A DNA stretch of 64,000 bases from Mucilaginibacter sp. L196 (GTDB taxonomy: Bacteria; Bacteroidota; Bacteroidia; Sphingobacteriales; Sphingobacteriaceae): positions 32,764-96,763 of the forward strand of contig NZ_LMUO01000012.1 of assembly GCF_009765905.1 (NCBI RefSeq), in the 5' to 3' direction. Numbering within the stretch: the first letter of the stretch is position 1; each line of letters starts with the position of its first letter. Below, piece after piece: positions 1 to 64,000 of this stretch. A program made the position numbers and the translations under genes. The notes under the pieces are model-generated. The model saw only the letters and a list, made by a program, of their open reading frames with translations, was not told the DNA's origin and made no database searches.

Positions 1-355
1 TGAGGCAAGCTTAAAGGTAAACAATGAATTTACGTACCAATTGATGATGTTTTTTGTAAAAGATTTACAGGAATCAGAAAACAAGATGCGTAACCTTGCC
101 CACATGCCGGTTAAAGGCCGCGTAGCGCAGGCCTTAATATATTTGGAGAAGCAGTTTGGGCTAAAAGAAGATGGTTTTATTAATATCAGATTATCCCGGC
201 AGGACCTGGCATCTTTCATCGGCGCCACCTATGAGACCGTATTCAGGGTGATAACCGAACTGCTGAATGAAAACATAGTAGCCGCTCATGACAAATACAT
301 AAAAGTTATAGATAAAGAGAAGTTACTATTACTAACCGCCGACGACGAAGTTTAG
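1..355 (+). CDS. Crp/Fnr-family transcriptional regulator, C-terminal part (5' end outside window)
   Basis: The frame is open from base 2, so the gene begins before the window; the ATG at 41 is internal. The visible part has the end of the dimerisation helix (ESENKMRNLAHMPVKGRVAQ) followed by a winged helix-turn-helix of Crp type, with the recognition stretch around SRQDLASFIGATYETVFRV. The sensory cyclic-nucleotide-binding-like domain is missing, so the effector cannot be told. It sits tail to tail with nirD. Inference: it may control the nirBD/cobA genes, whose spacer carries FNR-like palindromes. The family is certain, the regulon is not. Confidence 0.85.
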   Translation, partial: EASLKVNNEFTYQLMMFFVKDLQESENKMRNLAHMPVKGRVAQALIYLEKQFGLKEDGFINIRLSRQDLASFIGATYETVFRVITELLNENIVAAHDKYIKVIDKEKLLLLTADDEV

Positions 356-364
356 AAAATAAAA

Positions 365-718
365 CTACTCCACTATACCAATATACACCTTACCGTCTTC
401 AACCCGTACAGGATAGGTTTTTATTTGAAATTCCTCGCCACTCAAACACTCACCACTTAATAGCGAAAAGGTTTTTTTATGAAAAGGGCAAGCTACCTTA
501 GGTTCGCAACTATCACCTTCGCTACCAATCATCCCGCGCGATAAAACCATCTGCTGTTTATGCGGACAAAGATTTTGCGTAGCATACCATTCACTACGAC
601 GGGCGAAGTTGTATATCGCTATTTGCTCATTGCCATGTTTTACGCATGCCCCGCCATTGGCAGGTACGTCATCTGCATAGCAAGCCAACACCCATTCAAT
701 ATCTGTCATCGTTTCCAT
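365..718 (-). CDS. nirD: Nitrite reductase [NAD(P)H] small subunit
   Basis: A 117-residue Rieske-like protein. The two ligand pairs are visible as CPH at 51-53 and CPFH at 77-80, the CxH...CxxH pattern that holds a [2Fe-2S] cluster in Rieske-type NirD proteins. Length matches the family. It follows nirB on the same strand with a 45-base gap and is probably co-transcribed. Role, from the family: small subunit of the cytoplasmic assimilatory enzyme that reduces nitrite to ammonium. The ATG at 718 is used; Met4 is an alternative. Confidence 0.93.
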   Translation of the reverse strand: METMTDIEWVLACYADDVPANGGACVKHGNEQIAIYNFARRSEWYATQNLCPHKQQMVLSRGMIGSEGDSCEPKVACPFHKKTFSLLSGECLSGEEFQIKTYPVRVEDGKVYIGIVE

Positions 719-763
719 ATGAATCTTGTTTAATTTCTGTAATTTGTAATTAAAAAATCCGCT

Positions 764-3253
764 TTACCATTTAGCTTTTATCTGTTCACGCATCGGTTCA
801 AATTTTATTGCAGGATCTTTCTCCTCGGGTGCATTAATAAAATGAACAAAGCGTTTACGCAATTCATCATTTTCCACCACCTCCTTCCATTCACAATGGT
901 AGGTATTAACCAACTCCTGCATTTCTTCTTCCAACTGCTCATTTATACCGAGACTATTGTTGATGATCACATTTTTTAGATAAGCGATACCGCCATCCAT
1001 TTTATTTAACCAGGTAGCGGTCCGGGTCAGCGGATCAGCTGTTTTAATATAAAACATCAGGAACCTATCTAAATATTTTATACAGGTTGCGCTATCAATA
1101 TCCGTAGCTAACAGTTGCGCATGCTGTGGCTTCGATCCACCATTACCGCATACATATAAATTCCATCCTTTTTCGGTGGCGATGATGCCAAAATCCTTTG
1201 CCTGCGCTTCTGCACATTCACGAACACAGCCACTAACACCGCCCTTTAGCTTATGCGGCGATCTTACACCTTTATAACGCTCTTCAATTTCGATAGCAAA
1301 TGAAACACTATCATGCAAACCATACCGGCACCAGGTGCTACCCACGCAGCTTTTAACTGTACGCAATGATTTGCCGTATGCATGTCCGCTTTCAAAACCC
1401 GCGTCAATTAATTCTGCCCAAATTGCTGGTAAATCATTTACATGGGCGCCAAACATATCAATACGCTGACCTCCTGTTATTTTAGTATAAAGACCATATC
1501 TTTTTGCAACCTGCCCGATAACAATTAGTTTATCCGGGGTAATTTCACCACCCGGAATACGGGGAACAACTGAATAAGTGCCTCCTTTTTGAATATTGGC
1601 CAGGTACCTGTCGTTACTATCCTGTATAGTATCCTGTTTTACAATTACGTCATTCCATAAGCTGGAGAGAATACTAGCTACTACCGGTTTACACACCTCG
1701 CAACCGTCACCCTTTCCAAAGTGGTCCAATACCAGGTCGTAATTTTTCAACTTGTTTATTTTCACCATATCAAACAGCTCCTGCCGCGAATAGTCAAAAT
1801 GCTCGCATATTACGTTTTTAACGTACTGGCCATTAGCTTTCATGGTACCGGCTATCAGGTCTTTAACCAGCGGTACACAGCCACCACAGCCCGTTCCGGC
1901 TTTGGTACATTTCTTTAAATCATCAATACCCGATGCACCTTCATTAACTGCCGAACATATTGCCAGTTTACTTACCGCCTCGCATGAACATATTAACGCG
2001 TCGTCAGGCAAACTCATAACCTCTGCACCTTCAGCAACTTCACTACCTCGCGATCCCAATATCAAATCTTCGGGATTAGGCGGAAGCAGTATTTTGTTAT
2101 TAACCGTTTGCAGCAACATATTGTAAGCCTCTGCTTCGCCAACTAAAATGCCGCCTAATAAATATTTACCATCGTTACTGATATTAATACGCTTGTATAT
2201 GCCTTTATGAGTATCCTCAAATACGATTGTCCGGCATTCGGGCTCGGTAACAAAGGCATCGCCAAAGCTTGCTACATCTACACCAATTAGCTTTAGCTTA
2301 GTGCTCATATCATAACCGTGGAAAGATTTATCGCCACCGGTTAAATAGGTTACTACAATGCCGGCCATTTCGTAACCTGGGGCAACCAGACCATATATCA
2401 TGCTATTATAAAGCGCGCATTCACCTATAGCGAAGATACACTCATCGCTGGTTTGCATTTTTTCGTTAACTATAACACCACCGCGGCTGCTTGTTTGCAA
2501 ACCTGCAAGCTTTGCCAACTCATCGCGAGGGCGTATACCTGCTGATATAACAAGCATATCAACCGTTAGCGATGTATCATCATTAAATTTCAGGAATTCT
2601 ATTTTATCATCACCCGCAATCTCAGATGTACTTTTGTTCAGATGAATGCTCAACCCAAATTGCTTTAACTTTGATTGCAGCATAGCACTACCTGCAGAGT
2701 CAATCTGCCTTGGCATTAAGCGCGGAGCAAATTCAATAACATGGGTTTCTTTAATACCGAGACCTATTAATGCTTTCGCGGCCTCCAGTCCCAATAAGCC
2801 ACCACCCACCACGGCGCCAACTTTTGCATTAGCAGCATAATCCCTAATCAAGTCCAGATCTTCAATGGTGCGATAAACAAATACACCATTTTTTTCAATA
2901 CCCGCTATATTGGGCACGAAAGGAGACGAGCCCGTTGCCAATACCAAATAATCGTATTTTATTACAGCTCCTTTTAAAGAGTGCACAGTTTTGTCAATGC
3001 GGTTAATTTCCTGTATAGGATCATCCAAATGAAGAGAAATTCCGTTATCAGGATACCAGGATGAAGAGGAAAGCGACAGATCATCGGCAGACTTGCCATT
3101 AAAGTATTCGCTTAGATGCACCCTGTCATAAGCTATGCGGGGTTCTTCACCGAAAACAATAATGTTGAATTGATTTGATCTTGATACCAGTTTTTCACAA
3201 AACTTATACCCTACCATTCCATTTCCAACTACGACAATTGTTGGTTGAGACAT
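764..3253 (-). CDS. nirB: Nitrite reductase [NAD(P)H] large subunit
   Basis: Full-length at 829 residues. An FAD/NAD(P)H-dependent oxidoreductase region fills about 4-300, with dinucleotide-binding glycines at 10-15 and 149-155. A BFD-like [2Fe-2S] domain follows with Cys422, Cys424, Cys456 and Cys459. The C-terminal half is a nitrite/sulfite reductase with the siroheme-[4Fe-4S] ligands Cys636, Cys642, Cys676 and Cys680. It reduces nitrite to ammonium in the cytoplasm with NAD(P)H. It leads a nirB-nirD operon and is divergent from cobA, which supplies the siroheme precursor. The spacer carries FNR-like palindromes. Confidence 0.96.
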   Translation of the reverse strand: MSQPTIVVVGNGMVGYKFCEKLVSRSNQFNIIVFGEEPRIAYDRVHLSEYFNGKSADDLSLSSSSWYPDNGISLHLDDPIQEINRIDKTVHSLKGAVIKYDYLVLATGSSPFVPNIAGIEKNGVFVYRTIEDLDLIRDYAANAKVGAVVGGGLLGLEAAKALIGLGIKETHVIEFAPRLMPRQIDSAGSAMLQSKLKQFGLSIHLNKSTSEIAGDDKIEFLKFNDDTSLTVDMLVISAGIRPRDELAKLAGLQTSSRGGVIVNEKMQTSDECIFAIGECALYNSMIYGLVAPGYEMAGIVVTYLTGGDKSFHGYDMSTKLKLIGVDVASFGDAFVTEPECRTIVFEDTHKGIYKRINISNDGKYLLGGILVGEAEAYNMLLQTVNNKILLPPNPEDLILGSRGSEVAEGAEVMSLPDDALICSCEAVSKLAICSAVNEGASGIDDLKKCTKAGTGCGGCVPLVKDLIAGTMKANGQYVKNVICEHFDYSRQELFDMVKINKLKNYDLVLDHFGKGDGCEVCKPVVASILSSLWNDVIVKQDTIQDSNDRYLANIQKGGTYSVVPRIPGGEITPDKLIVIGQVAKRYGLYTKITGGQRIDMFGAHVNDLPAIWAELIDAGFESGHAYGKSLRTVKSCVGSTWCRYGLHDSVSFAIEIEERYKGVRSPHKLKGGVSGCVRECAEAQAKDFGIIATEKGWNLYVCGNGGSKPQHAQLLATDIDSATCIKYLDRFLMFYIKTADPLTRTATWLNKMDGGIAYLKNVIINNSLGINEQLEEEMQELVNTYHCEWKEVVENDELRKRFVHFINAPEEKDPAIKFEPMREQIKAKW

Positions 3254-3563
3254 ATCCAGTTATTTTAAATGTTAAAGCAATTAATCACGATAAACGCATT
3301 CCTGTTGCGACCAAAACGCGTTTATATAACAATAGTACTCAATTATATAATATATATCAAGTTTTTGATTGATAAATATTGCAATTTTTTGTTATTTTTA
3401 TGATTTTAGTAATATTTATTGAATTTTAAACTAATTTTTTGCTAATATTTTATGATATAAATCATTTTATAAGATTAAATTTGATGAAATAGATTCAATA
3501 ATCGACACTGACTAAAATTTATGAAATTTAAAAGCCATTTTTTAGTAAAAAAAATCAACAATA
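3254..3563. promoter_or_regulatory. AT-rich divergent promoter region nirB/cobA with two palindromes
   Basis: This 310-base spacer separates divergent nirB and cobA. Two perfect 5-4-5 inverted repeats are seen. ATGAT-ATAA-ATCAT at 3452-3465 differs from the FNR/CRP-type consensus TTGAT-N4-ATCAA only at the two outer bases. ATCAA-GTTT-TTGAT at 3356-3369 has the half-sites in the opposite order. No ORF is supported. A Crp/Fnr regulator ends at 355. Binding is inferred; only the palindromes are seen. Confidence 0.5.
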
Positions 3564-4310
3564 ATGGATAACAGTAAAATATTTCCTGAATTATTTGTTT
3601 TAGGTGCAGGCCCGGGCGATCCTGAGCTCATTACGATGAAGGGATACCGGGTTTTAAAGGAAGCTGATGTGATATTGTATGATAATTTAGCCAATAAGGA
3701 GCTTTTAAACTTTGCAAAGGATGGTTGTGAATTGGTTTACGTTGGTAAACAACCTTATGGCAGCTATACCCCGCAGGAAACCATCCACGAAATGATTAAA
3801 CATTTTGCATTTACAAAAGGCAAGGTGGTAAGGTTAAAGGGTGGCGACCCCTTTATTTTCGGTAGGGGGTTTGAGGAGATTATTTATGCAAGGGAGCATG
3901 GAATTAAAACCCACTTTATACCGGGCATCACCAGTATGCAGGCATCTGGTTTTGAAGATATTCCGCTTACCCACCGTGATGTGAGCGAAGGGATATGGAT
4001 GATAACCGGCACCAAAAAGGATGGCACACTTTCATCAGACCTAAAACTTGCCATGCAAAGTAATGCAACGGTTGTTATTTACATGGGGATGAAACAACTG
4101 GCGGTAATTGCAGCAACCTATATAGAACAAGGGAAAGGCACCATGCCCGCAGCAATAATTCAGCATGCCTCTCTACCTAATCAAAAGATAGCCACCGGCA
4201 CCGTTGAAAGCTTGCCCGAAATGGCGGCAGCGGGCAGCTTAACTTACCCTGCTTTAATAATTATTGGCGAGGTGGTGAATTTTCATTCAAAAAACATAAC
4301 AGATTTATGA
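3564..4310 (+). CDS. cobA: Uroporphyrinogen-III C-methyltransferase
   Basis: A 248-residue SAM-dependent tetrapyrrole methylase. The N-terminal GAGPGDP (14-20) and GGDPFIFGRG (93-102) are the family signatures. It methylates uroporphyrinogen III twice to precorrin-2, the first step to siroheme, the cofactor of divergent nirB. It is a stand-alone SumT with no fused CysG-like dehydrogenase/ferrochelatase; no such gene is in the window. Its TGA overlaps the ATG of the next gene (ATGA), so the two are translationally coupled. Confidence 0.94.
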   Translation: MDNSKIFPELFVLGAGPGDPELITMKGYRVLKEADVILYDNLANKELLNFAKDGCELVYVGKQPYGSYTPQETIHEMIKHFAFTKGKVVRLKGGDPFIFGRGFEEIIYAREHGIKTHFIPGITSMQASGFEDIPLTHRDVSEGIWMITGTKKDGTLSSDLKLAMQSNATVVIYMGMKQLAVIAATYIEQGKGTMPAAIIQHASLPNQKIATGTVESLPEMAAAGSLTYPALIIIGEVVNFHSKNITDL

Positions 4311-4657
4311 AGATCCGTATTAAAGGCAATTCATTACGTTACCGCCTCACCAAATCAGATATTGAACATTTTTCAAAAGATGGCTATATTGAGGAAACAA
4401 TTTATTTTGGAACTCAAAAACTAATATATGCCCTGCAACGCTACCAAGAGAACGAACTAACAGCTGATTTTAACGATCAAAAAATTGTGTTATATATACC
4501 TGCCTATATGGCTAATGAATGGACGACTACAGATCGCATCGGGTTTGAAAACAGCAATGGCCCATTATACTTATTAATTGAAAAGGATTTTAAATGCCTG
4601 GATAATGTTGCAGAAGATCAAAGTGATAATTACCCAAACCCATTGTCAAAAATATAA
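4307..4657 (+). CDS. Conserved hypothetical protein coupled to cobA
   Basis: A 116-residue soluble protein that I do not recognise with certainty. It has no signal peptide or membrane segment. It starts MKIRIKGNSLRYRLTKSDI and contains a YFGTQKLIYAL stretch followed by predicted beta strands. The start overlaps the cobA stop by four bases, so it belongs to the siroheme/nitrite unit, and a role in nitrite assimilation or tetrapyrrole handling is a context-only guess. The downstream 178 bases to the recombinase remnant hold no gene. Confidence 0.7.
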   Translation: MKIRIKGNSLRYRLTKSDIEHFSKDGYIEETIYFGTQKLIYALQRYQENELTADFNDQKIVLYIPAYMANEWTTTDRIGFENSNGPLYLLIEKDFKCLDNVAEDQSDNYPNPLSKI

Positions 4658-4836
4658 TGAATCCCGCTATTTTAACTACAAAGTGGAGATTCCGCGGACA
4701 TTGACCATGCCATGCAAATAATGATTTTAAACGCGCGTCAAACCTTAGTTAGTAAAAGAGGCCGGATCAAACCGACCCTTTATTAATGATACTGAAATTT
4801 ATTCAGCCATATTCAGCCTGCCAATGTTAATCTTAT

Positions 4837-5926
4837 TTACAGTTTGATTTTTTTTCTGTCCACTACTTTTGCATAAACCTGGGTAGTTTTAATGTGTTTA
4901 TGACCAAGCATCTTAGAAACAGTGTAAACATCCGTTCCAAACTCAAGTTGTAAAGTTGCGTAAGTATGTCTGAAACAATGGAAAGTTATATTTTTATTTA
5001 TACCTGCCTTTGCGAGCCACTTTACCAGGAAAACCCTGATCGATGAGTAAGCTAAATTTTTGAAAACTACTCCATCGCCGTCTTTTCTATAACTTAGCAG
5101 CATCATCAGATATTAGCATATATTCGGCCACCATTGTTTTTTGTTGGCGATACTGTAAATAATACTTACCTGACTATCCTCTAAGCTCCAACCACTTCAG
5201 CGCTTTTACATCAGAAAATCTAAGGCCGGTCAAAACAGAAAAAATAGCCGCACGTTTCATTACATCAGATCCGATTGGCGTCGATATTAACGTTTGAAGT
5301 TCTGCTAATTCCAAACGTTCCTTATGTGTTTCGTTGACTTTTATAGGTTTGACCAATGAATAAAGATCTTCTGTGCGTAGTCCCTTACTGAAGGCCTCTT
5401 TTAATGCAGAACGAAATTTCGCGAAATAGTTAGCTGCAGTGTTTCTTGTAATTAATTTTTCCCTGAAGCTGATTCCAGGACTACTCAAAAGATATGATCG
5501 GAAACCTTCACATATCGTTTCGTTCAAATCGCAAAACTTTAACCCTTTGCTAACAAACCTTTCAAAATAACGAAAGGCCATAGCCATATTGTCTGAGTCT
5601 CCCTTTTGACGCTTTGCAGTGTGTTTTTTGAAAAAATTGAGAAAACTACCTCTCCTGCTGGAATCGGATAAGAAACCAAACCTCTTATTCTGCACATCGA
5701 GTTGGCGTTTCAGCCTCATCCATTCCACTAATTGGATGGTTTCCTTGTTATGTATCCGCTCAATTTTATTAGAGGGTTCATTATAGACGAACAATTTTAA
5801 ATACTCAAACCTCTGTAATTTATTTGTTAATGAATTGAAGATTGGAGGCGAATCCGAGCCTAAAATACGTTTACAAAAAGGAAACCAAAAACCTATCAAA
5901 AGAAAGAAAAGTGCCTTTAAAAGCAT
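4837..5926 (-). pseudogene. Degenerate tyrosine recombinase (phage/conjugative-transposon integrase type)
   Basis: Two pieces of one integrase on the minus strand. Piece 5926-5174 carries the SAM-like core-binding domain and the first catalytic box, ending GLRFSDVKALKWLELRG (the Arg is in TGLRFSD). A TAG at about 5174 stops it. Reading on in the same frame gives SGKYYLQYRQQKTMVAEYM, which is normal family sequence, so the TAG is a lesion. A frameshift near 5095-5105 then moves into the second piece, 5106-4837, with the HxxR box (HCFRH) and the final tyrosine (TTQVYAK). The first about 25 residues of piece one come from the mnmE terminator, so the true N-terminus is also lost. It lies immediately downstream of mnmE. 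Clearly non-functional. Confidence 0.85.
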
Positions 5927-5937
5927 AAAAAGGCACT
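5910..5937 (-). terminator. Rho-independent terminator of mnmE
   Basis: A 9-bp stem (AGTGCCTTT / AAAGGCACT) with a 10-base loop begins 23 bases past the mnmE stop. On the minus strand it is followed by a T-rich run. The apparent start codon of the integrase remnant falls inside it, which shows that this start is artificial. Confidence 0.75.
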
Positions 5938-5959
5938 ATTTGAAAATAAAAAAACACTC

Positions 5960-7327
5960 CTATTTGCCAATGCAGAACTTACTGAATATATTTTCCAACA
6001 AATCATCCGTTGTAACTGTCCCGGTTATCTCGCCAAGATAGTGCAGCGCTTGTTTAATGTCGGTGGCTAAAAAGTCTGAGGTTATATTACTGTCGATACC
6101 GTTTAATACCTTTATTAATGACTCTTCGGTCTTTTGAAGGGCTTCGAGGTGGCGGATGTTAGTTACCAGCGTTTCGTTACCCGTCAGTTTGTCTTTTATC
6201 GCGGTATGGTAGATTTTATTTTTAAGATCGTCGATATGGAATTTCTCTTTGGCGGAGATAACAACCGCTTGCTGACTATGGAGCAGATTATCAATCTCTT
6301 CCTGAGATAAAAGATCAATTTTATTAGCAACCACCAACATTACTACGCCCGGTTTTTGCAGACTTTCCAGGTCTTGATTAAGTTCAGCTAAACTAATTTG
6401 TTGGGCATCGTACACATAAACCAATAGCGCCGATTGGCTGATCTTTTCCATTGTGCGCTGTACACCTATTTGTTCAATAGCATCTGTCGCTTCGCGGATA
6501 CCGGCTGTGTCTATCAATCTAAAATTGATGCCATGGATGTTTAACACCTCCTCTATCGTATCGCGTGTAGTACCCGGCAAGTGACTTACAATAGCTCTTT
6601 CCTCATTTAACAAGGCATTTAGCAGGGTTGATTTACCAGCATTTGGACGGCCTGCTATTACCGTATTTACGCCCATTTTAATGGCGTTACCCAATTCAAA
6701 TGATTGAATTAAGGAGCCGATAATCCGGGTAATATCATGAGTTAATTTTTTAAGCTGATCGCGATTGGCAAATTCAACATCTTCTTCTGCGAAATCCAGT
6801 TCCAACTCAACCAGAGAAGCAAAGTTGACCAATTGCTCACGCAACATCTTTAATTGGTTGCTGAAACCGCCTCGTAACTGATTCAGTGCCACCTGTTGCG
6901 AAGCTTTGGAGTTTGATGCGATCAGATCGGCAACTGCTTCAGCCTGAGAAAGGTCCATTTGTCCGTTTAGAAATGCGCGCAGGGTAAACTCTCCCGCCTT
7001 TGCAGACCTAGCGCCTTTTTTGATCAACAGTTTAATGATCGACTCAATAATATATGCTGATCCGTGGCAGGAAATCTCCACTACATTCTCTCGGGTATAT
7101 GACCGCGGAGCAACAAATAAAGAAACTAAAACTTCATCCAAAACCAGGTCGTCATCCGCAATGCTGCCAAAATGGATGGTATGCGATTCCTGCTTGGTTA
7201 GATCCTTGCCTTTAAAAACGCTTTGCGCAATGGTAATAGCCGCTGGGCCGGATAAACGTATAACACCAATGGCTCCGCTTCCGGAGGGGGTGGCAAGGGC
7301 AACAATGGTTTCTTCTGTGTTGGTCAT
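5960..7327 (-). CDS. mnmE: tRNA uridine-5-carboxymethylaminomethyl modification GTPase
   Basis: A 455-residue protein of normal length. The N-terminal tetrahydrofolate-binding domain fills about 1-120. A helical domain is split by the inserted G domain: G1 GRPNAGKST at 226-234, a DTAG G3 box and an NKID G4 box. The C-terminus is the conserved CIGK (452-455), with the cysteine needed for tRNA modification. With MnmG it makes the cmnm5 group on wobble U34. The intact C-terminus matters because the 3' end of mnmE is a known integration site for some islands and a dead recombinase lies right after it. Confidence 0.97.
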   Translation of the reverse strand: MTNTEETIVALATPSGSGAIGVIRLSGPAAITIAQSVFKGKDLTKQESHTIHFGSIADDDLVLDEVLVSLFVAPRSYTRENVVEISCHGSAYIIESIIKLLIKKGARSAKAGEFTLRAFLNGQMDLSQAEAVADLIASNSKASQQVALNQLRGGFSNQLKMLREQLVNFASLVELELDFAEEDVEFANRDQLKKLTHDITRIIGSLIQSFELGNAIKMGVNTVIAGRPNAGKSTLLNALLNEERAIVSHLPGTTRDTIEEVLNIHGINFRLIDTAGIREATDAIEQIGVQRTMEKISQSALLVYVYDAQQISLAELNQDLESLQKPGVVMLVVANKIDLLSQEEIDNLLHSQQAVVISAKEKFHIDDLKNKIYHTAIKDKLTGNETLVTNIRHLEALQKTEESLIKVLNGIDSNITSDFLATDIKQALHYLGEITGTVTTDDLLENIFSKFCIGK

Positions 7328-7386
7328 AGTTCATGGTTCATAGTTGATAGTAGCCATGAACTATGAACCATCATCCATGAGCTATT
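7328..7386. repeat. Word-repeat palindrome (TTCATGGTTCATAG type)
   Basis: The spacer upstream of mnmE repeats the words catagttcatggttcatag and, inverted, atgaactatgaacc. The words form an imperfect inverted repeat. A related copy lies at about 24862-24896 upstream of pyrD. No gene is present. Confidence 0.6.
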
Positions 7387-7480
7387 GCAAAAGTCGTGAT
7401 TTAAGCGCAATGTTACTGCCATAATTTTGTAAGTATAAATCGGTGGGCATCGGGCAAAAAAGGCTAAATTCGCACCTAAT

Positions 7481-8539
7481 ATGGTAACTTTTTTTGAAGC
7501 TTCGCTCGATACTATTTCTGTTCATCACGTTGGTAATCCTTCGCATAATGAATTTTATGCTTTATCCAACAAGCCATTGGAGCTTAAAGATGAGGTGATC
7601 ACTACCCTGCTGATGCAGTATTTTTTAAAGCCTTTTGAAAAAGCGAACGAGGTTTATCACCTGATGCACAGCAGTGGTGAACTGCATTTAAACGAGCTGC
7701 ATCATTTTGCCACACAGCTATTTGAGGATAAGGAGAAATTCCATGAAGTATCGGAACAAATCACTAAATATTTGCATAAGGTATCTAATCACCCAAATAT
7801 AAAAACCGGTGAGTTGTACGTGGTTTATTTTAAGAAGGTACAAATTGAGGGTAACCCGCTGGATGCTATCGGTATATTTAAATCGGAGAATAAGGAAACT
7901 TACCTAAAAGTCTACCCGCAAGACGGTGGCTTTAATGTAGATTACGAGGAGAATGCTATCAACATTAATAAACTGGATAAGGGTGTTTTGATTTTCAACA
8001 TTGAAAAAGAAAACGGCTATAAAGTGGTAGTTATTGATAAGAGCAACACTAGCCAGGAAGCAGCGGTTTATTGGAAGGATGATTTTCTGCAGTTAAAGAT
8101 CCGTAACGATAGTTTTAACCAAACCAGCAATACTTTAGGCATCTACAAAAACTTTGTAACCCAAAAACTGGATGATGAGTTTGAGATGAGCAAGGCTGAT
8201 AAGATTGACTTGCTGAACCGGTCTATGAAATATTTTAAGGAGAAGGAAACCTTTGATATGGACGAGTTCGCCGGTGAGGTGATTGGCAACGAGAAAGCTA
8301 TTGAATCATTCAAAAACTTTAAGAGCCAATATGAGCAGGAGTTTGATTCGCCAATTGCGGATACGTTTGAGATCTCGAACAACGCGGTAAAAAAACAGGC
8401 AAGAGATTATAAAAGTGTGCTAAAGCTGGATAAGAACTTCCATATTTATATTCATGGCGATAAAGAGCTGATTGAGAAAGGATTTGATGATGGCAGGGCA
8501 ATGAATTTTTATAAGGTTTATTTTAAGGAAGAAGCGTAA
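7481..8539 (+). CDS. Nucleoid-associated protein, NdpA/YejK family
   Basis: A 352-residue soluble protein resembling the 37-kDa nucleoid-associated protein family (PF04245). Supporting features are the N-terminal SLDTISVHHVGNPSHNE, the middle YVVYFKKVQIEG and DAIGIFKSENKETYLKV, and the C-terminal repeat of charged helices. Family members bind the nucleoid; their precise role is unclear. It is a single gene with mnmE divergent. The ATG at 7481 gives the conserved N-terminus. The downstream spacer carries a palindromic repeat. Confidence 0.8.
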   Translation: MVTFFEASLDTISVHHVGNPSHNEFYALSNKPLELKDEVITTLLMQYFLKPFEKANEVYHLMHSSGELHLNELHHFATQLFEDKEKFHEVSEQITKYLHKVSNHPNIKTGELYVVYFKKVQIEGNPLDAIGIFKSENKETYLKVYPQDGGFNVDYEENAININKLDKGVLIFNIEKENGYKVVVIDKSNTSQEAAVYWKDDFLQLKIRNDSFNQTSNTLGIYKNFVTQKLDDEFEMSKADKIDLLNRSMKYFKEKETFDMDEFAGEVIGNEKAIESFKNFKSQYEQEFDSPIADTFEISNNAVKKQARDYKSVLKLDKNFHIYIHGDKELIEKGFDDGRAMNFYKVYFKEEA

Positions 8540-8547
8540 ATATAACC

Positions 8548-8652
8548 GTCATTGCTGTAAGGAGTGTAATGAAGTAGCAATCCCAAACTTTGCAGAGCGG
8601 ATTTGTATAGTCGGGGATTGCCACGCTATCGCTCGCAATTGACGCTCGGAGG
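8548..8652. repeat. GTCATTGC-type interspersed palindrome, diverged copy
   Basis: It begins cgtcattgctgtaagg and ends gccacgctatcgctcgcaat-tgacg, with a GCAATCCC core and its complement inside. The copy is asymmetric relative to those at about 30869 and 36823. It lies in the convergent spacer between the nucleoid-protein gene and the next gene. Confidence 0.65.
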
Positions 8653-8653
8653 T

Positions 8654-9016
8654 TTACCTATCCTCAAATGCCATCCGCATAAATTTCATCACTTCCACAT
8701 TTACATCTTCTGCATTATACATCCTAAAATGGTGATTAAACTGTTGACTGTCGCCGGGTACCTGCGCTATTTTTTGGAAGCATAGGTTATCGGGGTATTC
8801 TTGTTTAAATGGGAATACTACATGTATAAAGTTTTTACCTAATTGAGTTATCCATGCAATTCTGCGGTGCGAATTGGCAATACCGATCATGGTTTTGGCG
8901 GGATGAATGGTTACCGGGGCAAGCTTTTGGTATTCGCTAATGAAGTAATTGAAGAGCGATAGGGTTTGTTCGGATTTGCCGGATAGGAAGCGGGAAAGGT
9001 CATTATCTGATTCCAT
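8654..9016 (-). CDS. DUF5655-like hypothetical protein
   Basis: A 120-residue soluble protein. The central part, PVTIHPAKTMIGIANSHRR followed by FIHVVFPFKQEY, resembles DUF5655 proteins, a family of unknown function. No catalytic motif, signal peptide or membrane segment is seen. Its stop codon lies right at the edge of a palindromic repeat. Upstream, at about 9040-9100, is another half-copy of a repeat. It appears to be a single gene. Confidence 0.65.
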   Translation of the reverse strand: MESDNDLSRFLSGKSEQTLSLFNYFISEYQKLAPVTIHPAKTMIGIANSHRRIAWITQLGKNFIHVVFPFKQEYPDNLCFQKIAQVPGDSQQFNHHFRMYNAEDVNVEVMKFMRMAFEDR

Positions 9017-9101
9017 TATTATCTTAACTATTTATAAAGATAATAATCTTCTACTGCTCGTAGAAGATTTCTCCTCGTACCTCGTCGAAATGACAATAGG
9101 G

Positions 9102-9905
9102 TTAAAACTTCTCTTCTATCCCTAATCCAAATAAGGCAAAGTCATATTTTACCGGGTCTGTTGGGTCAAACTCGTGGAGGCGTTGGGTTAGTTCGATAGC
9201 GGTTTGCCAATCGGTTTGTTTGCGGGTGATGAGGTTGAGTTTGCGGGCTACACGGTCTACATGCAGGTCGCAGGGCATGATGAGGTCGGATGGCTTTAGT
9301 TGGTTCCATATGCCGAAATCCACACCACAATCATCTTTGCGTACCATCCAACGCAGAAACATGTTTAACCTTTTGCAAGTTGATTTTTGCGATGGCGAGG
9401 ATACATGTTTTTTGGTGCGATGTGGAAAATCAGGTAGTGAAAAGAAATAGGAACGAAAATGATTTAATGCCGACTCAACCCTCCAACTCCCTGAAGGAGG
9501 AGTATTTGCCTCTTGCTCCCCCTTCAGGGGGTTGGGGGGTATGAACGCAGACTCTAATGAATCATGATTTTCATAGTGATAGCGAAAAAAGGCTATGAAA
9601 TATAAGGTATCAACATCATTAAAAGTACGATGTTTAAAATGCAGCAGTTTTTTAAGGTCGGTATCCTGATGATTGATGATAAAATCGTAAGGTGCGCCAT
9701 CCATCAGGTTAATCAACTCCTTGCATTTGTTGATGATGGTAACACGCTGTCCCCAGGCTAATATGGCCGCCCAGAAACCCATAATCTCGATGTCCTGTTT
9801 TTTGGTGAACAGGTGCGGGATAGAAACCGGATCGTTCTTGATGAAATCAGGCTGATTGTATTGAATAACTTTGGAGTCGAGGAAAGCTTTGAGATTTTCT
9901 ATCAT
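9102..9905 (-). CDS. TIGR02757 family protein with an in-frame palindromic insertion
   Basis: A 267-residue protein of the TIGR02757/DUF2400 family, whose function is unknown. The fold resembles HhH-type DNA glycosylases, with the conserved FWAAILAWGQR near the N-terminus, MFLRWMVRKDDCGVDFGIW in the middle and PCDLHVDRVARKL towards the end. About residues 121-144 (IPPNPLKGEQEANTPPSGSW and on) are not family sequence. They are translated from a 71-base palindrome of the intergenic CCCCCTTCAGGGGG family. The reading frame is kept, so the protein may still be made with a loop insertion. Confidence 0.85.
   Translation of the reverse strand: MIENLKAFLDSKVIQYNQPDFIKNDPVSIPHLFTKKQDIEIMGFWAAILAWGQRVTIINKCKELINLMDGAPYDFIINHQDTDLKKLLHFKHRTFNDVDTLYFIAFFRYHYENHDSLESAFIPPNPLKGEQEANTPPSGSWRVESALNHFRSYFFSLPDFPHRTKKHVSSPSQKSTCKRLNMFLRWMVRKDDCGVDFGIWNQLKPSDLIMPCDLHVDRVARKLNLITRKQTDWQTAIELTQRLHEFDPTDPVKYDFALFGLGIEEKF
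9474..9544. repeat. CCCTTCAGGGGG palindromic element inside a coding sequence
   Basis: An imperfect inverted repeat of about 26 bp per arm (left aaccctccaactccctgaag, right ctcccccttcagggggttgg) around a short loop, lying wholly inside the TIGR02757 gene. Relatives are intergenic at 11137-11253 and 28282-28355. Confidence 0.75.
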
Positions 9906-9982
9906 TTATTTAGTATCGAGTAGCTAGTAGCAAGTAGCAAGACAAGAGTGTTTACTTGATACTAGCTACTTGATACTCTGTA
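9906..9982. repeat. Word-repeat palindrome (AGTAGCTAGTAGCAAGTAGC type)
   Basis: Repeated words gtagctagtagcaagtagca face cttgatactagctacttgat, making an imperfect inverted repeat in the spacer between cystathionine gamma-synthase and the TIGR02757 gene. No ORF is seen. Confidence 0.55.
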
Positions 9983-11122
9983 CTAAGCTAACGCTTGCTT
10001 CAAATCCTCTAATAAATCTTCCACATCCTCTACTCCTACGCTCAGGCGTAACAGGTTATCAACTACACCAGCTTTGTCGCGTTCTGGTTTGGGGATGGAA
10101 CCATGGGTCATGCTTACGGGGTGGTTGATCAGTGATTCCACACCGCCTAATGATTCGGCAAGGGTGAATACTTTGAATGATGATGCTACGCGGAATGTTT
10201 CTTTTAGATCAGCACCTTTTAATACAATGGAGATCATACCACCAAAATCCTTCATTTGCTTTTTGGCAACGTCGTGATTAGGATGATCGGTAAAGCCCGG
10301 CCAGTATATCTTTTCGACTTTAGGATGCGTTTTTAAAAATTCGGCGATAATCCTACCATTTTCGCAATGCGCTTTCATACGCAAGTGCAGCGTTTTTATG
10401 CCACGCAATACCAAAAAGCTATCCATAGGACCCGGAGTAGCTCCGCAGGCGTTATAGATGAACCATAGTTTCTTGTAGGTATCGTCGTCGTTCAGCATTA
10501 AAGCCCCCATTACTACATCGGAGTGACCGCCGATATATTTGGTAACCGAATGCATCACAATATCCGCACCCAAATCAATCGGGTTTTGCAGGTATGGCGA
10601 AGCGAAGGTATTATCAACTACCAATTTAAGTTTTTTTGCTTTGGATATTTTAGCCACCGCCTCAATATCCACAATACGCATGGTTGGGTTGGTTGGCGTC
10701 TCGATCCAGATCAGCTTGGTATTTTCATTCACGTATTGGTTGATCAATTCCGGATCAGCCAAATCAATAAAATGAAATTTGATACCGTAGTTGGCGTAAA
10801 TCTTAGTAAAAATGCGATATGAACCACCGTATAAATCATTACCTGTGATTACCTCATCACCCGGTGCCAATAGTTTCATAACGGCATCGGTAGCACCCAT
10901 TCCGCTTGAAAAAGCTAACCCATATTTGGCATTTTCTAATGCAGCCAGGCAATTCTCTAAAGCATTACGGGTTGGATTTGTACCACGGGAATATTCGTAA
11001 CCCTGGTTATCGCCCGGTGATTTTTGCCAGTAGGTAGATGTTTGGTATATCGGCGTCATAACCGCGCCGGTTGATGGATCGGGCTCCTGCCCTGCGTGTA
11101 TTGCTTTAGTTGCGAATTTCAT
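9983..11122 (-). CDS. Cystathionine gamma-synthase (trans-sulfuration PLP enzyme)
   Basis: A 379-residue Cys/Met-metabolism PLP enzyme. The Schiff-base lysine is Lys195 in SVTKYIGGHSD. Also present are YSRGTNPTR (44-52), the cofactor-stacking ENAKYGLAFSSGMGAT and the C-terminal ESLGGVESLINHP. Family role: joining cysteine to an activated homoserine to form cystathionine. Cystathionine gamma-lyase or beta-lyase cannot be excluded by sequence alone. Single gene flanked by repeats. Confidence 0.85.
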   Translation of the reverse strand: MKFATKAIHAGQEPDPSTGAVMTPIYQTSTYWQKSPGDNQGYEYSRGTNPTRNALENCLAALENAKYGLAFSSGMGATDAVMKLLAPGDEVITGNDLYGGSYRIFTKIYANYGIKFHFIDLADPELINQYVNENTKLIWIETPTNPTMRIVDIEAVAKISKAKKLKLVVDNTFASPYLQNPIDLGADIVMHSVTKYIGGHSDVVMGALMLNDDDTYKKLWFIYNACGATPGPMDSFLVLRGIKTLHLRMKAHCENGRIIAEFLKTHPKVEKIYWPGFTDHPNHDVAKKQMKDFGGMISIVLKGADLKETFRVASSFKVFTLAESLGGVESLINHPVSMTHGSIPKPERDKAGVVDNLLRLSVGVEDVEDLLEDLKQALA

Positions 11123-11136
11123 AATCCCCTCCGCCC

Positions 11137-11253
11137 CCTAAAGGGGGAACTTTTTGATTAGTGATGCTGTATAGCATCTTGTTTATATTTTATTTAACAC
11201 CCTACCCTCCCCGTTGCTTTTCAAAAGCTCCCCCTTCAGGGGGCTGGGGGGTT
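11137..11253. repeat. CCCCCTTCAGGGGG palindromic elements between cystathionine gamma-synthase and proS
   Basis: Two palindrome arms, cccctccgccccctaaaggg at 11124-11150 and ctcccccttcagggggctgg at 11230-11253, separated by AT-rich sequence. Same family as the element inside the TIGR02757 gene. Confidence 0.6.
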
Positions 11254-12724
11254 AGTACGCCCTTGCGAACAGTACTCTTTGGGTTGATGGCTTACCGGTT
11301 AGGATACATTTGCCTTCTTCCTGTTTGTTGTTCAAAGGTATGCAACGGATTGTTGCTTTAGTTTCATCTTTTATCTTTTGCTCTGTTTCCGGCGTACCAT
11401 CCCAGTGGGCTGAAAGGAATCCCGGTTTTTCATCTAACAGGCGTTTAAATTCCTCGTAGGTATCAACTTCGGTAGTATTTTCAGTACGGAATGTTGATGC
11501 TTTTTGGTAGATGTTGGTTTGAATATCCTCTAACAATGCTTCAATATGTGCTGCTAAGCCTTCCTGATTAACGGTTTCTTTGGTTTTGGTATCGCGACGA
11601 GCCAGTTCAACTGTACCGTTTTGCATATCGCGGCTGCCAATGGCAACACGTACCGGTACACCTTTTAATTCATATTCAGCGAATTTTGCACCCGGGCGAT
11701 GGGTATCGCGTTTATCAAACTTAACAGAGATGTCTTTTGCTTTTAGCTCTTTGGTAAGGGCATTAACAAAGGTTGTTATGTTTTCCAGTTCTTCATCGTG
11801 CTTGTAAATAGGCACAATTACAACCTGTATAGGCGCTAATTTTGGTGGCAATACCAAGCCTGCATCATCAGAGTGAGCCATGATAAGCGCACCGATCAAA
11901 CGGGTTGAAACTCCCCATGAGGTTGCCCAAACATAATCCAGCTTGTTATCCTTGCCAGTAAATTTCACATCAAATGCTTTGGCAAAATTCTGCCCTAAAA
12001 AGTGGGATGTGCCTGCCTGTAGGGCTTTGCCATCCTGCATTAATGCTTCAATGCAATACGTATCCAAGGCACCTGCAAAACGCTCATTTGGGGTTTTACG
12101 ACCTTTTACAACCGGTAACGCCATCCAGTTTTCGGCAAATTCAGCGTATACTTCCAGCATTTGTTCTGTTTCGGCTATAGCTTCGTCAGATGTAGCGTGG
12201 GCGGTGTGCCCCTCCTGCCATAAAAATTCGCTGGTACGCAGAAATAAACGGGTACGCATTTCCCAGCGCATTACGTTGGCCCATTGATTAACCAAGATAG
12301 GCAAATCGCGGTAGGATTGGATCCAGCCACGGTAAGTGTTCCAGATGATAGTTTCGGATGTTGGGCGGATAATCAGCTCTTCTTCCAGTTTGGCATCTTC
12401 ATCAACAATGATATTGCCCTCACCATCGTCTTTTAGGCGATAGTGGGTTACTACGGCACATTCCTTAGCAAAACCTTGTACGTGACTTGCCTCTTTTGAG
12501 AAAAATGATTTTGGTATAAGCAGCGGAAAATAGGCGTTACTGTGGCCGGTGTCTTTGAACATCTTATCCAAAACAGCCTGCATCTTCTCCCAAATAGAAT
12601 AGCCGTAAGGCTTAATGATCATGCAACCACGAACCGGCGAATATTCGGCCATGTCAGCTTTTATCACCAGATCATTATACCATTGCGAGTAATCTTCCTC
12701 TTTACTTATAACCCCTTTGCTCAT
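11252..12724 (-). CDS. proS: Prolyl-tRNA synthetase, short archaeal/eukaryotic-type
   Basis: 491 residues from the ATG at 12724 ([18 protein letters not shown]). The upstream in-frame start would add 13 residues without family similarity. Class II motifs are visible: [34 protein letters not shown] and the motif 3 region [18 protein letters not shown]. An anticodon-binding domain follows ([13 protein letters not shown]). The bacterial-type editing insertion is absent, as in the ProS type 3 group typical of Bacteroidota. It charges tRNA-Pro. Confidence 0.95.
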
Positions 12725-12822
12725 TATCTTAAAAATAGAATTGTGAAAACGTATGAACGCCAAATTTAGAAATTTAAACTTATTTAAGCGGATGTTTTAG
12801 CATTGATTAAATGCATTAATGA

Positions 12823-12860
12823 ACTCACCCCCGACAACGCTGCGCTGGTTGGGTGAGTAA
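12823..12860. repeat. ACTCACCC...GGGTGAGT hairpin repeat
   Basis: An inverted repeat, actcacccccgacaacgctg and cgctggttgggtgagt. It is the solo form of the element that occurs with longer arms at about 16170-16390 and 46650-46803. It lies between proS and the transglutaminase gene. Confidence 0.55.
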
Positions 12861-12873
12861 AATATGCGAGATG

Positions 12874-13725
12874 CTATTTATACGACAACCCCTGATAAGC
12901 CGAATCCTCATAAAAGAAAGGCACAAAGTTTTCATTTTCAGCCAGCTCGCAGGTAACCTGCATGGTAGTAAAAATAATATCACCGAAGATATTGGCAATA
13001 GCCGTATCCGCGGCATCACGCCCGGTTGCAATTTTAACAAGACCGTTAAGCGGCACCAAATGAGTAGCATCAAACAAAACCCACTCACCACCTAAATAAG
13101 CTTCAAAACAAGCATGAAAATCAGCAGGCTTTAAATGATATGCATAACCGGTAAAGTAACGGGCGGGTATGGTTAAAGCACGGCAAAGCGCGATACCTAA
13201 ATGTGCGAAATCCCGGCATACACCTGCCTGCTGGGTAACGGTATCATAAGCGGAGGTTTGCGCGTTTGAAAACCCGCTCATGTATTGTACATTTTTATTG
13301 ATCCAGCCGGTAAGTGCTATCACCTGGTCAAATTGATGATTAATATGCCCAAACAGGTTATTCGCTAAACGATATAATTTATCCGACTGGCAGTAACGGC
13401 TGGGGTACAAATAGGATAGTACGTTACTATCCATATGCGAAACCAATATTTCTTCTTTTTGCGAATGATCGGTTATGGTATAGCTATTATCAACCGTAGC
13501 ATTGTAAGTCAATTTGATGTTACCCGGCTCCAATATTTCAAAGCGAACTAAGCGATTTTCGGTATTGCCCAAAATCAATTCTTCAACCTTAATATAGGGC
13601 TCAATGCTGAATACTTCCTTCAGCACTATTTGATTTGGGGTGCTGCGTAAAGCATGAATATTTAAAATTAATGTGCCCGGCGAGTTGGCAGTATATTGCA
13701 TTTCGGTGAACACATCAAATTTCAT
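12874..13725 (-). CDS. Transglutaminase-like cysteine protease family protein
   Basis: 283 residues. The N-terminal beta-rich domain precedes a transglutaminase core with the triad Cys170 (AGVCRDFAHL), His204 (DFHACFEAYL) and Asp219 (LFDATHLV). Proteins of this family sit beside Anbu genes in many bacteria. Here it follows the Anbu gene with a 15-base gap on the same strand, which supports a two-gene operon. The usual further partners (alpha-E protein and ATP-grasp-like protein) are not adjacent. Cytoplasmic, with no signal peptide. The substrate is unknown. Confidence 0.88.
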   Translation of the reverse strand: MKFDVFTEMQYTANSPGTLILNIHALRSTPNQIVLKEVFSIEPYIKVEELILGNTENRLVRFEILEPGNIKLTYNATVDNSYTITDHSQKEEILVSHMDSNVLSYLYPSRYCQSDKLYRLANNLFGHINHQFDQVIALTGWINKNVQYMSGFSNAQTSAYDTVTQQAGVCRDFAHLGIALCRALTIPARYFTGYAYHLKPADFHACFEAYLGGEWVLFDATHLVPLNGLVKIATGRDAADTAIANIFGDIIFTTMQVTCELAENENFVPFFYEDSAYQGLSYK

Positions 13726-13740
13726 TTTATAATTTTCCTT

Positions 13741-14472
13741 TTAAGTAGTTTCTTTAGCCAGTTTGTTAAACGCGACATCCATCCAGTCCTCGGATATATG
13801 CTCCAATGCAGCCTTCAATTCCTCGGCCCACTGTATTGATATGTTTTCCAGGTCCTTTTTCTCATAACGCTGCTCCACAATGTGAAAGCTGTCTTTCTTA
13901 TATAGTGCAACATCAATCGGGAAATCAACATTATTTGAACTCACCCGGGTCGAGTCAAAAGATAGAAAACCGGTTTTTAAAGCGAGTTTCAAACTCGAAT
14001 CCTCATTCAGTGTACGGTTCAATATCGCTTTACCATGGCCTGAGTTACCAATGATTACATATGGAGCGCCTTGTCCTAATTCAACCCAGTTACCTTCGGG
14101 ATATAACAGGAAAAGCTTATGCTCATCATCATCCTTCAACTGCCCGCCAATTATGGTGTTCAAATCAAAGTTGAAACCGGCCTTTTCCAACGATGCTTTG
14201 TCTTCTGATGCTACCCGTTTAACTTGCTCACCGAAAGCATTTACCGCTTTGTATAACTTATTATATTCGGTAGTTTCAAGTAATTCCTTAAAATATACTA
14301 TTGCTTTATCCCTTGTTGATCTTAACCCGCTGGTCATGATGAAAAGAGAAAAACCATCTTTTTGCTCTATCGATATTTTCTTTTTTACGGTGGTATCCGT
14401 TCCGGAGGTAATGCGGGTATCGGCCAGTGCCAATAAACCTTCTTTAACCTTTATGCCTAAACAATACGTCAT
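13741..14472 (-). CDS. Anbu, proteasome-type peptidase
   Basis: 243 residues that begin MTYCLGIKVKEGLLALADTR, the hallmark of Anbu, the ancestral beta-subunit-like Ntn hydrolase. After removal of Met1 the exposed Thr2 would be the nucleophile. The conserved MTSGLRSTRDKAI and GNSGHGKAILNR also fit. Family members assemble into open helical or ring-like oligomers in the cytoplasm; their physiological substrate is not established. First gene of an operon with the transglutaminase. Confidence 0.88.
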   Translation of the reverse strand: MTYCLGIKVKEGLLALADTRITSGTDTTVKKKISIEQKDGFSLFIMTSGLRSTRDKAIVYFKELLETTEYNKLYKAVNAFGEQVKRVASEDKASLEKAGFNFDLNTIIGGQLKDDDEHKLFLLYPEGNWVELGQGAPYVIIGNSGHGKAILNRTLNEDSSLKLALKTGFLSFDSTRVSSNNVDFPIDVALYKKDSFHIVEQRYEKKDLENISIQWAEELKAALEHISEDWMDVAFNKLAKETT

Positions 14473-14610
14473 GCTGTATCTAAAAAATTTGTGGCTGCCA
14501 AAATAGACAAATAATGAAGATTTATGAGCCCGTTAAAGCATTTAAATTTTAATTATTATTGAACTGTAATATTATGGTTATCACGGTATCTAAACACAAA
14601 AGCATTCTAA

Positions 14611-15393
14611 ATGGATAATAATCAATCAGAAAGTATTTTAAAGGTAAGTGACCTCTGTGTACAATACGGTATATTCAAAGCAGTTAAGGAGGTGTCTTTT
14701 GATGTTCGTAAAGGTGAAATATTTGGGTTGCTCGGCCCGAATGGCGCAGGTAAAACCAGCACACTAAGCGCAATCGAGGGTTTAATAGAATATCAATCGG
14801 GTACCGTTATTGTTGATGGCCATAATGCCAAAGAAAAACCATTATACGCCCGTGCGGCAATGGGTGTACAACTGCAGTCAACCAGCTTTCAGCCCGAATT
14901 AAAGGTGAGTGAAATATTACAGCTATTTGCAGGGATATACGGCGTTAAATTGACCAATGAAAAGTTAACAGCGATACTGAAAGACATCAGTCTGGAGGAT
15001 GCCGCAGGCAAACGTTTCGGGCAGCTTTCGGGCGGGCAGCAGCAGCGGGTTTCGCTGGTAATTTCAACCATCCATAATCCAAGGTTGGTTTTATTAGATG
15101 AACCTACCACCGGCCTCGACCCGCAATCCCGCCGCCAGCTTTGGGAGCGCATCGAAGCCATTCGTGAGCGTGGGCACGCCGTGGTATTAACCACCCACTC
15201 GATGGAAGAAGCTGAATCAGTATGCGACCGTATCGGTATCATCGATCATGGCAAAGTGATTACCATAGATACCCCACAGGCACTCATCGAAAAACATAAA
15301 AACGACCCCGAAGTGATAGCAGTATCCCGCAAAGGCAGGGTAACGCTCGAAGATGTATTCATCGCATTAACCGGTAAAGAAGTACGCGCATAA
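14611..15393 (+). CDS. ABC transporter ATP-binding protein (ABC-2 exporter type)
   Basis: A 260-residue ATPase. Walker A is GPNGAGKTS (42-50), the signature is LSGGQQQR, Walker B is [12 protein letters not shown], and the H-loop histidine is in TTHSMEEA. The short C-terminal extension ends [15 protein letters not shown], which is typical of drug or lipid exporters of the DrrA/CcmA group. The permease starts 12 bases downstream. The exported substrate cannot be told. Confidence 0.93.
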
Positions 15394-15405
15394 AAATTAA
15401 ACAAC

Positions 15406-16158
15406 ATGGAAGAAACTATCATACCCAAAACATCCACTGTACTCGCAGCTTTACTAAAGGCTGATTTTACAACGCTATGGCGTAACCGCCGGGCAGTAGT
15501 AATGGTTTTTCTTGTACCGATAGTGATATTAGTATCATGGAAAGACCTTGTAGCAAAGATGGGGGCAGCATTCGCCTTATCAAACAGCTTAACTTATGGA
15601 CTAATAGCCATAGGCCTAATGGGCTACACCAATTCCATAGCCCGCGACAGGGATAAAGGCATTTTTCAACGCCTGCGCGTTGCCCCTGCACCCAACTGGA
15701 CAATTATGATGAGCCGCATATTTGTGCAGTTAAGTATGATCGCTTTAGTAACCACAGCCATTTTTGTTGTCGGTTATGATTATGACAAGATAACCTTAAC
15801 ACCAACAGGCTATGCACTTACCTATCTTACTGCCATTGTAGGTGGCGCAGTTTACCTTGCACTCGGACAAGTTATTGTTGGCCTCATCAAAAACCCGGAA
15901 ACGGTAAACTCCACATCAAGATTAGTCTATTTCACATTTGTAATAGTAGGCATGTTCGGTGGTATGGGGATGCTAGGCAAACAGGTTGAACAAATGACCC
16001 AATGGTCGCCATATGGCACAGTTAAAACCATCATGGCAGCAGGCATGGTTCCCGGTTCGTGGACTATGGATACCACCAACGCACTACTGGTAACTTTAGG
16101 TTACACGCTTGTATTTGCGGTTATCGGCATCAAAAACTTCAAGTGGAATACTAAATAA
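15406..16158 (+). CDS. ABC-2 type transporter permease
   Basis: A 250-residue integral membrane protein with about six hydrophobic segments, starting with AVVMVFLVPIVILVSW and ending with LLVTLGYTLVFAVIGI. The cytoplasmic loop RDRDKGIFQRLRVAP is the ABC-2 family motif that contacts the ATPase. Co-transcribed with the upstream ATPase gene, 12-base gap. Function: half-transporter for export of an unknown compound. Confidence 0.9.
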   Translation: MEETIIPKTSTVLAALLKADFTTLWRNRRAVVMVFLVPIVILVSWKDLVAKMGAAFALSNSLTYGLIAIGLMGYTNSIARDRDKGIFQRLRVAPAPNWTIMMSRIFVQLSMIALVTTAIFVVGYDYDKITLTPTGYALTYLTAIVGGAVYLALGQVIVGLIKNPETVNSTSRLVYFTFVIVGMFGGMGMLGKQVEQMTQWSPYGTVKTIMAAGMVPGSWTMDTTNALLVTLGYTLVFAVIGIKNFKWNTK

Positions 16159-16169
16159 TACCTTTTCAA

Positions 16170-16390
16170 ACCCTCTTTCCGCCGCAGGCGAAGAGAGGGT
16201 GGTCAAGCGAAGCAAAGACCGGGTGAGTCAATCGTCGATTTGCATTTGCGCAATGACTCACCTAGTTTTCGCTCAGCCGCTCAACCCGCCCTCTCTTCCG
16301 CAGGCGAAAAGAGAGCAAAAAAATCTTTCACCTCTTTGTCGCGCAGCGATAGAGAGGTCGACCAGCGCAGCGTAGCCGGGTGAGTCAATT
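16170..16390. repeat. CCCTCTTTCC/GGGTGAGTCA palindromic repeat cluster
   Basis: The 350-base spacer before the rhamnosidase has no gene. It holds three related units: CCCTCTTTCC...GAGAGGGTGG, a GGGTGAGTCA / TGACTCACC inverted pair, and CCTCTTTGTCGCGCAGCGAT followed by GCGTAGCCGGGTGAGTCA. The same words recur at 46650-46803 and, reduced, at 12823-12860. Confidence 0.7.
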
Positions 16391-16508
16391 CTACTACTGA
16401 CAAAACAATGTCAGCACTTTTTTTATTTTTATTTCTCATATTTGGTGGCAGCGTTTAGTCTTTGATGCTCAGTATGGTCAAAGGATTTAGCAAACTACCA
16501 TTTATACT

Positions 16509-19172
16509 ATGAAATTATCTCTGTTTTACCTGTCTGTTTTAACACTATTATCGTTCAATACTTTTGCTCAGTCTACCCAACCTACAGATTTGAAATGTGA
16601 GTATCTCACAAACCCAATTGGTATCGATGCCACCAGTCCTCGATTTATTTGGCAATTAAAAGATGACAGGGCTGGAGCTATTCAATCAGCTTATCAAATT
16701 TTTGTCGGGACAGATTCACTCGAAGTGAAAAGTGGAAAAGGTAATGTTTGGCAAACTGCAAAAATCAATTCAGCTAAAAATCTGGTTAGCTACCAGGGCC
16801 AAGCATTACACCCTTTCACCAAATATTACTGGACTGTTTGCTTATGGGATAAAAATGGCAAACCAACTAAGCCAGCTCTAATAGCCAGTTTTGAAACCGG
16901 CATGATGGGCATGCAAAACTGGAAAGGCACCTGGATAAGCGACGATAATAACATCCACACCAAACCCGCGGCATATTATCGCAAAGCCTTTCAACCCAAA
17001 AAACAAATCAAATCGGCAAGAGCTTACATTGCTGTAGCAGGATTATATGAACTTTATATCAACGGCAAAAAAATCGGCAATCACCGCCTTGATCCTATGT
17101 ATACCCGGTTCGACCGTCGAAACCTGTATGTAACCTATGATGTTACCAACCAACTGCAAAATGGGAAAAATGTAATCGGGGTAATCTTAGGGAATGGCTG
17201 GTATAACTTCCAATCCAAGGGTGTTTGGGATTACGAACGTGCCCCCTGGCGCGCAAGGCCAACATTTTGTATGGATATTCGCGTTACTTATACCGATGGT
17301 TCTGTAGAAACTATTGCCTCTGATAAAAGTTGGAAAACATCTACAGGCCCCATCATCTTCAACAGCATTTACACAGGCGAACATTACGATGCCCGTTTAG
17401 AAAAAACAGGCTGGGACATGCCTGATTATGATGATAGTAAATGGGGCAGTATAACCAATCGTCAGGCACCATCAGCAAATATTGTATCACAAGCCATGCA
17501 GCCCATCCGCAATGTCGACAAGATCGCCGCGAAAAGCATGAACAAGATCAATGATTCTACCTACGTATTTGATTTAGGCAGAAACATAGCAGGTGTAAGC
17601 CAAATCACTTTAAATGGCGATTCAAACACTGTTGTAAAACTTATCCACGCCGAGCGTCTTTACAAGAATGGTTACCCTGATCAATCAAATATCGACTACT
17701 TCCTTGATTCCTTAACGTGGGCGCGCGATCCTTACGGTACAGATATTTACAAACTAAACGGTAAGGGCGAAGAAACCTTTATGCCGCATTTTAATTACAA
17801 AGGTTTTCAGTATGTAGAGGTAAGCAGTAACAAGCCCATCAAACTGACTAAAGAAAGCTTGGTTGGCTATTTTATGCATAGTGATGTAGCACCAGTAGGC
17901 AGCATCAATTCTTCAAGCGATCTGATCAACAAAATATGGGCGGCTACAAACGCATCTTACTTATCAAACTTACAGGGTTACCCGACTGATTGCCCTCAAC
18001 GTGAAAAGAATGGCTGGACAGGCGATGCCCAGATAGCCAGCGAAACCGGTATGTACAATTTCGATAGCATTACCATCTACGAAAAATGGCTTGCCGATCA
18101 TCGCGACGAGCAACAGCCAAACGGTGTATTACCTGCCATAATCCCTACTGATGGCTGGGGTTACGAGTGGGCTAATGGCCCGGATTGGACGAGCACCATC
18201 GCTATCATCCCATGGAATGTTTATTTATTTTATGGCGACACCAAAATATTGAGCGATAACTACAGCAACATCAAACGCTACGTAGATCACATCAACTACC
18301 TATACCCAACCGGCTTAACCACTTGGGGACTTGGCGATTGGGCTCCCGTTAAATCAACCACGCCGGTTGAGTTAACTTCATCCGTTTATTATTATACCGA
18401 TGTAAACATCCTGGCAAAAACGGCTAAACTATTCGGTAAAAAAGATGATTATGTAACCTATTCCGCATTAGCTAAAAAAATTAAGAATGCTATAAACGCT
18501 AAATACCTTAACCCTGAAACAGGTATCTACGCTAAAGGAAACCAAACAGAACAAGCAGTGCCGCTTTATTGGGGTATTGTACCCGATAACTTAAAAAACA
18601 AAGTAGCCGCCAATTTAGCCGATTCGGTTGCCGCCAATAATTTTCACATTGATATGGGAATATTGGGTGCAAAAGCAATTTTAGGCGCATTAAGTGATAA
18701 CGGACAAGCGCAAACTGCTTACAGGTTAGCATCGCAGGATACCGCGCCATCATGGGGTTGGTGGATCGTAAATGGTGCTACTACTTTGTACGAGAACTGG
18801 AACATCAACGCCAAAAGAGACATCTCATTAAACCACATCATGTTCGGCGAGATAGGGGCATGGATGTATAAAGGTATCGCAGGTATCAAGATTGATGAAA
18901 CCCAACCCGGCTTTAAAAATGTAATACTTTCTCCAAATTTTGTAGCGGGTATCAGCCACTTCGAAGCAACCCATACAGGCCCTTATGGCCAAATAACTTC
19001 TTCATGGAAACGAGCAGGTAATACAGTAAATTATACAGTCATCATACCTGCAAATTCAACTGCAACCATTACTTTCCCTGCAAATAAAAAGGTTTATTTA
19101 CACGGCACCTTAATACAGCAAAACCAACAATACAAAATTACATCAGGGAGTTACGAATTCGAAATAAAGTAA
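16509..19172 (+). CDS. Alpha-L-rhamnosidase, GH78 family, secreted
   Basis: 887 residues with a Sec signal peptide (MKLSLFYLSVLTLLSFNTFA, cut before Q). The N-terminal beta-sandwich domains include the carbohydrate-binding region around AYIAVAGLYELYINGKKIG. The (alpha/alpha)6 catalytic barrel contains DCPQREKNGWTGDAQ, the GH78 acidic signature, with WGWWIVNGATTLYENW later, and a C-terminal beta domain. It removes terminal alpha-L-rhamnose from plant polysaccharides or glycosides, probably in the periplasm or on the surface. No SusC/SusD pair or sugar regulator lies nearby, so it is an orphan and not part of a visible utilisation locus. Confidence 0.93.
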   Translation: MKLSLFYLSVLTLLSFNTFAQSTQPTDLKCEYLTNPIGIDATSPRFIWQLKDDRAGAIQSAYQIFVGTDSLEVKSGKGNVWQTAKINSAKNLVSYQGQALHPFTKYYWTVCLWDKNGKPTKPALIASFETGMMGMQNWKGTWISDDNNIHTKPAAYYRKAFQPKKQIKSARAYIAVAGLYELYINGKKIGNHRLDPMYTRFDRRNLYVTYDVTNQLQNGKNVIGVILGNGWYNFQSKGVWDYERAPWRARPTFCMDIRVTYTDGSVETIASDKSWKTSTGPIIFNSIYTGEHYDARLEKTGWDMPDYDDSKWGSITNRQAPSANIVSQAMQPIRNVDKIAAKSMNKINDSTYVFDLGRNIAGVSQITLNGDSNTVVKLIHAERLYKNGYPDQSNIDYFLDSLTWARDPYGTDIYKLNGKGEETFMPHFNYKGFQYVEVSSNKPIKLTKESLVGYFMHSDVAPVGSINSSSDLINKIWAATNASYLSNLQGYPTDCPQREKNGWTGDAQIASETGMYNFDSITIYEKWLADHRDEQQPNGVLPAIIPTDGWGYEWANGPDWTSTIAIIPWNVYLFYGDTKILSDNYSNIKRYVDHINYLYPTGLTTWGLGDWAPVKSTTPVELTSSVYYYTDVNILAKTAKLFGKKDDYVTYSALAKKIKNAINAKYLNPETGIYAKGNQTEQAVPLYWGIVPDNLKNKVAANLADSVAANNFHIDMGILGAKAILGALSDNGQAQTAYRLASQDTAPSWGWWIVNGATTLYENWNINAKRDISLNHIMFGEIGAWMYKGIAGIKIDETQPGFKNVILSPNFVAGISHFEATHTGPYGQITSSWKRAGNTVNYTVIIPANSTATITFPANKKVYLHGTLIQQNQQYKITSGSYEFEIK

Positions 19173-19371
19173 GTTCTCTTTGTTACACAGCGAAAGAGGG
19201 CGGGAAAATTGCTTGTCATTCTTCGCGATGCTCAGAATGGCAAGGCTTTGAATTTGTAGTGAAACTTAAATTTATAAATTTGGTTGATAGTCTGTTGAGG
19301 CTTAATATTTATTTACTTAACCGCTAACAAAAAATTGTACTTTTATTGAGCATATCACAACCAAAATATAA

Positions 19372-19917
19372 ATGAAGAAACTGATTTTACTTTTTTGCCT
19401 GATTATATCTGCAAGCACTTTTACGTTTGCCGATGCCCTTACCGTTAGCATTAAACACTTTAACATAACAGAAAACCCTTACGAGCAAAACCAGGTATCA
19501 TTGGTTGCAACTGACTCGCTTAACAATACACAGGATAATGTTAACGGTGATTTTGTATTCACGATAAACGGTTTTGAGGATACCCTGAAATTTACCAGCG
19601 GCGTTGCTTTTTACAAACACAAGATTGATCGTTCAACTTTTTTATATGCCCGCCATGTGGATGAAAATGGCGGCCCTACCCTATCATCACTTTACTACGT
19701 TTACAAAAGCGAAAGTAAATTAGTGCCCATACATATTAGCTGGATGTGGCTACTGATAATACCTTTAGGGCTTGTTTTACTGGCCTATATGTTCAAAAGG
19801 TTTATCATTATCGCGATAGTTATTTTTTGCATATTCGTTTACTTTAACTATCACAATAACCTGAGTATCCCAATATTCTTTCAAAGCATTTTTGATGGGT
19901 TAAAGCGTATCTTCTAA
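19372..19917 (+). CDS. Hypothetical exported membrane protein
   Basis: 181 residues that I do not recognise. A signal peptide (MKKLILLFCLIISASTFTFA) is followed by about 95 residues of predicted beta-rich periplasmic domain (DFVFTINGFEDTLKF). Two close hydrophobic segments then span about 118-160 (ISWMWLLIIPLGLVLLAYMF and FIIIAIVIFCIFVYF). The domain order suggests an envelope protein with an outside beta-sandwich. It is a single gene; a hairpin follows at 19924-19957. Confidence 0.7.
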   Translation: MKKLILLFCLIISASTFTFADALTVSIKHFNITENPYEQNQVSLVATDSLNNTQDNVNGDFVFTINGFEDTLKFTSGVAFYKHKIDRSTFLYARHVDENGGPTLSSLYYVYKSESKLVPIHISWMWLLIIPLGLVLLAYMFKRFIIIAIVIFCIFVYFNYHNNLSIPIFFQSIFDGLKRIF

Positions 19918-19923
19918 AACTTT

Positions 19924-19957
19924 CCTCCTTTGTTGGTGAGGGCACTAACAAAGGAGG
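19924..19957 (+). terminator. Hairpin after the 181-residue membrane protein gene
   Basis: An 11-bp perfect stem (CCTCCTTTGTT / AACAAAGGAGG) with a 12-base loop begins 6 bases past the stop, followed by an A-rich, not T-rich, tract on the plus strand. It may act as a terminator or be a repeat arm. Confidence 0.45.
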
Positions 19958-19976
19958 AGGGGGAATAAAAAAAGGG

Positions 19977-20052
19977 TGTCATGCTGAGCGTAGTCGAAGC
20001 ATGTGGGCAAAGGCCTTTACGCTCATGCTTCGACTACGCTGACATGACACTA
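19977..20052. repeat. TGTCATGCTGAGCGTAGTCGAAG palindromic repeat
   Basis: Inverted arms tgtcatgctgagcgtagtcg and cgactacgctgacatgaca around a short loop. A second copy of this subtype is at 42128-42204. No ORF is seen. Confidence 0.75.
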
Positions 20053-20132
20053 TTCTAAATCTTCCGAACAGTTATGTTGTAGGCACCAACAAGGGGGATA
20101 CTTTCTAAAACTTTTCAGAAACTAATCTCTAA

Positions 20133-22538
20133 CTAAAAAGGCATCCCTATACCAAAGTTCAACTGTAAAAAGCTGTAGGTATTCGGAAAATTGGTAATCG
20201 CGTAATTATTTTTAAAACTGCCGCTATGAAACAGTTCATTAAAATGATTAATTAACACCCATTGATCTGAACCATTAAATTCGGGGTCTTTAAATTTAAG
20301 AGCGGCATCGAGCCTGAAAACGAAAAAGCCAAGATCAAACCTTAATCCTGTACCAATATCTACCGCGGTAGATTGTAACAGCGTATTAAGTTTAAATTGC
20401 CCGTTTGGATTTTCTACAGTTGAGCTTAACGGATTGCCAGGATCTTCAGCAATGTTATGAAGCGTCCATACGTTTCCGGCATCCATAAATAATGCACCTC
20501 TTAATATACAACCGAAAAAGTTATCAGATAATTTATACCTGTATTCTAAATTGGAAACGATTTTTATTTCGCCAAATTGATCCAGATACTCCAACTTTTC
20601 CCTTGTACTGTCGGCCACGGCACCTACGCCATAGCTTGCCCTGTTAAATTGACCAGGGCCAAGCGTACGCGGCAGCCAAGCCCGCATATCATTTGACCCG
20701 CCCGCGTAAAAGTTTTTCTCAAATATTAATTGATTACTGTTACCATAAGGTAAGCCAAGCCCTGCATCAACCCTAAATATCAATTGCCTTTCACCCCCTA
20801 AACTTTTGTAAAACCGCAAGTCAACTTCGGCCTTGCTGTATTGGGCAAAAGTATAACCAAATAAGGTACGTTCGCCTAATGTGTCTTTAGGTGTATTTAA
20901 CAACTTACTTACAAGTGCCAGTGTGTTACCTCCAACATCAACATTGCCCCTGAAATAAACAAAATCCCTGTAGGTATTAAGTTTATTAGCATTTAATATA
21001 TAGCTGTATTGGCTGCCCGTAGTAAAAATGGTACGACCAATAAGAAAGACATACGATTCCCTGTTTTGCTTTAATAATAACGAATCAGCTCTGGGATCAA
21101 TAGTACCTTTTGAAAACTCAACAGAAATTGGTGTTATAATATGTTCTTTATCCGGCGTTTCAAAAAAATCATAGGTAATAGAGTTTATAAAACTTTGGCG
21201 TTTAACCAATTGACTTTGGTAGAACAGCGAATAATTAGTTGAAAAAGTAGTATGCGGCACACCATACTTACCTGGTTTGGCAAAATTAAATGGGGATATA
21301 ATCCCGGGGAAGATCAGGCTTACACCTGAGCTAAAATCCTGATTTTCAATTGCACCGTTAGCCGCAGCATTAGCGCCGGTATTAAATAAAATACTCTCGT
21401 TAAGCTTTATTTGTAATATAGCCGCACTCTTAAAAATATTTCTGCTGGTGAAGGTATTGCCAATATTGTAGCCATATTGCCCGGCGTTAAATAAGAACTC
21501 CCCTTCCACGCGATCCGACATCTTTTTCAGTGGCACAATATCTATCTTGGTATCCAGCCTGTTACTACTATCTGGCAGTTTAGTATAAGTTGGATTGGGT
21601 ACATTCTTAAAAACGTTTAATTCTGACAGCCGCGTAGTGGTTAGTGTTTGGTTATCGATATTATATAATTGACCTTTTTTCTGAAAAATGTAGTCGGTAA
21701 CAGCATGCGGTTTAAATTTATGCGAAAAATCAACAAACCTGAACTGGGAATCAACCCGTATGGTATCGGCCTTGCCTACGGTTTTACCATTAGTTGCCGC
21801 GATAGTTATCAGCGTGTTATTGATCTTATAAATAGGGTGTGCCGATTTACCTGCAGGATTACCTATAATCATTGTTACATCTACCACACCTTTATTGTAG
21901 GTAGAATCATTATTAAAGCTCATGTATTGGCGATAAAAATCATAATAGCCATTACGTTTCATCACCAAATAAAAGGCATCTCTATCGGCAGATAAGCTAT
22001 CTGTATCAAAACGCTTACCAGGGCCTACATTGGCAAATACCTCAGGCGACCTTTTAACCAGGTCGGCCACTTTTGGGTCGGCAATACTATCTTTAAAATT
22101 CCTGATGCGGAACATTGGCCCCTCAACGGTAGTAAATATCAGCTCAGCCTTTTTCTTTTTTATGTGTATGGAATCAGTAACCCTGGCTTTAAGATAACCT
22201 TTATTCTGGATATACTTTTCTATCTGGACCCTTGAAAACTCAACTAATGCGCTATCTAATATAGCAGGTGGTTCACCTATATCTTTTTTGCCGTTTTTGC
22301 TGAATAGGTAATAGATCTGTAGGTTGATAACATTATTGGGTTGCTGTTCCTTATCTACATAATTAACCGCATTTAGCGCAAATTCCTTATCCATGCCTTT
22401 AATGGTGATTTTACGCACCAATGCCTGGTCGGGCTTTAATCTGCGGGTAAGGTTGCAGTTTGAAAGCGTAAAAACCAGGAATATGCTTAATATTGTAAGG
22501 CGAAAATTATACCTGGTGAAAAATGCTTTCAAAATCAA
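20133..22538 (-). CDS. TamL-type outer membrane lipoprotein (BamA/TamA superfamily)
   Basis: 801 residues. The N-terminus is a lipoprotein signal with the lipobox ending LSNC, Cys28. POTRA-like repeats follow (about 35-330, for example RVQIEKYIQNKGYLKARV). The C-terminal half is an Omp85 beta-barrel with FEKNFYAGGSNDMRAWLPR, the RGF-type loop region in its ADMRAW-like form, ending in F. Bacteroidota use this lipidated TamA variant for envelope biogenesis. A stop lies right before the TTG at 22538, so this TTG (or the one two codons on) must be the start. It overlaps the divergent methyltransferase ORF by 16 bases. Confidence 0.88.
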   Translation of the reverse strand: MILKAFFTRYNFRLTILSIFLVFTLSNCNLTRRLKPDQALVRKITIKGMDKEFALNAVNYVDKEQQPNNVINLQIYYLFSKNGKKDIGEPPAILDSALVEFSRVQIEKYIQNKGYLKARVTDSIHIKKKKAELIFTTVEGPMFRIRNFKDSIADPKVADLVKRSPEVFANVGPGKRFDTDSLSADRDAFYLVMKRNGYYDFYRQYMSFNNDSTYNKGVVDVTMIIGNPAGKSAHPIYKINNTLITIAATNGKTVGKADTIRVDSQFRFVDFSHKFKPHAVTDYIFQKKGQLYNIDNQTLTTTRLSELNVFKNVPNPTYTKLPDSSNRLDTKIDIVPLKKMSDRVEGEFLFNAGQYGYNIGNTFTSRNIFKSAAILQIKLNESILFNTGANAAANGAIENQDFSSGVSLIFPGIISPFNFAKPGKYGVPHTTFSTNYSLFYQSQLVKRQSFINSITYDFFETPDKEHIITPISVEFSKGTIDPRADSLLLKQNRESYVFLIGRTIFTTGSQYSYILNANKLNTYRDFVYFRGNVDVGGNTLALVSKLLNTPKDTLGERTLFGYTFAQYSKAEVDLRFYKSLGGERQLIFRVDAGLGLPYGNSNQLIFEKNFYAGGSNDMRAWLPRTLGPGQFNRASYGVGAVADSTREKLEYLDQFGEIKIVSNLEYRYKLSDNFFGCILRGALFMDAGNVWTLHNIAEDPGNPLSSTVENPNGQFKLNTLLQSTAVDIGTGLRFDLGFFVFRLDAALKFKDPEFNGSDQWVLINHFNELFHSGSFKNNYAITNFPNTYSFLQLNFGIGMPF

Positions 22539-23272
22539 CTATCAGTTTATTAAAATCTTTACAACAAAAAAAGTTTCGCATTGAGCACGGCCTGTTTTTG
22601 GTCGAAGGTAACAAATCTGTTACCGAATTTGCAAATTCTTCATATCAAATCGAAGCTATTTATCATACAACTGCAATTGACCCAAAATTGCTGAAATTAT
22701 CGGGAAAAATAAACTTTAGTGAGATTTCATTAAACGATTTAGAGAAAATAAGTTCATTAAAGTCGCCACAGGAGGTAATCGCATTAGTAAAGATACCGGC
22801 CCTGCCCATTTTAAATACCACAGCCTTGAAGGGAAAATTCGCTATCGCCCTTGACGGAATACAAGATCCGGGCAATATGGGCACTATTATACGCACGGCA
22901 GACTGGTTTGGTATACAGCATATCGTATGTTCTACCGATACTGTAGATGTTTATAACCCCAAAGTGGTGCAGGCAACCATGGGCTCGCTGGCGCATGTTA
23001 ATATTTATTATGTTGAGTTGGCTGAATTTTTAGAAAGTGTAAACATGCCTTTGTTCGGGGCGTTATTGGATGGATCCAACATATACAAAACTGATTTCGG
23101 TACTGAAGGCCTGATAATTATGGGCAATGAGGGTAATGGCCTGCGACCAGAAATTATTAAGCTGGTACAAAAGGCGGTTACTATACCCCGTGGCGGTAAT
23201 GCCGAATCATTAAACGTGGGGATAGCTACGGCTATATTTTGTTCAGAAATAAAAAGGAATTCCTATAAATAA
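22523..23272 (+). CDS. TrmH/SpoU-family RNA 2'-O-methyltransferase
   Basis: 249 residues. An N-terminal substrate-binding domain (EHGLFLVEGNKSVTEF) is followed by a SPOUT domain with its three motifs: DGIQDPGNMGTIIRTADWFG, IIMGNEGNGLRPEI and IPRGGNAESLNVGIA. It methylates a ribose in rRNA or tRNA with SAM; the target nucleotide is not deducible. The ATG lies 16 bases inside divergent tamL, so each promoter must lie within the other gene's 5' end. Confidence 0.9.
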   Translation: MLSKSTISLLKSLQQKKFRIEHGLFLVEGNKSVTEFANSSYQIEAIYHTTAIDPKLLKLSGKINFSEISLNDLEKISSLKSPQEVIALVKIPALPILNTTALKGKFAIALDGIQDPGNMGTIIRTADWFGIQHIVCSTDTVDVYNPKVVQATMGSLAHVNIYYVELAEFLESVNMPLFGALLDGSNIYKTDFGTEGLIIMGNEGNGLRPEIIKLVQKAVTIPRGGNAESLNVGIATAIFCSEIKRNSYK

Positions 23273-23297
23273 AACTTGGCAGCCAAATAATTATTGC

Positions 23298-23305
23298 TAT
23301 TTTTG
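23298..23305 (+). promoter_or_regulatory. Bacteroidota -7 box TATTTTTG for tRNA-Cys
   Basis: Exact match to the Bacteroidota -7 consensus TAnnTTTG, 15 bases before the tRNA. A TTG at about 23276-23278 sits at the right distance for the -33 element. Confidence 0.6.
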
Positions 23306-23320
23306 CAGCCTTGAAAAAAA

Positions 23321-23391
23321 GGTCGGGTGGCCGAGTGGCTAGGCAGAGGTCTGCAAAACCTTTTACAGCGGTTCGAATCCGCTCCCGACCT
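23321..23391 (+). tRNA. tRNA-Cys (anticodon GCA)
   Basis: A cloverleaf can be drawn. The acceptor stem is GGTCGGG/CCCGACC (23321-23327 with 23384-23390), followed by a D-arm GCC...GGC. The anticodon loop is CTGCAAA with GCA in the middle, and the T-arm is AGCGG-TTCGAAT-CCGCT. CCA is not encoded. It lies between the methyltransferase gene and a 57-codon gene. Confidence 0.95.
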
Positions 23392-23421
23392 CAAGGTAAA
23401 AAACATTAAAAATACAAGATC

Positions 23422-23595
23422 ATGGGCGTTACACGTTTAAAAAGAAAAGATAGAAAAAACAAAACTACTTCACGTTTAGAAGTTCAGTTTTTAAAGAATG
23501 CTACAAACCTTGAGCCGGGAAGCCGCTCTGCAGAGCCAAAACATAGCCAAATTGCTAAAAACAATGCTGCTTTGTTAATAGCTGCTGGTAAATAA
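23422..23595 (+). CDS. Small conserved basic protein, 57 residues
   Basis: An ATG-initiated frame of 57 codons that starts MGVTRLKRKDRKNKTTSRLE and ends NNAALLIAAGK, with TAA at 23595. It is lysine/arginine-rich at the N-terminus. Proteins with this N-terminus are, from memory, widespread in Bacteroidota and of unknown function; this needs a database check. It begins 30 bases after tRNA-Cys and is followed by a strong terminator, which supports a real transcript. Confidence 0.75.
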   Translation: MGVTRLKRKDRKNKTTSRLEVQFLKNATNLEPGSRSAEPKHSQIAKNNAALLIAAGK

Positions 23596-23619
23596 TTTAG
23601 CATTTTATATAAGGAATTA

Positions 23620-23651
23620 AATCCTGCTGGTAATAACCGGCAGGATTTTTT
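23620..23651 (+). terminator. Rho-independent terminator after the 57-codon gene
   Basis: The stem AATCCTGCTGG / CCGGCAGGATT (one G-T pair) has a short loop and is followed directly by T6, a textbook terminator on the plus strand. Confidence 0.85.
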
Positions 23652-23688
23652 GCGTTTTGTATTTTGGATATTTCTTCCTTTCCTTATT

Positions 23689-23776
23689 GTCATTCTGAGC
23701 GTAGCGAAGAATCTTCTTCGATTTGCATAGCGGACTTTGCACAGTTAGAAGATTCTTCGCTATCGCTCAGAATGAC
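23689..23776. repeat. GTCATTCTGAGC palindromic repeat, copy near pyrD
   Basis: Inverted arms gtcattctgagcgtagcgaa and its complement end in GCTCAGAATGAC. The core carries CTTCGATTTGCATAGCGGAC. The same core, inverted, is in the copies at 25797 and 30751. Confidence 0.85.
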
Positions 23777-23791
23777 AAATCTTTAAGAAAA

Positions 23792-24835
23792 CTATTTATT
23801 CAATATCGCTTTGTTGATCCTGCTTATCAATCCCGGGCCTTCATAAATAAAGCCGGTATAAAGCTGTACGAGTGAAGCACCTGCTGCTAATTTTTCTAAA
23901 GCATCTTCGGGTGAGTGTATGCCCCCTACCCCTATTATCGGGAATGAGCCTTTTGATTTTTCAGATAAATATTTAATTACTTCTGTTGAGCGCTTGGTTA
24001 CTGGGTTACCACTTAGGCCCCCTGTTTCGGTTTTCAAGTTATCGGGGGAAACTAAATTCTCGCGACTAATAGTTGTGTTTGTAGCGATAACACCCACTAT
24101 ACCGCTTCGCTGTACGATCTCAACAATATCATCCAGCTGGGTATCCGTTAAATCAGGGGCTATTTTCAGCAAGATTGGCCTGCTGATGTCGTTTTTGGAA
24201 TTGCGCTGTTGTAAGGTGCTTAATAAATTCATTAGCGGCTCTTTCTCTTGCAACTCGCGTAAGCCTGGCGTATTGGGCGAGCTTACATTCACCACAAAAT
24301 AATCTACCAGATCAAACAACCTGTCGAAGCATTTGATGTAATCGTTTACCGCGTCTTCGTTAGGGGTGATTTTATTTTTGCCGATGTTACCACCGATGAG
24401 AATTCCTTTTTGCGATGCAGGGGTATTTTTACGATAGGCTGCGATATGTTCGGCAACTACATCCATCCCCATATTGTTAAAACCCATTCGATTAATCAAA
24501 CCACCATCGGCAGGTAGCCTGAACATGCGAGGTTTCGGGTTACCGTCCTGCGGTAAAGGTGTAACTGTCCCCACCTCAATAAAGCCGAAGCCGAGGTTTG
24601 CCATTTCGCTGATCACATCGGCATTTTTGTCAAAGCCTGCGGCTAAACCAACAGGATTTTTGAATTTCAATCCAAAAACTTCCTTTTCTAAACGCGGGTC
24701 ATTAAGCGCCCATATAGCCCTGCTCAGGGCAGCGCCGCCGGGAAAACGATTAAAGCGTTTTAGGTTACGGGTTACAAAATAATGTACCTTCTCAGGGTCG
24801 AACTTAAATAGTATGGGTTTAAGCAAAAAATACAT
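23792..24835 (-). CDS. pyrD: Dihydroorotate dehydrogenase (quinone), class 2
   Basis: 347 residues. The N-terminal helix ([20 protein letters not shown]) is the membrane- and quinone-contact extension of class 2 enzymes. The FMN barrel follows with [17 protein letters not shown] and the catalytic serine region [15 protein letters not shown]-phosphate-binding [20 protein letters not shown] and [13 protein letters not shown] come last. It oxidises dihydroorotate to orotate in pyrimidine synthesis, feeding electrons to menaquinone. Single gene. Confidence 0.96.
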
Positions 24836-24861
24836 GCCGCGAAGTTAGTGGTTTTTCCGGA

Positions 24862-24896
24862 GGTTCATAGTTCATGGATGATGGTTCATAGCCCTA
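24862..24896. repeat. Word-repeat palindrome (TTCATAGTTCATGG type)
   Basis: gttcatagttcatggatgat followed by ggttcatag, the same words as the spacer at 7328-7386, lying upstream of pyrD. Confidence 0.55.
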
Positions 24897-25025
24897 AGAG
24901 TGATACTTTTTTTGCCTTTTATTTTTGTATTTTGTAATTACGCACCACCAATGGAAAGAATAATTATATTAGCGATACCAATTCGTGGCGCATCTGCGTT
25001 AGCGAAATAAACTATAACACCTACC

Positions 25026-25787
25026 ATGATACTAAAAAATAACCGCCGAAACTTTGTTAAAAATGCCGCCATTGGCACCATAGCCGCATTGGCTATCCCT
25101 GATATTATTTCATCAGCCTATGCTAAAGAGAACAGCAAAAAGGCTATAATTAATGAAAATGACATTGTGCTTTTCCAGGGAGATTCCATCACCGATTGGG
25201 GGCGCGATAAAAACAAAAGCATGCCTAATGATTTTGGTTCATTGGGTTCGGGATATGTGCTGTTAACAGCTGCTGATATGCTGAGAGAATATGCAAGCAA
25301 GAACTTAAAGATCTATAATAAAGGAGTAAGCGGCAACAAGGTGTTTCAATTAGCTGACAGATGGGATACAGATACCATTGCCATAAAACCAAACGTACTA
25401 AGCATTATGGTGGGCGTGAATGATTACTGGCACACCATTACATCAGGCTATAAAGGCACGCTGGATACCTACAGAACAGACTATAAAAAACTATTAGAGC
25501 GCACCCAACAGGCTTTACCCGGCGTAAAATTAATTATAGCCGAGGCTTTTGCGATGAAAAATGTAAAAGCGGTTAATGATTCGTGGTACCCGGCTTTTGA
25601 TGGTTATCGCCAGGTAGCCCGTGAAATGGCGGATGAATTTGGCGCGGCTTTTATCCCATACCAAAGCGTGATGGATGAAGCTTTGAAATTAGCCCCGGCA
25701 ACTTATTGGTCTCTTGATGGGGTGCATCCTACTCCAGCAGGTGCAAGTTTGATGGCCCAAGCGTGGTTGAAGGCGGTGAAAGGTTAA
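25026..25787 (+). CDS. SGNH/GDSL-family esterase with twin-arginine signal
   Basis: 253 residues. The N-terminus NRRNFVKNAAIGTIAALA is a Tat-type signal (RRxFxK), so export in folded form is likely. The catalytic serine is Ser54 in FQGDSITDWG. Also present are the Gly block (NKGVSGNKV), the Asn block (VGVNDYW) and the Asp-His pair in DGVHPTPAG near the end. It hydrolyses an ester or acetyl group, as in carbohydrate or rhamnogalacturonan acetylesterases; the substrate is unknown. Flanked by intergenic repeats. Confidence 0.87.
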   Translation: MILKNNRRNFVKNAAIGTIAALAIPDIISSAYAKENSKKAIINENDIVLFQGDSITDWGRDKNKSMPNDFGSLGSGYVLLTAADMLREYASKNLKIYNKGVSGNKVFQLADRWDTDTIAIKPNVLSIMVGVNDYWHTITSGYKGTLDTYRTDYKKLLERTQQALPGVKLIIAEAFAMKNVKAVNDSWYPAFDGYRQVAREMADEFGAAFIPYQSVMDEALKLAPATYWSLDGVHPTPAGASLMAQAWLKAVKG

Positions 25788-25796
25788 TATAATATT

Positions 25797-25881
25797 GTCA
25801 TTCTAAGCGTAGCGAAGAATCTTCTAACTGTGCAAAGTCCGCTATGCAAATCGAAGAAGATTCTTCGTTCCTCAGAATGAC
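25797..25881. repeat. GTCATTCTAAGC palindromic repeat
   Basis: Same family as 23689-23776 with the core in the opposite direction (TGTGCAAAGTCCGCTATGCA). Ends TCAGAATGAC. Confidence 0.85.
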
Positions 25882-25894
25882 AAATGGATATCTA

Positions 25895-26506
25895 TTATTG
25901 TTGAATTCCGGCTATTTCTTTCTGTTGCTTAACAACGGCTTTTATAATCTGCTGTAAAATTGAGGCATTCCAATCGTTTGCGAAGCTGCAACTTTTGGTT
26001 TGCTTAATGTTATTGGCATTATATATCATGAAATAGGTGCGGTAATTACTGATAGCTATTTCATTCCATAGCAATTTATTTTTCTTGTCCCAACTTATAC
26101 CATCGGTATCAAAGGTTACACCCGCAATTTCAAAAACCTGGCTGATCTTATAAAGCTCGGCATAGTAATTTAACGTGCTGGTAAAATAGTATTTCCAAAG
26201 CAGTTGATATATTTTAGACCATGCCTCGTAATATGCCTTCCGCTTTATGCCGTAAATGCTGGTTAGCTTGATCTCAAATATTTTGTTTTGAAAATCTTTT
26301 GTTTCAATAATATATTGGCGTCCAAAAGCAAACCAATAACCATACATCAATCCCACCTTATATCGAAACGCGTTAATGTTTTCAGTCGGAATAATAACAG
26401 TAGGCCCGGCAGTTTCAATTTTAATACCCTGATCTGTAAAAGTAAGCTTCTTGGCTACCTTGCTTCCCAAAAATGAGGGTATGGTTACAACATTTGAAAC
26501 TTCCAT
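25895..26506 (-). CDS. Hypothetical protein with PH-like repeat appearance
   Basis: 203 residues, soluble and not recognised. It shows two similar halves: LTFTDQGIKIETAGPTVIIP-TENI and FEIAGVTFDTDGISW-DKKN-LLWNEIAISNY. This duplicated strand-plus-W/N-E-I pattern is typical of PH-like domains in small bacterial proteins, but the assignment is a guess. No signal peptide. Single gene convergent with the SGNH hydrolase, with a palindromic repeat between them. Confidence 0.65.
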   Translation of the reverse strand: MEVSNVVTIPSFLGSKVAKKLTFTDQGIKIETAGPTVIIPTENINAFRYKVGLMYGYWFAFGRQYIIETKDFQNKIFEIKLTSIYGIKRKAYYEAWSKIYQLLWKYYFTSTLNYYAELYKISQVFEIAGVTFDTDGISWDKKNKLLWNEIAISNYRTYFMIYNANNIKQTKSCSFANDWNASILQQIIKAVVKQQKEIAGIQQ

Positions 26507-26655
26507 GCACCAAAGTAATTAAAATTATATTTATCTCTGATCAAAATCTTCATTGTCTTACTGAGACAAAGGTATCTTTTTGCAGACTACTCTGACATAA
26601 TCGTCATTACTAACTCATCATCGTAAGCGCATTATGACTTTCCCATAACTACGTT

Positions 26656-26663
26656 TACCTTTG
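26656..26663 (+). promoter_or_regulatory. -7 box TACCTTTG upstream of the 130-residue membrane protein
   Basis: Matches TAnnTTTG and lies 20 bases before the ATG at 26684, which supports that ATG over the GTG at 26666. Confidence 0.45.
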
Positions 26664-26683
26664 CAGTGCAAATAATATTTCTC

Positions 26684-27076
26684 ATGACAAAAAAATTGCT
26701 CAAAACGCTTTTCACAACGTTCATTATATCAACCATACTAAACATCGCCATCACCTGCATTTACTATTCGGTAACACAAAAAAATACAGGGTACGATTAT
26801 AAAACCATGCTGCAGATGATTGCTTCCGGCGTATTTTTATTAAACATTATATTATTGCTAATGGTGCTGCCGGTATTGTTTTTTTCACTGCCCCACATCC
26901 GCAACAGCCTACCGATGCGAATAATGTTGTATTTTGCAGGGCCTGTTGTTTTCCTGATCACCGCTTCTTTGATGCACTTGGGGCCGATTAACAGGTTGTT
27001 TTATTTAGAAACAGGGTTGATATTTATATTAGTTCACTCCATTCTTTACTTCACATCGATCAAAAAAATTGTATAA
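26684..27076 (+). CDS. Hypothetical four-helix membrane protein
   Basis: 130 residues from ATG 26684. Four hydrophobic segments are evident: FTTFIISTILNIAITCIYY, ASGVFLLNIILLLMVLPVLF, IMLYFAGPVVFLITASLM and TGLIFILVHSILYF. There are no charged catalytic motifs and the family is not recognised. It stands 61 bases before purK on the same strand but has its own -7 box; purK also has its own likely start region, so co-transcription is uncertain. Confidence 0.65.
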   Translation: MTKKLLKTLFTTFIISTILNIAITCIYYSVTQKNTGYDYKTMLQMIASGVFLLNIILLLMVLPVLFFSLPHIRNSLPMRIMLYFAGPVVFLITASLMHLGPINRLFYLETGLIFILVHSILYFTSIKKIV

Positions 27077-27137
27077 GCTGCTTTGCATTACATTGATTTA
27101 GGCTTTTTGAAAGATTTAGGGTAAACTTGCATTATAA

Positions 27138-28277
27138 ATGAAAACATTTTACGGAGACTTAAAACTCGGCATTTTGGGCGGCGGCCAATTAGGTCGTATG
27201 CTGATACAACAGGCTATAAATTATAATGTTACCATAAAGGTGCTTGACCCGGATCGCGAAGCACCATGCAAAAAATTGTGCGATGAATTTGTAGTCGGTT
27301 CATTGAGCGATTATGAAACCGTTTACAAGTTTGGCAAAAAGGTTGATATGCTTACCATCGAGATTGAAAAGGTAAATGTTGAAGCCATGGAACAGCTGGA
27401 AAAAGAAGGCGTGCTGGTATATCCGCAATCGCGCATCATCAGACTGATACAGGACAAAGGCCTGCAAAAGCAGTTTTTTAAAGAAAACGGTATCCCGACA
27501 GCAGATTTTAAGATCATTTCATCGCCCGAAGAATTAAAAGAAAGCCCTATTCCATTCCCCTACATACAAAAATTGCGTAGGGATGGTTATGATGGCCGAG
27601 GCGTTTACAAGGTTGTAAATGAATCTTACCTTGATAAAGCTTTTACTGAACCAAGCCTGATTGAGCGCTTGATAGATTTTGAAAAAGAGATTGCCGTAAT
27701 AGTTGCCCGTAATGAGAATGGCGAAGTAAAAACCTTCCCGATGGTGGAGATGGAGTTTAACCCCGAAGTTAATTTGGTGGAATTCCTTATCCAACCCTCT
27801 ACCCTCCCCTTTGAAGTTCATCAGGAAGCGGAAAATATTGCTAAAAAGATCGCTGAGACACTGAAGATAGTAGGCATACTGGCGGTTGAGATGTTTTTGG
27901 ATAAGAATGGCAAGATATTGGTAAATGAGTTGGCCCCCCGTCCGCATAACAGCGGGCATCAGAGTATTGAGGGTAATGTGGTATCACAATTTGAGCAGCA
28001 TTTACGCGCGATATTTAACCAGCCCTTAGGCGATACCGCCTGCCTGAATAACGCCATTATGGTAAACGTTTTAGGCGAAATCGGATATGAAGGCCCTGCA
28101 GTTTATAAAGGCATCGAAAAAATATTAAAATGCGCAGGCGTGTATGTACATTTATATGGCAAGGCGCTAACAAAACCTTTCCGCAAAATGGGGCATGTGA
28201 CTATTGTTGATAGCGATAGGGAAAAGGCTATTGAAAAGGCGAAGTTTGTGCAGGAGACATTGAAAGTGGTAAGCTAA
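27138..28277 (+). CDS. purK: N5-carboxyaminoimidazole ribonucleotide synthase
   Basis: 379 residues. The N-terminal LGILGGGQLGRMLIQQA is the PurK nucleotide-binding start. An ATP-grasp domain follows, with YIQKLRRDGYDGRGVYKV and the metal-binding VNELAPRPHNSGHQSIEG. It carboxylates aminoimidazole ribonucleotide with ATP and bicarbonate in purine synthesis. Followed 88 bases later by purE; a palindromic repeat lies between them, so they are probably still one transcription unit. Confidence 0.96.
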   Translation: MKTFYGDLKLGILGGGQLGRMLIQQAINYNVTIKVLDPDREAPCKKLCDEFVVGSLSDYETVYKFGKKVDMLTIEIEKVNVEAMEQLEKEGVLVYPQSRIIRLIQDKGLQKQFFKENGIPTADFKIISSPEELKESPIPFPYIQKLRRDGYDGRGVYKVVNESYLDKAFTEPSLIERLIDFEKEIAVIVARNENGEVKTFPMVEMEFNPEVNLVEFLIQPSTLPFEVHQEAENIAKKIAETLKIVGILAVEMFLDKNGKILVNELAPRPHNSGHQSIEGNVVSQFEQHLRAIFNQPLGDTACLNNAIMVNVLGEIGYEGPAVYKGIEKILKCAGVYVHLYGKALTKPFRKMGHVTIVDSDREKAIEKAKFVQETLKVVS

Positions 28278-28281
28278 TAAG

Positions 28282-28355
28282 CCCTACCCAACCCTCCCCG
28301 GTAGGGAGGGCTTAAAAATTTTTTAATTAAAGTCTCCCCTACCGGGGGAGATTTA
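28282..28355. repeat. CCCTCCCCGGTAGGGAGGG palindromic element between purK and purE
   Basis: Inverted words ccctccccggtagggagggc and ctcccctaccgggggag separated by an AT-rich loop (aaaaattttttaatta). Same CCCTNCCC family as the elements at 9474 and 11230. It could fold in the purKE transcript. Confidence 0.65.
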
Positions 28356-28365
28356 GAGGGGGCTG

Positions 28366-28860
28366 ATGATGAACCAACCAAAAATAGGAATAATAATGGG
28401 CAGTAAATCCGACTTGCATATTATGCAGGATGCTGCTGATGTTTTAAAGGAACTGGGCGTTGATTACGAAATTACCGTAATATCAGCCCATCGTACACCT
28501 GACCGTATGTTCAGCTATGCCCGTGCAGCCGCTGACCGTGGTTTGAAAGTGATCATCGCAGGTGCCGGTGGTGCCGCACATTTACCGGGTATGGTGGCTT
28601 CGTTAACGCATTTGCCGGTAATTGGTGTTCCTGTTAAATCGAGTAATTCTATTGATGGCTGGGATTCAATATTATCTATCCTGCAAATGCCTAATGGTAT
28701 CCCGGTTGCTACCGTAGCATTAAATGCCGCGAAAAATGCAGGTATTTTAGCTGCGCAGATACTTTCTACCGGTGACGAAACGATTGTTCAAAACCTGATC
28801 GCTTACAAAGAAGAGTTGAAACGGAAAGTTGAAGAGTCGGCGGCTTCTTTAGAAGATTAG
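28366..28860 (+). CDS. purE: N5-carboxyaminoimidazole ribonucleotide mutase
   Basis: 164 residues. The signature IGIIMGSKSDLHIMQDA, the substrate-contact SAHRTPDRM with the catalytic histidine, and AGAGGAAHLPGMVASLT are all present. It moves the carboxylate from N5 to C4 of the ring (class I PurE). The partner purK is upstream. Two ATG codons (28366, 28369) are both possible. Confidence 0.97.
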   Translation: MMNQPKIGIIMGSKSDLHIMQDAADVLKELGVDYEITVISAHRTPDRMFSYARAAADRGLKVIIAGAGGAAHLPGMVASLTHLPVIGVPVKSSNSIDGWDSILSILQMPNGIPVATVALNAAKNAGILAAQILSTGDETIVQNLIAYKEELKRKVEESAASLED

Positions 28861-28927
28861 AGGCTGGAGATTAGAGACTAGTTAAAAATCTAATATTCAC
28901 TCAATCACTAACCCACTCAATCGCTCA
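28861..28927. repeat. Word-repeat spacer (GGAGATTAGAGACTAG / CACTCAATCAC)
   Basis: Short repeated words (gattagagactag; cactcaatcac, cactcaatcgc) fill the convergent spacer between purE and the YqgE gene. No ORF and no clear terminator. Confidence 0.45.
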
Positions 28928-29491
28928 TTAATTAAGCGCTGGATTTTCGGGAAAATTAGCAATATGTGCGTAGCGTGTGCCCAGGCTGATCACCACATCA
29001 CGCCATAGTGTATTTTCATCATGGGTAAAAATTGTATCCAGGCTGAATTTATCTGATACGATCCATACGTTTTCGCGCAGTTCGGCATCTAACTGGCCGA
29101 TTGTCCAGCCGGAATAGCCGGTGAAAAATTTGATCTCACTTTCTTTCAGTTGATATTGTGATATCAGGTCTTTTACCACTTCAAAATCACCACCCCAAAA
29201 TACCCCGTCCCAAATTTCTATACCGTTAGGGATCAGATCCGGGCGGCTATGGATAAAGTGCAGGGTGTTTTTTCCTACCGGGCCGCCAACATATACCGGC
29301 ATCTCAGAATAAGAAGTATCAGGCAAAATATCACCCAATAAATATTCACTCTGGTGGTTCAATACAAAGCCTACCGCTCCTGATTCGGAGTATTCCGTCA
29401 GGATAATAACAGAGCGCTTAAAATTAGGGTCCATCATAAATGGCTCTGATATTAATAAATGCCCAACCGCGGCTGATATTGAACTAAGCAT
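28928..29491 (-). CDS. YqgE/AlgH family protein
   Basis: 187 residues. The start AAVGHLLISEPFMMDPNFKR is followed by SVIILTEYSESGAVGFVLNH, PVYVGGPVGKNTLHFIHSRP and FFTGYSGWTIGQLDAELREN. All are diagnostic for this small cytoplasmic family (PF02622), whose biochemical role is not firmly known. Complete length. Divergent from pdxH with a 108-base spacer. Confidence 0.93.
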   Translation of the reverse strand: MLSSISAAVGHLLISEPFMMDPNFKRSVIILTEYSESGAVGFVLNHQSEYLLGDILPDTSYSEMPVYVGGPVGKNTLHFIHSRPDLIPNGIEIWDGVFWGGDFEVVKDLISQYQLKESEIKFFTGYSGWTIGQLDAELRENVWIVSDKFSLDTIFTHDENTLWRDVVISLGTRYAHIANFPENPALN

Positions 29492-29586
29492 ATTTGTATA
29501 ATTATAATGTTACAACAATCATCGTAAAAATAAGTTCATTTACCAAAAAATGAATTATATAACATATATACGGTTCATTTAATTAG

Positions 29587-29594
29587 TAAGTTTG
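29587..29594 (+). promoter_or_regulatory. -7 box TAAGTTTG upstream of pdxH
   Basis: Matches TAnnTTTG, only 5 bases before the pdxH ATG at 29600. If used, the mRNA would be almost leaderless. Confidence 0.45.
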
Positions 29595-29599
29595 CATTA

Positions 29600-30250
29600 A
29601 TGGACCAAAACGAGTTACAAAACATGAGACTGGACTACAGTGCCGCCTCATTATCAGAAGATACAACCAAAGGCGACCCAATTAAACAATTTGAAAAATG
29701 GTTTAACGAAGCCGTGGAAGCACAAGAACATGAGCCCAATGCCATGACCCTGGCAACAGCGACTTACGACGGCCGCCCATCAGCCAGGGTAGTATTATTA
29801 AAGGGATTTGATCCATCTGGATTTGTGTTTTATACCAACTATTTAAGCCGTAAGGGAAAAGAGATCACTAAAAATCCTTTAGGTGCATTGACTTTCTTTT
29901 GGGGATCGCTGGAAAGACAGGTTCGGATTGAAGGAACTATTGAGAAATTAAGCAAAGAAGACTCTGAGAAATATTTTAAACTTCGCCCGCGCAATAGCCA
30001 GTTAGGGGCTGTTGCTTCGCCACAAAGTCAGGAAATACCAAGTCGTGATGTTGTGGAAAAGAAATGGGAAGAACTGGTTGAAGAGTACGGTGATGATAAA
30101 GAAATACCAAAACCATCTTTTTGGGGTGGATATGTATTAAAGCCACGTTATGTTGAGTTTTGGCAAGGCCGCAGCAGCCGCCTGCACGATCGCATCGTTT
30201 ACAAAAAGATCGACAACAAAAACTGGAAAAAAGTTCGTTTGGCACCATGA
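29600..30250 (+). CDS. pdxH: Pyridoxamine 5'-phosphate oxidase
   Basis: 216 residues. FMN-binding RPSARVVLLKGFDPSGFVFY and YLSRKGKEITKNP, the QSQEIPSRDVVEKKWEEL stretch, and C-terminal EFWQGRSSRLHDRI then VRLAP are characteristic. It oxidises PNP/PMP to PLP. Its TGA overlaps the nuoC ATG (ATGA), so an unrelated respiratory gene is translationally coupled to it. Confidence 0.96.
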   Translation: MDQNELQNMRLDYSAASLSEDTTKGDPIKQFEKWFNEAVEAQEHEPNAMTLATATYDGRPSARVVLLKGFDPSGFVFYTNYLSRKGKEITKNPLGALTFFWGSLERQVRIEGTIEKLSKEDSEKYFKLRPRNSQLGAVASPQSQEIPSRDVVEKKWEELVEEYGDDKEIPKPSFWGGYVLKPRYVEFWQGRSSRLHDRIVYKKIDNKNWKKVRLAP

Positions 30251-30744
30251 GTTTTGAGGGTATTAAAGCATTATTGGCCGCTAAGTTTGGCGCTGACGTA
30301 ATTGTTGGCGAAGAGACTGGCGGCTTACAGTCTGCACTACTTATTGATGCGGACCGTATCGCTGATGTTTGTTTGGAGCTGCGCAATAACCCCGACAGTT
30401 ATTTTGATTTTCTTTCATGCTTGAGTGGCGTTGATTATGGGACTGAAACCAACCGTTTTGGCGTTGTTTATCATTTGGCATCAATCCCCTACAAAACACA
30501 ACTGACTTTAAAAATCAGCAAGGAAAATAGCCGGGATTTAGCCGATTTACCATCGTTTCCAAGTATTGTTTCTGTTTACCGTTCGGCCGATTGGCATGAG
30601 CGTGAGGCCTATGATATGCTGGGGATATTTTTTGAGGGTCACCCAGACTTAAGGCGTATTTTAATGCCGGATGATTGGGAAGGTTTTCCGTTGAGAAAAG
30701 ATTATAAAAACGCGGAGTATTATAAGGGAATTAAGATAGATTAA
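30247..30744 (+). CDS. nuoC: NADH-quinone oxidoreductase subunit C
   Basis: 165 residues from the ATG at 30247; a longer in-frame reading would run inside pdxH. The 30-kDa subunit signature is seen: DFLSCLSGVDYG, then SADWHEREAYDMLGIFFEGH and RRILMPDDWEGFPLRKDY. It is part of the peripheral arm of complex I. Coupled to pdxH by ATGA. Followed by two palindromic repeats and then nuoD; other nuo genes are absent from the window. Confidence 0.95.
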   Translation: MSFEGIKALLAAKFGADVIVGEETGGLQSALLIDADRIADVCLELRNNPDSYFDFLSCLSGVDYGTETNRFGVVYHLASIPYKTQLTLKISKENSRDLADLPSFPSIVSVYRSADWHEREAYDMLGIFFEGHPDLRRILMPDDWEGFPLRKDYKNAEYYKGIKID

Positions 30745-30750
30745 ACCATT

Positions 30751-30837
30751 GTCATTCTGAGCGGAGCGAAGAATCTTCTACAAGAGCAAAGTCCGCTATG
30801 CAAATCGAAGAAGACTCTTCGCTCCGCTCAGAATGAC
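30751..30837. repeat. GTCATTCTGAGC palindromic repeat between nuoC and nuoD
   Basis: Arms gtcattctgagcggagcgaa and gctccgctcagaatgac, core AGAGCAAAGTCCGCTATGCA. It starts 7 bases after the nuoC stop. Confidence 0.85.
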
Positions 30838-30868
30838 AAAACATAAATAAAAAATAGATTAGCAAAAG

Positions 30869-30954
30869 CGTCATTGCGAGCGATAGCGTGGCAATCCCCG
30901 ACTTGAAGAGCCGCTCTGTACAGCTTAAAGATTGCTTCGTTCCTCGCAATGACG
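30869..30954. repeat. CGTCATTGCGAGC palindromic repeat at the nuoD 5' end
   Basis: Arms cgtcattgcgagcgatagcg and cctcgcaatgacg, core GGCAATCCCCGACTTGAAGA. The nuoD frame is open through most of it (from GTG at 30888), so automatic gene callers could translate repeat sequence as the NuoD N-terminus. Confidence 0.85.
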
Positions 30955-30977
30955 AAGCGGATAAAATAAGATTTACA

Positions 30978-32159
30978 TTGAACGAAGCATTACAACGATA
31001 TTACGAAAAAATAGCCAATGCTGCTGTTGAAGATATGGTGCTGAATATGGGGCCTCAGCATCCGTCGACGCATGGTGTTTTGCGGTTGGAGTTAATTACT
31101 GATGGCGAAATTGTTAAGGAGGTTATCCCCCACCTTGGTTATTTGCACCGTTGTTTTGAGAAACATGCAGAATCGCTGACCTATCAGCAGACTATCCCGT
31201 TCACCGACAGGATGGACTACCTGGCATCTATGAATAACAGCCACGCCTTTGTAATGGGTGTTGAGCGGATGATGGGGATTGATAAGGACATTCCTAAACG
31301 TATTGAATATATCCGCGTGCTGGTTTGCGAGTTGAACCGCATTGCATCACACCTGATAGCTATTGGTACTTATGGCATTGATATAGGGGCTTTTACGCCA
31401 TTCTTGTGGTGTTTCAGGGATCGTGAGCATATTATGGGCATGCTGGAGTGGGCTTCGGGCTCGCGTATGTTGTACAACTATATTTGGGTTGGTGGGTTGT
31501 TTTACGACCTGCCGGTTGGCTTTGAAGAACGCTGCCGAGAATTTGTCGACTACTTTAAGCCCAAAATGATTGAGCTGAACGAGCTTTTAACCGACAACCA
31601 GGTATTTATTAGTCGCACGGCTAATGTGGGCGTGTTGCCGCTGGACGTGGCTATAAACTATGGATGCTCGGGCCCTATGCTGCGTGGCTCGGGTTTAAAA
31701 TGGGATTTGCGCCGGATTGATGGTTATTCTATATATCCTGAATTGGAATTTGATATTCCGGTAGGTACGGGCCTAATGGGTACCGTTGGTGATTGCTGGG
31801 ACAGGTACAAAGTGCGGATTGATGAGATAGAACAATCACTAAAAATGGTTGAACAATGCCTGGATCGTTTACAAAAAGAATTAAAACGTACGCCAGAGTT
31901 TGATCCGCGCGCTAAAATGCCACGTAAAATAATACCAAAAGCGCAGGATTATTACGTGCGTTGCGAAGGCGCCAAAGGCGAATTAGGCTTTTATTTTATG
32001 GCGGATGGGAAGTCGGAGATACCGACACGTGTAAAATCGCGGGGACCGAGCTTTAGTAATTTATCGGTATTGCCCGAAATATCCAAAGGCGTTATGATTG
32101 CCGATCTGATAGCGATTGTGGGCTCAATAGATTTTGTACTAGGCGAAGTAGATAGATAA
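30978..32159 (+). CDS. nuoD: NADH-quinone oxidoreductase subunit D
   Basis: 393 residues from TTG 30978 ([20 protein letters not shown]). The frame is open back to GTG 30888, but that part is translated repeat; ATG 31035 just before [14 protein letters not shown] is the shortest option. The 49-kDa subunit motifs [27 protein letters not shown] and TNVGV-like [10 protein letters not shown] are present, ending LGEVDR. It forms the quinone-site region of complex I with NuoB. nuoE and later genes do not follow; a terminator does. Confidence 0.93.
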
Positions 32160-32177
32160 GATAATCATCTCAACAAA

Positions 32178-32201
32178 AAAGGCATCCGTTTGGAAGCCTT
32201 T
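32178..32201 (+). terminator. Terminator after nuoD
   Basis: A stem AAAGGCATCC / GGAAGCCTTT with one mismatch and a 4-base loop, 18 bases past the stop. It also has A's upstream, so it could act on the minus strand for the protease gene at 32235. Confidence 0.6.
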
Positions 32202-32234
32202 CTCGTTTATATATATTGTGAATTTATAGGGCTC

Positions 32235-33326
32235 TTATTGATAAACCTTAACGATGAACACATAGTTGTTCAACTTTTTAACTTGCTGAACCCTGGTTAA
32301 TCCCGCTAAAGTATTTTTAGTATTCAGGTTGATCTTTCTAGTTAATGAATCGGCGGGGATGTTGTGGATCGCACTCAGCAAATAGCTTGATTTTACCGCG
32401 AAGTGCACGCCTTCCAGCTGAGTTTGTTTTCCCTGTATAATACCTACAACGTTTCCTCTGCTATCCATTAGCGGGCTACCACTGTTACCGGGATTGATCG
32501 CGATAGAGATCTGGTAATCTAAACTGTCGCCATTTAAACCAACAGCCGATGTTACCCTACCTTCATCAAAATGTGGCGCATCCTGCGGATAGCCATAGGT
32601 GTAAACGCTTTCAGCCAAATCGCTCTCAGCTTTTTTAATGGTATAAGGGATAGCACCCAAATTTCTGAACGAAGTATCAACAATTTTTAAGATAGCAATA
32701 TCATTTTGAGGCTCGGTGTATAAAACTTTCGCTTTAAATGATTTCCCGGCGGCATTTTGCACATAGACAGAATCCGCGCCATTAATTACGTGGTAATTGG
32801 TAGCTATTAATCCGTTTGAGGTAATGGCAAAACCGGTACCGCTAAACCTTTCGGCATTGGCAGACCTATTGGCCCTGCCATTTTGTGAAAGCTTTTGGTT
32901 TATTTTATCAGTTTTATTCTTAAGGTTTCCTACTTCGCGGCGTAACTGTATGTATTGCGAATCCTGGTTAGTCATTTTACCGGTTAAGAACATTACACTC
33001 AAAATAGCAAATATAGCAACCGATGCCGCTACTGATATTTTTGAATGGTGATTACGCCACAACTGTACCACCCATGATGGATGAACCATCAGCTCATCGG
33101 CCAGGGTATGCACATCAATTTCGTCATGAATAGCATTCAGGCGGTTTTCCAATGCCAGGCGGTCGCTGTACTGCTTTAACAGTTTGGTGAAATCCTGGTG
33201 TTCGTTAACCTTGGTATCAATAGCAGTATTTTCCTTACGGAGCAATTCAAACTGCTTTAGCTCTTCCGGGCTCATTTCGCCGTTCAGATACCGTTCAATT
33301 TCTTCCTGTAATTTATACTCGTTCAT
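32235..33326 (-). CDS. Anti-sigma-like/trypsin-like serine protease fusion, membrane anchored
   Basis: 363 residues from ATG 33326, 11 bases after the sigma gene; the longer in-frame start would overlap that gene. The N-terminal 1-75 is helical and begins EIERYLNGEMSPEELKQFEL, an anti-sigma-like zinc-finger-less helix bundle. One membrane span follows (about 97-115, ISVAASVAIFAILSVMFLT). A short coiled stretch leads to an HtrA/trypsin-type domain with His179 (NYHV), Asp209 (QNDIAIL) and Ser282 (NPGNSGSP). No PDZ domain. Seen: the fusion and operon. Inferred: the cytoplasmic part holds the sigma factor and the periplasmic protease senses or executes release. Confidence 0.82.
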   Translation of the reverse strand: MNEYKLQEEIERYLNGEMSPEELKQFELLRKENTAIDTKVNEHQDFTKLLKQYSDRLALENRLNAIHDEIDVHTLADELMVHPSWVVQLWRNHHSKISVAASVAIFAILSVMFLTGKMTNQDSQYIQLRREVGNLKNKTDKINQKLSQNGRANRSANAERFSGTGFAITSNGLIATNYHVINGADSVYVQNAAGKSFKAKVLYTEPQNDIAILKIVDTSFRNLGAIPYTIKKAESDLAESVYTYGYPQDAPHFDEGRVTSAVGLNGDSLDYQISIAINPGNSGSPLMDSRGNVVGIIQGKQTQLEGVHFAVKSSYLLSAIHNIPADSLTRKINLNTKNTLAGLTRVQQVKKLNNYVFIVKVYQ

Positions 33327-33337
33327 TTTCGCCTCTC

Positions 33338-33907
33338 TTATTTCTGCTGAAAAAACAACTTCTTCAACCTTTGCAAACATTTATATTTTTGCGTTTTCGC
33401 ATTATCAGCATTGGTATAACCAAACCTTTCGCATATATCCTGCATGCTTAGGTTATGGATATAAAAATCCTCCATTATGGTTTTACAGGGTTCGCCTAAT
33501 AATTGGAGCGCACTCTCCATTTTACTAAACTGTATATCCATGTCGTTCTGTTTTTCAACTTCATCTTCAACATGCATATGCTCCTGAAAATCCCTTATAT
33601 CCCCTCCAAACCTGCTCATGTGGCTCAGCCTTTTAAGCCAAAGCCGTCGGCAGATTGAATAAATAAAGGTTTTAAGCTTACTGCTCAGCTCAAAATCCCC
33701 AGCCTTAATTTTGTTATATAATATAATAACGGCCTCCTGGTAAATATCCTTGGCATCATCAGCGGTGCCGTTATTATTTATTATTAGCTGTAAAATCATC
33801 GGAAAGTAAGCCACATACATGCGCTTTAAAACACTTTCCGAGTTATTAAGTATGCCTAATATAACCTCACTATCCGTTGGTATTGAATCTTTTAATTCTT
33901 TATTCAC
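33338..33907 (-). CDS. ECF-like RNA polymerase sigma factor
   Basis: 189 residues from a GTG (no ATG available). Region 2 is seen as ADDAKDIYQEAVIILYNKIK with LKTFIYSICRRLWLKRL, and region 4 as LSMQDICERFGYTNADNAKT followed by QKYKCLQRLKKLF. It directs RNA polymerase to specific promoters. Its upstream bipartite element matches those of the three divergent lipoprotein genes, so autoregulation is likely. The next gene downstream is the anti-sigma/protease fusion. The related sigma at 49801-50343 shares the FGY...KYKCL ending. Confidence 0.9.
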   Translation of the reverse strand: MNKELKDSIPTDSEVILGILNNSESVLKRMYVAYFPMILQLIINNNGTADDAKDIYQEAVIILYNKIKAGDFELSSKLKTFIYSICRRLWLKRLSHMSRFGGDIRDFQEHMHVEDEVEKQNDMDIQFSKMESALQLLGEPCKTIMEDFYIHNLSMQDICERFGYTNADNAKTQKYKCLQRLKKLFFQQK

Positions 33908-33919
33908 CTGATATTACTA

Positions 33920-33948
33920 CTTAATACAATTTATATGAAATGGTAACC
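33920..33948 (-). promoter_or_regulatory. Candidate sigma-dependent promoter GGTTACC-N15-TATTAAG (sigma gene)
   Basis: On the minus strand GGTTACC (33948-33942), 15 bases, TATTAAG (33926-33920). Ends 12 bases before the GTG. Same boxes and exactly the same spacing as at 33983, 34319 and 34665. Confidence 0.65.
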
Positions 33949-33982
33949 CTGTTTTTCAAAAAAAACTAATTTATTAAAATAA

Positions 33983-34011
33983 GGTTACCTTTTTGAAAAA
34001 CGGGCATTAAT
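33983..34011 (+). promoter_or_regulatory. Candidate sigma-dependent promoter GGTTACC-N15-CATTAAT (lipoprotein 1)
   Basis: GGTTACC 33983-33989, 15 bases, CATTAAT 34005-34011; 27 bases before the ATG at 34039. It is back to back with the sigma-gene element. Confidence 0.65.
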
Positions 34012-34038
34012 GCAAAGTAACACTTAAAAATAAACATC

Positions 34039-34236
34039 ATGAAAAACATTATCAAAACAACATTAGTAGCTGCAGCTGTATTAACATTTGCTGCTTGCGG
34101 TTCAAAAAAAGCAACTTCAGGTGTTGATTCAACTACTGTAAAAGTTGATTCAACTTCAAAAACAACTGTTGACAGCACTAAAAAAGACACTGTAAAAGTT
34201 GATACCACTAAAAAGGACACAACTAAAAAAATGTAA
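34039..34236 (+). CDS. Small Thr/Ser/Asp/Lys-rich lipoprotein 1
   Basis: 65 residues. Lipoprotein signal ending in the lipobox FAAC, Cys20. The mature part is low complexity, built from DST(T/K) and KKDT units (VDSTSKTTVDSTKKDTVKVD). No known fold or enzyme motif. First of three tandem paralogues; each has its own copy of the GGTTACY-N15 element. Opposite-strand frames here are open only because of the repetitive codons. Function unknown; an envelope stress role is inferred from context. Confidence 0.8.
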   Translation: MKNIIKTTLVAAAVLTFAACGSKKATSGVDSTTVKVDSTSKTTVDSTKKDTVKVDTTKKDTTKKM

Positions 34237-34242
34237 TTATTT

Positions 34243-34278
34243 AATCGGGCAGAGTAATGCAAATCATTCTGCCCGATT
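34243..34278 (+). terminator. Hairpin after lipoprotein 1
   Basis: An 11-bp perfect stem AATCGGGCAGA / TCTGCCCGATT, 7 bases past the stop, loop of 14. It lacks a strong T-run but probably ends the short transcript. Confidence 0.6.
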
Positions 34279-34318
34279 ACTCATTTAGCTGTATTTCAGA
34301 TATTTATTCAGGCAGATG

Positions 34319-34347
34319 GGTTACTTTTCATACATTATTGTATTAAG
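34319..34347 (+). promoter_or_regulatory. Candidate sigma-dependent promoter GGTTACT-N15-TATTAAG (lipoprotein 2)
   Basis: GGTTACT 34319-34325, 15 bases, TATTAAG 34341-34347; 25 bases before the ATG. It shares the extended tail ATTGTATTAAG with the sigma-gene element. Confidence 0.65.
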
Positions 34348-34372
34348 ATTATAAATCTATAAAAACATAACC

Positions 34373-34597
34373 ATGAAAAACTCATTTAAAATCGCGGCAT
34401 TAGCCCTGGTAGTTTCAATTTCGGTAGCTGCTTGCGGTGGCCACAAAAGCGGTTCAGCTGGCGACAGCACTAAGGTAGACTCAACAAAAATCACGAAGGA
34501 TACCCTTAAAAACGATACTACTATTAAAAACGATAGTACCCATAAAGACACTACCATTAAAACTGTTACTAAAACAACAGAAACCAAAAAGAAATAA
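34373..34597 (+). CDS. Small Thr/Ser/Asp/Lys-rich lipoprotein 2
   Basis: 74 residues. Signal peptide MKNSFKIAALALVVSISVAA, lipidated Cys21. The mature part repeats DST and NDT units (GDSTKVDSTKITKDTLKNDT). Paralogue of its two neighbours: the MKNSxK start is the same as in lipoprotein 3, and the mature-region composition matches both. Not recognised as a named family. It has its own promoter element, and a hairpin follows at about 34631. Confidence 0.8.
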   Translation: MKNSFKIAALALVVSISVAACGGHKSGSAGDSTKVDSTKITKDTLKNDTTIKNDSTHKDTTIKTVTKTTETKKK

Positions 34598-34630
34598 TAA
34601 CACCCTGATTATTAGTTTTTTTATAATTTA

Positions 34631-34675
34631 AAAAGGTAATCCATGATTTTTTTTCAAAAACATGGGTTACCTTTT
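34631..34675 (+). terminator. Inverted repeat between lipoproteins 2 and 3
   Basis: AAAAGGTAATCCATG / CATGGGTTACCTTTT with a T-rich loop. The right arm contains the GGTTACC box of lipoprotein 3, so the same bases may be terminator for one gene and promoter for the next. Confidence 0.5.
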
Positions 34676-34693
34676 GTCATTTCAGGTATTAAT
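34665..34693 (+). promoter_or_regulatory. Candidate sigma-dependent promoter GGTTACC-N15-TATTAAT (lipoprotein 3)
   Basis: GGTTACC 34665-34671, 15 bases, TATTAAT 34687-34693; 34 bases before the ATG at 34728. Confidence 0.65.
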
Positions 34694-34727
34694 CAGCAAA
34701 ACTATTAATCACTTAAAAAAAATTAAC

Positions 34728-34955
34728 ATGAAAAATTCAATCAAAGTTAGCGTATTAGCTTTAGCTATCGCTTGTTCTTTCGCAGCTTGCAAAAGCAAAT
34801 CTTCTTCAGCTTCAGCTGATTCTACTAAAATGGCTGATTCAGCTAAAGCAGCAGATTCAACTAAAATGGCTGATTCATCTAAAATGAAAGCTGACACTGG
34901 TAAAATGAAAGCTGATTCAGCTAAAATGACTAAAGACACAACTGCTAAGAAATAA
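34728..34955 (+). CDS. Small Ala/Ser/Asp/Lys-rich lipoprotein 3
   Basis: 75 residues from ATG 34728. The open frame extends 22 codons upstream, but that part covers the promoter element and is not signal-like. Signal peptide with lipobox FAAC, Cys21. The mature part is a tandem of 5- to 7-residue units ADSTKMADSAKAADSTKMAD. Very repetitive codons, so replication-slippage length variation is likely. Third of the tandem set. A strong terminator follows. Confidence 0.8.
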   Translation: MKNSIKVSVLALAIACSFAACKSKSSSASADSTKMADSAKAADSTKMADSSKMKADTGKMKADSAKMTKDTTAKK

Positions 34956-34972
34956 TTATTTCCTAGTACAAC

Positions 34973-34999
34973 AAAAAGCCCTGCTAGCAGGGCTTTTTT
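34973..34999 (+). terminator. Rho-independent terminator after lipoprotein 3
   Basis: Stem AAAAAGCCCTGC / GCAGGGCTTTTTT with a 2-3 base loop and a T-run, 18 bases past the stop. It can also work for the minus-strand small gene at 35042. Confidence 0.85.
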
Positions 35000-35041
35000 A
35001 GTTAATACTTTTTTTTGAAATATAGTTGTGGCGGCAATGTT

Positions 35042-35209
35042 TTATGACCTGCCCCTGAACAGCGATATTATCCAGATAATAATCGCGATAACAATAAACA
35101 CCGCGAGAATACCCACTATAGCCCCTGCCTTAAAAATACCGCCAATAAGGGCGCAACTGCTCATGCTCATTACAACCATAGCAATCAATAACAAGTTTAA
35201 TTTTCTCAT
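35042..35209 (-). CDS. Small lipoprotein/membrane peptide, 55 residues
   Basis: A short minus-strand frame: ATG at 35209, TAA at 35042. It starts MRKLNLLLIAMVVMSMSSC with lipobox Cys19, then GGIFKAGAIVGILAV and a second hydrophobic stretch FIVIAIIIWIISLF before a basic end. From memory, very similar 50-60-residue peptides are common in Bacteroidota, sometimes mislabelled phosphatidate cytidylyltransferase. The longer plus-strand frame over it looks like a shadow. The terminator at 34973 lies beyond its stop. Confidence 0.7.
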   Translation of the reverse strand: MRKLNLLLIAMVVMSMSSCALIGGIFKAGAIVGILAVFIVIAIIIWIISLFRGRS

Positions 35210-35304
35210 GATAAAAAGTTTATGTGATTGAATTTCATAAATTACTACAATAATTATACCTGTTTATAAAACAGATAAGTATTTTTACCGCCTACTTATC
35301 TATC

Positions 35305-36807
35305 ATGAGCACTACCATACTATCTATACAGCACGCCAGCGTACGTTATTTAAACAATCATATATTTAAAAACCTGTCATTCCATATAAATAAGGGTGAA
35401 AACTGGGCTTTGATTGGTAAAAGCGGCTCTGGTAAAAGCGCACTATTACAAACTATTACCGGCAGGTTTAATGTTACCGGAGGTGAGGTAAATTATACCT
35501 TTTTTGAAGAGTTTTTAGCACACCACCCCAATCATGATCCTACTTTAACACATCATAAACTGATTGCTTTGGTGGAGTCGAAACATCATTTCAGGAATCT
35601 ATCCAACACTACTGAATTTTATTATCAGCAGCGATATAATTCGTCGGACTCGGAAGACGCGCAAACTGTTGAAGAATATCTGAATGATATAAAACATGTT
35701 GACGGTGGTAACAACTATTGGACCTTTGATAAGGTTATTGAAACATTAAGGTTAGAGCCACTACGAAGCAAACAGCTCATCAAACTATCCAACGGCGAAA
35801 CCAAGCGGCTATTGATTGCGGCAGCGTTGATCAAAAACCCGGTTTTGTTATTACTGGATACCCCATTAACCGGCCTTGATGTGCAGACGCGCCAGTTATT
35901 TAATACGATACTGACCGAGATAACCAACTCCGGAATTTCGGTGATTATTGCGACATCACCAAGAGAGATACCTGATGCGATAACCCACATTGCCGTTTTG
36001 GAGGATGGGGAAATAGTTCAGACTATAGCAAAGGCTGACTTTAATCCGGAGCTGTTTAAAGACGAGGCAAAAACCAATGTAGATGCGGAAAAGTTGAAAA
36101 GCTTGCTTAACAATACTGAAAAGTCGGCCTATGCCTACATGGTAAAAATGAATGATGTGCATATAAAATATGGCGAAAAAGTTATTCTGGATAAAGTAAA
36201 CTGGCAAGTGTTGCCTGGCGAGCGATGGGCATTGCTAGGGCCGAATGGTGCCGGAAAATCGACCTTGTTAAGTTTGGTTAATGGCGATAACCCACAAGCT
36301 TATGCCAATGATATTGTTTTGTTTGATGTAAAGCGCGGCAGCGGAGAAAGTATCTGGGATATTAAGAAGAAAATAGGTTTTGTATCGCCGGAGCTTCATC
36401 AATACTTCCCGACAGATAACAGTTGCTTGCAGGTGATTGAATCGGGTTATTATGATACTTTGGGATTATTTAGGCCAAGTCAGAAAGTTAAGGCTGATAC
36501 TGCTTTAGCATGGATGCAGGCTTTAGAGATCGATAAATATGCACGTACACTATTAAAAAACATCCCGGCCAGCGCGCAACGTTTATGTTTATTGGCCAGA
36601 GCACTTATTAAAAACCCTGACCTATTGATATTTGATGAGCCTTGCCAGGGAATGGATGAGCATCAGCAACTAAACTTTAAGCAGATAGTAAATACAATTT
36701 GCGACATGAGTGATGTGACGCTGATTTACGTAACTCATTATCAGCATGAGATACCGGATAGTGTGACGAAGGTTTTAAGATTGGATAAGGGGTTGGTGGT
36801 AGAATAA
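35305..36807 (+). CDS. Tandem-ATPase ABC protein, ModF/YlmA-like
   Basis: 500 residues with two ABC ATPase domains. Domain 1: Walker A IGKSGSGKSALL, signature LSNGETKR, Walker B LLLLDTPLTGLD (Thr where Glu is usual). Domain 2: Walker A GPNGAGKSTLL, Walker B LLIFDEPCQGMD, and a degenerate signature IPASAQR in place of LSGGQ. The layout matches ModF-type proteins, soluble and with no permease nearby. Two of the ATP sites lack a canonical residue, so asymmetric hydrolysis is likely. Role uncertain: metal/oxyanion import or ribosome-related ABC-F-like function. Confidence 0.82.
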   Translation: MSTTILSIQHASVRYLNNHIFKNLSFHINKGENWALIGKSGSGKSALLQTITGRFNVTGGEVNYTFFEEFLAHHPNHDPTLTHHKLIALVESKHHFRNLSNTTEFYYQQRYNSSDSEDAQTVEEYLNDIKHVDGGNNYWTFDKVIETLRLEPLRSKQLIKLSNGETKRLLIAAALIKNPVLLLLDTPLTGLDVQTRQLFNTILTEITNSGISVIIATSPREIPDAITHIAVLEDGEIVQTIAKADFNPELFKDEAKTNVDAEKLKSLLNNTEKSAYAYMVKMNDVHIKYGEKVILDKVNWQVLPGERWALLGPNGAGKSTLLSLVNGDNPQAYANDIVLFDVKRGSGESIWDIKKKIGFVSPELHQYFPTDNSCLQVIESGYYDTLGLFRPSQKVKADTALAWMQALEIDKYARTLLKNIPASAQRLCLLARALIKNPDLLIFDEPCQGMDEHQQLNFKQIVNTICDMSDVTLIYVTHYQHEIPDSVTKVLRLDKGLVVE

Positions 36808-36822
36808 TTTATCATAAACTAT

Positions 36823-36916
36823 CGTCATTGCGAGGAACGAAGCAATCTCTACATAGGCAGGTCGCCCTTACGGTTCTCTGTATAGCATATAGATTGCTTC
36901 GTACCTCGCAATGACG
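36823..36916. repeat. CGTCATTGCGAGGAACGAAG palindromic repeat
   Basis: Arms cgtcattgcgaggaacgaag and cgtacctcgcaatgacg, with GCAATCT / AGATTGC inside. Same family as 30869-30954. Lies between the ModF-like gene and mqnC. Confidence 0.85.
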
Positions 36917-37001
36917 CTTGGTTTGGTTTTCTATATGTACAGGAAAATGTCAGCCCAATGTTAGCTAATCTCTAACCTGTATTCTCTAATCACTTTTTAT
37001 C

Positions 37002-37009
37002 TATATTTG
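37002..37009 (+). promoter_or_regulatory. -7 box TATATTTG at mqnC
   Basis: Exact TAnnTTTG match ending 3 bases before the ATG at 37013. The message would have almost no leader if this is the promoter. Confidence 0.45.
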
Positions 37010-37012
37010 TAT

Positions 37013-38137
37013 ATGAATACAGCCGATCTGTTACAGCGCGCTTTACAATTTGATTTCCTGAGCCAGGAAGAGGGTGTTTTTTTGTATAATAATGCATCTA
37101 CTCCTGATTTGATGTACGTGGCCAACGAACTGCGTAAAAAGCAGGTTCCGCACGGCAAGGTTACCTGGCAGATAGATCGTAATGTAAACACTACCAACGT
37201 TTGTATAGCCAACTGTAAGTTTTGCAATTTCTTCCGTCGCCCGGGGCACGAGGATAGTTACATTACCGATATTGAAACCTATAAAAAGAAGATCGAAGAA
37301 ACTTTCCGTTATGGCGGCGACCAGTTGTTATTACAAGGCGGTCACCACCCTGATTTAGGTTTATCTTTTTATACCGACTTATTTAAACAGTTAAAAGAAT
37401 TATATCCAACCCTAAAATTACACTCACTAGGCCCACCGGAGATTGCTCACGTAGCGAAACTGGAAAACATGAGCCATATTGATGTATTAAGGGCGATGAA
37501 AGAATCCGGCTTGGATTCGTTACCCGGCGCGGGTGCTGAGATATTGAACGACCGTGTACGCAGACTGATTTCGAAAGGAAAATGTGGTGGCAAGGAATGG
37601 TTAGATGTTATGCGTGCGGCACATCAGCTTAATTTACCAAGTTCAGCCACCATGATGTTTGGCCACGTAGAAACTATTGAAGAGCGTTTTGAGCATTTAG
37701 TTTGGATACGCGAAGTTCAGTCCGAAAAACCTGAAGGCCATTATGGCTTTGTGGCATTTATACCATGGCCTTTCCAGGATGATGGCACGCTGTTGCGTAA
37801 AGTGCGCGGCATTACGAATAATGTAACAGGCGATGAATACATCCGCATGATTGCGTTAAGCCGCATAATGCTGCCTAATATCAAAAACATACAGGCATCA
37901 TGGCTTACTGTAGGTAAACAAGTTGCCCAAATATGCTTACAGGCAGGTGCAAATGATTTTGGATCGATCATGATCGAAGAAAATGTAGTATCGGCAGCAG
38001 GTGCGCCACATCGATTCACTGCCAAAGGCATACAGGACTCAATAGCCGAAGCAGGTTTTGAACCACAGCTACGCAACCAAAAATATGAATGGCGCGATGT
38101 ACCTGTACAAATTGAAGAGCAGGTTATTAATTATTAG
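37013..38137 (+). CDS. mqnC: Cyclic dehypoxanthine futalosine synthase (radical SAM)
   Basis: 374 residues from ATG 37013. The radical SAM cluster motif CIANCKFC gives Cys64, Cys68 and Cys71 (CxxxCxxC). Also present are GGDQLLLQGGHHPDLG, LPGAGAEILNDRVRRL and GANDFGSIMIEENVVSAAGA. It cyclises dehypoxanthine futalosine in the futalosine route to menaquinone, the quinone used by this respiratory chain. No other mqn gene in the window. A shared terminator follows. Confidence 0.95.
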   Translation: MNTADLLQRALQFDFLSQEEGVFLYNNASTPDLMYVANELRKKQVPHGKVTWQIDRNVNTTNVCIANCKFCNFFRRPGHEDSYITDIETYKKKIEETFRYGGDQLLLQGGHHPDLGLSFYTDLFKQLKELYPTLKLHSLGPPEIAHVAKLENMSHIDVLRAMKESGLDSLPGAGAEILNDRVRRLISKGKCGGKEWLDVMRAAHQLNLPSSATMMFGHVETIEERFEHLVWIREVQSEKPEGHYGFVAFIPWPFQDDGTLLRKVRGITNNVTGDEYIRMIALSRIMLPNIKNIQASWLTVGKQVAQICLQAGANDFGSIMIEENVVSAAGAPHRFTAKGIQDSIAEAGFEPQLRNQKYEWRDVPVQIEEQVINY

Positions 38138-38152
38138 AAATATAAACCCAAT

Positions 38153-38187
38153 AAAAAACGCCATGTAAATAATACATGGCGTTTTTT
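38153..38187. terminator. Bidirectional terminator between mqnC and a ferritin-like gene
   Basis: A perfect stem AAAAAACGCCATGTA / TACATGGCGTTTTTT with a short AT loop lies between convergent genes, with a T-run on both strands. Confidence 0.85.
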
Positions 38188-38205
38188 GTTTTATTAACTT
38201 ACTAA

Positions 38206-39111
38206 TTAACTTTTTGGTTTTGTAAATGCTGGCACTAATATAGCAAGTACTTCACTCATTGTTAACGGTTCATCAAACGCCGCCGTTGCAGCAGCAACTG
38301 TTGTTGTACTACTTGTTGCACTAGGTAAATTAAGGATGTTAACGCCACCTTGTACACTTGTATTTTCTGGAGTAGCACCACCGTAGTTTGCATTTACTGC
38401 CGCAACACCGGTATCATTACTTGCAGCGCCTGAAGTATCAACACTTCCTGATGCAGCACTGGTAATCCATGGCAATACAGTTGCACCATATTTGGTCATA
38501 CGTAAATAACGGATGGCTGATGCGTGCCTTGCTTCTACAGCGTGTATATCAAGTGCTGCAGTTAAATAAGTTTGGTTACCCAATAAATTAGGGGCCTGGC
38601 CTTTGTATGCGCGTACGCCTGTATCTTCAAATGTTTCGGCAACAGCTAAAAATGTTTGATAGTTGGTAAAAACACCAGTGAATGGGCCAGCCTGTGAACC
38701 AGCACCACCGGTATAATCTAAATACACAAAATCAGACGCGGTAACCGGGGTACCACCTGCGGCATTAATTGCGCTTGTTAAAAACGTAACGTGTTTGTTT
38801 TCGTCAGACTGAATTTGAGAGATATAAGAGGTATCAGTTACTAATCCTGAAGCGGCCATCCCATCGTTGTAAAATGTCGCTTCTAATATTTCAAGTGTTA
38901 AAGCAAAGTTTAATACACTAATTACACTTGCTGATGCTGATTGACCATAGGCTTTTTTGAATAAATTGCCTAAAGCAAATGGAACCGCAGCAATAGCTAC
39001 CTTAGAACCAAAGCTCGTAATATTTTTTATCGCGTCGCGACGAGGGCTGATCCGGTCATTAAATTCCGGGTCAATTTTCTCTATTTCTTCTACTATACTA
39101 AATAAATTCAT
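38206..39111 (-). CDS. Ferritin-like domain protein, exported
   Basis: 301 residues. SPRRDAIKNITSFGSKVAIA near the N-terminus is a weak Tat-like signal. A four-helix ferritin_2-type domain follows, with carboxylate/His motifs ALTLEILEATFYNDG, DENKHVTFL, ETFEDTGVRAYKG and DIHAVEARHASAIR. The last about 90 residues are Ser/Thr/Ala-rich low complexity. Function in the family is unknown; a di-metal site is plausible from the Glu/His spacing. It follows a paralogue by 21 bases. Confidence 0.82.
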   Translation of the reverse strand: MNLFSIVEEIEKIDPEFNDRISPRRDAIKNITSFGSKVAIAAVPFALGNLFKKAYGQSASASVISVLNFALTLEILEATFYNDGMAASGLVTDTSYISQIQSDENKHVTFLTSAINAAGGTPVTASDFVYLDYTGGAGSQAGPFTGVFTNYQTFLAVAETFEDTGVRAYKGQAPNLLGNQTYLTAALDIHAVEARHASAIRYLRMTKYGATVLPWITSAASGSVDTSGAASNDTGVAAVNANYGGATPENTSVQGGVNILNLPSATSSTTTVAAATAAFDEPLTMSEVLAILVPAFTKPKS

Positions 39112-39132
39112 GATTGTAATTGTTAAAGGTGA

Positions 39133-39819
39133 TTAACTGAAACTGTTAGCTGAAACTTTAGTCTTCAAATAAGTGTTGGCTCCTACTAACACCGCGCTTG
39201 GTTTATTGCTGATGTTTAAACCGTTGGCATCAACCTGATCTGACGACACGAAGTTACCCTGGGTTATTAAGTTTCCGATCAAGGCCGCATGTCTTGCTTC
39301 TACCGAAACGATGCTACCCGCAATGGATAAATAAGCAGCATTCTGGATGTTATAAGCAATACCATCATAAGCAGTTACACCTAAATCTTCAAAAACTTTG
39401 GCAGCTCCTAATACCGCTGTTCTGCTTGTGAAGTCAATAGCGCTAAAATCAGGGGTTAATCCTTTTATGGCACTGGTGCCTAATGCCGCTTTAAAAAATT
39501 CACGGTGACATACTTCATGATCACGTATATCAGTTAAATACGTTAATTCGATTGATGGAATGCCGGTGTAGGGGGTAGCAACCACTTGTAAATAAAATGC
39601 AGCTTCTAATTGTTCCAGCGCGTAGGCGAAATTTAATATACCGGTATCACCGCTGCCTACATCAGTTACACCCGCTGTAGGCACAACATTATGGTCTTTA
39701 TGGCATGAGGATGCAACTGATAGTAAGCCTACCCCTGCCACTCCTACGCCCGCATAACGTAAAAACGACCTACGGGCCATATTTACATTAACATTAGTTA
39801 AATCTGTTTCCGTTTTCAT
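39133..39819 (-). CDS. Ferritin-like domain lipoprotein with Tat signal
   Basis: 228 residues. MARRSFLRYAGVGVAGVGLL is a twin-arginine signal (RRSFLR) ending at the lipobox-like VASSC, Cys39. The helical domain has the same Glu/His pattern as its neighbour: YALEQLEAAFYLQV, DHEVCHREFF, VFEDLGVTAYDG and VSVEARHAALIG. First gene of a two-gene operon. It is probably a folded, metal-loaded periplasmic or membrane-attached protein. Confidence 0.85.
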   Translation of the reverse strand: MKTETDLTNVNVNMARRSFLRYAGVGVAGVGLLSVASSCHKDHNVVPTAGVTDVGSGDTGILNFAYALEQLEAAFYLQVVATPYTGIPSIELTYLTDIRDHEVCHREFFKAALGTSAIKGLTPDFSAIDFTSRTAVLGAAKVFEDLGVTAYDGIAYNIQNAAYLSIAGSIVSVEARHAALIGNLITQGNFVSSDQVDANGLNISNKPSAVLVGANTYLKTKVSANSFS

Positions 39820-39939
39820 AATAGATGATTAATTTTATAAGTTTATACAGGTAGATACGCCTAATAAACGTATGCGGTTTTTTACTTTCAGGTTATTGAT
39901 TACAACCTCAGGGAATACAACTTAAATTTATAGTTAAAA

Positions 39940-40500
39940 ATGTTAAACACAGACCTTTATATTGAAGCGCTTATATTCTCATCTGAGCAAAGTTTGCGGG
40001 TTGAGGAGATAGCTTATTGCTTACAAGCAGCGCTGGAAGAGGATATCAGCATTGAACAAATAAATCAGAGCATCATCACTATAATAGAAAAATACCAGGA
40101 TGAAAATTTGGCAATTGAGTTGGTTAAAGTAAATAATGGTTACCAATTTCTCACCAAAAAACCTTTTCATCCGGTTATTAATCTGCTGCAATCGCAACGC
40201 TCAAAAAAGAAACTGAGCCAGGCAGCCCTGGAAACACTCGCGGTAATTGCTTACCGGCAGCCAACCACCAAAACAGATGTTGAACAGATACGTGGTGTGA
40301 ACTGTGATTACTCGATACAAAAGCTGCTAGAAAAGGAATTAATAGCCATTGTAGGCAAATCTGAAGCGGTTGGCAAACCGATACTTTATGGTACAAGCAG
40401 CCTGTTTATGGATTATTTTGGTATAAATAGCATGAATGATTTGCCTCATATAAAAGAACTTACAGCGGAAGAAAGTTCCATTGGCGAGGCCACAGAATAA
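39940..40500 (+). CDS. scpB: Segregation and condensation protein B
   Basis: 186 residues with two winged-helix domains. Typical sequence LYIEALIFSSEQSLRVEEIA and SQAALETLAVIAYRQPTTKT followed by DVEQIRGVNCDYSIQKLLEK. Partner of ScpA and Smc in chromosome condensation. The scpA gene is not adjacent. The ATG is preceded by an AT-rich spacer. Confidence 0.95.
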   Translation: MLNTDLYIEALIFSSEQSLRVEEIAYCLQAALEEDISIEQINQSIITIIEKYQDENLAIELVKVNNGYQFLTKKPFHPVINLLQSQRSKKKLSQAALETLAVIAYRQPTTKTDVEQIRGVNCDYSIQKLLEKELIAIVGKSEAVGKPILYGTSSLFMDYFGINSMNDLPHIKELTAEESSIGEATE

Positions 40501-40629
40501 TTTTAAAGATATTTTTAATAAAAATGGATTTTAATTATTTTTACTAATAAATAAGTCGCTATTTGTTAATAGGCAATTTTATTTGATTTAAATTTACATA
40601 GAATTAAGTTTTAAACTAAAAATTCGACA

Positions 40630-40830
40630 ATGGGAACGCCAAAAAAACCTTCAAAGAAAAAGCCGGATTCAAAAAGCGCAGGCGCGAAGAAAGCTGCTCC
40701 GGGATCTGTTGATCCGAAAGCTAAGAAGAGGATTATTGATGATGAGGATGACGAAGACTTTGATATGCCGCTTGATGAAATTGGTGGTTACGAAAGCTTT
40801 GAAGAATTCGACGAGGACGACGATTTTTAA
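40630..40830 (+). CDS. Small basic-acidic hypothetical protein
   Basis: 66 residues with a striking charge split. The first 35 are Lys-rich (PKKPSKKKPDSKSAGAKKAA), the last 30 are Asp/Glu-rich (RIIDDEDDEDFDMPLDEIGG and on). It looks intrinsically disordered. Not recognised as a named family, although similar short proteins near acetyltransferase-like genes are, I believe, found in Sphingobacteriaceae. Could be a charge-based binding protein. Confidence 0.65.
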   Translation: MGTPKKPSKKKPDSKSAGAKKAAPGSVDPKAKKRIIDDEDDEDFDMPLDEIGGYESFEEFDEDDDF

Positions 40831-40886
40831 AACATTTATATATATTTTTAGTAAAGCATTCAGAACATGCCTCTGGATGCTTTTTT

Positions 40887-40894
40887 TATATTTG
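40887..40894 (+). promoter_or_regulatory. -7 box TATATTTG before the GNAT-like gene
   Basis: Exact TAnnTTTG match, 17 bases before the ATG at 40912. Confidence 0.5.
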
Positions 40895-40911
40895 GGCATT
40901 TATAATACAAA

Positions 40912-42033
40912 ATGGTTATAACCGAGGTTAAGGATAAGGTAGCAAAAAAAGCATTTTTAGATGTAGCAAGGGTAATTTATCAAAATGACGACATTTGGGT
41001 ATGCCCGCTTGATAATGATGTTGAGGCTATATTCGACCCGGGTAAAAATAGTTTTTATAATCATGGCAAATGTATTCGCTGGGTACTTACCAGCGAGAAC
41101 GGGCAGCTGATTGGCCGGATAGCCGCGTTTATTAACAACGAAAAAGCTTACAATTATGAGCAACCAACCGGAGGCGTAGGTTTTTTTGAGTGTATTGATG
41201 ATGAAAAAACTGCCTTTTTGTTGTTTGACACTGCCAAAGCCTGGTTAAAAGAAAATGGCATGCAAGCCATGGACGGCCCCATCAACTTTGGTGAAAACGA
41301 CACATTTTGGGGTTTATTGAGCGAAGGTTTTACCTCGCCCCCGTCCTACGGGATGAATTATAACCCGGAATATTACAAGGCATTTTTTGAAAACTACGGT
41401 TTTAAAACCCAATACGAACAGATCACCAATTATCTGAATGTGCTTAAGCCTTTCCCCGAAAGATTTAGAAGGATAGCTAACTGGGTGATACAAAAACCAG
41501 GGTACACGTTTAAGCATCTTAAAGCAAGTGAAATTGAACAGTTCGCGGCTGATTTTATTGAGATTTATAACGATGCGTGGAAAGGCTTTGAAAACTTTGT
41601 ACCGATAACGCATGCTACCATATTAGAAAGCTTCAGGAAGATGAAGCCTTTGATGGATGAAAACCTGATATGGTTTGCCTACTTTAACGGCGAACCGGCA
41701 TCTTTCAATATTGTGTTGCCTGATGCCAACCCGATGATAAAACCATTGAAAGGCAAACTCGACCTAAAAGGTAAACTCACCTTTTTATACCTGAAATGGC
41801 GGGGCGTTAACCGGATGCGGGCTATTGTAATGGGCACCAAACAAAAATTCCAAAACCATGGCCTGGAATCGGCATTGTTTATAAAACTTGGTGAATATGT
41901 GTTACCATTAAGCCAATACGAAGAAATGGAACTATCATGGGTAGGCGATTTTAATGAAAAAATGATCGCGCTGCATGCAGCTATGGGTAGTGTATTTGGC
42001 AAAAAGCATTTAACAATGCGTTACATTTTCTAA
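40912..42033 (+). CDS. GNAT-like acyltransferase family protein
   Basis: 373 residues resembling the large two-GNAT-domain proteins found in Bacteroidota. It has MQAMDGPINFGENDTFWGLL in the middle, GMNYNPEYYKAFFENYGFK as the acyl-CoA-binding-like helix of the first domain, and RAIVMGTKQKFQNHGLESAL as the CoA-binding loop of the second. Acceptor unknown. No signal peptide. Single gene with its own -7 box. Confidence 0.72.
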   Translation: MVITEVKDKVAKKAFLDVARVIYQNDDIWVCPLDNDVEAIFDPGKNSFYNHGKCIRWVLTSENGQLIGRIAAFINNEKAYNYEQPTGGVGFFECIDDEKTAFLLFDTAKAWLKENGMQAMDGPINFGENDTFWGLLSEGFTSPPSYGMNYNPEYYKAFFENYGFKTQYEQITNYLNVLKPFPERFRRIANWVIQKPGYTFKHLKASEIEQFAADFIEIYNDAWKGFENFVPITHATILESFRKMKPLMDENLIWFAYFNGEPASFNIVLPDANPMIKPLKGKLDLKGKLTFLYLKWRGVNRMRAIVMGTKQKFQNHGLESALFIKLGEYVLPLSQYEEMELSWVGDFNEKMIALHAAMGSVFGKKHLTMRYIF

Positions 42034-42059
42034 GAAGCTGTTTAAAATTGATAAATAAT

Positions 42060-42229
42060 CGTCTTGCGATTCCTTGGCAATCCCCGACTTACAGAGCGGC
42101 GTACGAGAATATTTACTATCGTGCGGTGGCTGTCATCCTGAGCGTAGTCGAAGGACGCGCTTAAAGGCCTGCTCACATACTTCGACTACGCTCAGTATGA
42201 CAGCCTTTACGCACGTTATGCAATGACGA
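42060..42229. repeat. GTCATTGC palindrome interrupted by a nested GTCATCCTGAGCGTAG palindrome
   Basis: The outer arms are cgtcttgcgattccttggca and atgcaatgacg. Inside them, at 42128-42204, sits a complete ggctgtcatcctgagcgtag / cttcgactacgctcagtatg element. One repeat has landed inside another. Confidence 0.8.
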
Positions 42230-42279
42230 TTTTTTTTTATATAAAATAACATTCAATCGTTTTTAAACATTTTCGCATA

Positions 42280-42312
42280 AAAAAAGAGCCTAGTATAACT
42301 AAACTCTTTTTT
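42280..42312 (-). terminator. Terminator of the XRE regulator gene
   Basis: A stem AAAAAAGAG / CTCTTTTTT with a 15-base loop, 17 bases past the stop on the minus strand, and a T-run. Confidence 0.7.
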
Positions 42313-42328
42313 CGATATAGTTAAATAA

Positions 42329-42670
42329 CTACGCTATTTCTCGTCTGTGCCTTAATTCTTCAAAAAGCTCAATAACTTTTTTCTGTAATTCAATAACCTC
42401 GTTTTCACGATCGTTTAAACGTTTATGTACGTTTTCAAGCTCAGTAATAAATTTTTGATCCTGTTCGGTTTCATTAAAGGTAAGTAGTTGCACAACTCCC
42501 ATTTCAAACAAAGTAGCTATCTGCTCAAGGCGTGATAAATTAATATCGGTTATTCCGGTTTCAATTTTTGAAAACGCTGGTATTGAGATGTCTAAACGCT
42601 TCGCAACATCTTCCTGGCTCCAGCCTTTTTGATGACGAAGTAACCTTATTTTTTTACCAAGTGTTTTCAT
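42329..42670 (-). CDS. XRE-family helix-turn-helix regulator with coiled-coil tail
   Basis: 113 residues. HTH_3 domain in the first 65 (GWSQEDVAKRLDISIPAFSK then IETGITDINLSRLEQI), followed by a charged helical tail FITELENVHKRLNDRENEVI with heptad-like leucines, likely a dimerisation coiled coil. Stand-alone gene with its own terminator. Target genes unknown. Confidence 0.85.
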   Translation of the reverse strand: MKTLGKKIRLLRHQKGWSQEDVAKRLDISIPAFSKIETGITDINLSRLEQIATLFEMGVVQLLTFNETEQDQKFITELENVHKRLNDRENEVIELQKKVIELFEELRHRREIA

Positions 42671-42829
42671 ATAAAAATTAAATTATGGGTAGGTTGCGCT
42701 ATAGTTAATAAAGTTATGATTATTTTTTAATAACCTAATAAATTATTGAAAATAATTCTAATAATCCATTTCTTACTACTTCATTATCACTAAATTACGA
42801 CACCTTGTACGTATTAAGTTGCCAAAAAG

Positions 42830-43666
42830 TTACTTAATAAATTTGGCGGCAACCCAATCGCTATCATTTTTATGAATGATGTATTTTAAGCCATATTTAC
42901 GCGCCTCATCCATAATAATATCCAGATCTGGCTGTTCATAAAAACCGCTTAAATACAGTTCCCCTTCGGGCTTTAAAACCTCGTTGTAACGCTGTATCTG
43001 GTCGAGTAATATATTGCGGTTAATATTGGCTAATATGATATCATATTGCTCATCAGGTATCACTTCTTTTGATCCGCAGATGGCGGTAATATTATCAATA
43101 TTATTCAATTGCGCGTTTTCCAGCGTACTTTCAAAACAAACAACGTCGTAATCAATGGCAGTAACTTTAGCCGCGCCTAATTTTGATGCCATGATAGCCA
43201 AAATACCGGTACCACAGCCCATATCAAGCACATTCTTACCAGAGAATTCGTTCTCCATCATCAATTCCAACATCATTGATGTTGTTTGATGATGCCCGGT
43301 GCCAAAAGCCATTTTAGGGTCGATAACGATCTCATATTCAATCTCGGGCTTGGGTTGATGGAAGGTCGCCCGTACAAAAATCTTATCCTGAATATTTATC
43401 GGCTCAAAGTTACTTTCCCATACCTCATTCCAGTTTTTTTGGGGGATCAACGCAATTTCATAGCTGAAGGTGAATATATCCCGGTAAGGCATTAATGCCT
43501 CTATAAGCTTAGCCTCATTAAAATCATCTACAGGAATATAGGCTTTAAAGCCAAATTCCAGTTCCTCAAAAGTATCAAATCCCACTTCGCCAAGGCTATT
43601 TATCAGCATATCCTGCTGATAATCCTCTGTAACTATGAGGGTAAAAAGTAATTCGTAGTAATTCAT
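42830..43666 (-). CDS. prmA: Ribosomal protein L11 methyltransferase
   Basis: 278 residues. An N-terminal substrate-binding domain precedes a class I methyltransferase fold: motif I VLDMGCGTGILAIMASKLGA, post-I TAIDYDVVCFESTLENA, and the NPPY-equivalent DIILANINRNILL. MAFGTGHHQTTSMMLELM is PrmA-specific. It methylates lysines of ribosomal protein L11 with SAM. Follows a small membrane protein gene by 12 bases and may be co-transcribed with it. Confidence 0.93.
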   Translation of the reverse strand: MNYYELLFTLIVTEDYQQDMLINSLGEVGFDTFEELEFGFKAYIPVDDFNEAKLIEALMPYRDIFTFSYEIALIPQKNWNEVWESNFEPINIQDKIFVRATFHQPKPEIEYEIVIDPKMAFGTGHHQTTSMMLELMMENEFSGKNVLDMGCGTGILAIMASKLGAAKVTAIDYDVVCFESTLENAQLNNIDNITAICGSKEVIPDEQYDIILANINRNILLDQIQRYNEVLKPEGELYLSGFYEQPDLDIIMDEARKYGLKYIIHKNDSDWVAAKFIK

Positions 43667-43678
43667 TTTAGGTAGATA

Positions 43679-44134
43679 TTATTCAATAGCGGTAGCTGGC
43701 TTATGCTTCAATTTTATTTTCCCGCCAACTATCAACCCCAACATAAAAAAATTGATGACCCAATACGTTAGCTGGATCAATAACATTAATATTGCCATAC
43801 CGGCCAAATGGTAAATGCCTGTTTGCTTATCCCAAATGATGTAAGCGATACCGCCGGCAAAAATACCGCATAATAAAGCGGTGGCCGTAACAGCTGCATC
43901 CTTCCCCACCATCGACCACGAATGCGCGGCCTCCCATATCGGCAATACAATTACATATTGGGTTAGCAAAGCAGTGATGAAATATAAAGGCCAGCAGTAG
44001 TAAAAACAAGCCATGAAAGCATGTAAATTCCCCTTGCCCATGTCGCCCAAATGAATGGGGAAGACAATGGATTGCAGCAACACTATTACAGCGAATACTA
44101 CAAAACCGGCAAATGGAGGAAGAAATACTTTCAC
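43679..44134 (-). CDS. Hypothetical four-helix membrane protein upstream of prmA
   Basis: 151 residues. Hydrophobic segments: FAGFVVFAVIVLLQSIVF, CYYCWPLYFITALLTQYVIV, AVTATALLCGIFAGGIAYII and LAGMAILMLLIQLTYWVINF. No motif I recognise. It sits between tpiA and prmA on the same strand; 12 bases to prmA. Confidence 0.65.
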   Translation of the reverse strand: MKVFLPPFAGFVVFAVIVLLQSIVFPIHLGDMGKGNLHAFMACFYYCWPLYFITALLTQYVIVLPIWEAAHSWSMVGKDAAVTATALLCGIFAGGIAYIIWDKQTGIYHLAGMAILMLLIQLTYWVINFFMLGLIVGGKIKLKHKPATAIE

Positions 44135-44135
44135 T

Positions 44136-44254
44136 TTTTAGATATGAGATTTTAGATATGAGACATGAGATAAAAGTTAGCCTAATATCTCACATTAACA
44201 AAATAAGATGTGAGATAGTTTTTCGTCTCCTTTCTCACATCTCGTGTCTCAAAT
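44136..44254. repeat. Word-repeat palindrome (AGATATGAGA / TCTCACATCT)
   Basis: Repeated words ttagatatgagattttagat, tatgagacatgagat and the complementary tctcacatctcgtgtctcaa fill the spacer before tpiA's stop. Same kind of element, with different words, as at 7328 and 9906. Confidence 0.55.
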
Positions 44255-45022
44255 CTATGCGTTAAATACTCTTAATATATCAACAAAATCTCTCGATTTT
44301 AATGATGCACCACCTATCAATCCACCATCAATATCTGCCTGGGCAAATAATTCGGGAGCATTTTTAGGGTTGCAGCTACCACCGTATAAAATAGTGGTAT
44401 CATCAGCTACTTGCTGGTTGTATTTTGCAGCTATTTCCTTACGGATAAATGCGTGAATTTCCTGTGCCTGATCGCTTGATGCAGTTACACCTGTACCGAT
44501 GGCCCAAACAGGCTCATAAGCGATAACTAACTTTGCAAAGTTAGCAGCATCTAAATGGAATACACCTTCAATCAGTTGATCTTTGATCACCTGGAAATGC
44601 ACATTGCTTTCGCGCTCTTGCAAGGTTTCACCTATACAAAAAATTGGTTTTAAATCGTTTGCTAAAGCTGTATCCGTTTTTTTAGCTAATAATTCGTTGG
44701 TTTCGCCAAAATACTGGCGACGCTCGGAGTGACCTAAGATCACATACTCCACACCTACTGATTTTAACATTTTAGCCGATACTTCGCCTGTGTAAGCACC
44801 TGATTCTGCCTGGTGTGCATTTTGCGCGCCAACAGAAACCTTATCATAACCTTTTGCCATTTGCACCAAGCTGTGCAAGTGTATAAACGGACTGCAAACC
44901 ACCGCTTGCTGTTTACCGGTAATTTCGTCCTTAACCATATTGGTTATTTCTGAAAATAAGGCTAATCCCTCGTTATAATCAAGGTTCATTTTCCAGTTTC
45001 CGGCAACTATTTTTTTTCTCAT
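44255..45022 (-). CDS. tpiA: Triose-phosphate isomerase
   Basis: 255 residues. GNWKMN with the catalytic lysine, ILGHSERRQYFGE with the catalytic histidine, YEPVWAIGTGVTAS with the catalytic glutamate and LIGGASLKSRDFV at the phosphate-binding loop. Interconverts dihydroxyacetone phosphate and glyceraldehyde 3-phosphate. It follows the GlmU-like gene by 20 bases. Confidence 0.97.
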   Translation of the reverse strand: MRKKIVAGNWKMNLDYNEGLALFSEITNMVKDEITGKQQAVVCSPFIHLHSLVQMAKGYDKVSVGAQNAHQAESGAYTGEVSAKMLKSVGVEYVILGHSERRQYFGETNELLAKKTDTALANDLKPIFCIGETLQERESNVHFQVIKDQLIEGVFHLDAANFAKLVIAYEPVWAIGTGVTASSDQAQEIHAFIRKEIAAKYNQQVADDTTILYGGSCNPKNAPELFAQADIDGGLIGGASLKSRDFVDILRVFNA

Positions 45023-45042
45023 CTTGTGTTGTGTAATAATTT

Positions 45043-46236
45043 CTAAATGTAAAGTTCTCTATATGCTTTGGTCAGTTTAAATACTTCTTTCAGGATGTTT
45101 TGCTCATCGTTATTAAATTCACGGTGATCTCTGCGTTCAAATACCTTGGCAGTGGTTTCCAGCATTTTGTGCAGGGAATACTCCTCAAAACCATACTGAG
45201 CCCCACCCCAGGCAAAATCAGGGACGTTATTAGGCGGAAAACCCGCGCCAAACACGTTTGATCCCACACCAATAACAGTACCGGTATTAAACATGGTATT
45301 AATGCCGCACTTAACATGGTCGGCCATAATCATACCGCAAAATTGCAGACCGGTTTTGCGGTAGCTTTGAGTGGTATAATCCCATAGCTTCACTTCGGCG
45401 TAATTATTTTTCAGATTGGAATTATTGCTATCGGCACCGATATTGCACCATTCGCCTAACACCGAGTTACCTAAATAGCCCTCGTGCCCTTTGTTTGAAT
45501 ATCCCCAGATAACAGCATTATTCACCTCGCCCCCAACACGGCAATATGGGCCGATGGTGGTTGCACCATAAATTTTGCTACCCATTTTCACCTGTGAATC
45601 GCCACAAATGGCGAATGCACCACGAATATTGGTTCCTTCCCAAATCTCGGTGTTCTTTCCTAAATAGATCGGCCCGTTTAGGGTGCTGAAGGTATTGCAT
45701 TCGGTTTTAACATCATCTTCGGCAAAAAAATCATTCCCAATGATAGTATTGGTGCTGCTGATAGTTGCGCTTGTGCGGCCGTTGGTTACCAGCTTAAAAT
45801 CCTTGCGCAGCTCAATATCATTCTTCCTGAAAATATCTTCGGGGTATTTTATAGTTACCGCAATATTTTCATAGGTGATCGCTTGCCCGTAATCAACGTT
45901 AGTGGTAAAATGCTTTGCATCTGATTCGCCTAAACGAACTGCCACTAGCTGATCTTTATATTTCAAAGCATCGCCAACACGCAGCTTATCAATCGCTTCC
46001 ACTAAATCAGCATCCGGACAAAATGAGCCGTTGATAAATATATTATCAGCCGTAATTTTTATGGGGAACTTACCCTGCAAATAGGCACGGGTATGAAACG
46101 AGAAGTCGGTTTTTAAATGCTTAGCCCACTTTTCGGCAATGGTAAAAATACCTATGCGTAAGTCGGCAACAGGGCGAGTGTAGGTTAAAGGGAGCAGGGA
46201 TTGGTGCGCGTTATCTTCAAAAAGAATAATTGCCAT
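45043..46236 (-). CDS. GlmU-like sugar nucleotidyltransferase/left-handed helix protein
   Basis: 397 residues of the Bacteroidota alternative GlmU-like family (TIGR03991 type). The N-terminal nucleotidyltransferase-like part begins AIILFEDNAHQSLLPLTYTR. The C-terminal half is a left-handed parallel beta-helix (GPIYLGKNTEIWEGTNIRGA, GTVIGVGSNVFGAGFPPNNV). A GXGTRMA-type pyrophosphorylase loop is not seen, so transferase activity on UDP-GlcNAc precursors is inferred from family naming. Operon with tpiA. Confidence 0.85.
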   Translation of the reverse strand: MAIILFEDNAHQSLLPLTYTRPVADLRIGIFTIAEKWAKHLKTDFSFHTRAYLQGKFPIKITADNIFINGSFCPDADLVEAIDKLRVGDALKYKDQLVAVRLGESDAKHFTTNVDYGQAITYENIAVTIKYPEDIFRKNDIELRKDFKLVTNGRTSATISSTNTIIGNDFFAEDDVKTECNTFSTLNGPIYLGKNTEIWEGTNIRGAFAICGDSQVKMGSKIYGATTIGPYCRVGGEVNNAVIWGYSNKGHEGYLGNSVLGEWCNIGADSNNSNLKNNYAEVKLWDYTTQSYRKTGLQFCGMIMADHVKCGINTMFNTGTVIGVGSNVFGAGFPPNNVPDFAWGGAQYGFEEYSLHKMLETTAKVFERRDHREFNNDEQNILKEVFKLTKAYRELYI

Positions 46237-46252
46237 GGCGCAAAAATAAAAA

Positions 46253-46276
46253 AGTCTCCCGATGTATCGGGAGACT
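46253..46276 (-). terminator. Terminator of rpmE
   Basis: A perfect 11-bp stem AGTCTCCCGAT / ATCGGGAGACT, with A7 on the plus strand (T7 on the minus strand). It ends the minus-strand rpmE message. Confidence 0.85.
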
Positions 46277-46301
46277 CGCTATATTATTTATAAACAAATA
46301 A

Positions 46302-46550
46302 TTATTTCTTGTTGTAACGGGTACGGAATTTGTCGATACGACCAGCGGTATCAACCAATTTCATTTTACCAGTGTAGAACGGATGCGACATATGTGAAAT
46401 TTCTAATTTCACTAATGGATATTCGTTACCATCTTCCCATTTTACAGTTTCACGGGTATCGATGCATGATTTAGTTATAAAAGAATACTCGTTAGACATA
46501 TCCTTAAATACAACTAATCTATAATTTGATGGGTGCAGATCTTTTTTCAT
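46302..46550 (-). CDS. rpmE: 50S ribosomal protein L31, type B (zinc-independent)
   Basis: 82 residues. [20 protein letters not shown] then [20 protein letters not shown] are diagnostic. The zinc-binding CxxC pairs are missing (one stray Cys), the C-minus form that replaces the zinc form under zinc shortage in some bacteria. Single gene with a strong terminator. Confidence 0.96.
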
Positions 46551-46649
46551 TGTTATTTACTTCTTATAAAAGAGGTGCAAATGTAGTAAATAAATTTAAA
46601 AGTCAAAAGTGAAAAGGCAAAAGTTTTCAAAAAGCCCCACATTACAAAG

Positions 46650-46803
46650 TCTCCCCTCTTTTTTGCTTGCAAAAGAGAGGGTGGTCGGGCGAAGCCAAGA
46701 CCGGGTGAGTAAAAGCAATAGCGCTAATACTTGGCGCACAATTGACTCACCCCGAATACGCTGCGCTGTTCGACCCTCTCTTCGGCGAGCCGGAAAGAGG
46801 ATG
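46650..46803. repeat. CCCTCTTTT/GGGTGAGTAA palindromic repeat
   Basis: In the 432-base geneless spacer 46551-46982: cccctcttttttgcttgcaa, gagagggtggtcgggcgaag, then TTGACTCACCCCGAATACGC and CCCTCTCTTCGGCGAGCCGG. Same family as 16170-16390. The rest of the spacer holds no supportable gene. Confidence 0.7.
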
Positions 46804-46982
46804 AAAAATATCCCCCCATACTGGCTTCAGTTTGCAACTGAAGCCTACGGATCGTGAGGGTTTGTAACTCTCACCGTAATTTCTCAATTTTATATCCCCT
46901 AATTTCCTCTTCGAGCAACTCAGAGGGGACTAAATTCATCGTTATCTGATGTCAGATTATTAAATAAATATAACACCTAACT

Positions 46983-47609
46983 ATGACGCACTTATTATGT
47001 TTTGGAGATAGTATAACGAGAGGAGAAAATGATGCCAAGCATGGCGGATGGGCCGACAGACTTAAGACTTATTTTATAAAAGATTTTCTGAAAGAACAGC
47101 ACAATGAGGTTTGTGTATTTAATCTGGGCATTGGGGGTGAAACTACAAACGGACTAAAAAATAGATTTAAGACTGAATTTGATGCCAGACGATTAACGGA
47201 TCAAAACGATCAGACTATTGTTACCATTGCTTATGGTATAAATGATCTGGCTATTTCAAATGCTAATCCTGCGGTTTCGGAAGAACACTTTTTATTAAAT
47301 ATGCAGGAATGCATCAAATATGCTCTTCAAAAAAAAGCAAAAGTTATATTAATTAACATTCTCCCAATAGTTGATGCTGAGCCCAAAAAAAATCCTAAGT
47401 TTAGAAAACCGGAAGACATTGGAAAATATAACAGTATTATCGAGAAGCTCTCGGCTGATTTTAATATTTCATATGTTAATGTATTTTCTCCTTTCAATAA
47501 ATCTAAAGCGCAATTCTTGACCCCTGACGGTATACATCCTAATAGTAAAGGACATAAGTTACTTTATAAAACTATCAAAAAGCAGGTTTTGAAAGAGATA
47601 AAGTTTTAA
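46983..47609 (+). CDS. SGNH/GDSL-family hydrolase, cytoplasmic
   Basis: 208 residues. The nucleophile is Ser10 in LLCFGDSITRGEND. The oxyanion Gly/Asn blocks GIGGETTNGLKNRF and AYGINDLAI follow, and the Asp-His pair is in DGIHPNSKG. There is no signal peptide, unlike the Tat-exported SGNH protein at 25026. Resembles lysophospholipase/acyl-CoA thioesterase-type members; substrate unknown. Confidence 0.85.
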   Translation: MTHLLCFGDSITRGENDAKHGGWADRLKTYFIKDFLKEQHNEVCVFNLGIGGETTNGLKNRFKTEFDARRLTDQNDQTIVTIAYGINDLAISNANPAVSEEHFLLNMQECIKYALQKKAKVILINILPIVDAEPKKNPKFRKPEDIGKYNSIIEKLSADFNISYVNVFSPFNKSKAQFLTPDGIHPNSKGHKLLYKTIKKQVLKEIKF

Positions 47610-47677
47610 TATACCGCCCCATGGGCTTAATTACATATTGATATTTACTTCTATATTAGTAGACCTAAGCAACAAAA

Positions 47678-48190
47678 ATGAGCACTACTAATAAGTCAAA
47701 TTTCTCAATCACTACAAAAAGCAAATTAAACTATGTGTTAGCGTTGATTAACATCTTTATCATTTGCGTTTTTGCACTCAAATTAAAAGATATTGGACTT
47801 ATTTTATTCCATTTTAGTATTGGTTCGCCATATAATTTTAATTCTCCTTTAGTCATTTTAGCATTTTACATAATTGCCATTTATTGTATATATAATCTGC
47901 TGTTCATGCTAACCGGCGAAACGACTTTTACAATTAACAATAATATATTAACGGTTAATAAAAAAATAGCTGGTATTAGCAGAGCTAAGAATTATAACAT
48001 TGATCAAATACAAAATCCAAGAATTGAGACCGTTGGATCAAGCACCCGTTGGGGTTTTCAAGGTTTTTATTTTCGCGATTATACAATGGATGTATTGGTT
48101 TTTAGCTACAATAACAGTAAAATAATGTTAGGCAAGAACCTTGATAATTTTAATGCACAGGAGTTAAAAGATGCTGTTAAGTCGATATAG
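47678..48190 (+). CDS. Hypothetical membrane protein
   Basis: 170 residues. Two hydrophobic segments, YVLALINIFIICVFALKLK and LVILAFYIIAIYCIYNLLF, are followed by a cytoplasmic beta-rich tail with TTFTINNNILTVNKKIAGIS, a pattern common in small PH-like membrane proteins. Not recognised further. Low GC, like the upstream SGNH gene. Confidence 0.62.
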   Translation: MSTTNKSNFSITTKSKLNYVLALINIFIICVFALKLKDIGLILFHFSIGSPYNFNSPLVILAFYIIAIYCIYNLLFMLTGETTFTINNNILTVNKKIAGISRAKNYNIDQIQNPRIETVGSSTRWGFQGFYFRDYTMDVLVFSYNNSKIMLGKNLDNFNAQELKDAVKSI

Positions 48191-48210
48191 GATTTAAATA
48201 AATTCGATGT

Positions 48211-48437
48211 AATGGTGCGGTGAAAACACCATATCTGTTCGGAAGATTGCATTTCCATTTTTAATTCCCTCCCAAGGGAGGGGTGCGGCTGGGATGTGAA
48301 GTGGCAGGGAGGGGTTTAGTCGCCAATAATCTGTTAAACCCCACCCTTCCCCGCCCCAAGGCGGGAATCGCACAAGGCCGATGCTTACTTTTTTCATCTT
48401 CCGAACACTTGTGGTGAGAACACCGACCATAGGCTAA
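48211..48437. repeat. MITE-like nested palindrome, copy 1
   Basis: About 227 bp. Left end aatggtgcggtgaaaacacc, right end gaacaccgaccataggct, internal boundary repeats TTCGGAAGAT / ATCTTCCGAA. The core runs CCCTCCCAAGGGAGGGGTGC to CCCCAAGGCGGGAATCGCAC. Copies at 50621 (core reversed) and 60370. Confidence 0.85.
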
Positions 48438-48459
48438 ATTCAAATAGATCAATAACCAA

Positions 48460-48825
48460 TCAGCTTAATTCAATATCCATTTGTTGCAACAAACCATCAG
48501 TAATTACATACACGTGCTTTACTTTTCCATCAAATAAAATATTGCCCTGTAAATCCTTTACCAGCTGGTAAACTTCAACCTCAATCTTTCCATCGGGGCG
48601 TTCAATAATGGTTACAGGCTCTACCTTCGGATTTATCTCACTCCATTGTCTTGTCCAATATTCTCTAACGGCTTCATGTCCAATCACGTAACCGCCCTCA
48701 AATCCTTTAGGCCAATGAATATCCGGGTGCATTACAGACAGGACGGCATCAATTTCTCTATTATTAAATCCTTTATAAGCTTTTTTAATTAAAGCTTGAT
48801 TTTTAAGCATTTGCTCTTCGTCCAT
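48460..48825 (-). CDS. SnoaL/NTF2-like protein
   Basis: 121 residues. NNREIDAVLSVMHPDIHWPK and REYWTRQWSEINPKVEPVTI are typical of the SnoaL-like/NTF2-like fold, a cone that binds a small ligand or acts as an isomerase/hydrolase. No clear catalytic pair. 32 bases after clpP on the same strand, so it may belong to that operon. Confidence 0.78.
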   Translation of the reverse strand: MDEEQMLKNQALIKKAYKGFNNREIDAVLSVMHPDIHWPKGFEGGYVIGHEAVREYWTRQWSEINPKVEPVTIIERPDGKIEVEVYQLVKDLQGNILFDGKVKHVYVITDGLLQQMDIELS

Positions 48826-48857
48826 GTTATTTATTGATTTTAATTATGGACGCGAAT

Positions 48858-49544
48858 TTAATCTGTATCCCCTAACACCTCGTCTACCATACCCTGTTCT
48901 TTGGCTTCGGGGCCTGTCATCCAGTAGTCACGGTCAGATGCTTTGTGTACCCAGTCGTAAGTTTGACCGCTATGTTTGGCTATGATCTTGTACAGATCGT
49001 GCTTTACTTTTATTATTTGTTGCGCGGTGATTTCTATATCTGCTGAAACGCCTTGCACCCCTCCTGAAGGCTGGTGAATCATTACACGCGAATGCTGTAA
49101 CGCGGCACGCTTTCCTGCTTTACCAGCGCAAAGTAAAACGGCGCTCATAGAAGCAGCCACGCCAATACAAATGGTGCCTACGTCGGGTGTGATCAATTGC
49201 ATGGTATCATAAATACCCATGCCCGAATAGACGTCGCCGCCCGGCGAATTGATATAGAGCTGAATATCCTTTTTAGCATCTACCGATTGCAGAAAAAGTA
49301 ATTGCGCCTGAATTATATTTGCCATTCGGTCTCCAACAGGTTCGCCTAAAAATATGATCCGGTCCATCATCAGACGGGAAAAAACATCCATCTGAGATAC
49401 ATTCAACTGTCGCTCTTCCATAATGTAAGGCGTCATGTTTTTGGGGATGCTTGCAGCACGGCCTATGTAACTATCCACATGCTGGCTGCCGATGCGGTGA
49501 TGCTTAACCGCGTATTTTCTAAATTCGTTATGATTGATGTCCAT
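48858..49544 (-). CDS. clpP: ClpP-family serine protease subunit in a sigma-factor operon
   Basis: 228 residues with all catalytic residues: Ser132 (GVAASMSA), His157 (RVMIHQPSGG) and Asp206 (SDRDYWM). SPGGDVYSGMGIYDTMQ is the family axis. The N-terminal about 40 residues are longer than in E. coli, as is usual for Bacteroidota ClpP. Neither tig nor clpX is adjacent; instead it starts 3 bases after the small anti-sigma-like gene. Probably a second ClpP paralogue, though this cannot be shown without the genome. Whether it degrades the adaptor is inference. Confidence 0.9.
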   Translation of the reverse strand: MDINHNEFRKYAVKHHRIGSQHVDSYIGRAASIPKNMTPYIMEERQLNVSQMDVFSRLMMDRIIFLGEPVGDRMANIIQAQLLFLQSVDAKKDIQLYINSPGGDVYSGMGIYDTMQLITPDVGTICIGVAASMSAVLLCAGKAGKRAALQHSRVMIHQPSGGVQGVSADIEITAQQIIKVKHDLYKIIAKHSGQTYDWVHKASDRDYWMTGPEAKEQGMVDEVLGDTD

Positions 49545-49547
49545 AAT

Positions 49548-49820
49548 TTAATGATTTTTAAACAGGTTGGCGATGCGATGCATAAAGCCCCGGTGTTGCT
49601 GCGCGGTCGCTAATATTTTTTGTACAGCGCCAATCTCGCCCTTTATCTTTGGGCGACTGTATTGCCTAATAACTGCATAAGTGTTTTGCTGATGCTCCAT
49701 ATCGTTTACCAAATCATTGTTCAATAACATATTCGCCTCAAACAAAAGCGCGTCGCCGGGGGGCATGCTACCCAAAAGATAGTCGTCGATAGCTTTGATG
49801 TTATTCAATGAAGTCCGCAT
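49548..49820 (-). CDS. Small anti-sigma-like adaptor
   Basis: 90 residues, soluble. IDDYLLGSMPPGDALLFEAN aligns by eye with IERYLNGEMSPEELKQFELL, the N-terminus of the membrane protease at 32235-33326, and the following helices match in spacing (EHQQNTYAVIRQYSRP against EHQDFTKLLKQYSDRL). It overlaps the sigma stop by 20 bases and clpP follows after 3 bases. No membrane segment. Inferred to bind the sigma factor. Confidence 0.72.
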   Translation of the reverse strand: MRTSLNNIKAIDDYLLGSMPPGDALLFEANMLLNNDLVNDMEHQQNTYAVIRQYSRPKIKGEIGAVQKILATAQQHRGFMHRIANLFKNH

Positions 49821-50343
49821 AGTTCAATGAGTTTTGTTTAACAGTTTCCCTTACTTTCTCCAGGCATTTATATTTTGCTACCGTTGCCGAATGTGTACCC
49901 GAGTAGCCAAACAACGTAGCAACATCGCCAACAGGCAAATGATCGTAATAATATGCCTTAAGCAATTCCATACATTTTTTACCTGCAGTTTCCAGGTAAT
50001 GCAGTATTTTGTTGGTAGCAGGTTGTTCATCGGGCACAACCTCAATGTCAAAATCATTTAAGGGCAGGTTCTTAAGCCCGGCCTTATAATGCTGCAGCCA
50101 TAGTTTTTTGGCAACACCTAGCAAATAGGCTTTTTCATTTACAATGATCTCAGCTTGTGCTGACGCAACTTTTTCGTAATATATAACCAGTGCATCCTGA
50201 AAAATATCCTGCGCTTCTTCAATGCTGCCCCCCATTCGGGCCACATAACGCGCAACTACGGGAAAGGCCTTTTTATAAAGGGCCAGGAAGAAAGTTTCAC
50301 GCAGTTTAACCGTTGATAATCTGTTGTTATTCATTGCTATCAT
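49801..50343 (-). CDS. ECF-like RNA polymerase sigma factor
   Basis: 180 residues. Region 2 SIEEAQDIFQDALVIYYEKV with NEKAYLLGVAKKLWLQHYKA, region 4 LPVGDVATLFGYSGTHSATV then AKYKCLEKVRETV. It shares the FGY(x7)KYKCL region with the sigma at 33338-33907, so the two belong to one subfamily. First gene of the sigma/adaptor/clpP operon. The GGTTACY-N15 element is not found upstream of this one, so it should read another promoter class. Confidence 0.9.
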   Translation of the reverse strand: MIAMNNNRLSTVKLRETFFLALYKKAFPVVARYVARMGGSIEEAQDIFQDALVIYYEKVASAQAEIIVNEKAYLLGVAKKLWLQHYKAGLKNLPLNDFDIEVVPDEQPATNKILHYLETAGKKCMELLKAYYYDHLPVGDVATLFGYSGTHSATVAKYKCLEKVRETVKQNSLNYADFIE

Positions 50344-50620
50344 GAGTGTTTATTACTATGTGTATTATAAGCACGAAATATCACCCATGAAATTGCATTA
50401 TTTTTAATTAAAAAGTGAAAATGTTGTATGACCCTTTATTGGGGCGTTACCTACGGCCCGTGCTATGCGCTCATACGCCTGCAAGCCTTAGGGGCGGGTA
50501 TCCACTCCTATCAAACGCGGGTTGCCTGAACTTTGATTTCTCACAGGTTAGTTAGTTTTTATTAGCGTTCGAGAGGGCTTCGCCGTTTGTGGGATTTTGG
50601 GGATTAACTTGATTCTATTT
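50344..50620. other. Geneless spacer with repeat-related left flank
   Basis: First part of the 574-base spacer. No gene is seen. The words ctgaactttgatttctcac and gggattttggggattaactt recur upstream of the copy at 60370 (ctgaaccttgattgatggga, tttgaggatta), so the MITE-like unit extends leftwards in copies 2 and 3. Confidence 0.55.
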
Positions 50621-50852
50621 AATGGTGTGGTGAAAACACCAGGGGTGTTCGGAAGATAAAAAAAGGAAGCATTAGCCTTGTGCGATTTCCGCCTTGGGGC
50701 GAGAAAGGGTGGGGCTTAACAGATTATTTGGCGACTAAACCCCTCCCTGCCACTTCACATCCTAACCGCACCCCTCCTCCCACGGGAGGGAATTAAAAAT
50801 GGAAATGCAATCTTCCGAATACCTATGGTGAAAACACCAACAATAGGCTGAA
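50621..50852. repeat. MITE-like nested palindrome, copy 2 with inverted core
   Basis: Left end aatggtgtggtgaaaacacc and right end caccaacaataggctgaat have the same order as in copies 1 and 3. The core between the TTCGGAAGAT / ATCTTCCGAA repeats runs backwards (CTTGTGCGATTTCCGCCTTG first, GGGAGGGAATTAAAAATGGA last). Confidence 0.85.
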
Positions 50853-50917
50853 TCGACTCCCCTAAAGATTTGCGACACTTGGCAAATAGTTTATTATTCA
50901 ATTTGTTTTACTGGTCG

Positions 50918-51283
50918 CTAATAAAAAAAGGTTTCGGATATTATCTTATCGTCCTTTACGCCGAAAACTGCAATTTCTGCCAACTGTAATCTCTGGCCAT
51001 TTTTTAAGGTCATGTCCCTACCCATCGCCACGCTAAAGTAACTGCCTCCAACTACCGGTTCGCTGCAGAAGAAGCTATGTACTTCTGCTATAATTTCCTG
51101 TCTGGCTTTCGACTTTGCTATAACCGCTTCAATACCTTTGGTTATGGTAGGCACACCCATTGCCAAAGCATGTTCAGGTTCGATACAAACAATGTCGGCA
51201 CTATAAAGCTGTTGATAGATTTCTGTCACTTGTCTTTGTTGAAAAAGATCATAGTAGTGATTGGCTAATTCCTGAGTTGTCAT
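50918..51283 (-). CDS. SnoaL-like nuclear transport factor 2 family protein
   Basis: 121 residues. MTTQELANHYYDLFQQRQVT, the central ADIVCIEPEH and the C-terminal LAEIAVFGVKDDKIISETFF fit SnoaL-like/NTF2-like proteins. Divergent from an AraC regulator with a 101-base spacer, a common pairing of a small enzyme with its regulator. Substrate unknown. Confidence 0.78.
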   Translation of the reverse strand: MTTQELANHYYDLFQQRQVTEIYQQLYSADIVCIEPEHALAMGVPTITKGIEAVIAKSKARQEIIAEVHSFFCSEPVVGGSYFSVAMGRDMTLKNGQRLQLAEIAVFGVKDDKIISETFFY

Positions 51284-51384
51284 TTTTTTTCTTGATTATT
51301 TAATCATACAAAGCTATCTTGTTGTTAAATACTTAAAGTATTAAAAAGTGTTATATATTTGCTCAATCGTATCAATTTATAAAG

Positions 51385-52299
51385 ATGGACGCTTTAAGCA
51401 CCGTATTAGAGGCAACCAGACTGAGAAGTGTTGTTTATAGCAAGTTTCCACTTGCAGCCCCATGGGGATTGGATATTGTTAAGGACGAAAATTCGCAATT
51501 CTGGCGACTGGTGAGCGGCTGTTGTACCATTGGCTCGCCTGATGGCCGTATAATAGAATTGGCGGAGGGCGATCTGGTATTTGTACCTCATGGTAGCGCA
51601 CACTGGATAGCAGATAAATCTACAAGTTTACGCATGCCGTCGCCCGAGTTTGTTAAAGCCCGCAGGGCGGGAACCCCTGTTTTTAACAGTGGCGGCGATG
51701 TAACTACCCTTATAGCGGGGCATTTTGAATTTGATTACCAGCCCTTGCATCCTTTTTTAAAGGACTTGCCGCCAATTATTCATATCAGACAATATGTGAC
51801 AGAAAACCAGCTTTTATTAAAGCAGGTTACACAATTAATGTTGGAAGAACTCAATAACGAAAAGCCGGGAAGCAGCATAATGCTAAAAAATCTATCGGAA
51901 ATTATGTTTATCAATATCATAAGGGCATATTTAGAACAAGCTGTGCCCGACAGTGGTTTTCTTTCTGCATTAAATGACACAAGGATCAGCAAAGCGCTAA
52001 AACTGATGCAGGACTCACCCCAAAACAATTGGACCCTGGAATCTCTTGCATCGAAAATCGGCATGTCACGTTCTGTTTTCTTTAATCAGTTTAAAAAATT
52101 AGTGCATGAAACACCGTTGAGCTACCTTACCAACTGGCGTATCAGACAAGCCCAAAAGCTATTAATGACGAATAACAGCAATATATCCGAAATTGCAGCA
52201 AGCGTCGGTTATCAGTCGGAATCGGCTTTTAACCGGATCTTCAAATCAAAAACAGGGCAGACTCCCGCAATGTACAGAAGAAGCAAGCTTTCCCAGTAA
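51385..52299 (+). CDS. AraC-family regulator with cupin sensor
   Basis: 304 residues. The N-terminal cupin half (IIELAEGDLVFVPHGSAHWI) senses a ligand. Two C-terminal helix-turn-helix motifs follow (WTLESLASKIGMSRSVFFNQ and ISEIAASVGYQSESAFNRIF). Divergently placed with the SnoaL-like gene, which it may control. Effector unknown. Confidence 0.9.
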   Translation: MDALSTVLEATRLRSVVYSKFPLAAPWGLDIVKDENSQFWRLVSGCCTIGSPDGRIIELAEGDLVFVPHGSAHWIADKSTSLRMPSPEFVKARRAGTPVFNSGGDVTTLIAGHFEFDYQPLHPFLKDLPPIIHIRQYVTENQLLLKQVTQLMLEELNNEKPGSSIMLKNLSEIMFINIIRAYLEQAVPDSGFLSALNDTRISKALKLMQDSPQNNWTLESLASKIGMSRSVFFNQFKKLVHETPLSYLTNWRIRQAQKLLMTNNSNISEIAASVGYQSESAFNRIFKSKTGQTPAMYRRSKLSQ

Positions 52300-52329
52300 A
52301 GCTTATTTTTAAAATAGCCATTCAGGTGA

Positions 52330-53247
52330 TCAATTAAATGTCGATCTGAATTGTATAGGAGAAATTCTTGTTTTTATTTTGAACAGTCTGCTGAAAGACT
52401 GCGGATACCCGAACCCTAATTTGTAGGCCACTTCACTGATAGTCAGGTTCGTGGTAGAAAGTAATTCTTTTGATCTTTCAATCAGCTTCTGATGAATATG
52501 TTGTTGGGCATTCAGCCCGGTGAGCGAACGCAGCATATCACTTAAATAATTGGGTGTGTAATTCAAAGCTTCTGCCAGGTATTGAACTGTCGGTATACCG
52601 TTATTGCCAGGCTCTTCGCCATTAAAATAAGTGTTCAACAGCTCTTCCAGTTGCTGAAGCATCTCATTGTTGACCACCTGCCGGGTTAAAAACTGGCGTT
52701 TGTAAAATCGTTTAGCATAACTCAGCAGCAATTCAATCTGAGCGATGATAACCTCCTGACTGAAGTCATCTATGCGGCTGTTTAGTTCCTCCTTAATGAT
52801 CGTATATATTGACAGGATGGTTGCTCTTTCCTGTTCGGACAGATGCAGCGCCTCGTTGGCAGCGTAAGAGAAGAACCCGTAATTTTTGATCTTTTTGGCT
52901 AATGGATAACCCTGAAGGAAATCCGGATGAATGATTAGCGAATAACCTGCATTGTCCTCATATTTTTCCGTACTGCCCACAATCTGGTTGGGTGCCGTGA
53001 ATAACAAGCTTCCTTCATCAAAATCATAATAACCCTGGCCATACTTAAACTTTCCACCCAGTTTGGTAATAAAAGAGATCTTGTAGAACCCAGTTACATA
53101 ACTTGGTGGCAGCCGGCACAAGTCGATCTGTCCTTCTGTAGCATCCATTAAGCTAATCAATGGGTGAACAGGGCCCGGAAGACCCAGCATACGATGTACT
53201 TCCGTTATAGACTCCAGCTTAATGACTTTCAGCGTTTCGCTTTTCAT
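52330..53247 (-). CDS. AraC-family transcriptional regulator
   Basis: 305 residues. The N-terminal half is a less conserved ligand-binding region (YGQGYYDFDEGSLLFTAPNQ). The C-terminal HTH pair VQYLAEALNYTPNYLSDMLR and LTISEVAYKLGFGYPQSFSR is clear. The next gene (SDR) is 96 bases upstream on the same strand, so it may follow the SDR in an operon or regulate it. Confidence 0.9.
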   Translation of the reverse strand: MKSETLKVIKLESITEVHRMLGLPGPVHPLISLMDATEGQIDLCRLPPSYVTGFYKISFITKLGGKFKYGQGYYDFDEGSLLFTAPNQIVGSTEKYEDNAGYSLIIHPDFLQGYPLAKKIKNYGFFSYAANEALHLSEQERATILSIYTIIKEELNSRIDDFSQEVIIAQIELLLSYAKRFYKRQFLTRQVVNNEMLQQLEELLNTYFNGEEPGNNGIPTVQYLAEALNYTPNYLSDMLRSLTGLNAQQHIHQKLIERSKELLSTTNLTISEVAYKLGFGYPQSFSRLFKIKTRISPIQFRSTFN

Positions 53248-53343
53248 GTTTAAAGATAATAATTTAGACCGGCGACTGTTTCAGCCACCAGTCATAAATT
53301 AGATTTCATAGTTATTGAACTTTGGGAAACAATTAAATAGTAA

Positions 53344-54117
53344 CTACCATTGAAAAGGACCTTCCGGGCCCGTGAAAGTTGCTGTCGGTCCATCGGTTTC
53401 CAGCGCCACCCGGATCGGTTCACGCGAACCTACTTCAACCGTATCGGTGCCCTGGAAGTTATTCAGCGCCGTGGCCGTAAAGCCGGGACTTGCTGCATTA
53501 ACCTTGATGTTTTCTTTTTCAAGTTCCAAAGCGAAAGCCAGGGTAACTGCGTTAAGCGCCGTTTTGGATGCTGCGTAAACAACGCCGAAATGTTCCCTTG
53601 CCCAGCAAGCCGGATCAGCTACCCACGTTAAAGATCCCAATCCGCTTGATATATTGACAATACGGGCAGCCGATGATTTGCGTAATAAGGGTAGCATAGC
53701 TTGCGTAACGGCAATAACCCCAAACACGTTGGTTTCCCAAACGGCCCGCACCTCGTCAAGTGATGCGGTGGTGGCCTTGCCTGCTTCCATCGTTTGCTCC
53801 AATGTGCGGCCAGGCTTTCCGGCATGGGCTATCGCTGCGTTATTTACCAGCAGGTCAAGGTGGCCGGATGCTACCTCGATATGTTCCACCGCCGCACTGA
53901 TGGTTGATTGCTGGGTAACATCAAGCTGGATCGCATGCGCTGTGACGCCAATCTCAGCAGCGGCTTTTTGCCCGTTGTTCAGATTACGCGAGCCGACATA
54001 AACGATATAACCATTAGCTGCAAGCGCTTTGGCAATTTGAAAACCTACGCCCTGATTGGCACCGGTAACCAGCGCAACAGGTTTGTTATTTGTTGATGAC
54101 TTGATCTGATCTTTCAT
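53344..54117 (-). CDS. Short-chain dehydrogenase/reductase
   Basis: 257 residues. The cofactor loop GANQGVGFQIAK, DLLVNNAA, catalytic Ser in VNISSGLGSL, and YAASKTALNAVTL with the Tyr-Lys pair are all present, so it should be an active NAD(P)H oxidoreductase. Higher GC than its neighbours. The substrate is unknown. The next regulator on the strand is AraC-type. Confidence 0.92.
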   Translation of the reverse strand: MKDQIKSSTNNKPVALVTGANQGVGFQIAKALAANGYIVYVGSRNLNNGQKAAAEIGVTAHAIQLDVTQQSTISAAVEHIEVASGHLDLLVNNAAIAHAGKPGRTLEQTMEAGKATTASLDEVRAVWETNVFGVIAVTQAMLPLLRKSSAARIVNISSGLGSLTWVADPACWAREHFGVVYAASKTALNAVTLAFALELEKENIKVNAASPGFTATALNNFQGTDTVEVGSREPIRVALETDGPTATFTGPEGPFQW

Positions 54118-54459
54118 AAGAATATTGATTAATGAATTAACAAATCAAAAGTCACCATTTACCAACCGGTCATCATAACCAAATCAAGGACATTCGTAAC
54201 CAAAATGAAAAAGATAAATCACATTTTGCATTGGCTATGGAATGAAATCACTTTACAGTATAATATCGGAATATTTTCCGATTACTTTGGAATCGCATTA
54301 TCAATAAAGTTTAGGTTTATAGTTTTTGAAAATATTTTCAGTGATCCCACATTGGACCCGAGCCTCTGAATTGACGGGAAAGTTGTTTCATAAACTGACG
54401 GTTGATAAACGGTATCAAATGGATTAATTGTTATTTTTGCCACAGATAAAAACTTAAAA
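54118..54459. other. Geneless spacer with a small hairpin
   Basis: 342 bases between divergent SDR and map. A 7-bp perfect hairpin ATCGGAA-TATT-TTCCGAT lies at 54265-54282, and a -7 box TATTTTTG at 54432-54439, 20 bases before the map ATG. The minus-strand frame here has no family similarity and is taken as a shadow. Confidence 0.5.
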
Positions 54460-55224
54460 ATGTCTATAACTACCGAAGACGAAAGAATTGGAGTGCAGCA
54501 TGCAAGCGATGCTGTTGCCATCACGCTAAAAAAGATGCGTGAGTTTGCCAAACCGGGCATTTCAACAAAGGAACTTGACGAGTACGGCGGCGAATTGCTG
54601 GCACAGATGGGCGCACATTCTGCACCTAAGTTAACCTATGATTTTCCGGGGTATACATGTATTAGTATTAATGAGGAAACAGCGCACGGAATACCATCGG
54701 TGGATAAAATCTTAAAAGAAGGTGATCTGGTAAATATTGATGTATCGGCAGAATTAAATGGCTATTGGGCTGACAATGGGGGCTCGTTTGTATTGGGCGA
54801 AGACATCCACGGCCATGGCAAACTGGTAGAAGCATCTAAAGAGATATTGAGGAAGGCGATCAGCAACATTAAAGGTGGTGTTAGAATATCGGAGATAGGC
54901 AGGTTGATCGAGACTGAAGCCAAAAAAGCCGGTTACACGGTAATAAAAAACCTGACCGGACATGGTGTTGGCCGCAGCTTGCATGAAGAACCCCACGAAA
55001 TAGCCAACTACTGCGACAGGAATAACACTTCGCGTTTCAAAAAAAACTCGGTGGTGGCGATAGAGACATTTATTTCAACACGCTCCACCATTGCCGAAAC
55101 ACAAGCCGATGGCTGGACGCTAAGCGGCAATAAAGGTGGTTTTGTTGCGCAGCACGAGCATACCATTATGGTAACTGGCGGTGAGCCGGTGATATTTACA
55201 GCGCAGAATGGCATTTGGGATTAA
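54460..55224 (+). CDS. map: Type I methionine aminopeptidase
   Basis: 254 residues. The metal-site residues can be placed: Asp in NIDVSAELNGYWADN and the next Asp of the same stretch, His in GHGVGRSLHEEPH, Glu in VVAIETFIST and Glu in QHEHTIMVTGG region. It removes the N-terminal Met from new proteins. The length and the short N-terminus (no zinc finger) fit bacterial type I. Single gene with its own -7 box; being apart from the ribosomal operon it could be a second map. Confidence 0.93.
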   Translation: MSITTEDERIGVQHASDAVAITLKKMREFAKPGISTKELDEYGGELLAQMGAHSAPKLTYDFPGYTCISINEETAHGIPSVDKILKEGDLVNIDVSAELNGYWADNGGSFVLGEDIHGHGKLVEASKEILRKAISNIKGGVRISEIGRLIETEAKKAGYTVIKNLTGHGVGRSLHEEPHEIANYCDRNNTSRFKKNSVVAIETFISTRSTIAETQADGWTLSGNKGGFVAQHEHTIMVTGGEPVIFTAQNGIWD

Positions 55225-55292
55225 TTATCGCCCCAATTGATCATGAAGTGGCACCTGGAGTGCTGCGACTATATAATTAATAAACCAGGAAT

Positions 55293-56405
55293 TTAAACAT
55301 CGCCAGATTTTTGTTTGGCAAGCCTTTCTTTCCGTTTATTGTTTAGATATTTTCTTACCGGGAAATCGTAAACTATCATTATCAGGTATGCTGCTCCAAC
55401 CAGTAGGATTAGCGCGGCTGTAATAATGAAAGCCAATTGCATAGTGCCCGGCTTATGAGTACCGTAATAATTACCGAACATCCATAACACAGCATAATGC
55501 GTCATGTATAATGGGTAAGAGATATTCCCTAAAAATATGCAAACCTTTTTTAAGCCAGGTTTTAACATAGCCCCTGCACCCAAAGCTATTAGCAAGGGAA
55601 AGTAAAACAGTACAACCACAGGTTCGGACAACCAATTCCATTTTGAGAATGGCATTATAAAGGCCAGGAACAATAATATGGCTATGCCGATAAATCCCAG
55701 TTTATTTTTGATGATCCAGTTGGAGCGGTAAATAAGTAGTCCCGCTAAAAAAGAATATGATATCCGGGCGCTTCCATCCCAAAAGGTAGGCCCGCTCCAG
55801 CCACCCATTAAGTTGCCGGAACGGTAACATACAAAGCAAATAGCCACGGCCGAGAGTATGGCTAACAGCAGCAGGTAGCCGCGGCTGATCTTATAAAGTA
55901 CAAATGCGTAAACAATATTGGCGACATATTCCCAAAACAATGACCATGCCGGAGCATTGAAGCTGAACAGGTTAAATCCACGGTCGGCTATTATAGGCAA
56001 GGGAATAAGCAATATCGAGCAAAAAAATGTCAGGATGATCTTACCGGTGCTGTACAATTCGGGATGGCCGCCAAACGGGTCGAACAAAAATGCCAGCAGG
56101 CCTAACACCGATCCTGCTATAACCAGCGGGTGCAGCCTGATGATCCTCGATTTAAAAAACTCGAGAATACCCATTTTTGCTATACGATTGTCATAGGCAT
56201 ACGCGATAACAAATCCCGAAAGGCAGAAGAAGAAATCGACAGCTAAAAAACCGTGGCCGATAAAGTTTTGGCTGTAATCGGAGTAAACCCATTCCATAAA
56301 ATGAAATGTTACAACGGAGAGGGCGGCAATGCCCCTTAATCCGTCGAGAATTTCGAAATGCTTTTTTGTTTGCAGAATTGTGGTGGTGGGTTTGTATGTA
56401 TCCAT
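55293..56405 (-). CDS. Acyltransferase family 3 membrane protein
   Basis: 370 residues with about ten hydrophobic segments. RGIAALSVVTFHFMEWVYSD carries the catalytic-type histidine of OafA/NolL-like O-acyltransferases, and RLHPLVIAGSVLGLLAFLF follows. Such proteins acetylate surface sugars or peptidoglycan. No sugar-biosynthesis genes nearby, so the acceptor is open. Neighbour HxlR gene is 28 bases upstream on the same strand. Confidence 0.88.
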   Translation of the reverse strand: MDTYKPTTTILQTKKHFEILDGLRGIAALSVVTFHFMEWVYSDYSQNFIGHGFLAVDFFFCLSGFVIAYAYDNRIAKMGILEFFKSRIIRLHPLVIAGSVLGLLAFLFDPFGGHPELYSTGKIILTFFCSILLIPLPIIADRGFNLFSFNAPAWSLFWEYVANIVYAFVLYKISRGYLLLLAILSAVAICFVCYRSGNLMGGWSGPTFWDGSARISYSFLAGLLIYRSNWIIKNKLGFIGIAILLFLAFIMPFSKWNWLSEPVVVLFYFPLLIALGAGAMLKPGLKKVCIFLGNISYPLYMTHYAVLWMFGNYYGTHKPGTMQLAFIITAALILLVGAAYLIMIVYDFPVRKYLNNKRKERLAKQKSGDV

Positions 56406-56433
56406 TTAATGTATATCATGCCAGGTTAAACAA

Positions 56434-56784
56434 CTATTTTCCGGTAATCACTTTGCGGTGTTCTGTCCCCCAATCAGCAAGGTTATTGATTATGGTTTGT
56501 AATGTTCTGCCATATTCGGTTAAATTATACTGAACTGTTACCGGTTGACTATCTAAAACGGTTCGTTTTATCAGTTTATTCATTTCAAGCTCCTTCAATT
56601 CCTTGCTAAGCATTTTGTTTGATATGCCTGTTACATCATTCAAAATATCAGAAAACCTTCTTTCGTTATAATAGCAAATAGATGAGATTATGGAGATCTT
56701 CCATTTTCCATTTAATACATCCATCGCATCATGTACAGCCATGATCTCTTTTTTGTGCCCTGCAAGGCATACATTGTCAGCCAT
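56434..56784 (-). CDS. HxlR-family winged-helix regulator
   Basis: 116 residues. MDVLNGKWKISIISSICYYN, RRFSDILNDVTGISNKMLSK and YNLTEYGRTLQTIINNLADW are the classic HxlR pattern. Cys in VCLAGHK near the start may be redox-sensing, by analogy with other HxlR proteins. Divergent from an SDR gene with a 104-base spacer, a common pair, so it likely represses that gene. Confidence 0.92.
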   Translation of the reverse strand: MADNVCLAGHKKEIMAVHDAMDVLNGKWKISIISSICYYNERRFSDILNDVTGISNKMLSKELKELEMNKLIKRTVLDSQPVTVQYNLTEYGRTLQTIINNLADWGTEHRKVITGK

Positions 56785-56888
56785 AAGTTACTTTGTTACC
56801 CGAATGTTACTATTACTTTCGGTTACAAAGTAACCAAAATAAACTTAGGACACTTAAGTTTGCAGCGTAAACATTAGAAAATTTAATT

Positions 56889-57632
56889 ATGAATTTTACA
56901 AACAAAAACGTTGTTATAACAGGCGGAACCACCGGAATTGGGTTAGCAACCGCAAAAGCATTTATTAACGCAGGTGCAAACGTTTGGATCACAGGCAGAA
57001 GTGCTGAAAATTTAAAAAAAGCTACCGAAGAGATCAACGATCCGAAATTGAAAACGGTAGTTTCGGACACCTCGAAGTTGGCAGACATCGCGGTTTTGGA
57101 AAAGGCAGTTGCAGAAAACGGGGAGAAATTAGATGTACTTTTCCTAAATGCAGGAATAGCGGCATTTACGCCCATTGAACAAACAACCGAAGCAGATTTT
57201 GATGCGCAATTTAACACCAATGTAAAAGGCCATTTCTTCACCTTGCAAAAGCTAATCCCTCATTTGGTAGATGGAGCTGCCGTAGTATTCACTTCCTCGG
57301 TAGTTGCAACAGCTTCAAATTTGGGAACCAGTGTATACTCTGCAACCAAAGGGGCATTAAATAAAATCGCCCAAATTGCAGCAAATGAACTGGCGGAAAG
57401 AAAGATCCGTGTAAATATTGTTAGTCCGGGCCCGATTTTAACACCGGGCTTAGAAAGTGTGGTACCTGAAGAAGCAAAAGCATATTTAGCTTCGGCTACC
57501 GCTTTGCAGCGATTAGGACATGCTGATGAAATTGCAAAAACAGTATTGTTCCTTGCTTCTGACGATGCAAGTTTTATTAGCGGGACAGAAATAGTAGCTG
57601 ATGGCGGTTACCTTACCTACGCGCTAAAATAA
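56889..57632 (+). CDS. Short-chain dehydrogenase/reductase
   Basis: 247 residues. TGGTTGIGLATAK, LDVLFLNAGIAAF, SSVVATASNLGTSVYSATKG with the Tyr-Lys pair and a final SGTEIVADGGYL are typical of the classical SDR family. Regulated probably by the divergent HxlR protein. Convergent with the HD hydrolase; a perfect hairpin separates the two. Confidence 0.93.
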   Translation: MNFTNKNVVITGGTTGIGLATAKAFINAGANVWITGRSAENLKKATEEINDPKLKTVVSDTSKLADIAVLEKAVAENGEKLDVLFLNAGIAAFTPIEQTTEADFDAQFNTNVKGHFFTLQKLIPHLVDGAAVVFTSSVVATASNLGTSVYSATKGALNKIAQIAANELAERKIRVNIVSPGPILTPGLESVVPEEAKAYLASATALQRLGHADEIAKTVLFLASDDASFISGTEIVADGGYLTYALK

Positions 57633-57645
57633 ATAAGCTAAAGTA

Positions 57646-57698
57646 CTCATCGCAACCACAAAAAGCGGCTTATTGCCGCTTTTTGTGGTTGCGATGAG
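57646..57698. terminator. Perfect 24-bp hairpin between convergent genes
   Basis: Left arm 57646-57669 and right arm 57675-57698 are perfectly complementary (ctcatcgcaaccacaaaaag... paired with ...ctttttgtggttgcgatgag), with a 5-base loop TTATT. It is a bidirectional terminator of unusual length, with an internal T5 on each strand and no external T-run. Confidence 0.7.
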
Positions 57699-57701
57699 CG
57701 C

Positions 57702-58292
57702 CTACCTTTTTAACATGCCTTCTTCTAAACTGTTGTCGATAAGTTTTTTAGCGTATTTCCATATAAAATCGGATCCTTTTTTGATGATACCTTTTTTCTC
57801 AATAACTTTATCATAAGGCACGTTAAACTCTTTCCAGGTACCTCCATTATTAGATCTGTTTTGCAGTAGCGGTTCAAACCGATCCATCGCGCGCGCGAAC
57901 TTTGATTCGGCTGTTTCACCTGCTTCAAATTCCTCCCAAATCAAAATAAGTTCTTCAGCCTGATTTTGTGGCAATAGGCCAAATATTCGTCTTGCCGCTG
58001 CTAGTTCTGCGATTGTATTTGTGTGGCTTGTCGCGGTATCGTATAAGAAAATATCACCAGCATCTATTTCCACCAAATCATGGATTAACAGCATTTTTAT
58101 AACCTTAAAGAGATCAATAGCTTCATTGCTGTGCCCAGACAGTACTAAAGCCATTAATGCAAGGTGCCAGCTGTGCTCCGCGTCATTTTCTGTACGGTCA
58201 CTGTTGAAAAGGCGTGTTTTACGTTGTATGTATTTTACCTTATCGATTTCGTGAATGAAATCTACTTGTTTTTGAAGTTGCTCAAAGTCCAT
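57702..58292 (-). CDS. HD-domain phosphohydrolase, YfbR/HDDC2-like
   Basis: 196 residues. The HD metal site shows as RTENDAEHSWHLALMALVLS (first His-Asp pair), then MLLIHDLVEIDAGDIFLYDT with the HD dyad. FEPLLQNRSNNGGTWKE is the family's later motif. Such proteins are 5'-deoxynucleotidases or related hydrolases; the substrate is not proven. A -7 box TATATTTG lies at 58319-58312 on the minus strand, 19 bases before the ATG. Confidence 0.88.
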   Translation of the reverse strand: MDFEQLQKQVDFIHEIDKVKYIQRKTRLFNSDRTENDAEHSWHLALMALVLSGHSNEAIDLFKVIKMLLIHDLVEIDAGDIFLYDTATSHTNTIAELAAARRIFGLLPQNQAEELILIWEEFEAGETAESKFARAMDRFEPLLQNRSNNGGTWKEFNVPYDKVIEKKGIIKKGSDFIWKYAKKLIDNSLEEGMLKR

Positions 58293-58375
58293 TTTTCATG
58301 TTTAAGCATTACAAATATAGTTTTTTTATTTTTTCGATTAAAAAATTGGCTAAACTTCAAAGGCAAGAGACGCTA

Positions 58376-59035
58376 TTATCTTTCTGACAGCATAGGCGTT
58401 TTGTGAGTATAAGTTTCACTATACACATTATCAATAAAGAATTTAGCCAGCAGTTTTCGGCTCATCTGGAACGGCTTTGGCGTAAGGTCATAGGTTACTG
58501 CTAATTCCCTCATAGTTTCGTTTTCATTTAGCCCCACAGGTCTGGCAATAGTCCAGTTTGTTCCGGATGCTTGAATTAAACGTTCCTGTGCGTTATGATC
58601 AGCAAATATGACTTTGAAATTGGTTAGCTTAACCAGCAGCTTCACATACCATGGCGCATATTTCCATGAATCTCCCACCCCAACAGATGATAAAATTAAA
58701 ATACGTTTTACTCTGTATTCATTCATCGCCTGCAGCACATTAGTCATGCTTTTTTCCAGGATACGCGGAGCATTTATTTTCCTGAAAGAAATGGCTTCTC
58801 CCCTGGTTAAAGGGCTTAACAAACTGAGAATAACATCGCAGCCTTCTATGGCTCTATGGACATCATCAATATTTGTAGGAAGACCTGTTACAACGGTTAA
58901 GTCATCTGATTTGACACTGATCTTAGCTGGATTTCTAACTAATGCAACTACATGGTAACCTTTAGCTAATGCGAAATTTATGGCATGTTTACCGGTTCTT
59001 CCGGTAGCACCCAATATTAATATTCTGTTTGACAT
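58376..59035 (-). CDS. NAD(P)-binding NmrA/atypical SDR protein
   Basis: 219 residues. ILILGATGRTGKHAINFALA is the Rossmann start, with GCDVILSLLSPLTRGEAISF and LILSSVGVGDSWKYAPWYVK later. No YxxxK pair, so it is of the NmrA-like or atypical SDR type, perhaps a redox sensor or isomerase. Single gene. The upstream 322 bases hold no gene. Confidence 0.85.
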   Translation of the reverse strand: MSNRILILGATGRTGKHAINFALAKGYHVVALVRNPAKISVKSDDLTVVTGLPTNIDDVHRAIEGCDVILSLLSPLTRGEAISFRKINAPRILEKSMTNVLQAMNEYRVKRILILSSVGVGDSWKYAPWYVKLLVKLTNFKVIFADHNAQERLIQASGTNWTIARPVGLNENETMRELAVTYDLTPKPFQMSRKLLAKFFIDNVYSETYTHKTPMLSER

Positions 59036-59357
59036 CGCTTTTTATATGAGTTCAACTTCCCAATCCTTCGCTGCCGCAAGCGTCCCACTTATGGCCCACG
59101 TTTAGGTGAGCAATGTAATACTTATCAGGCAATAATAACCTTAACTAAACTCCCCATTGTTCATTCGTCATGTGGTGAACAGCTAACTATTTATCCATAT
59201 CGTGAGTTTAACAGAACTGGCATTTGTTAATGATAACTTTAACTTCTAATCAGTACGCAAAATAAGGCACTGTATTCAGCTACAGTAAAAATTAGCTTTA
59301 AGCCGAAATTATACAGCCGGTTAACTTGGTTTTTCATGATTAAACAGGCTTAATTAA
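59036..59357. other. Geneless spacer
   Basis: 322 bases between two minus-strand genes. I see no ORF with family similarity, no clear hairpin and no repeat family copy. Its bases are AT-rich towards 59280-59357, as in a promoter region. Confidence 0.4.
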
Positions 59358-60065
59358 TTAAATGAATGAATAGTTGTAGCGATTAAACGCCTGCCTGATA
59401 ATACCGCCGGCATTACTTAAGATAGGCCTGCCATGCCCGAAGACAATTTTTTCAAAATCAAGGTTGGTTATTTTATTAATACTTCGCATGCCTTCCTGGA
59501 GGTCTTCATAAATAACACTCAGGGCAAGTCCCAGGGTGTTTGATAACAGATCCCCCGCAATCAATACTTCCTCTTTTTCAACCAGCAGCGAAATATGCCC
59601 TTTGCTGTGGCCCGGGGTATGTATAACGCGGATGCCACCCAATAAAGGTAACAGGTCGTTATGCTTTAATGGTCGGACTATTTCAACCGGATCAATATTT
59701 ATGCCTGATCGTTTTATAGCAAGATGGTAGATCAGCCAATTTTTCAACCCGGGGGTTAAGCACAACTCTTTACGAAAGGCAATACCATAGCGCATAATCT
59801 CGGCATCATCAGCATGCGCTATTACCGGCACCCTTAAAATTCTTTTGATCTCCTCTGCACTTCCGGCATGATCGGGATGCAGGTGGGTTAATATAATCTG
59901 CTTAATATCTTTAGGATTTTTACCCGCGGCCCTAATGGCCTTAAATATTTTGCGGCCACTTCCTTTTGGACCGGTACCTATGAGTGTGAGGCCGTTATCT
60001 TCAATTACAAAAACATTAACCCAGCCTAAGTTAATTTGGTAAATACTATTGCTTATCCGTTGCAT
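59358..60065 (-). CDS. Metallo-beta-lactamase-fold hydrolase
   Basis: 235 residues. The metal motif THLHPDHAGS, HTPGHSKGHISLLVE and FGHGRPIL are all present, so a dinuclear zinc hydrolase is expected (glyoxalase II/lactonase group). No signal peptide. Substrate unknown. Confidence 0.9.
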   Translation of the reverse strand: MQRISNSIYQINLGWVNVFVIEDNGLTLIGTGPKGSGRKIFKAIRAAGKNPKDIKQIILTHLHPDHAGSAEEIKRILRVPVIAHADDAEIMRYGIAFRKELCLTPGLKNWLIYHLAIKRSGINIDPVEIVRPLKHNDLLPLLGGIRVIHTPGHSKGHISLLVEKEEVLIAGDLLSNTLGLALSVIYEDLQEGMRSINKITNLDFEKIVFGHGRPILSNAGGIIRQAFNRYNYSFI

Positions 60066-60369
60066 ACAATTAATTTGATCTTAAGTGAAAAAATGATGAT
60101 TAATAGCGTAAAAACGAATACATAATATTATGAGTGGTTGAATGAATTATTTAACTGTGCTAATTTATATCCGGCCATGCAGGCAAGATGAATCCTTAAC
60201 GCTGTTTGTGTGTACAAATGTGTAAAACACCCATGTTAAGAAATGTTAAAGTCGACAGGCCGGATATTTTTATCTATGAATAGCATGATTCCAGCCTTTT
60301 GCTGGGTAAGCGAGGCCGGGTTATCTGAACCTTGATTGATGGGATTTGAGGATTAGCATGATAATATGT
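60066..60369. other. Geneless spacer with left-flank repeat words
   Basis: No gene is seen. The last about 80 bases carry ctgaaccttgattgatggga and ttgaggattagcatgataat, related to 50521-50620. Confidence 0.5.
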
Positions 60370-60600
60370 AATTGTGCGGTAAAAACACCATCGGTATTCG
60401 GAAGATTGCATTTCCTTTTTTAATTCCCTCCCACGGGGAGGGGTGCGGTTGGATACGAAGTGGCAGGGAGGGGTTTATACACCAAATAATAATCTGTTAA
60501 ACCCCACCCTTCCCCGCCCCAAGGCGGGAATCGCACAAGTCCGCTGCTTCCTTTTTCATTTTCCAACCACCGATGGTGAAAACACCTACCATAAGCTCAA
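60370..60600. repeat. MITE-like nested palindrome, copy 3
   Basis: Left end aattgtgcggtaaaaacacc, right end aaaacacctaccataagct, core in the same direction as copy 1. The right inner boundary is degenerate (ATTTTCCAAC). It ends 6 bases before the stop of the next gene. Confidence 0.85.
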
Positions 60601-60605
60601 ATAAT

Positions 60606-61694
60606 TTATTGAATGTCCCACCAAACTACTTTCCTGGGCGGATCACCCAGAGTATAAGGTTCTCCGATACGTGGAACATTTACCGGGATACCCAGCTTTT
60701 CAGCAGCGGGCAGAAATGCTTTTATAGGTTCGTTCCAGGGATGATTGGCTTCGGGAAATTTAGCCCAGTGGATAGGCTGCAGCAAACGAGCCCGAAGGTC
60801 GACGGCGGCCTGGGCGGGCTGGCCAAGACCCAAATGAATATATGGTTGGTTGTATTGTCCACATTCCAGCAGTGCCAGGTCGAACGGGCCATATTGCTGC
60901 CCAATTTGTTTGAAGAAAGGCCCATAGCCACCATCGCCACCGAAAAATAGCCGGTATTGGCCAGTCTGTATCACGTAAGAGGCCCAAAGCGTTTTATCCC
61001 CTTCGCGGGATGTTCGGCCGCTGTGGTGCTGCGCCGGTGTAGCGGTAACCCTGAGCCCACCAGGCAGCGTAACTGATTGATACCAATTCAGTTCGATTAT
61101 CTTTTTAAGATCAAAACCCCAGTATATTAAATGTGAGCCAACACCAATCGGCACTACGGCTATTTTAATATTGTCTTTCAATTTTTTCAGGGTGCGATAG
61201 TCCAGGTGATCATAGTGATCATGGGAAATAATCAGCACATCTATTTGCGGCATATCCACGGCGTGGTAATAATTAGTGCCTTTAAATGCTTTAACAAATC
61301 CGGGCACCGGACCGGCATGGTTGCTAAAAACAGGGTCGATGAGTATATTACCCTGCATGGTTTTGATCAGCAAAGACGAATGTCCAAACCAAACTATAGT
61401 AGGTGCAGCAGCACTTAATGTCTTTAAATCAGTTTTTACCCATGGCAGCGCGTGATCGGGTCTAACAGGTCCAACGTGATCGCGGAACATATGAATCAAC
61501 CGGTTGTGCTTGATAGTTGAGTCAGGCCGTTGAACTAAATTTTGGAAGCTGCCATCTTTGTAATCAGGCAAAGTATCCAACCGTGCAAGCGCTTCACCCT
61601 GTGGATCTCTACCCAGCGACGTTACTATACCGCAACTTGCGATTGCCGTTAGCAGCAGCGCCATCATGCCGATCCACAAACAATAACTTTTCAT
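60606..61694 (-). CDS. Metallo-beta-lactamase-fold lipoprotein, NAPE-PLD/UlaG-like
   Basis: 362 residues. Lipoprotein signal MKSYCLWIGMMALLLTAIAS with Cys21. The metal motif SHDHYDHLDYRTLKKL and the preceding TIVWFGHSSLLI match the NAPE-PLD-like branch, with FGGDGGYGPFFKQIG and HWAKFPEANHPWNEP later. Family members cleave phosphodiesters or lactones; a periplasmic membrane-attached role is likely. Substrate unknown. Confidence 0.88.
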   Translation of the reverse strand: MKSYCLWIGMMALLLTAIASCGIVTSLGRDPQGEALARLDTLPDYKDGSFQNLVQRPDSTIKHNRLIHMFRDHVGPVRPDHALPWVKTDLKTLSAAAPTIVWFGHSSLLIKTMQGNILIDPVFSNHAGPVPGFVKAFKGTNYYHAVDMPQIDVLIISHDHYDHLDYRTLKKLKDNIKIAVVPIGVGSHLIYWGFDLKKIIELNWYQSVTLPGGLRVTATPAQHHSGRTSREGDKTLWASYVIQTGQYRLFFGGDGGYGPFFKQIGQQYGPFDLALLECGQYNQPYIHLGLGQPAQAAVDLRARLLQPIHWAKFPEANHPWNEPIKAFLPAAEKLGIPVNVPRIGEPYTLGDPPRKVVWWDIQ

Positions 61695-62017
61695 ATCCTA
61701 AACGCGGATAACAAATAAGGTACACTGATAGTTTCATCAATCACGAACCAAGCAATATTCTATCATCTAAAATCAAAATTTCAACAGCGTTAATAATAAA
61801 TGTTAAAACAATAAATTGTCACCGATTGTAAACTTATAAATAGCCACCTTATAGTAATATTCTGCTCAGTATTTTTTTAGCCGATACGAAATCAATAACC
61901 TAATCAATTTCCTATCATGAAAAACATTAAGAAACAGATTTTCCATTGCTTTCTGTAGAGAAAACTTTCATAACTAATCCTAAATCACTAACTTTCTTTA
62001 GTCAAAACCATTCATTA

Positions 62018-63493
62018 ATGGAAAAACCATACCTACCTTTTGATGCCGTTCTCAACAAGATAGGCGGCAGAATATTTTTGAAACTGGTTGCTGTAATGAG
62101 TATTTCGCTCTTATGGTTAGCACCTTATGCTAATGCGCAAACCCCGTTTGATGCCAGGCCATTGCTTAATAACGCAACAAAAAAGGATACCATTCAAAGT
62201 GATAACTCAACTACTAAGCCTAAAAAACATTTTGGCCGTGCTGCTTTTGAATTTGGGCTGGCAGAATTAACTCCATGGACTTATGACCGGTATATTGTGA
62301 ATAAGGATTATGCACATATATCTTTTAGTACTGTTGGCCATAACCTTAACCCGGGTAGCTGGACTTTTGATAATGATGAGTTTCAAACAAACCAGTTCGG
62401 ACATCCATACCATGGGAATCTTTTTTTTAATTCGTTTAGAGCCAACGGATATAGTTTTTGGGAGGCTGCTCCTGCCTCTGCCGTCGGAAGTTATATATGG
62501 GAAACTGTTGCAGAAAACCAGGCTCCTGCCCCTAATGACTTTATTAACACCACTTTTGGTGGTATTGTGCTAGGCGAAATGACCTATCGCTTATCTAACA
62601 GAATAATTAGTAAAAAAAACACCGGATTTAAGCGCCAGGCAAGCGAAGTGGCGGCATTTATTATTGACCCGATGAATGGTTTAACCAGAATAATGGATGG
62701 GAAATGGGGTAAAGTTAGCGATGACAATATTGACAAGCTGGATTCAACAAACGTACATGCCGACTTTGATCTTGGCTTCCGTACATTCAGCACAAACAAC
62801 ATTAACACAGCCAATACTGAACGATCAGGGCTATATGGCCGCATTAAACTAATTTACGGCAGCGCGGAAAAAGACCTTAAAACACCGTTTAGCAATATTT
62901 ACGTTAATACAGAGTTTGGCCAGGATGATAGTTCAAAAGTAAATATCATTAGCGTATACGGATCATTAATTGGGTGGGATTTTAGCAAAGCAGATAGCCA
63001 GGATCAACAATTACTCATCATATCTGCCAATTATGACTATATCCATAATCAGGCCTTTTTTTATGGTGGTGAAAGCGCCAAGGCCAACCTCTTTTCGGAG
63101 TATAAATTAAGTAAGGGCATAACAGTTAATACATCGTTCGGCTTGGGTCCCGTACTTTTGGCGGCGGTACCCGATAAATACTTATTTAATGGCCGCAACT
63201 ACGATTATACCTCGGGCGTAAGCGTTATAGCCGGAGCCGGAATTAGCATTGATGACAAGCTGTATTACAGTATTAACTACAGAGGAGGGGCGCTATTTAC
63301 CATAAATGGCAATCAATCACATTATTTTTTGCATGTGGTAAGCAGCGAATTAAGATATACATTGGGGGATGGATTCTCGTTATGTGCTGAGCCCGGCTAC
63401 CTAACATTAAAAGGTGATTACAAACATCATGAAGATGTAACTAAAAATTATAGTTACTTCAGGGTGTCAACACGGTATTCGTTGAATTTTTAG
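62018..63493 (+). CDS. DUF3943 outer-membrane-type protein
   Basis: 491 residues from ATG 62018. The frame is open 24 codons further up, without signal-like sequence. A long signal (VAVMSISLLWLAPYANAQ) is followed by the DUF3943 region (ELTPWTYDRYIVNKDYAHIS, GHPYHGNLFFNSFRANGYSF). The C-terminal half has alternating beta strands and ends ...VSTRYSLNF with a terminal Phe, as outer-membrane barrels do. Function not established. Upstream, at 61917, is a 13-codon mini-frame. Confidence 0.82.
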   Translation: MEKPYLPFDAVLNKIGGRIFLKLVAVMSISLLWLAPYANAQTPFDARPLLNNATKKDTIQSDNSTTKPKKHFGRAAFEFGLAELTPWTYDRYIVNKDYAHISFSTVGHNLNPGSWTFDNDEFQTNQFGHPYHGNLFFNSFRANGYSFWEAAPASAVGSYIWETVAENQAPAPNDFINTTFGGIVLGEMTYRLSNRIISKKNTGFKRQASEVAAFIIDPMNGLTRIMDGKWGKVSDDNIDKLDSTNVHADFDLGFRTFSTNNINTANTERSGLYGRIKLIYGSAEKDLKTPFSNIYVNTEFGQDDSSKVNIISVYGSLIGWDFSKADSQDQQLLIISANYDYIHNQAFFYGGESAKANLFSEYKLSKGITVNTSFGLGPVLLAAVPDKYLFNGRNYDYTSGVSVIAGAGISIDDKLYYSINYRGGALFTINGNQSHYFLHVVSSELRYTLGDGFSLCAEPGYLTLKGDYKHHEDVTKNYSYFRVSTRYSLNF

Positions 63494-63549
63494 AGGTATT
63501 ATATCGCCATTCCGCAGGGTCTTCTTCGAGTTTAAGTTAACCCATAAAA

Positions 63550-64000
63550 TCACGGGCTGTTATTAGCGTATTTGTAGCCGATCATTAAGGACTGAAAAAA
63601 GGCATAGCCTTTCCAAAGTGTTTGCCAGCCAGGCAAGCCCTTGTTTTTAAGTCCTTGATGTCCACCCATTCGCCCAAGTAATAATAGCCACCATAAGGCT
63701 GTATATGGTTCACATAATAGCTTATCTGTCGGCATCAGGTATTTGTCAGCTATTTTTCTTGCTAACTCCTGTTCCGTTTTATCTGTTACAACAGTTTCGA
63801 ATGGAATATGATGTTGATGCTTAGCATAATACCTGCTCCTTAGTAGTACTATAGCAGTTATAGCCAACAAACCAATACAGGTCGTGAGCGCTTTGCGCGT
63901 ATCGAACTGCCTTTTTTCAATGCTACAGCCGGTTTTATAACATTTATGAAAGTCTTCAACAGCCCATCTTTTTGAATAGAATTCAGCTACCTTTTCTGCA
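63550..64000 (-). CDS. IS4-type transposase, C-terminal part (runs out of the window)
   Basis: The frame stays open from the stop at 63550 to the window edge, about 150 codons; the internal M near 63870 is not the start. The IS4 signature Y-(2)-R-(3)-E-(6)-K is seen exactly in YSKRWAVEDFHKCYKTGCSI, with the catalytic Glu. A DDE transposase of the Tn5/IS4 group, cut by the window, so it cannot be said whether it is intact. Confidence 0.88.
   Translation of the reverse strand, partial: AEKVAEFYSKRWAVEDFHKCYKTGCSIEKRQFDTRKALTTCIGLLAITAIVLLRSRYYAKHQHHIPFETVVTDKTEQELARKIADKYLMPTDKLLCEPYTALWWLLLLGRMGGHQGLKNKGLPGWQTLWKGYAFFQSLMIGYKYANNSP

Follow-up and report, generated by a model that had tools for sequence, protein, structure and literature searches.

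In Bacteroidota, few promoters of ECF sigma factors have been defined, and many such factors have no recognised anti-sigma partner. A 64,000-nt stretch of Mucilaginibacter sp. L196 (GCF_009765905.1, contig NZ_LMUO01000012.1, positions 32,764–96,763; hereafter the window) puts the question in compact form, for the same two-box element stands before an ECF sigma gene and before each of three divergent small lipoprotein genes. Are these elements promoters read by the adjacent sigma factor, and what might hold that sigma factor in check?

Four matching elements in the window

An earlier note on this DNA had written the element as GGTTACY-N15-YATTAAK, and interpreted it as a −35/−10 pair read by an autoregulated sigma factor encoded beside it, with adjacent targets. 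All four 29-mers match this pattern without mismatch. The putative sigma promoter lies on the minus strand at 33920–33948 (GGTTACCATTTCATATAAATTGTATTAAG; −35 GGTTAC, −10 GTATTAA), where the exact match is joined by conservation among orthologs, and its second box ends 13 nt before the GTG start codon. The putative lipoprotein promoters lie on the plus strand at 33983–34011 (GGTTACCTTTTTGAAAAACGGGCATTAAT, with the second-box variant GCATTAA), 34319–34347 (GGTTACTTTTCATACATTATTGTATTAAG, an exact match) and 34665–34693 (GGTTACCTTTTGTCATTTCAGGTATTAAT, also exact), and are separated from the ATG codons at 34039, 34373 and 34728 by 28, 26 and 35 nt, respectively. The elements at 33948 and 34319 share ATTGTATTAAG, as had been pointed out before.

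A pattern scan of the 64 kb agreed with the earlier by-eye search in finding no exact fifth copy. Two copies with one mismatch occur, at 38718 (inside an ORF) and at 54128 (intergenic); the latter (54128–54156, minus strand; GGTGAC...CATTAAT) lies shortly before the ATG of a gene with a short-chain dehydrogenase-like start, and may be a chance match. With up to two mismatches the window holds 14 matches, compared with 4.6 ± 2.2 in shuffled sequence, a weak test of chance because the motif was chosen after seeing these four copies. Since the motif was read off the window, the independent test lies in other genomes.

The sigma factor and its protease-fused partner

The sigma gene (33338–33907, minus strand) encodes 189 aa from its GTG start. 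The product matches Pfam Sigma70_r2 (7e-7, over the cut-off) and NCBIfam sigma70-ECF (58.4 bits, cut-off 42.9, residues 28–183). With sigma-70 regions 2 and 4 only, in about 190 aa, it is an ECF (group 4) sigma factor, with SigW and SigH as relatives in the PDB. It does not belong to NCBIfam Sig70_bacteroi1 (TIGR02985), scoring 45.5 bits against a curated cut-off of 126.4. Searching with aligned sigma orthologs yielded 80 named loci (934 kb) from Mucilaginibacter, Pedobacter, Daejeonella, Pararcticibacter and relatives, which we used for comparison.

Downstream of the sigma gene, beginning 11 nt after it, lies a gene of 363 codons (32235–33326, minus strand) that the earlier note had left unmentioned. 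It encodes a putative anti-sigma factor fused to an HtrA-type protease (Pfam Trypsin_2, 6.7e-26), both parts forming one ORF in the window and in full-length orthologs. The predicted layout comprises cytoplasmic helices (residues 1–93), a transmembrane segment (~97–115), a coiled linker (122–149), a trypsin-like domain (~158–320) and a conserved C-terminal tail. The catalytic residues H179, D209 and S282 are intact in all 80 sequences, which carry a single transmembrane segment. No PDZ domain was matched; in the AlphaFold model, the roughly 40 residues that follow the protease domain fold into a helix and a strand. Foldseek comparison of this model returned DegS, HtrA and MucD as the closest solved structures. 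Confidence in the N-terminal part is moderate (pLDDT ~68–81 for residues 1–60) and lower up to residue 120, and searches with family models matched the N-terminal ~95 residues to no known anti-sigma model.

From its gene position and protein topology, the fused protein is likely an anti-sigma factor. It could instead be an envelope protease that is merely co-expressed, with the sigma factor regulated by level alone. The lack of a recognised anti-sigma domain in the first 95 residues would suit that idea, and so would the report that class I anti-sigma domains lie near only 6% of Bacteroidetes ECFs (PMC7406223). We consider this explanation, which competes with the anti-sigma assignment only, improbable though the most serious of the alternatives: the protease gene follows the sigma gene in 79 of 80 loci (in the 80th the contig ends too early), the two genes vanish together, and the cytoplasmic helical part that adjoins the single transmembrane helix is conserved. 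Whether sigma activation works through the fused protease domain is, in our judgement, evenly balanced. Our literature search returned no description of an anti-sigma/protease fusion, although the ECF reclassification paper fell outside its scope and may contain one. It likewise returned nothing relevant on GGTTAC sigma motifs, on anti-sigma factors with trypsin or serine-protease domains, or on Mucilaginibacter sigma factors.

Conservation of the element at orthologous loci

Across the 80 loci, the pattern GGTTAC-N15–19-TATTAA gave 245 matches, compared with none for the reversed pattern. An element stands at most 60 nt upstream of the sigma gene in 79 of the 80 loci, so that the sigma gene's own promoter would carry the −35/−10 motif of its targets, an arrangement that marks autoregulation as far as sequence can tell. 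The exception, L124, has GGTTAC followed by GTATAAA before the sigma gene. The element also precedes 136 divergent small-lipoprotein genes spread over 74 loci. When divergent small-lipoprotein ORFs were picked irrespective of the motif, 133 of 179 carried it under strict criteria; of the remaining 46, about half have it with one additional spacer base or one mismatch.

Box spacing equals that of the window in 78 of 79 sigma promoters and in 126 of 136 lipoprotein promoters, the rest being one base longer. The spacing of 15 in the earlier motif thus holds in the window, while elsewhere both 15 and 16 occur, and the second box is refined to GTATTAA. The refined motif reads GGTTAC-N15/16-GTATTAA with a T-tract upstream, the first part usually being GGGTTACCTTTT before lipoprotein genes. 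The logos are ttTTTTTT...TGGGTTACaATTt...AA..GTATTAA for the sigma promoters (79 loci) and GGGTTACCTTTT..........gGTATTAA for the lipoprotein promoters (136 genes), both with the upstream T-tract and both with boxes that are fixed by the search pattern itself. Between the boxes the spacer varies in sequence and is nearly constant in length.

Co-occurrence of element and sigma factor

We then surveyed 121 whole genomes of the family with the pattern GGTTACNNTTN11-12GTATTAA. Sigma orthologs are present in 113 (~93% of those sampled). The motif occurs in all 113 of these and in one of the eight sigma-negative genomes (Fisher p ~1e-10), where the single copy lies inside an 833-codon frame. The sigma-negative genomes come from four genera and also lack the fused protease; their HtrA-like matches are confined to the protease domain, or there are none. 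Overall, the motif matched 260 times and its reversed pattern 14 times. Motif and sigma factor thus co-occur across Sphingobacteriaceae as the earlier note would predict, a result that is partly built in because most motif copies adjoin the sigma locus.

Could the element be the two-box operator of a DNA-binding regulator, which might also control the sigma gene, with transcription by the housekeeping sigma factor? A dimeric regulator, too, could account for conserved boxes a fixed distance apart ahead of start codons, and co-occurrence in 121 genomes cannot by itself separate the sigma factor from a linked regulator. We nevertheless judge this very unlikely. The two boxes are unlike and show no repeat relationship, inverted or direct; with 15–16 nt between them they fit an ECF promoter, whose −35 and −10 boxes typically stand that far apart. 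The conserved DNA-binding partner at the locus is the sigma factor itself. Finally, a housekeeping promoter equipped with a site for an activator is disfavoured, since TAnnTTTG, the −7 box of housekeeping promoters in Bacteroidetes, shows no enrichment around the elements: element plus leader contained 3 such boxes where 5.0 were expected, and the upstream region 7 where 11.8 were expected.

Copies distant from the sigma locus provide a smaller but stricter test of the promoter reading. In the sigma-bearing genomes, 18 of 19 such copies are intergenic and 16 of 19 lie 9–45 nt before a start codon, whereas all 14 control matches of the reversed pattern in the same genomes fall inside ORFs (p ~2e-8). 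Behind the distal copies are lipoproteins of the same K/D/S/T type, DUF4349 lipoproteins, DUF4294 proteins and small membrane proteins, and the first three families recur between genomes.

Several of these genes deserve mention. DUF4349-type genes (L145, L146, L148, L150, L161, L162, L167, L170 and L182; two assignments confirmed by Pfam, the others made by resemblance) have the motif with one additional spacer base 19–76 nt upstream; DUF4349 is absent from the Mucilaginibacter sp. L196 genome. DUF4294 genes in two genera (L142, L144) have the element ~40 nt before the start. A small single-TM family (MDERK/MEERK...) in two genomes of one genus (L022:1501–1917 and L172) has it 3 and 13 nt before the ATG, and is a candidate for a second near-leaderless target.

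The genome of strain L196 was scanned with a loose pattern (17 bases between GGTTAC and ATTAA), which added copies beyond those the earlier note had described. At least one further good copy lies outside the window, at C2:512218, before a fourth lipoprotein paralog and with a 120-nt leader. A probable sixth copy, at C10:26834, precedes a 126-aa membrane protein that resembles the motif-bearing gene L172. Most other loose matches fall within ORFs or are followed by no gene, and were taken as chance.

The elements might also be promoters of a paralogous ECF sigma factor, the adjacent sigma gene being merely one of its targets. Three other ECF genes of the same genome have detectable similarity to the sigma gene; at only ~23–25% identity, however, they are distant, and the motif vanishes without the adjacent sigma gene in four genera and persists before it in distant families, leaving this explanation marginally weaker than an operator. 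Recent local duplication of the lipoprotein genes together with their upstream DNA would be in keeping with paralogs whose upstream and start regions are similar, but has next to nothing left to recommend it, given that the sigma gene, no paralog of theirs, carries the element too, that the boxes are kept across genera while the spacers differ, and that unrelated distal genes bear them.

We therefore return to the reading in which the four elements are promoters served by the sigma factor encoded at 33338–33907, with autoregulation and a defined target set; on comparative sequence evidence this is very probably correct. The fixed geometry, the proximity to start codons and the conservation at both sigma and lipoprotein genes support it, as do the loss of the motif from sigma-less genomes and its recurrence before unrelated genes for exported proteins. 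The promoter elements, their pairing with the sigma factor, the autoregulatory layout and the target set are all well supported by these comparisons, so that the core of the earlier interpretation, an autoregulated sigma factor with adjacent targets, stands. Sigma homologs of ~45–55% identity are also found in several other families of Bacteroidia (for example L244, L245, L247, L252, L254, L256 and L260), accompanied by the fused protease and the motif, and often also by a small lipoprotein; the module is therefore old.

Start codon and leader of the sigma gene

In 71 of 79 orthologs (L054–L133), the sigma GTG begins only 2–3 nt after TATTAA; the window gene, with its 13-nt gap (33907–33921), is among the few exceptions. 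The GTG is retained in all 71 aligned cases and the codons that follow vary like coding sequence, so that it is probably the true start. A transcription start at the usual 6–8 nt would miss a GTG this close to the box. The sigma mRNA of most orthologs must then either lack a leader and have a short discriminator, or begin elsewhere or further upstream, and the start site 5–9 nt after the second box that the earlier note had expected sits poorly with the sigma gene of most orthologs. Leaderless mRNAs make up 5.5% of the total in F. psychrophilum (PMC9723704).

A start further upstream is conceivable because about 25 loci have a second element on the same strand, mostly 96–159 nt upstream of the sigma gene (L058, L064, L069–L072, L094, L099, L106–L107, L109–L111, L113–L115, L117, L120–L123, L125–L126 and L131). 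The Pedobacter copies mostly have one additional spacer base. These loci may possess two tandem, self-dependent sigma promoters.

The small lipoproteins

The three lipoproteins of the window (65 aa, 34039–34236; 74 aa, 34373–34597; 75 aa, 34728–34955; all plus strand) each have a lipobox cysteine and a tail rich in K, T, D and S. For the third, a longer ORF starting at 34662 would overlap the promoter. The 134 distinct lipoproteins found beside the sigma gene at orthologous loci are 59–88 aa long and, after the lipobox cysteine, consist of 21% T, 18% K, 13% D, 12% S and 12% A, with practically no aromatic residues. Surface export signals of lipoproteins typically contain an acidic stretch after the cysteine. 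Since the sigma-adjacent lipoproteins have none, our guess is that they face the periplasm and are disordered.

From the motif position, a leader of ~27 nt is predicted for the lipoprotein mRNAs, which fits an ECF promoter and resembles the median leaders of 24 nt in F. psychrophilum and 32 nt in B. thetaiotaomicron (PMC9723704).

The short lipoproteins of the PG1828 family (NCBIfam NF050142) are similar in build. Against the curated cut-off of 50, the first two window lipoproteins score 31.6 and 26.5 with this model (PG1828_fam_lipo), and the third has no family match. Pedobacter-group lipoproteins beside the sigma gene do reach the cut-off, with matches in a neighbouring frame (G051). This short model also picks up many unrelated signal peptides, and we rejected an assignment of the system to P. 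gingivalis SigH/PG1827-PG1828 because the PG1828 model is too unspecific for such a link.

A possible envelope-stress circuit

We infer a role in envelope stress. In the resting cell, the sigma factor would be sequestered at the inner membrane by the protein that the downstream gene encodes, with its cytoplasmic helical domain, single transmembrane helix and periplasmic HtrA-type protease domain. An envelope signal would alter this holder, most likely via its own protease domain, and free the sigma factor. The freed sigma factor would then transcribe its own operon, giving positive feedback with inhibitor made along with it. Its other targets would be the three small lipoprotein genes that diverge from the sigma gene and, at unlinked sites, a few genes whose products are exported or sit in the membrane. 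Tentatively, and with more doubt than belief, one may go further and picture a widespread Bacteroidota envelope-stress circuit, in which an anti-sigma factor with its own periplasmic HtrA protease senses damage, cuts itself or its neighbours in an oligomer and thereby frees the sigma factor, whose mRNA is leaderless in most orthologs and begins at the GTG right behind the −10 box.

The module looks like a known general kind, namely an ECF sigma factor, a membrane anti-sigma factor and envelope targets, with an apparently undescribed promoter code and fusion. E. coli sigma-E/RseA/DegS and P. aeruginosa AlgU-MucA-AlgW combine an ECF sigma factor with a membrane-bound inhibitor, as the module of the window apparently does. 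The sigma-E system shares, in addition, a periplasmic protease of DegS-like HtrA fold, an autoregulated sigma promoter and envelope targets, and the window protein has the trypsin-like domain, intact triad, one-TM anchor and fold match to DegS expected of the DegS/RseA type. In the E. coli system, DegS cleaves RseA, the anti-sigma factor. There, inhibitor and protease are separate polypeptides and the protease has a C-terminal, peptide-sensing PDZ domain, whereas here the putative inhibitor and the protease form one chain in which no PDZ domain was matched; by analogy, the roles of RseA and DegS may be united on that chain. The promoters differ too (GGAACTT/TCAAA for the sigma-E type, GGTTAC-N15/16-GTATTAA here), and sigma-E targets outer-membrane assembly genes rather than small K/D/S/T-rich lipoproteins.

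Closer in taxonomy, the Bacteroides pairs EcfO-Reo and Das-Dma each consist of a Bacteroidota ECF sigma factor and a single-TM anti-sigma factor; they have lipoprotein (NigD) genes among their targets and are supposed to sense envelope stress (PMC13114119, PMC13088901). In Reo and Dma, a long disordered region extends to the outer membrane in place of the periplasmic HtrA-type protease domain, and the targets here are not NigD. We found no published promoter motif of EcfO-Reo or Das-Dma for comparison. Porphyromonas gingivalis SigP (PGN_0274), a Bacteroidota ECF sigma factor that works with PorX of PorXY and targets T9SS genes, does have a proposed motif, C(T)AAA(G/C/T)A(T)A(C)T(A/G)A (PMC4800418, PMC8265659). 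Its dissimilarity to GGTTAC-N15/16-GTATTAA led us to reject an assignment to SigP. For Flavobacterium psychrophilum, the computed ECF-type motif SM6 also includes a sigma/anti-sigma operon; it has a CGT box at −10 and T9SS/Band-7 targets, and GGTTAC does not appear in the text of the article, to which this comparison is confined (PMC9723704).

What the locus supplies is thus a sigma factor together with its promoter code, a short list of targets and a candidate anti-sigma factor of apparently undescribed architecture, in a module that 113 of the 121 sampled family genomes share and that extends to further families. The GGTTAC-N15/16-GTATTAA promoter might also serve as an orthogonal promoter in genetic work on Mucilaginibacter and Pedobacter.

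Inverted repeats near the promoters

Sigma-70 and terminator scans of the locus gave chance level only. An inverted repeat (CCTGTTTTTCAAAAA/TTTTTGAAAAACGGG, 33948–33962 and 33990–34004; 93% complementary) lies between the divergent sigma and lipoprotein promoters. A palindromic operator, for which the repeats at ~33948–34004 and 34631–34675 were considered, was rejected, the ortholog promoter logos containing no such arm. The second repeat (AAAAGGTAATCCATGATTTT/AAAAACATGGGTTACCTTTT, 34631–34675; 90% complementary), between lipoprotein genes 2 and 3, is a strong hairpin and probably terminates lipoprotein gene 2. The −35 box of the third lipoprotein promoter falls within the 3′ arm of this hairpin, and terminator and next promoter appear to overlap there.
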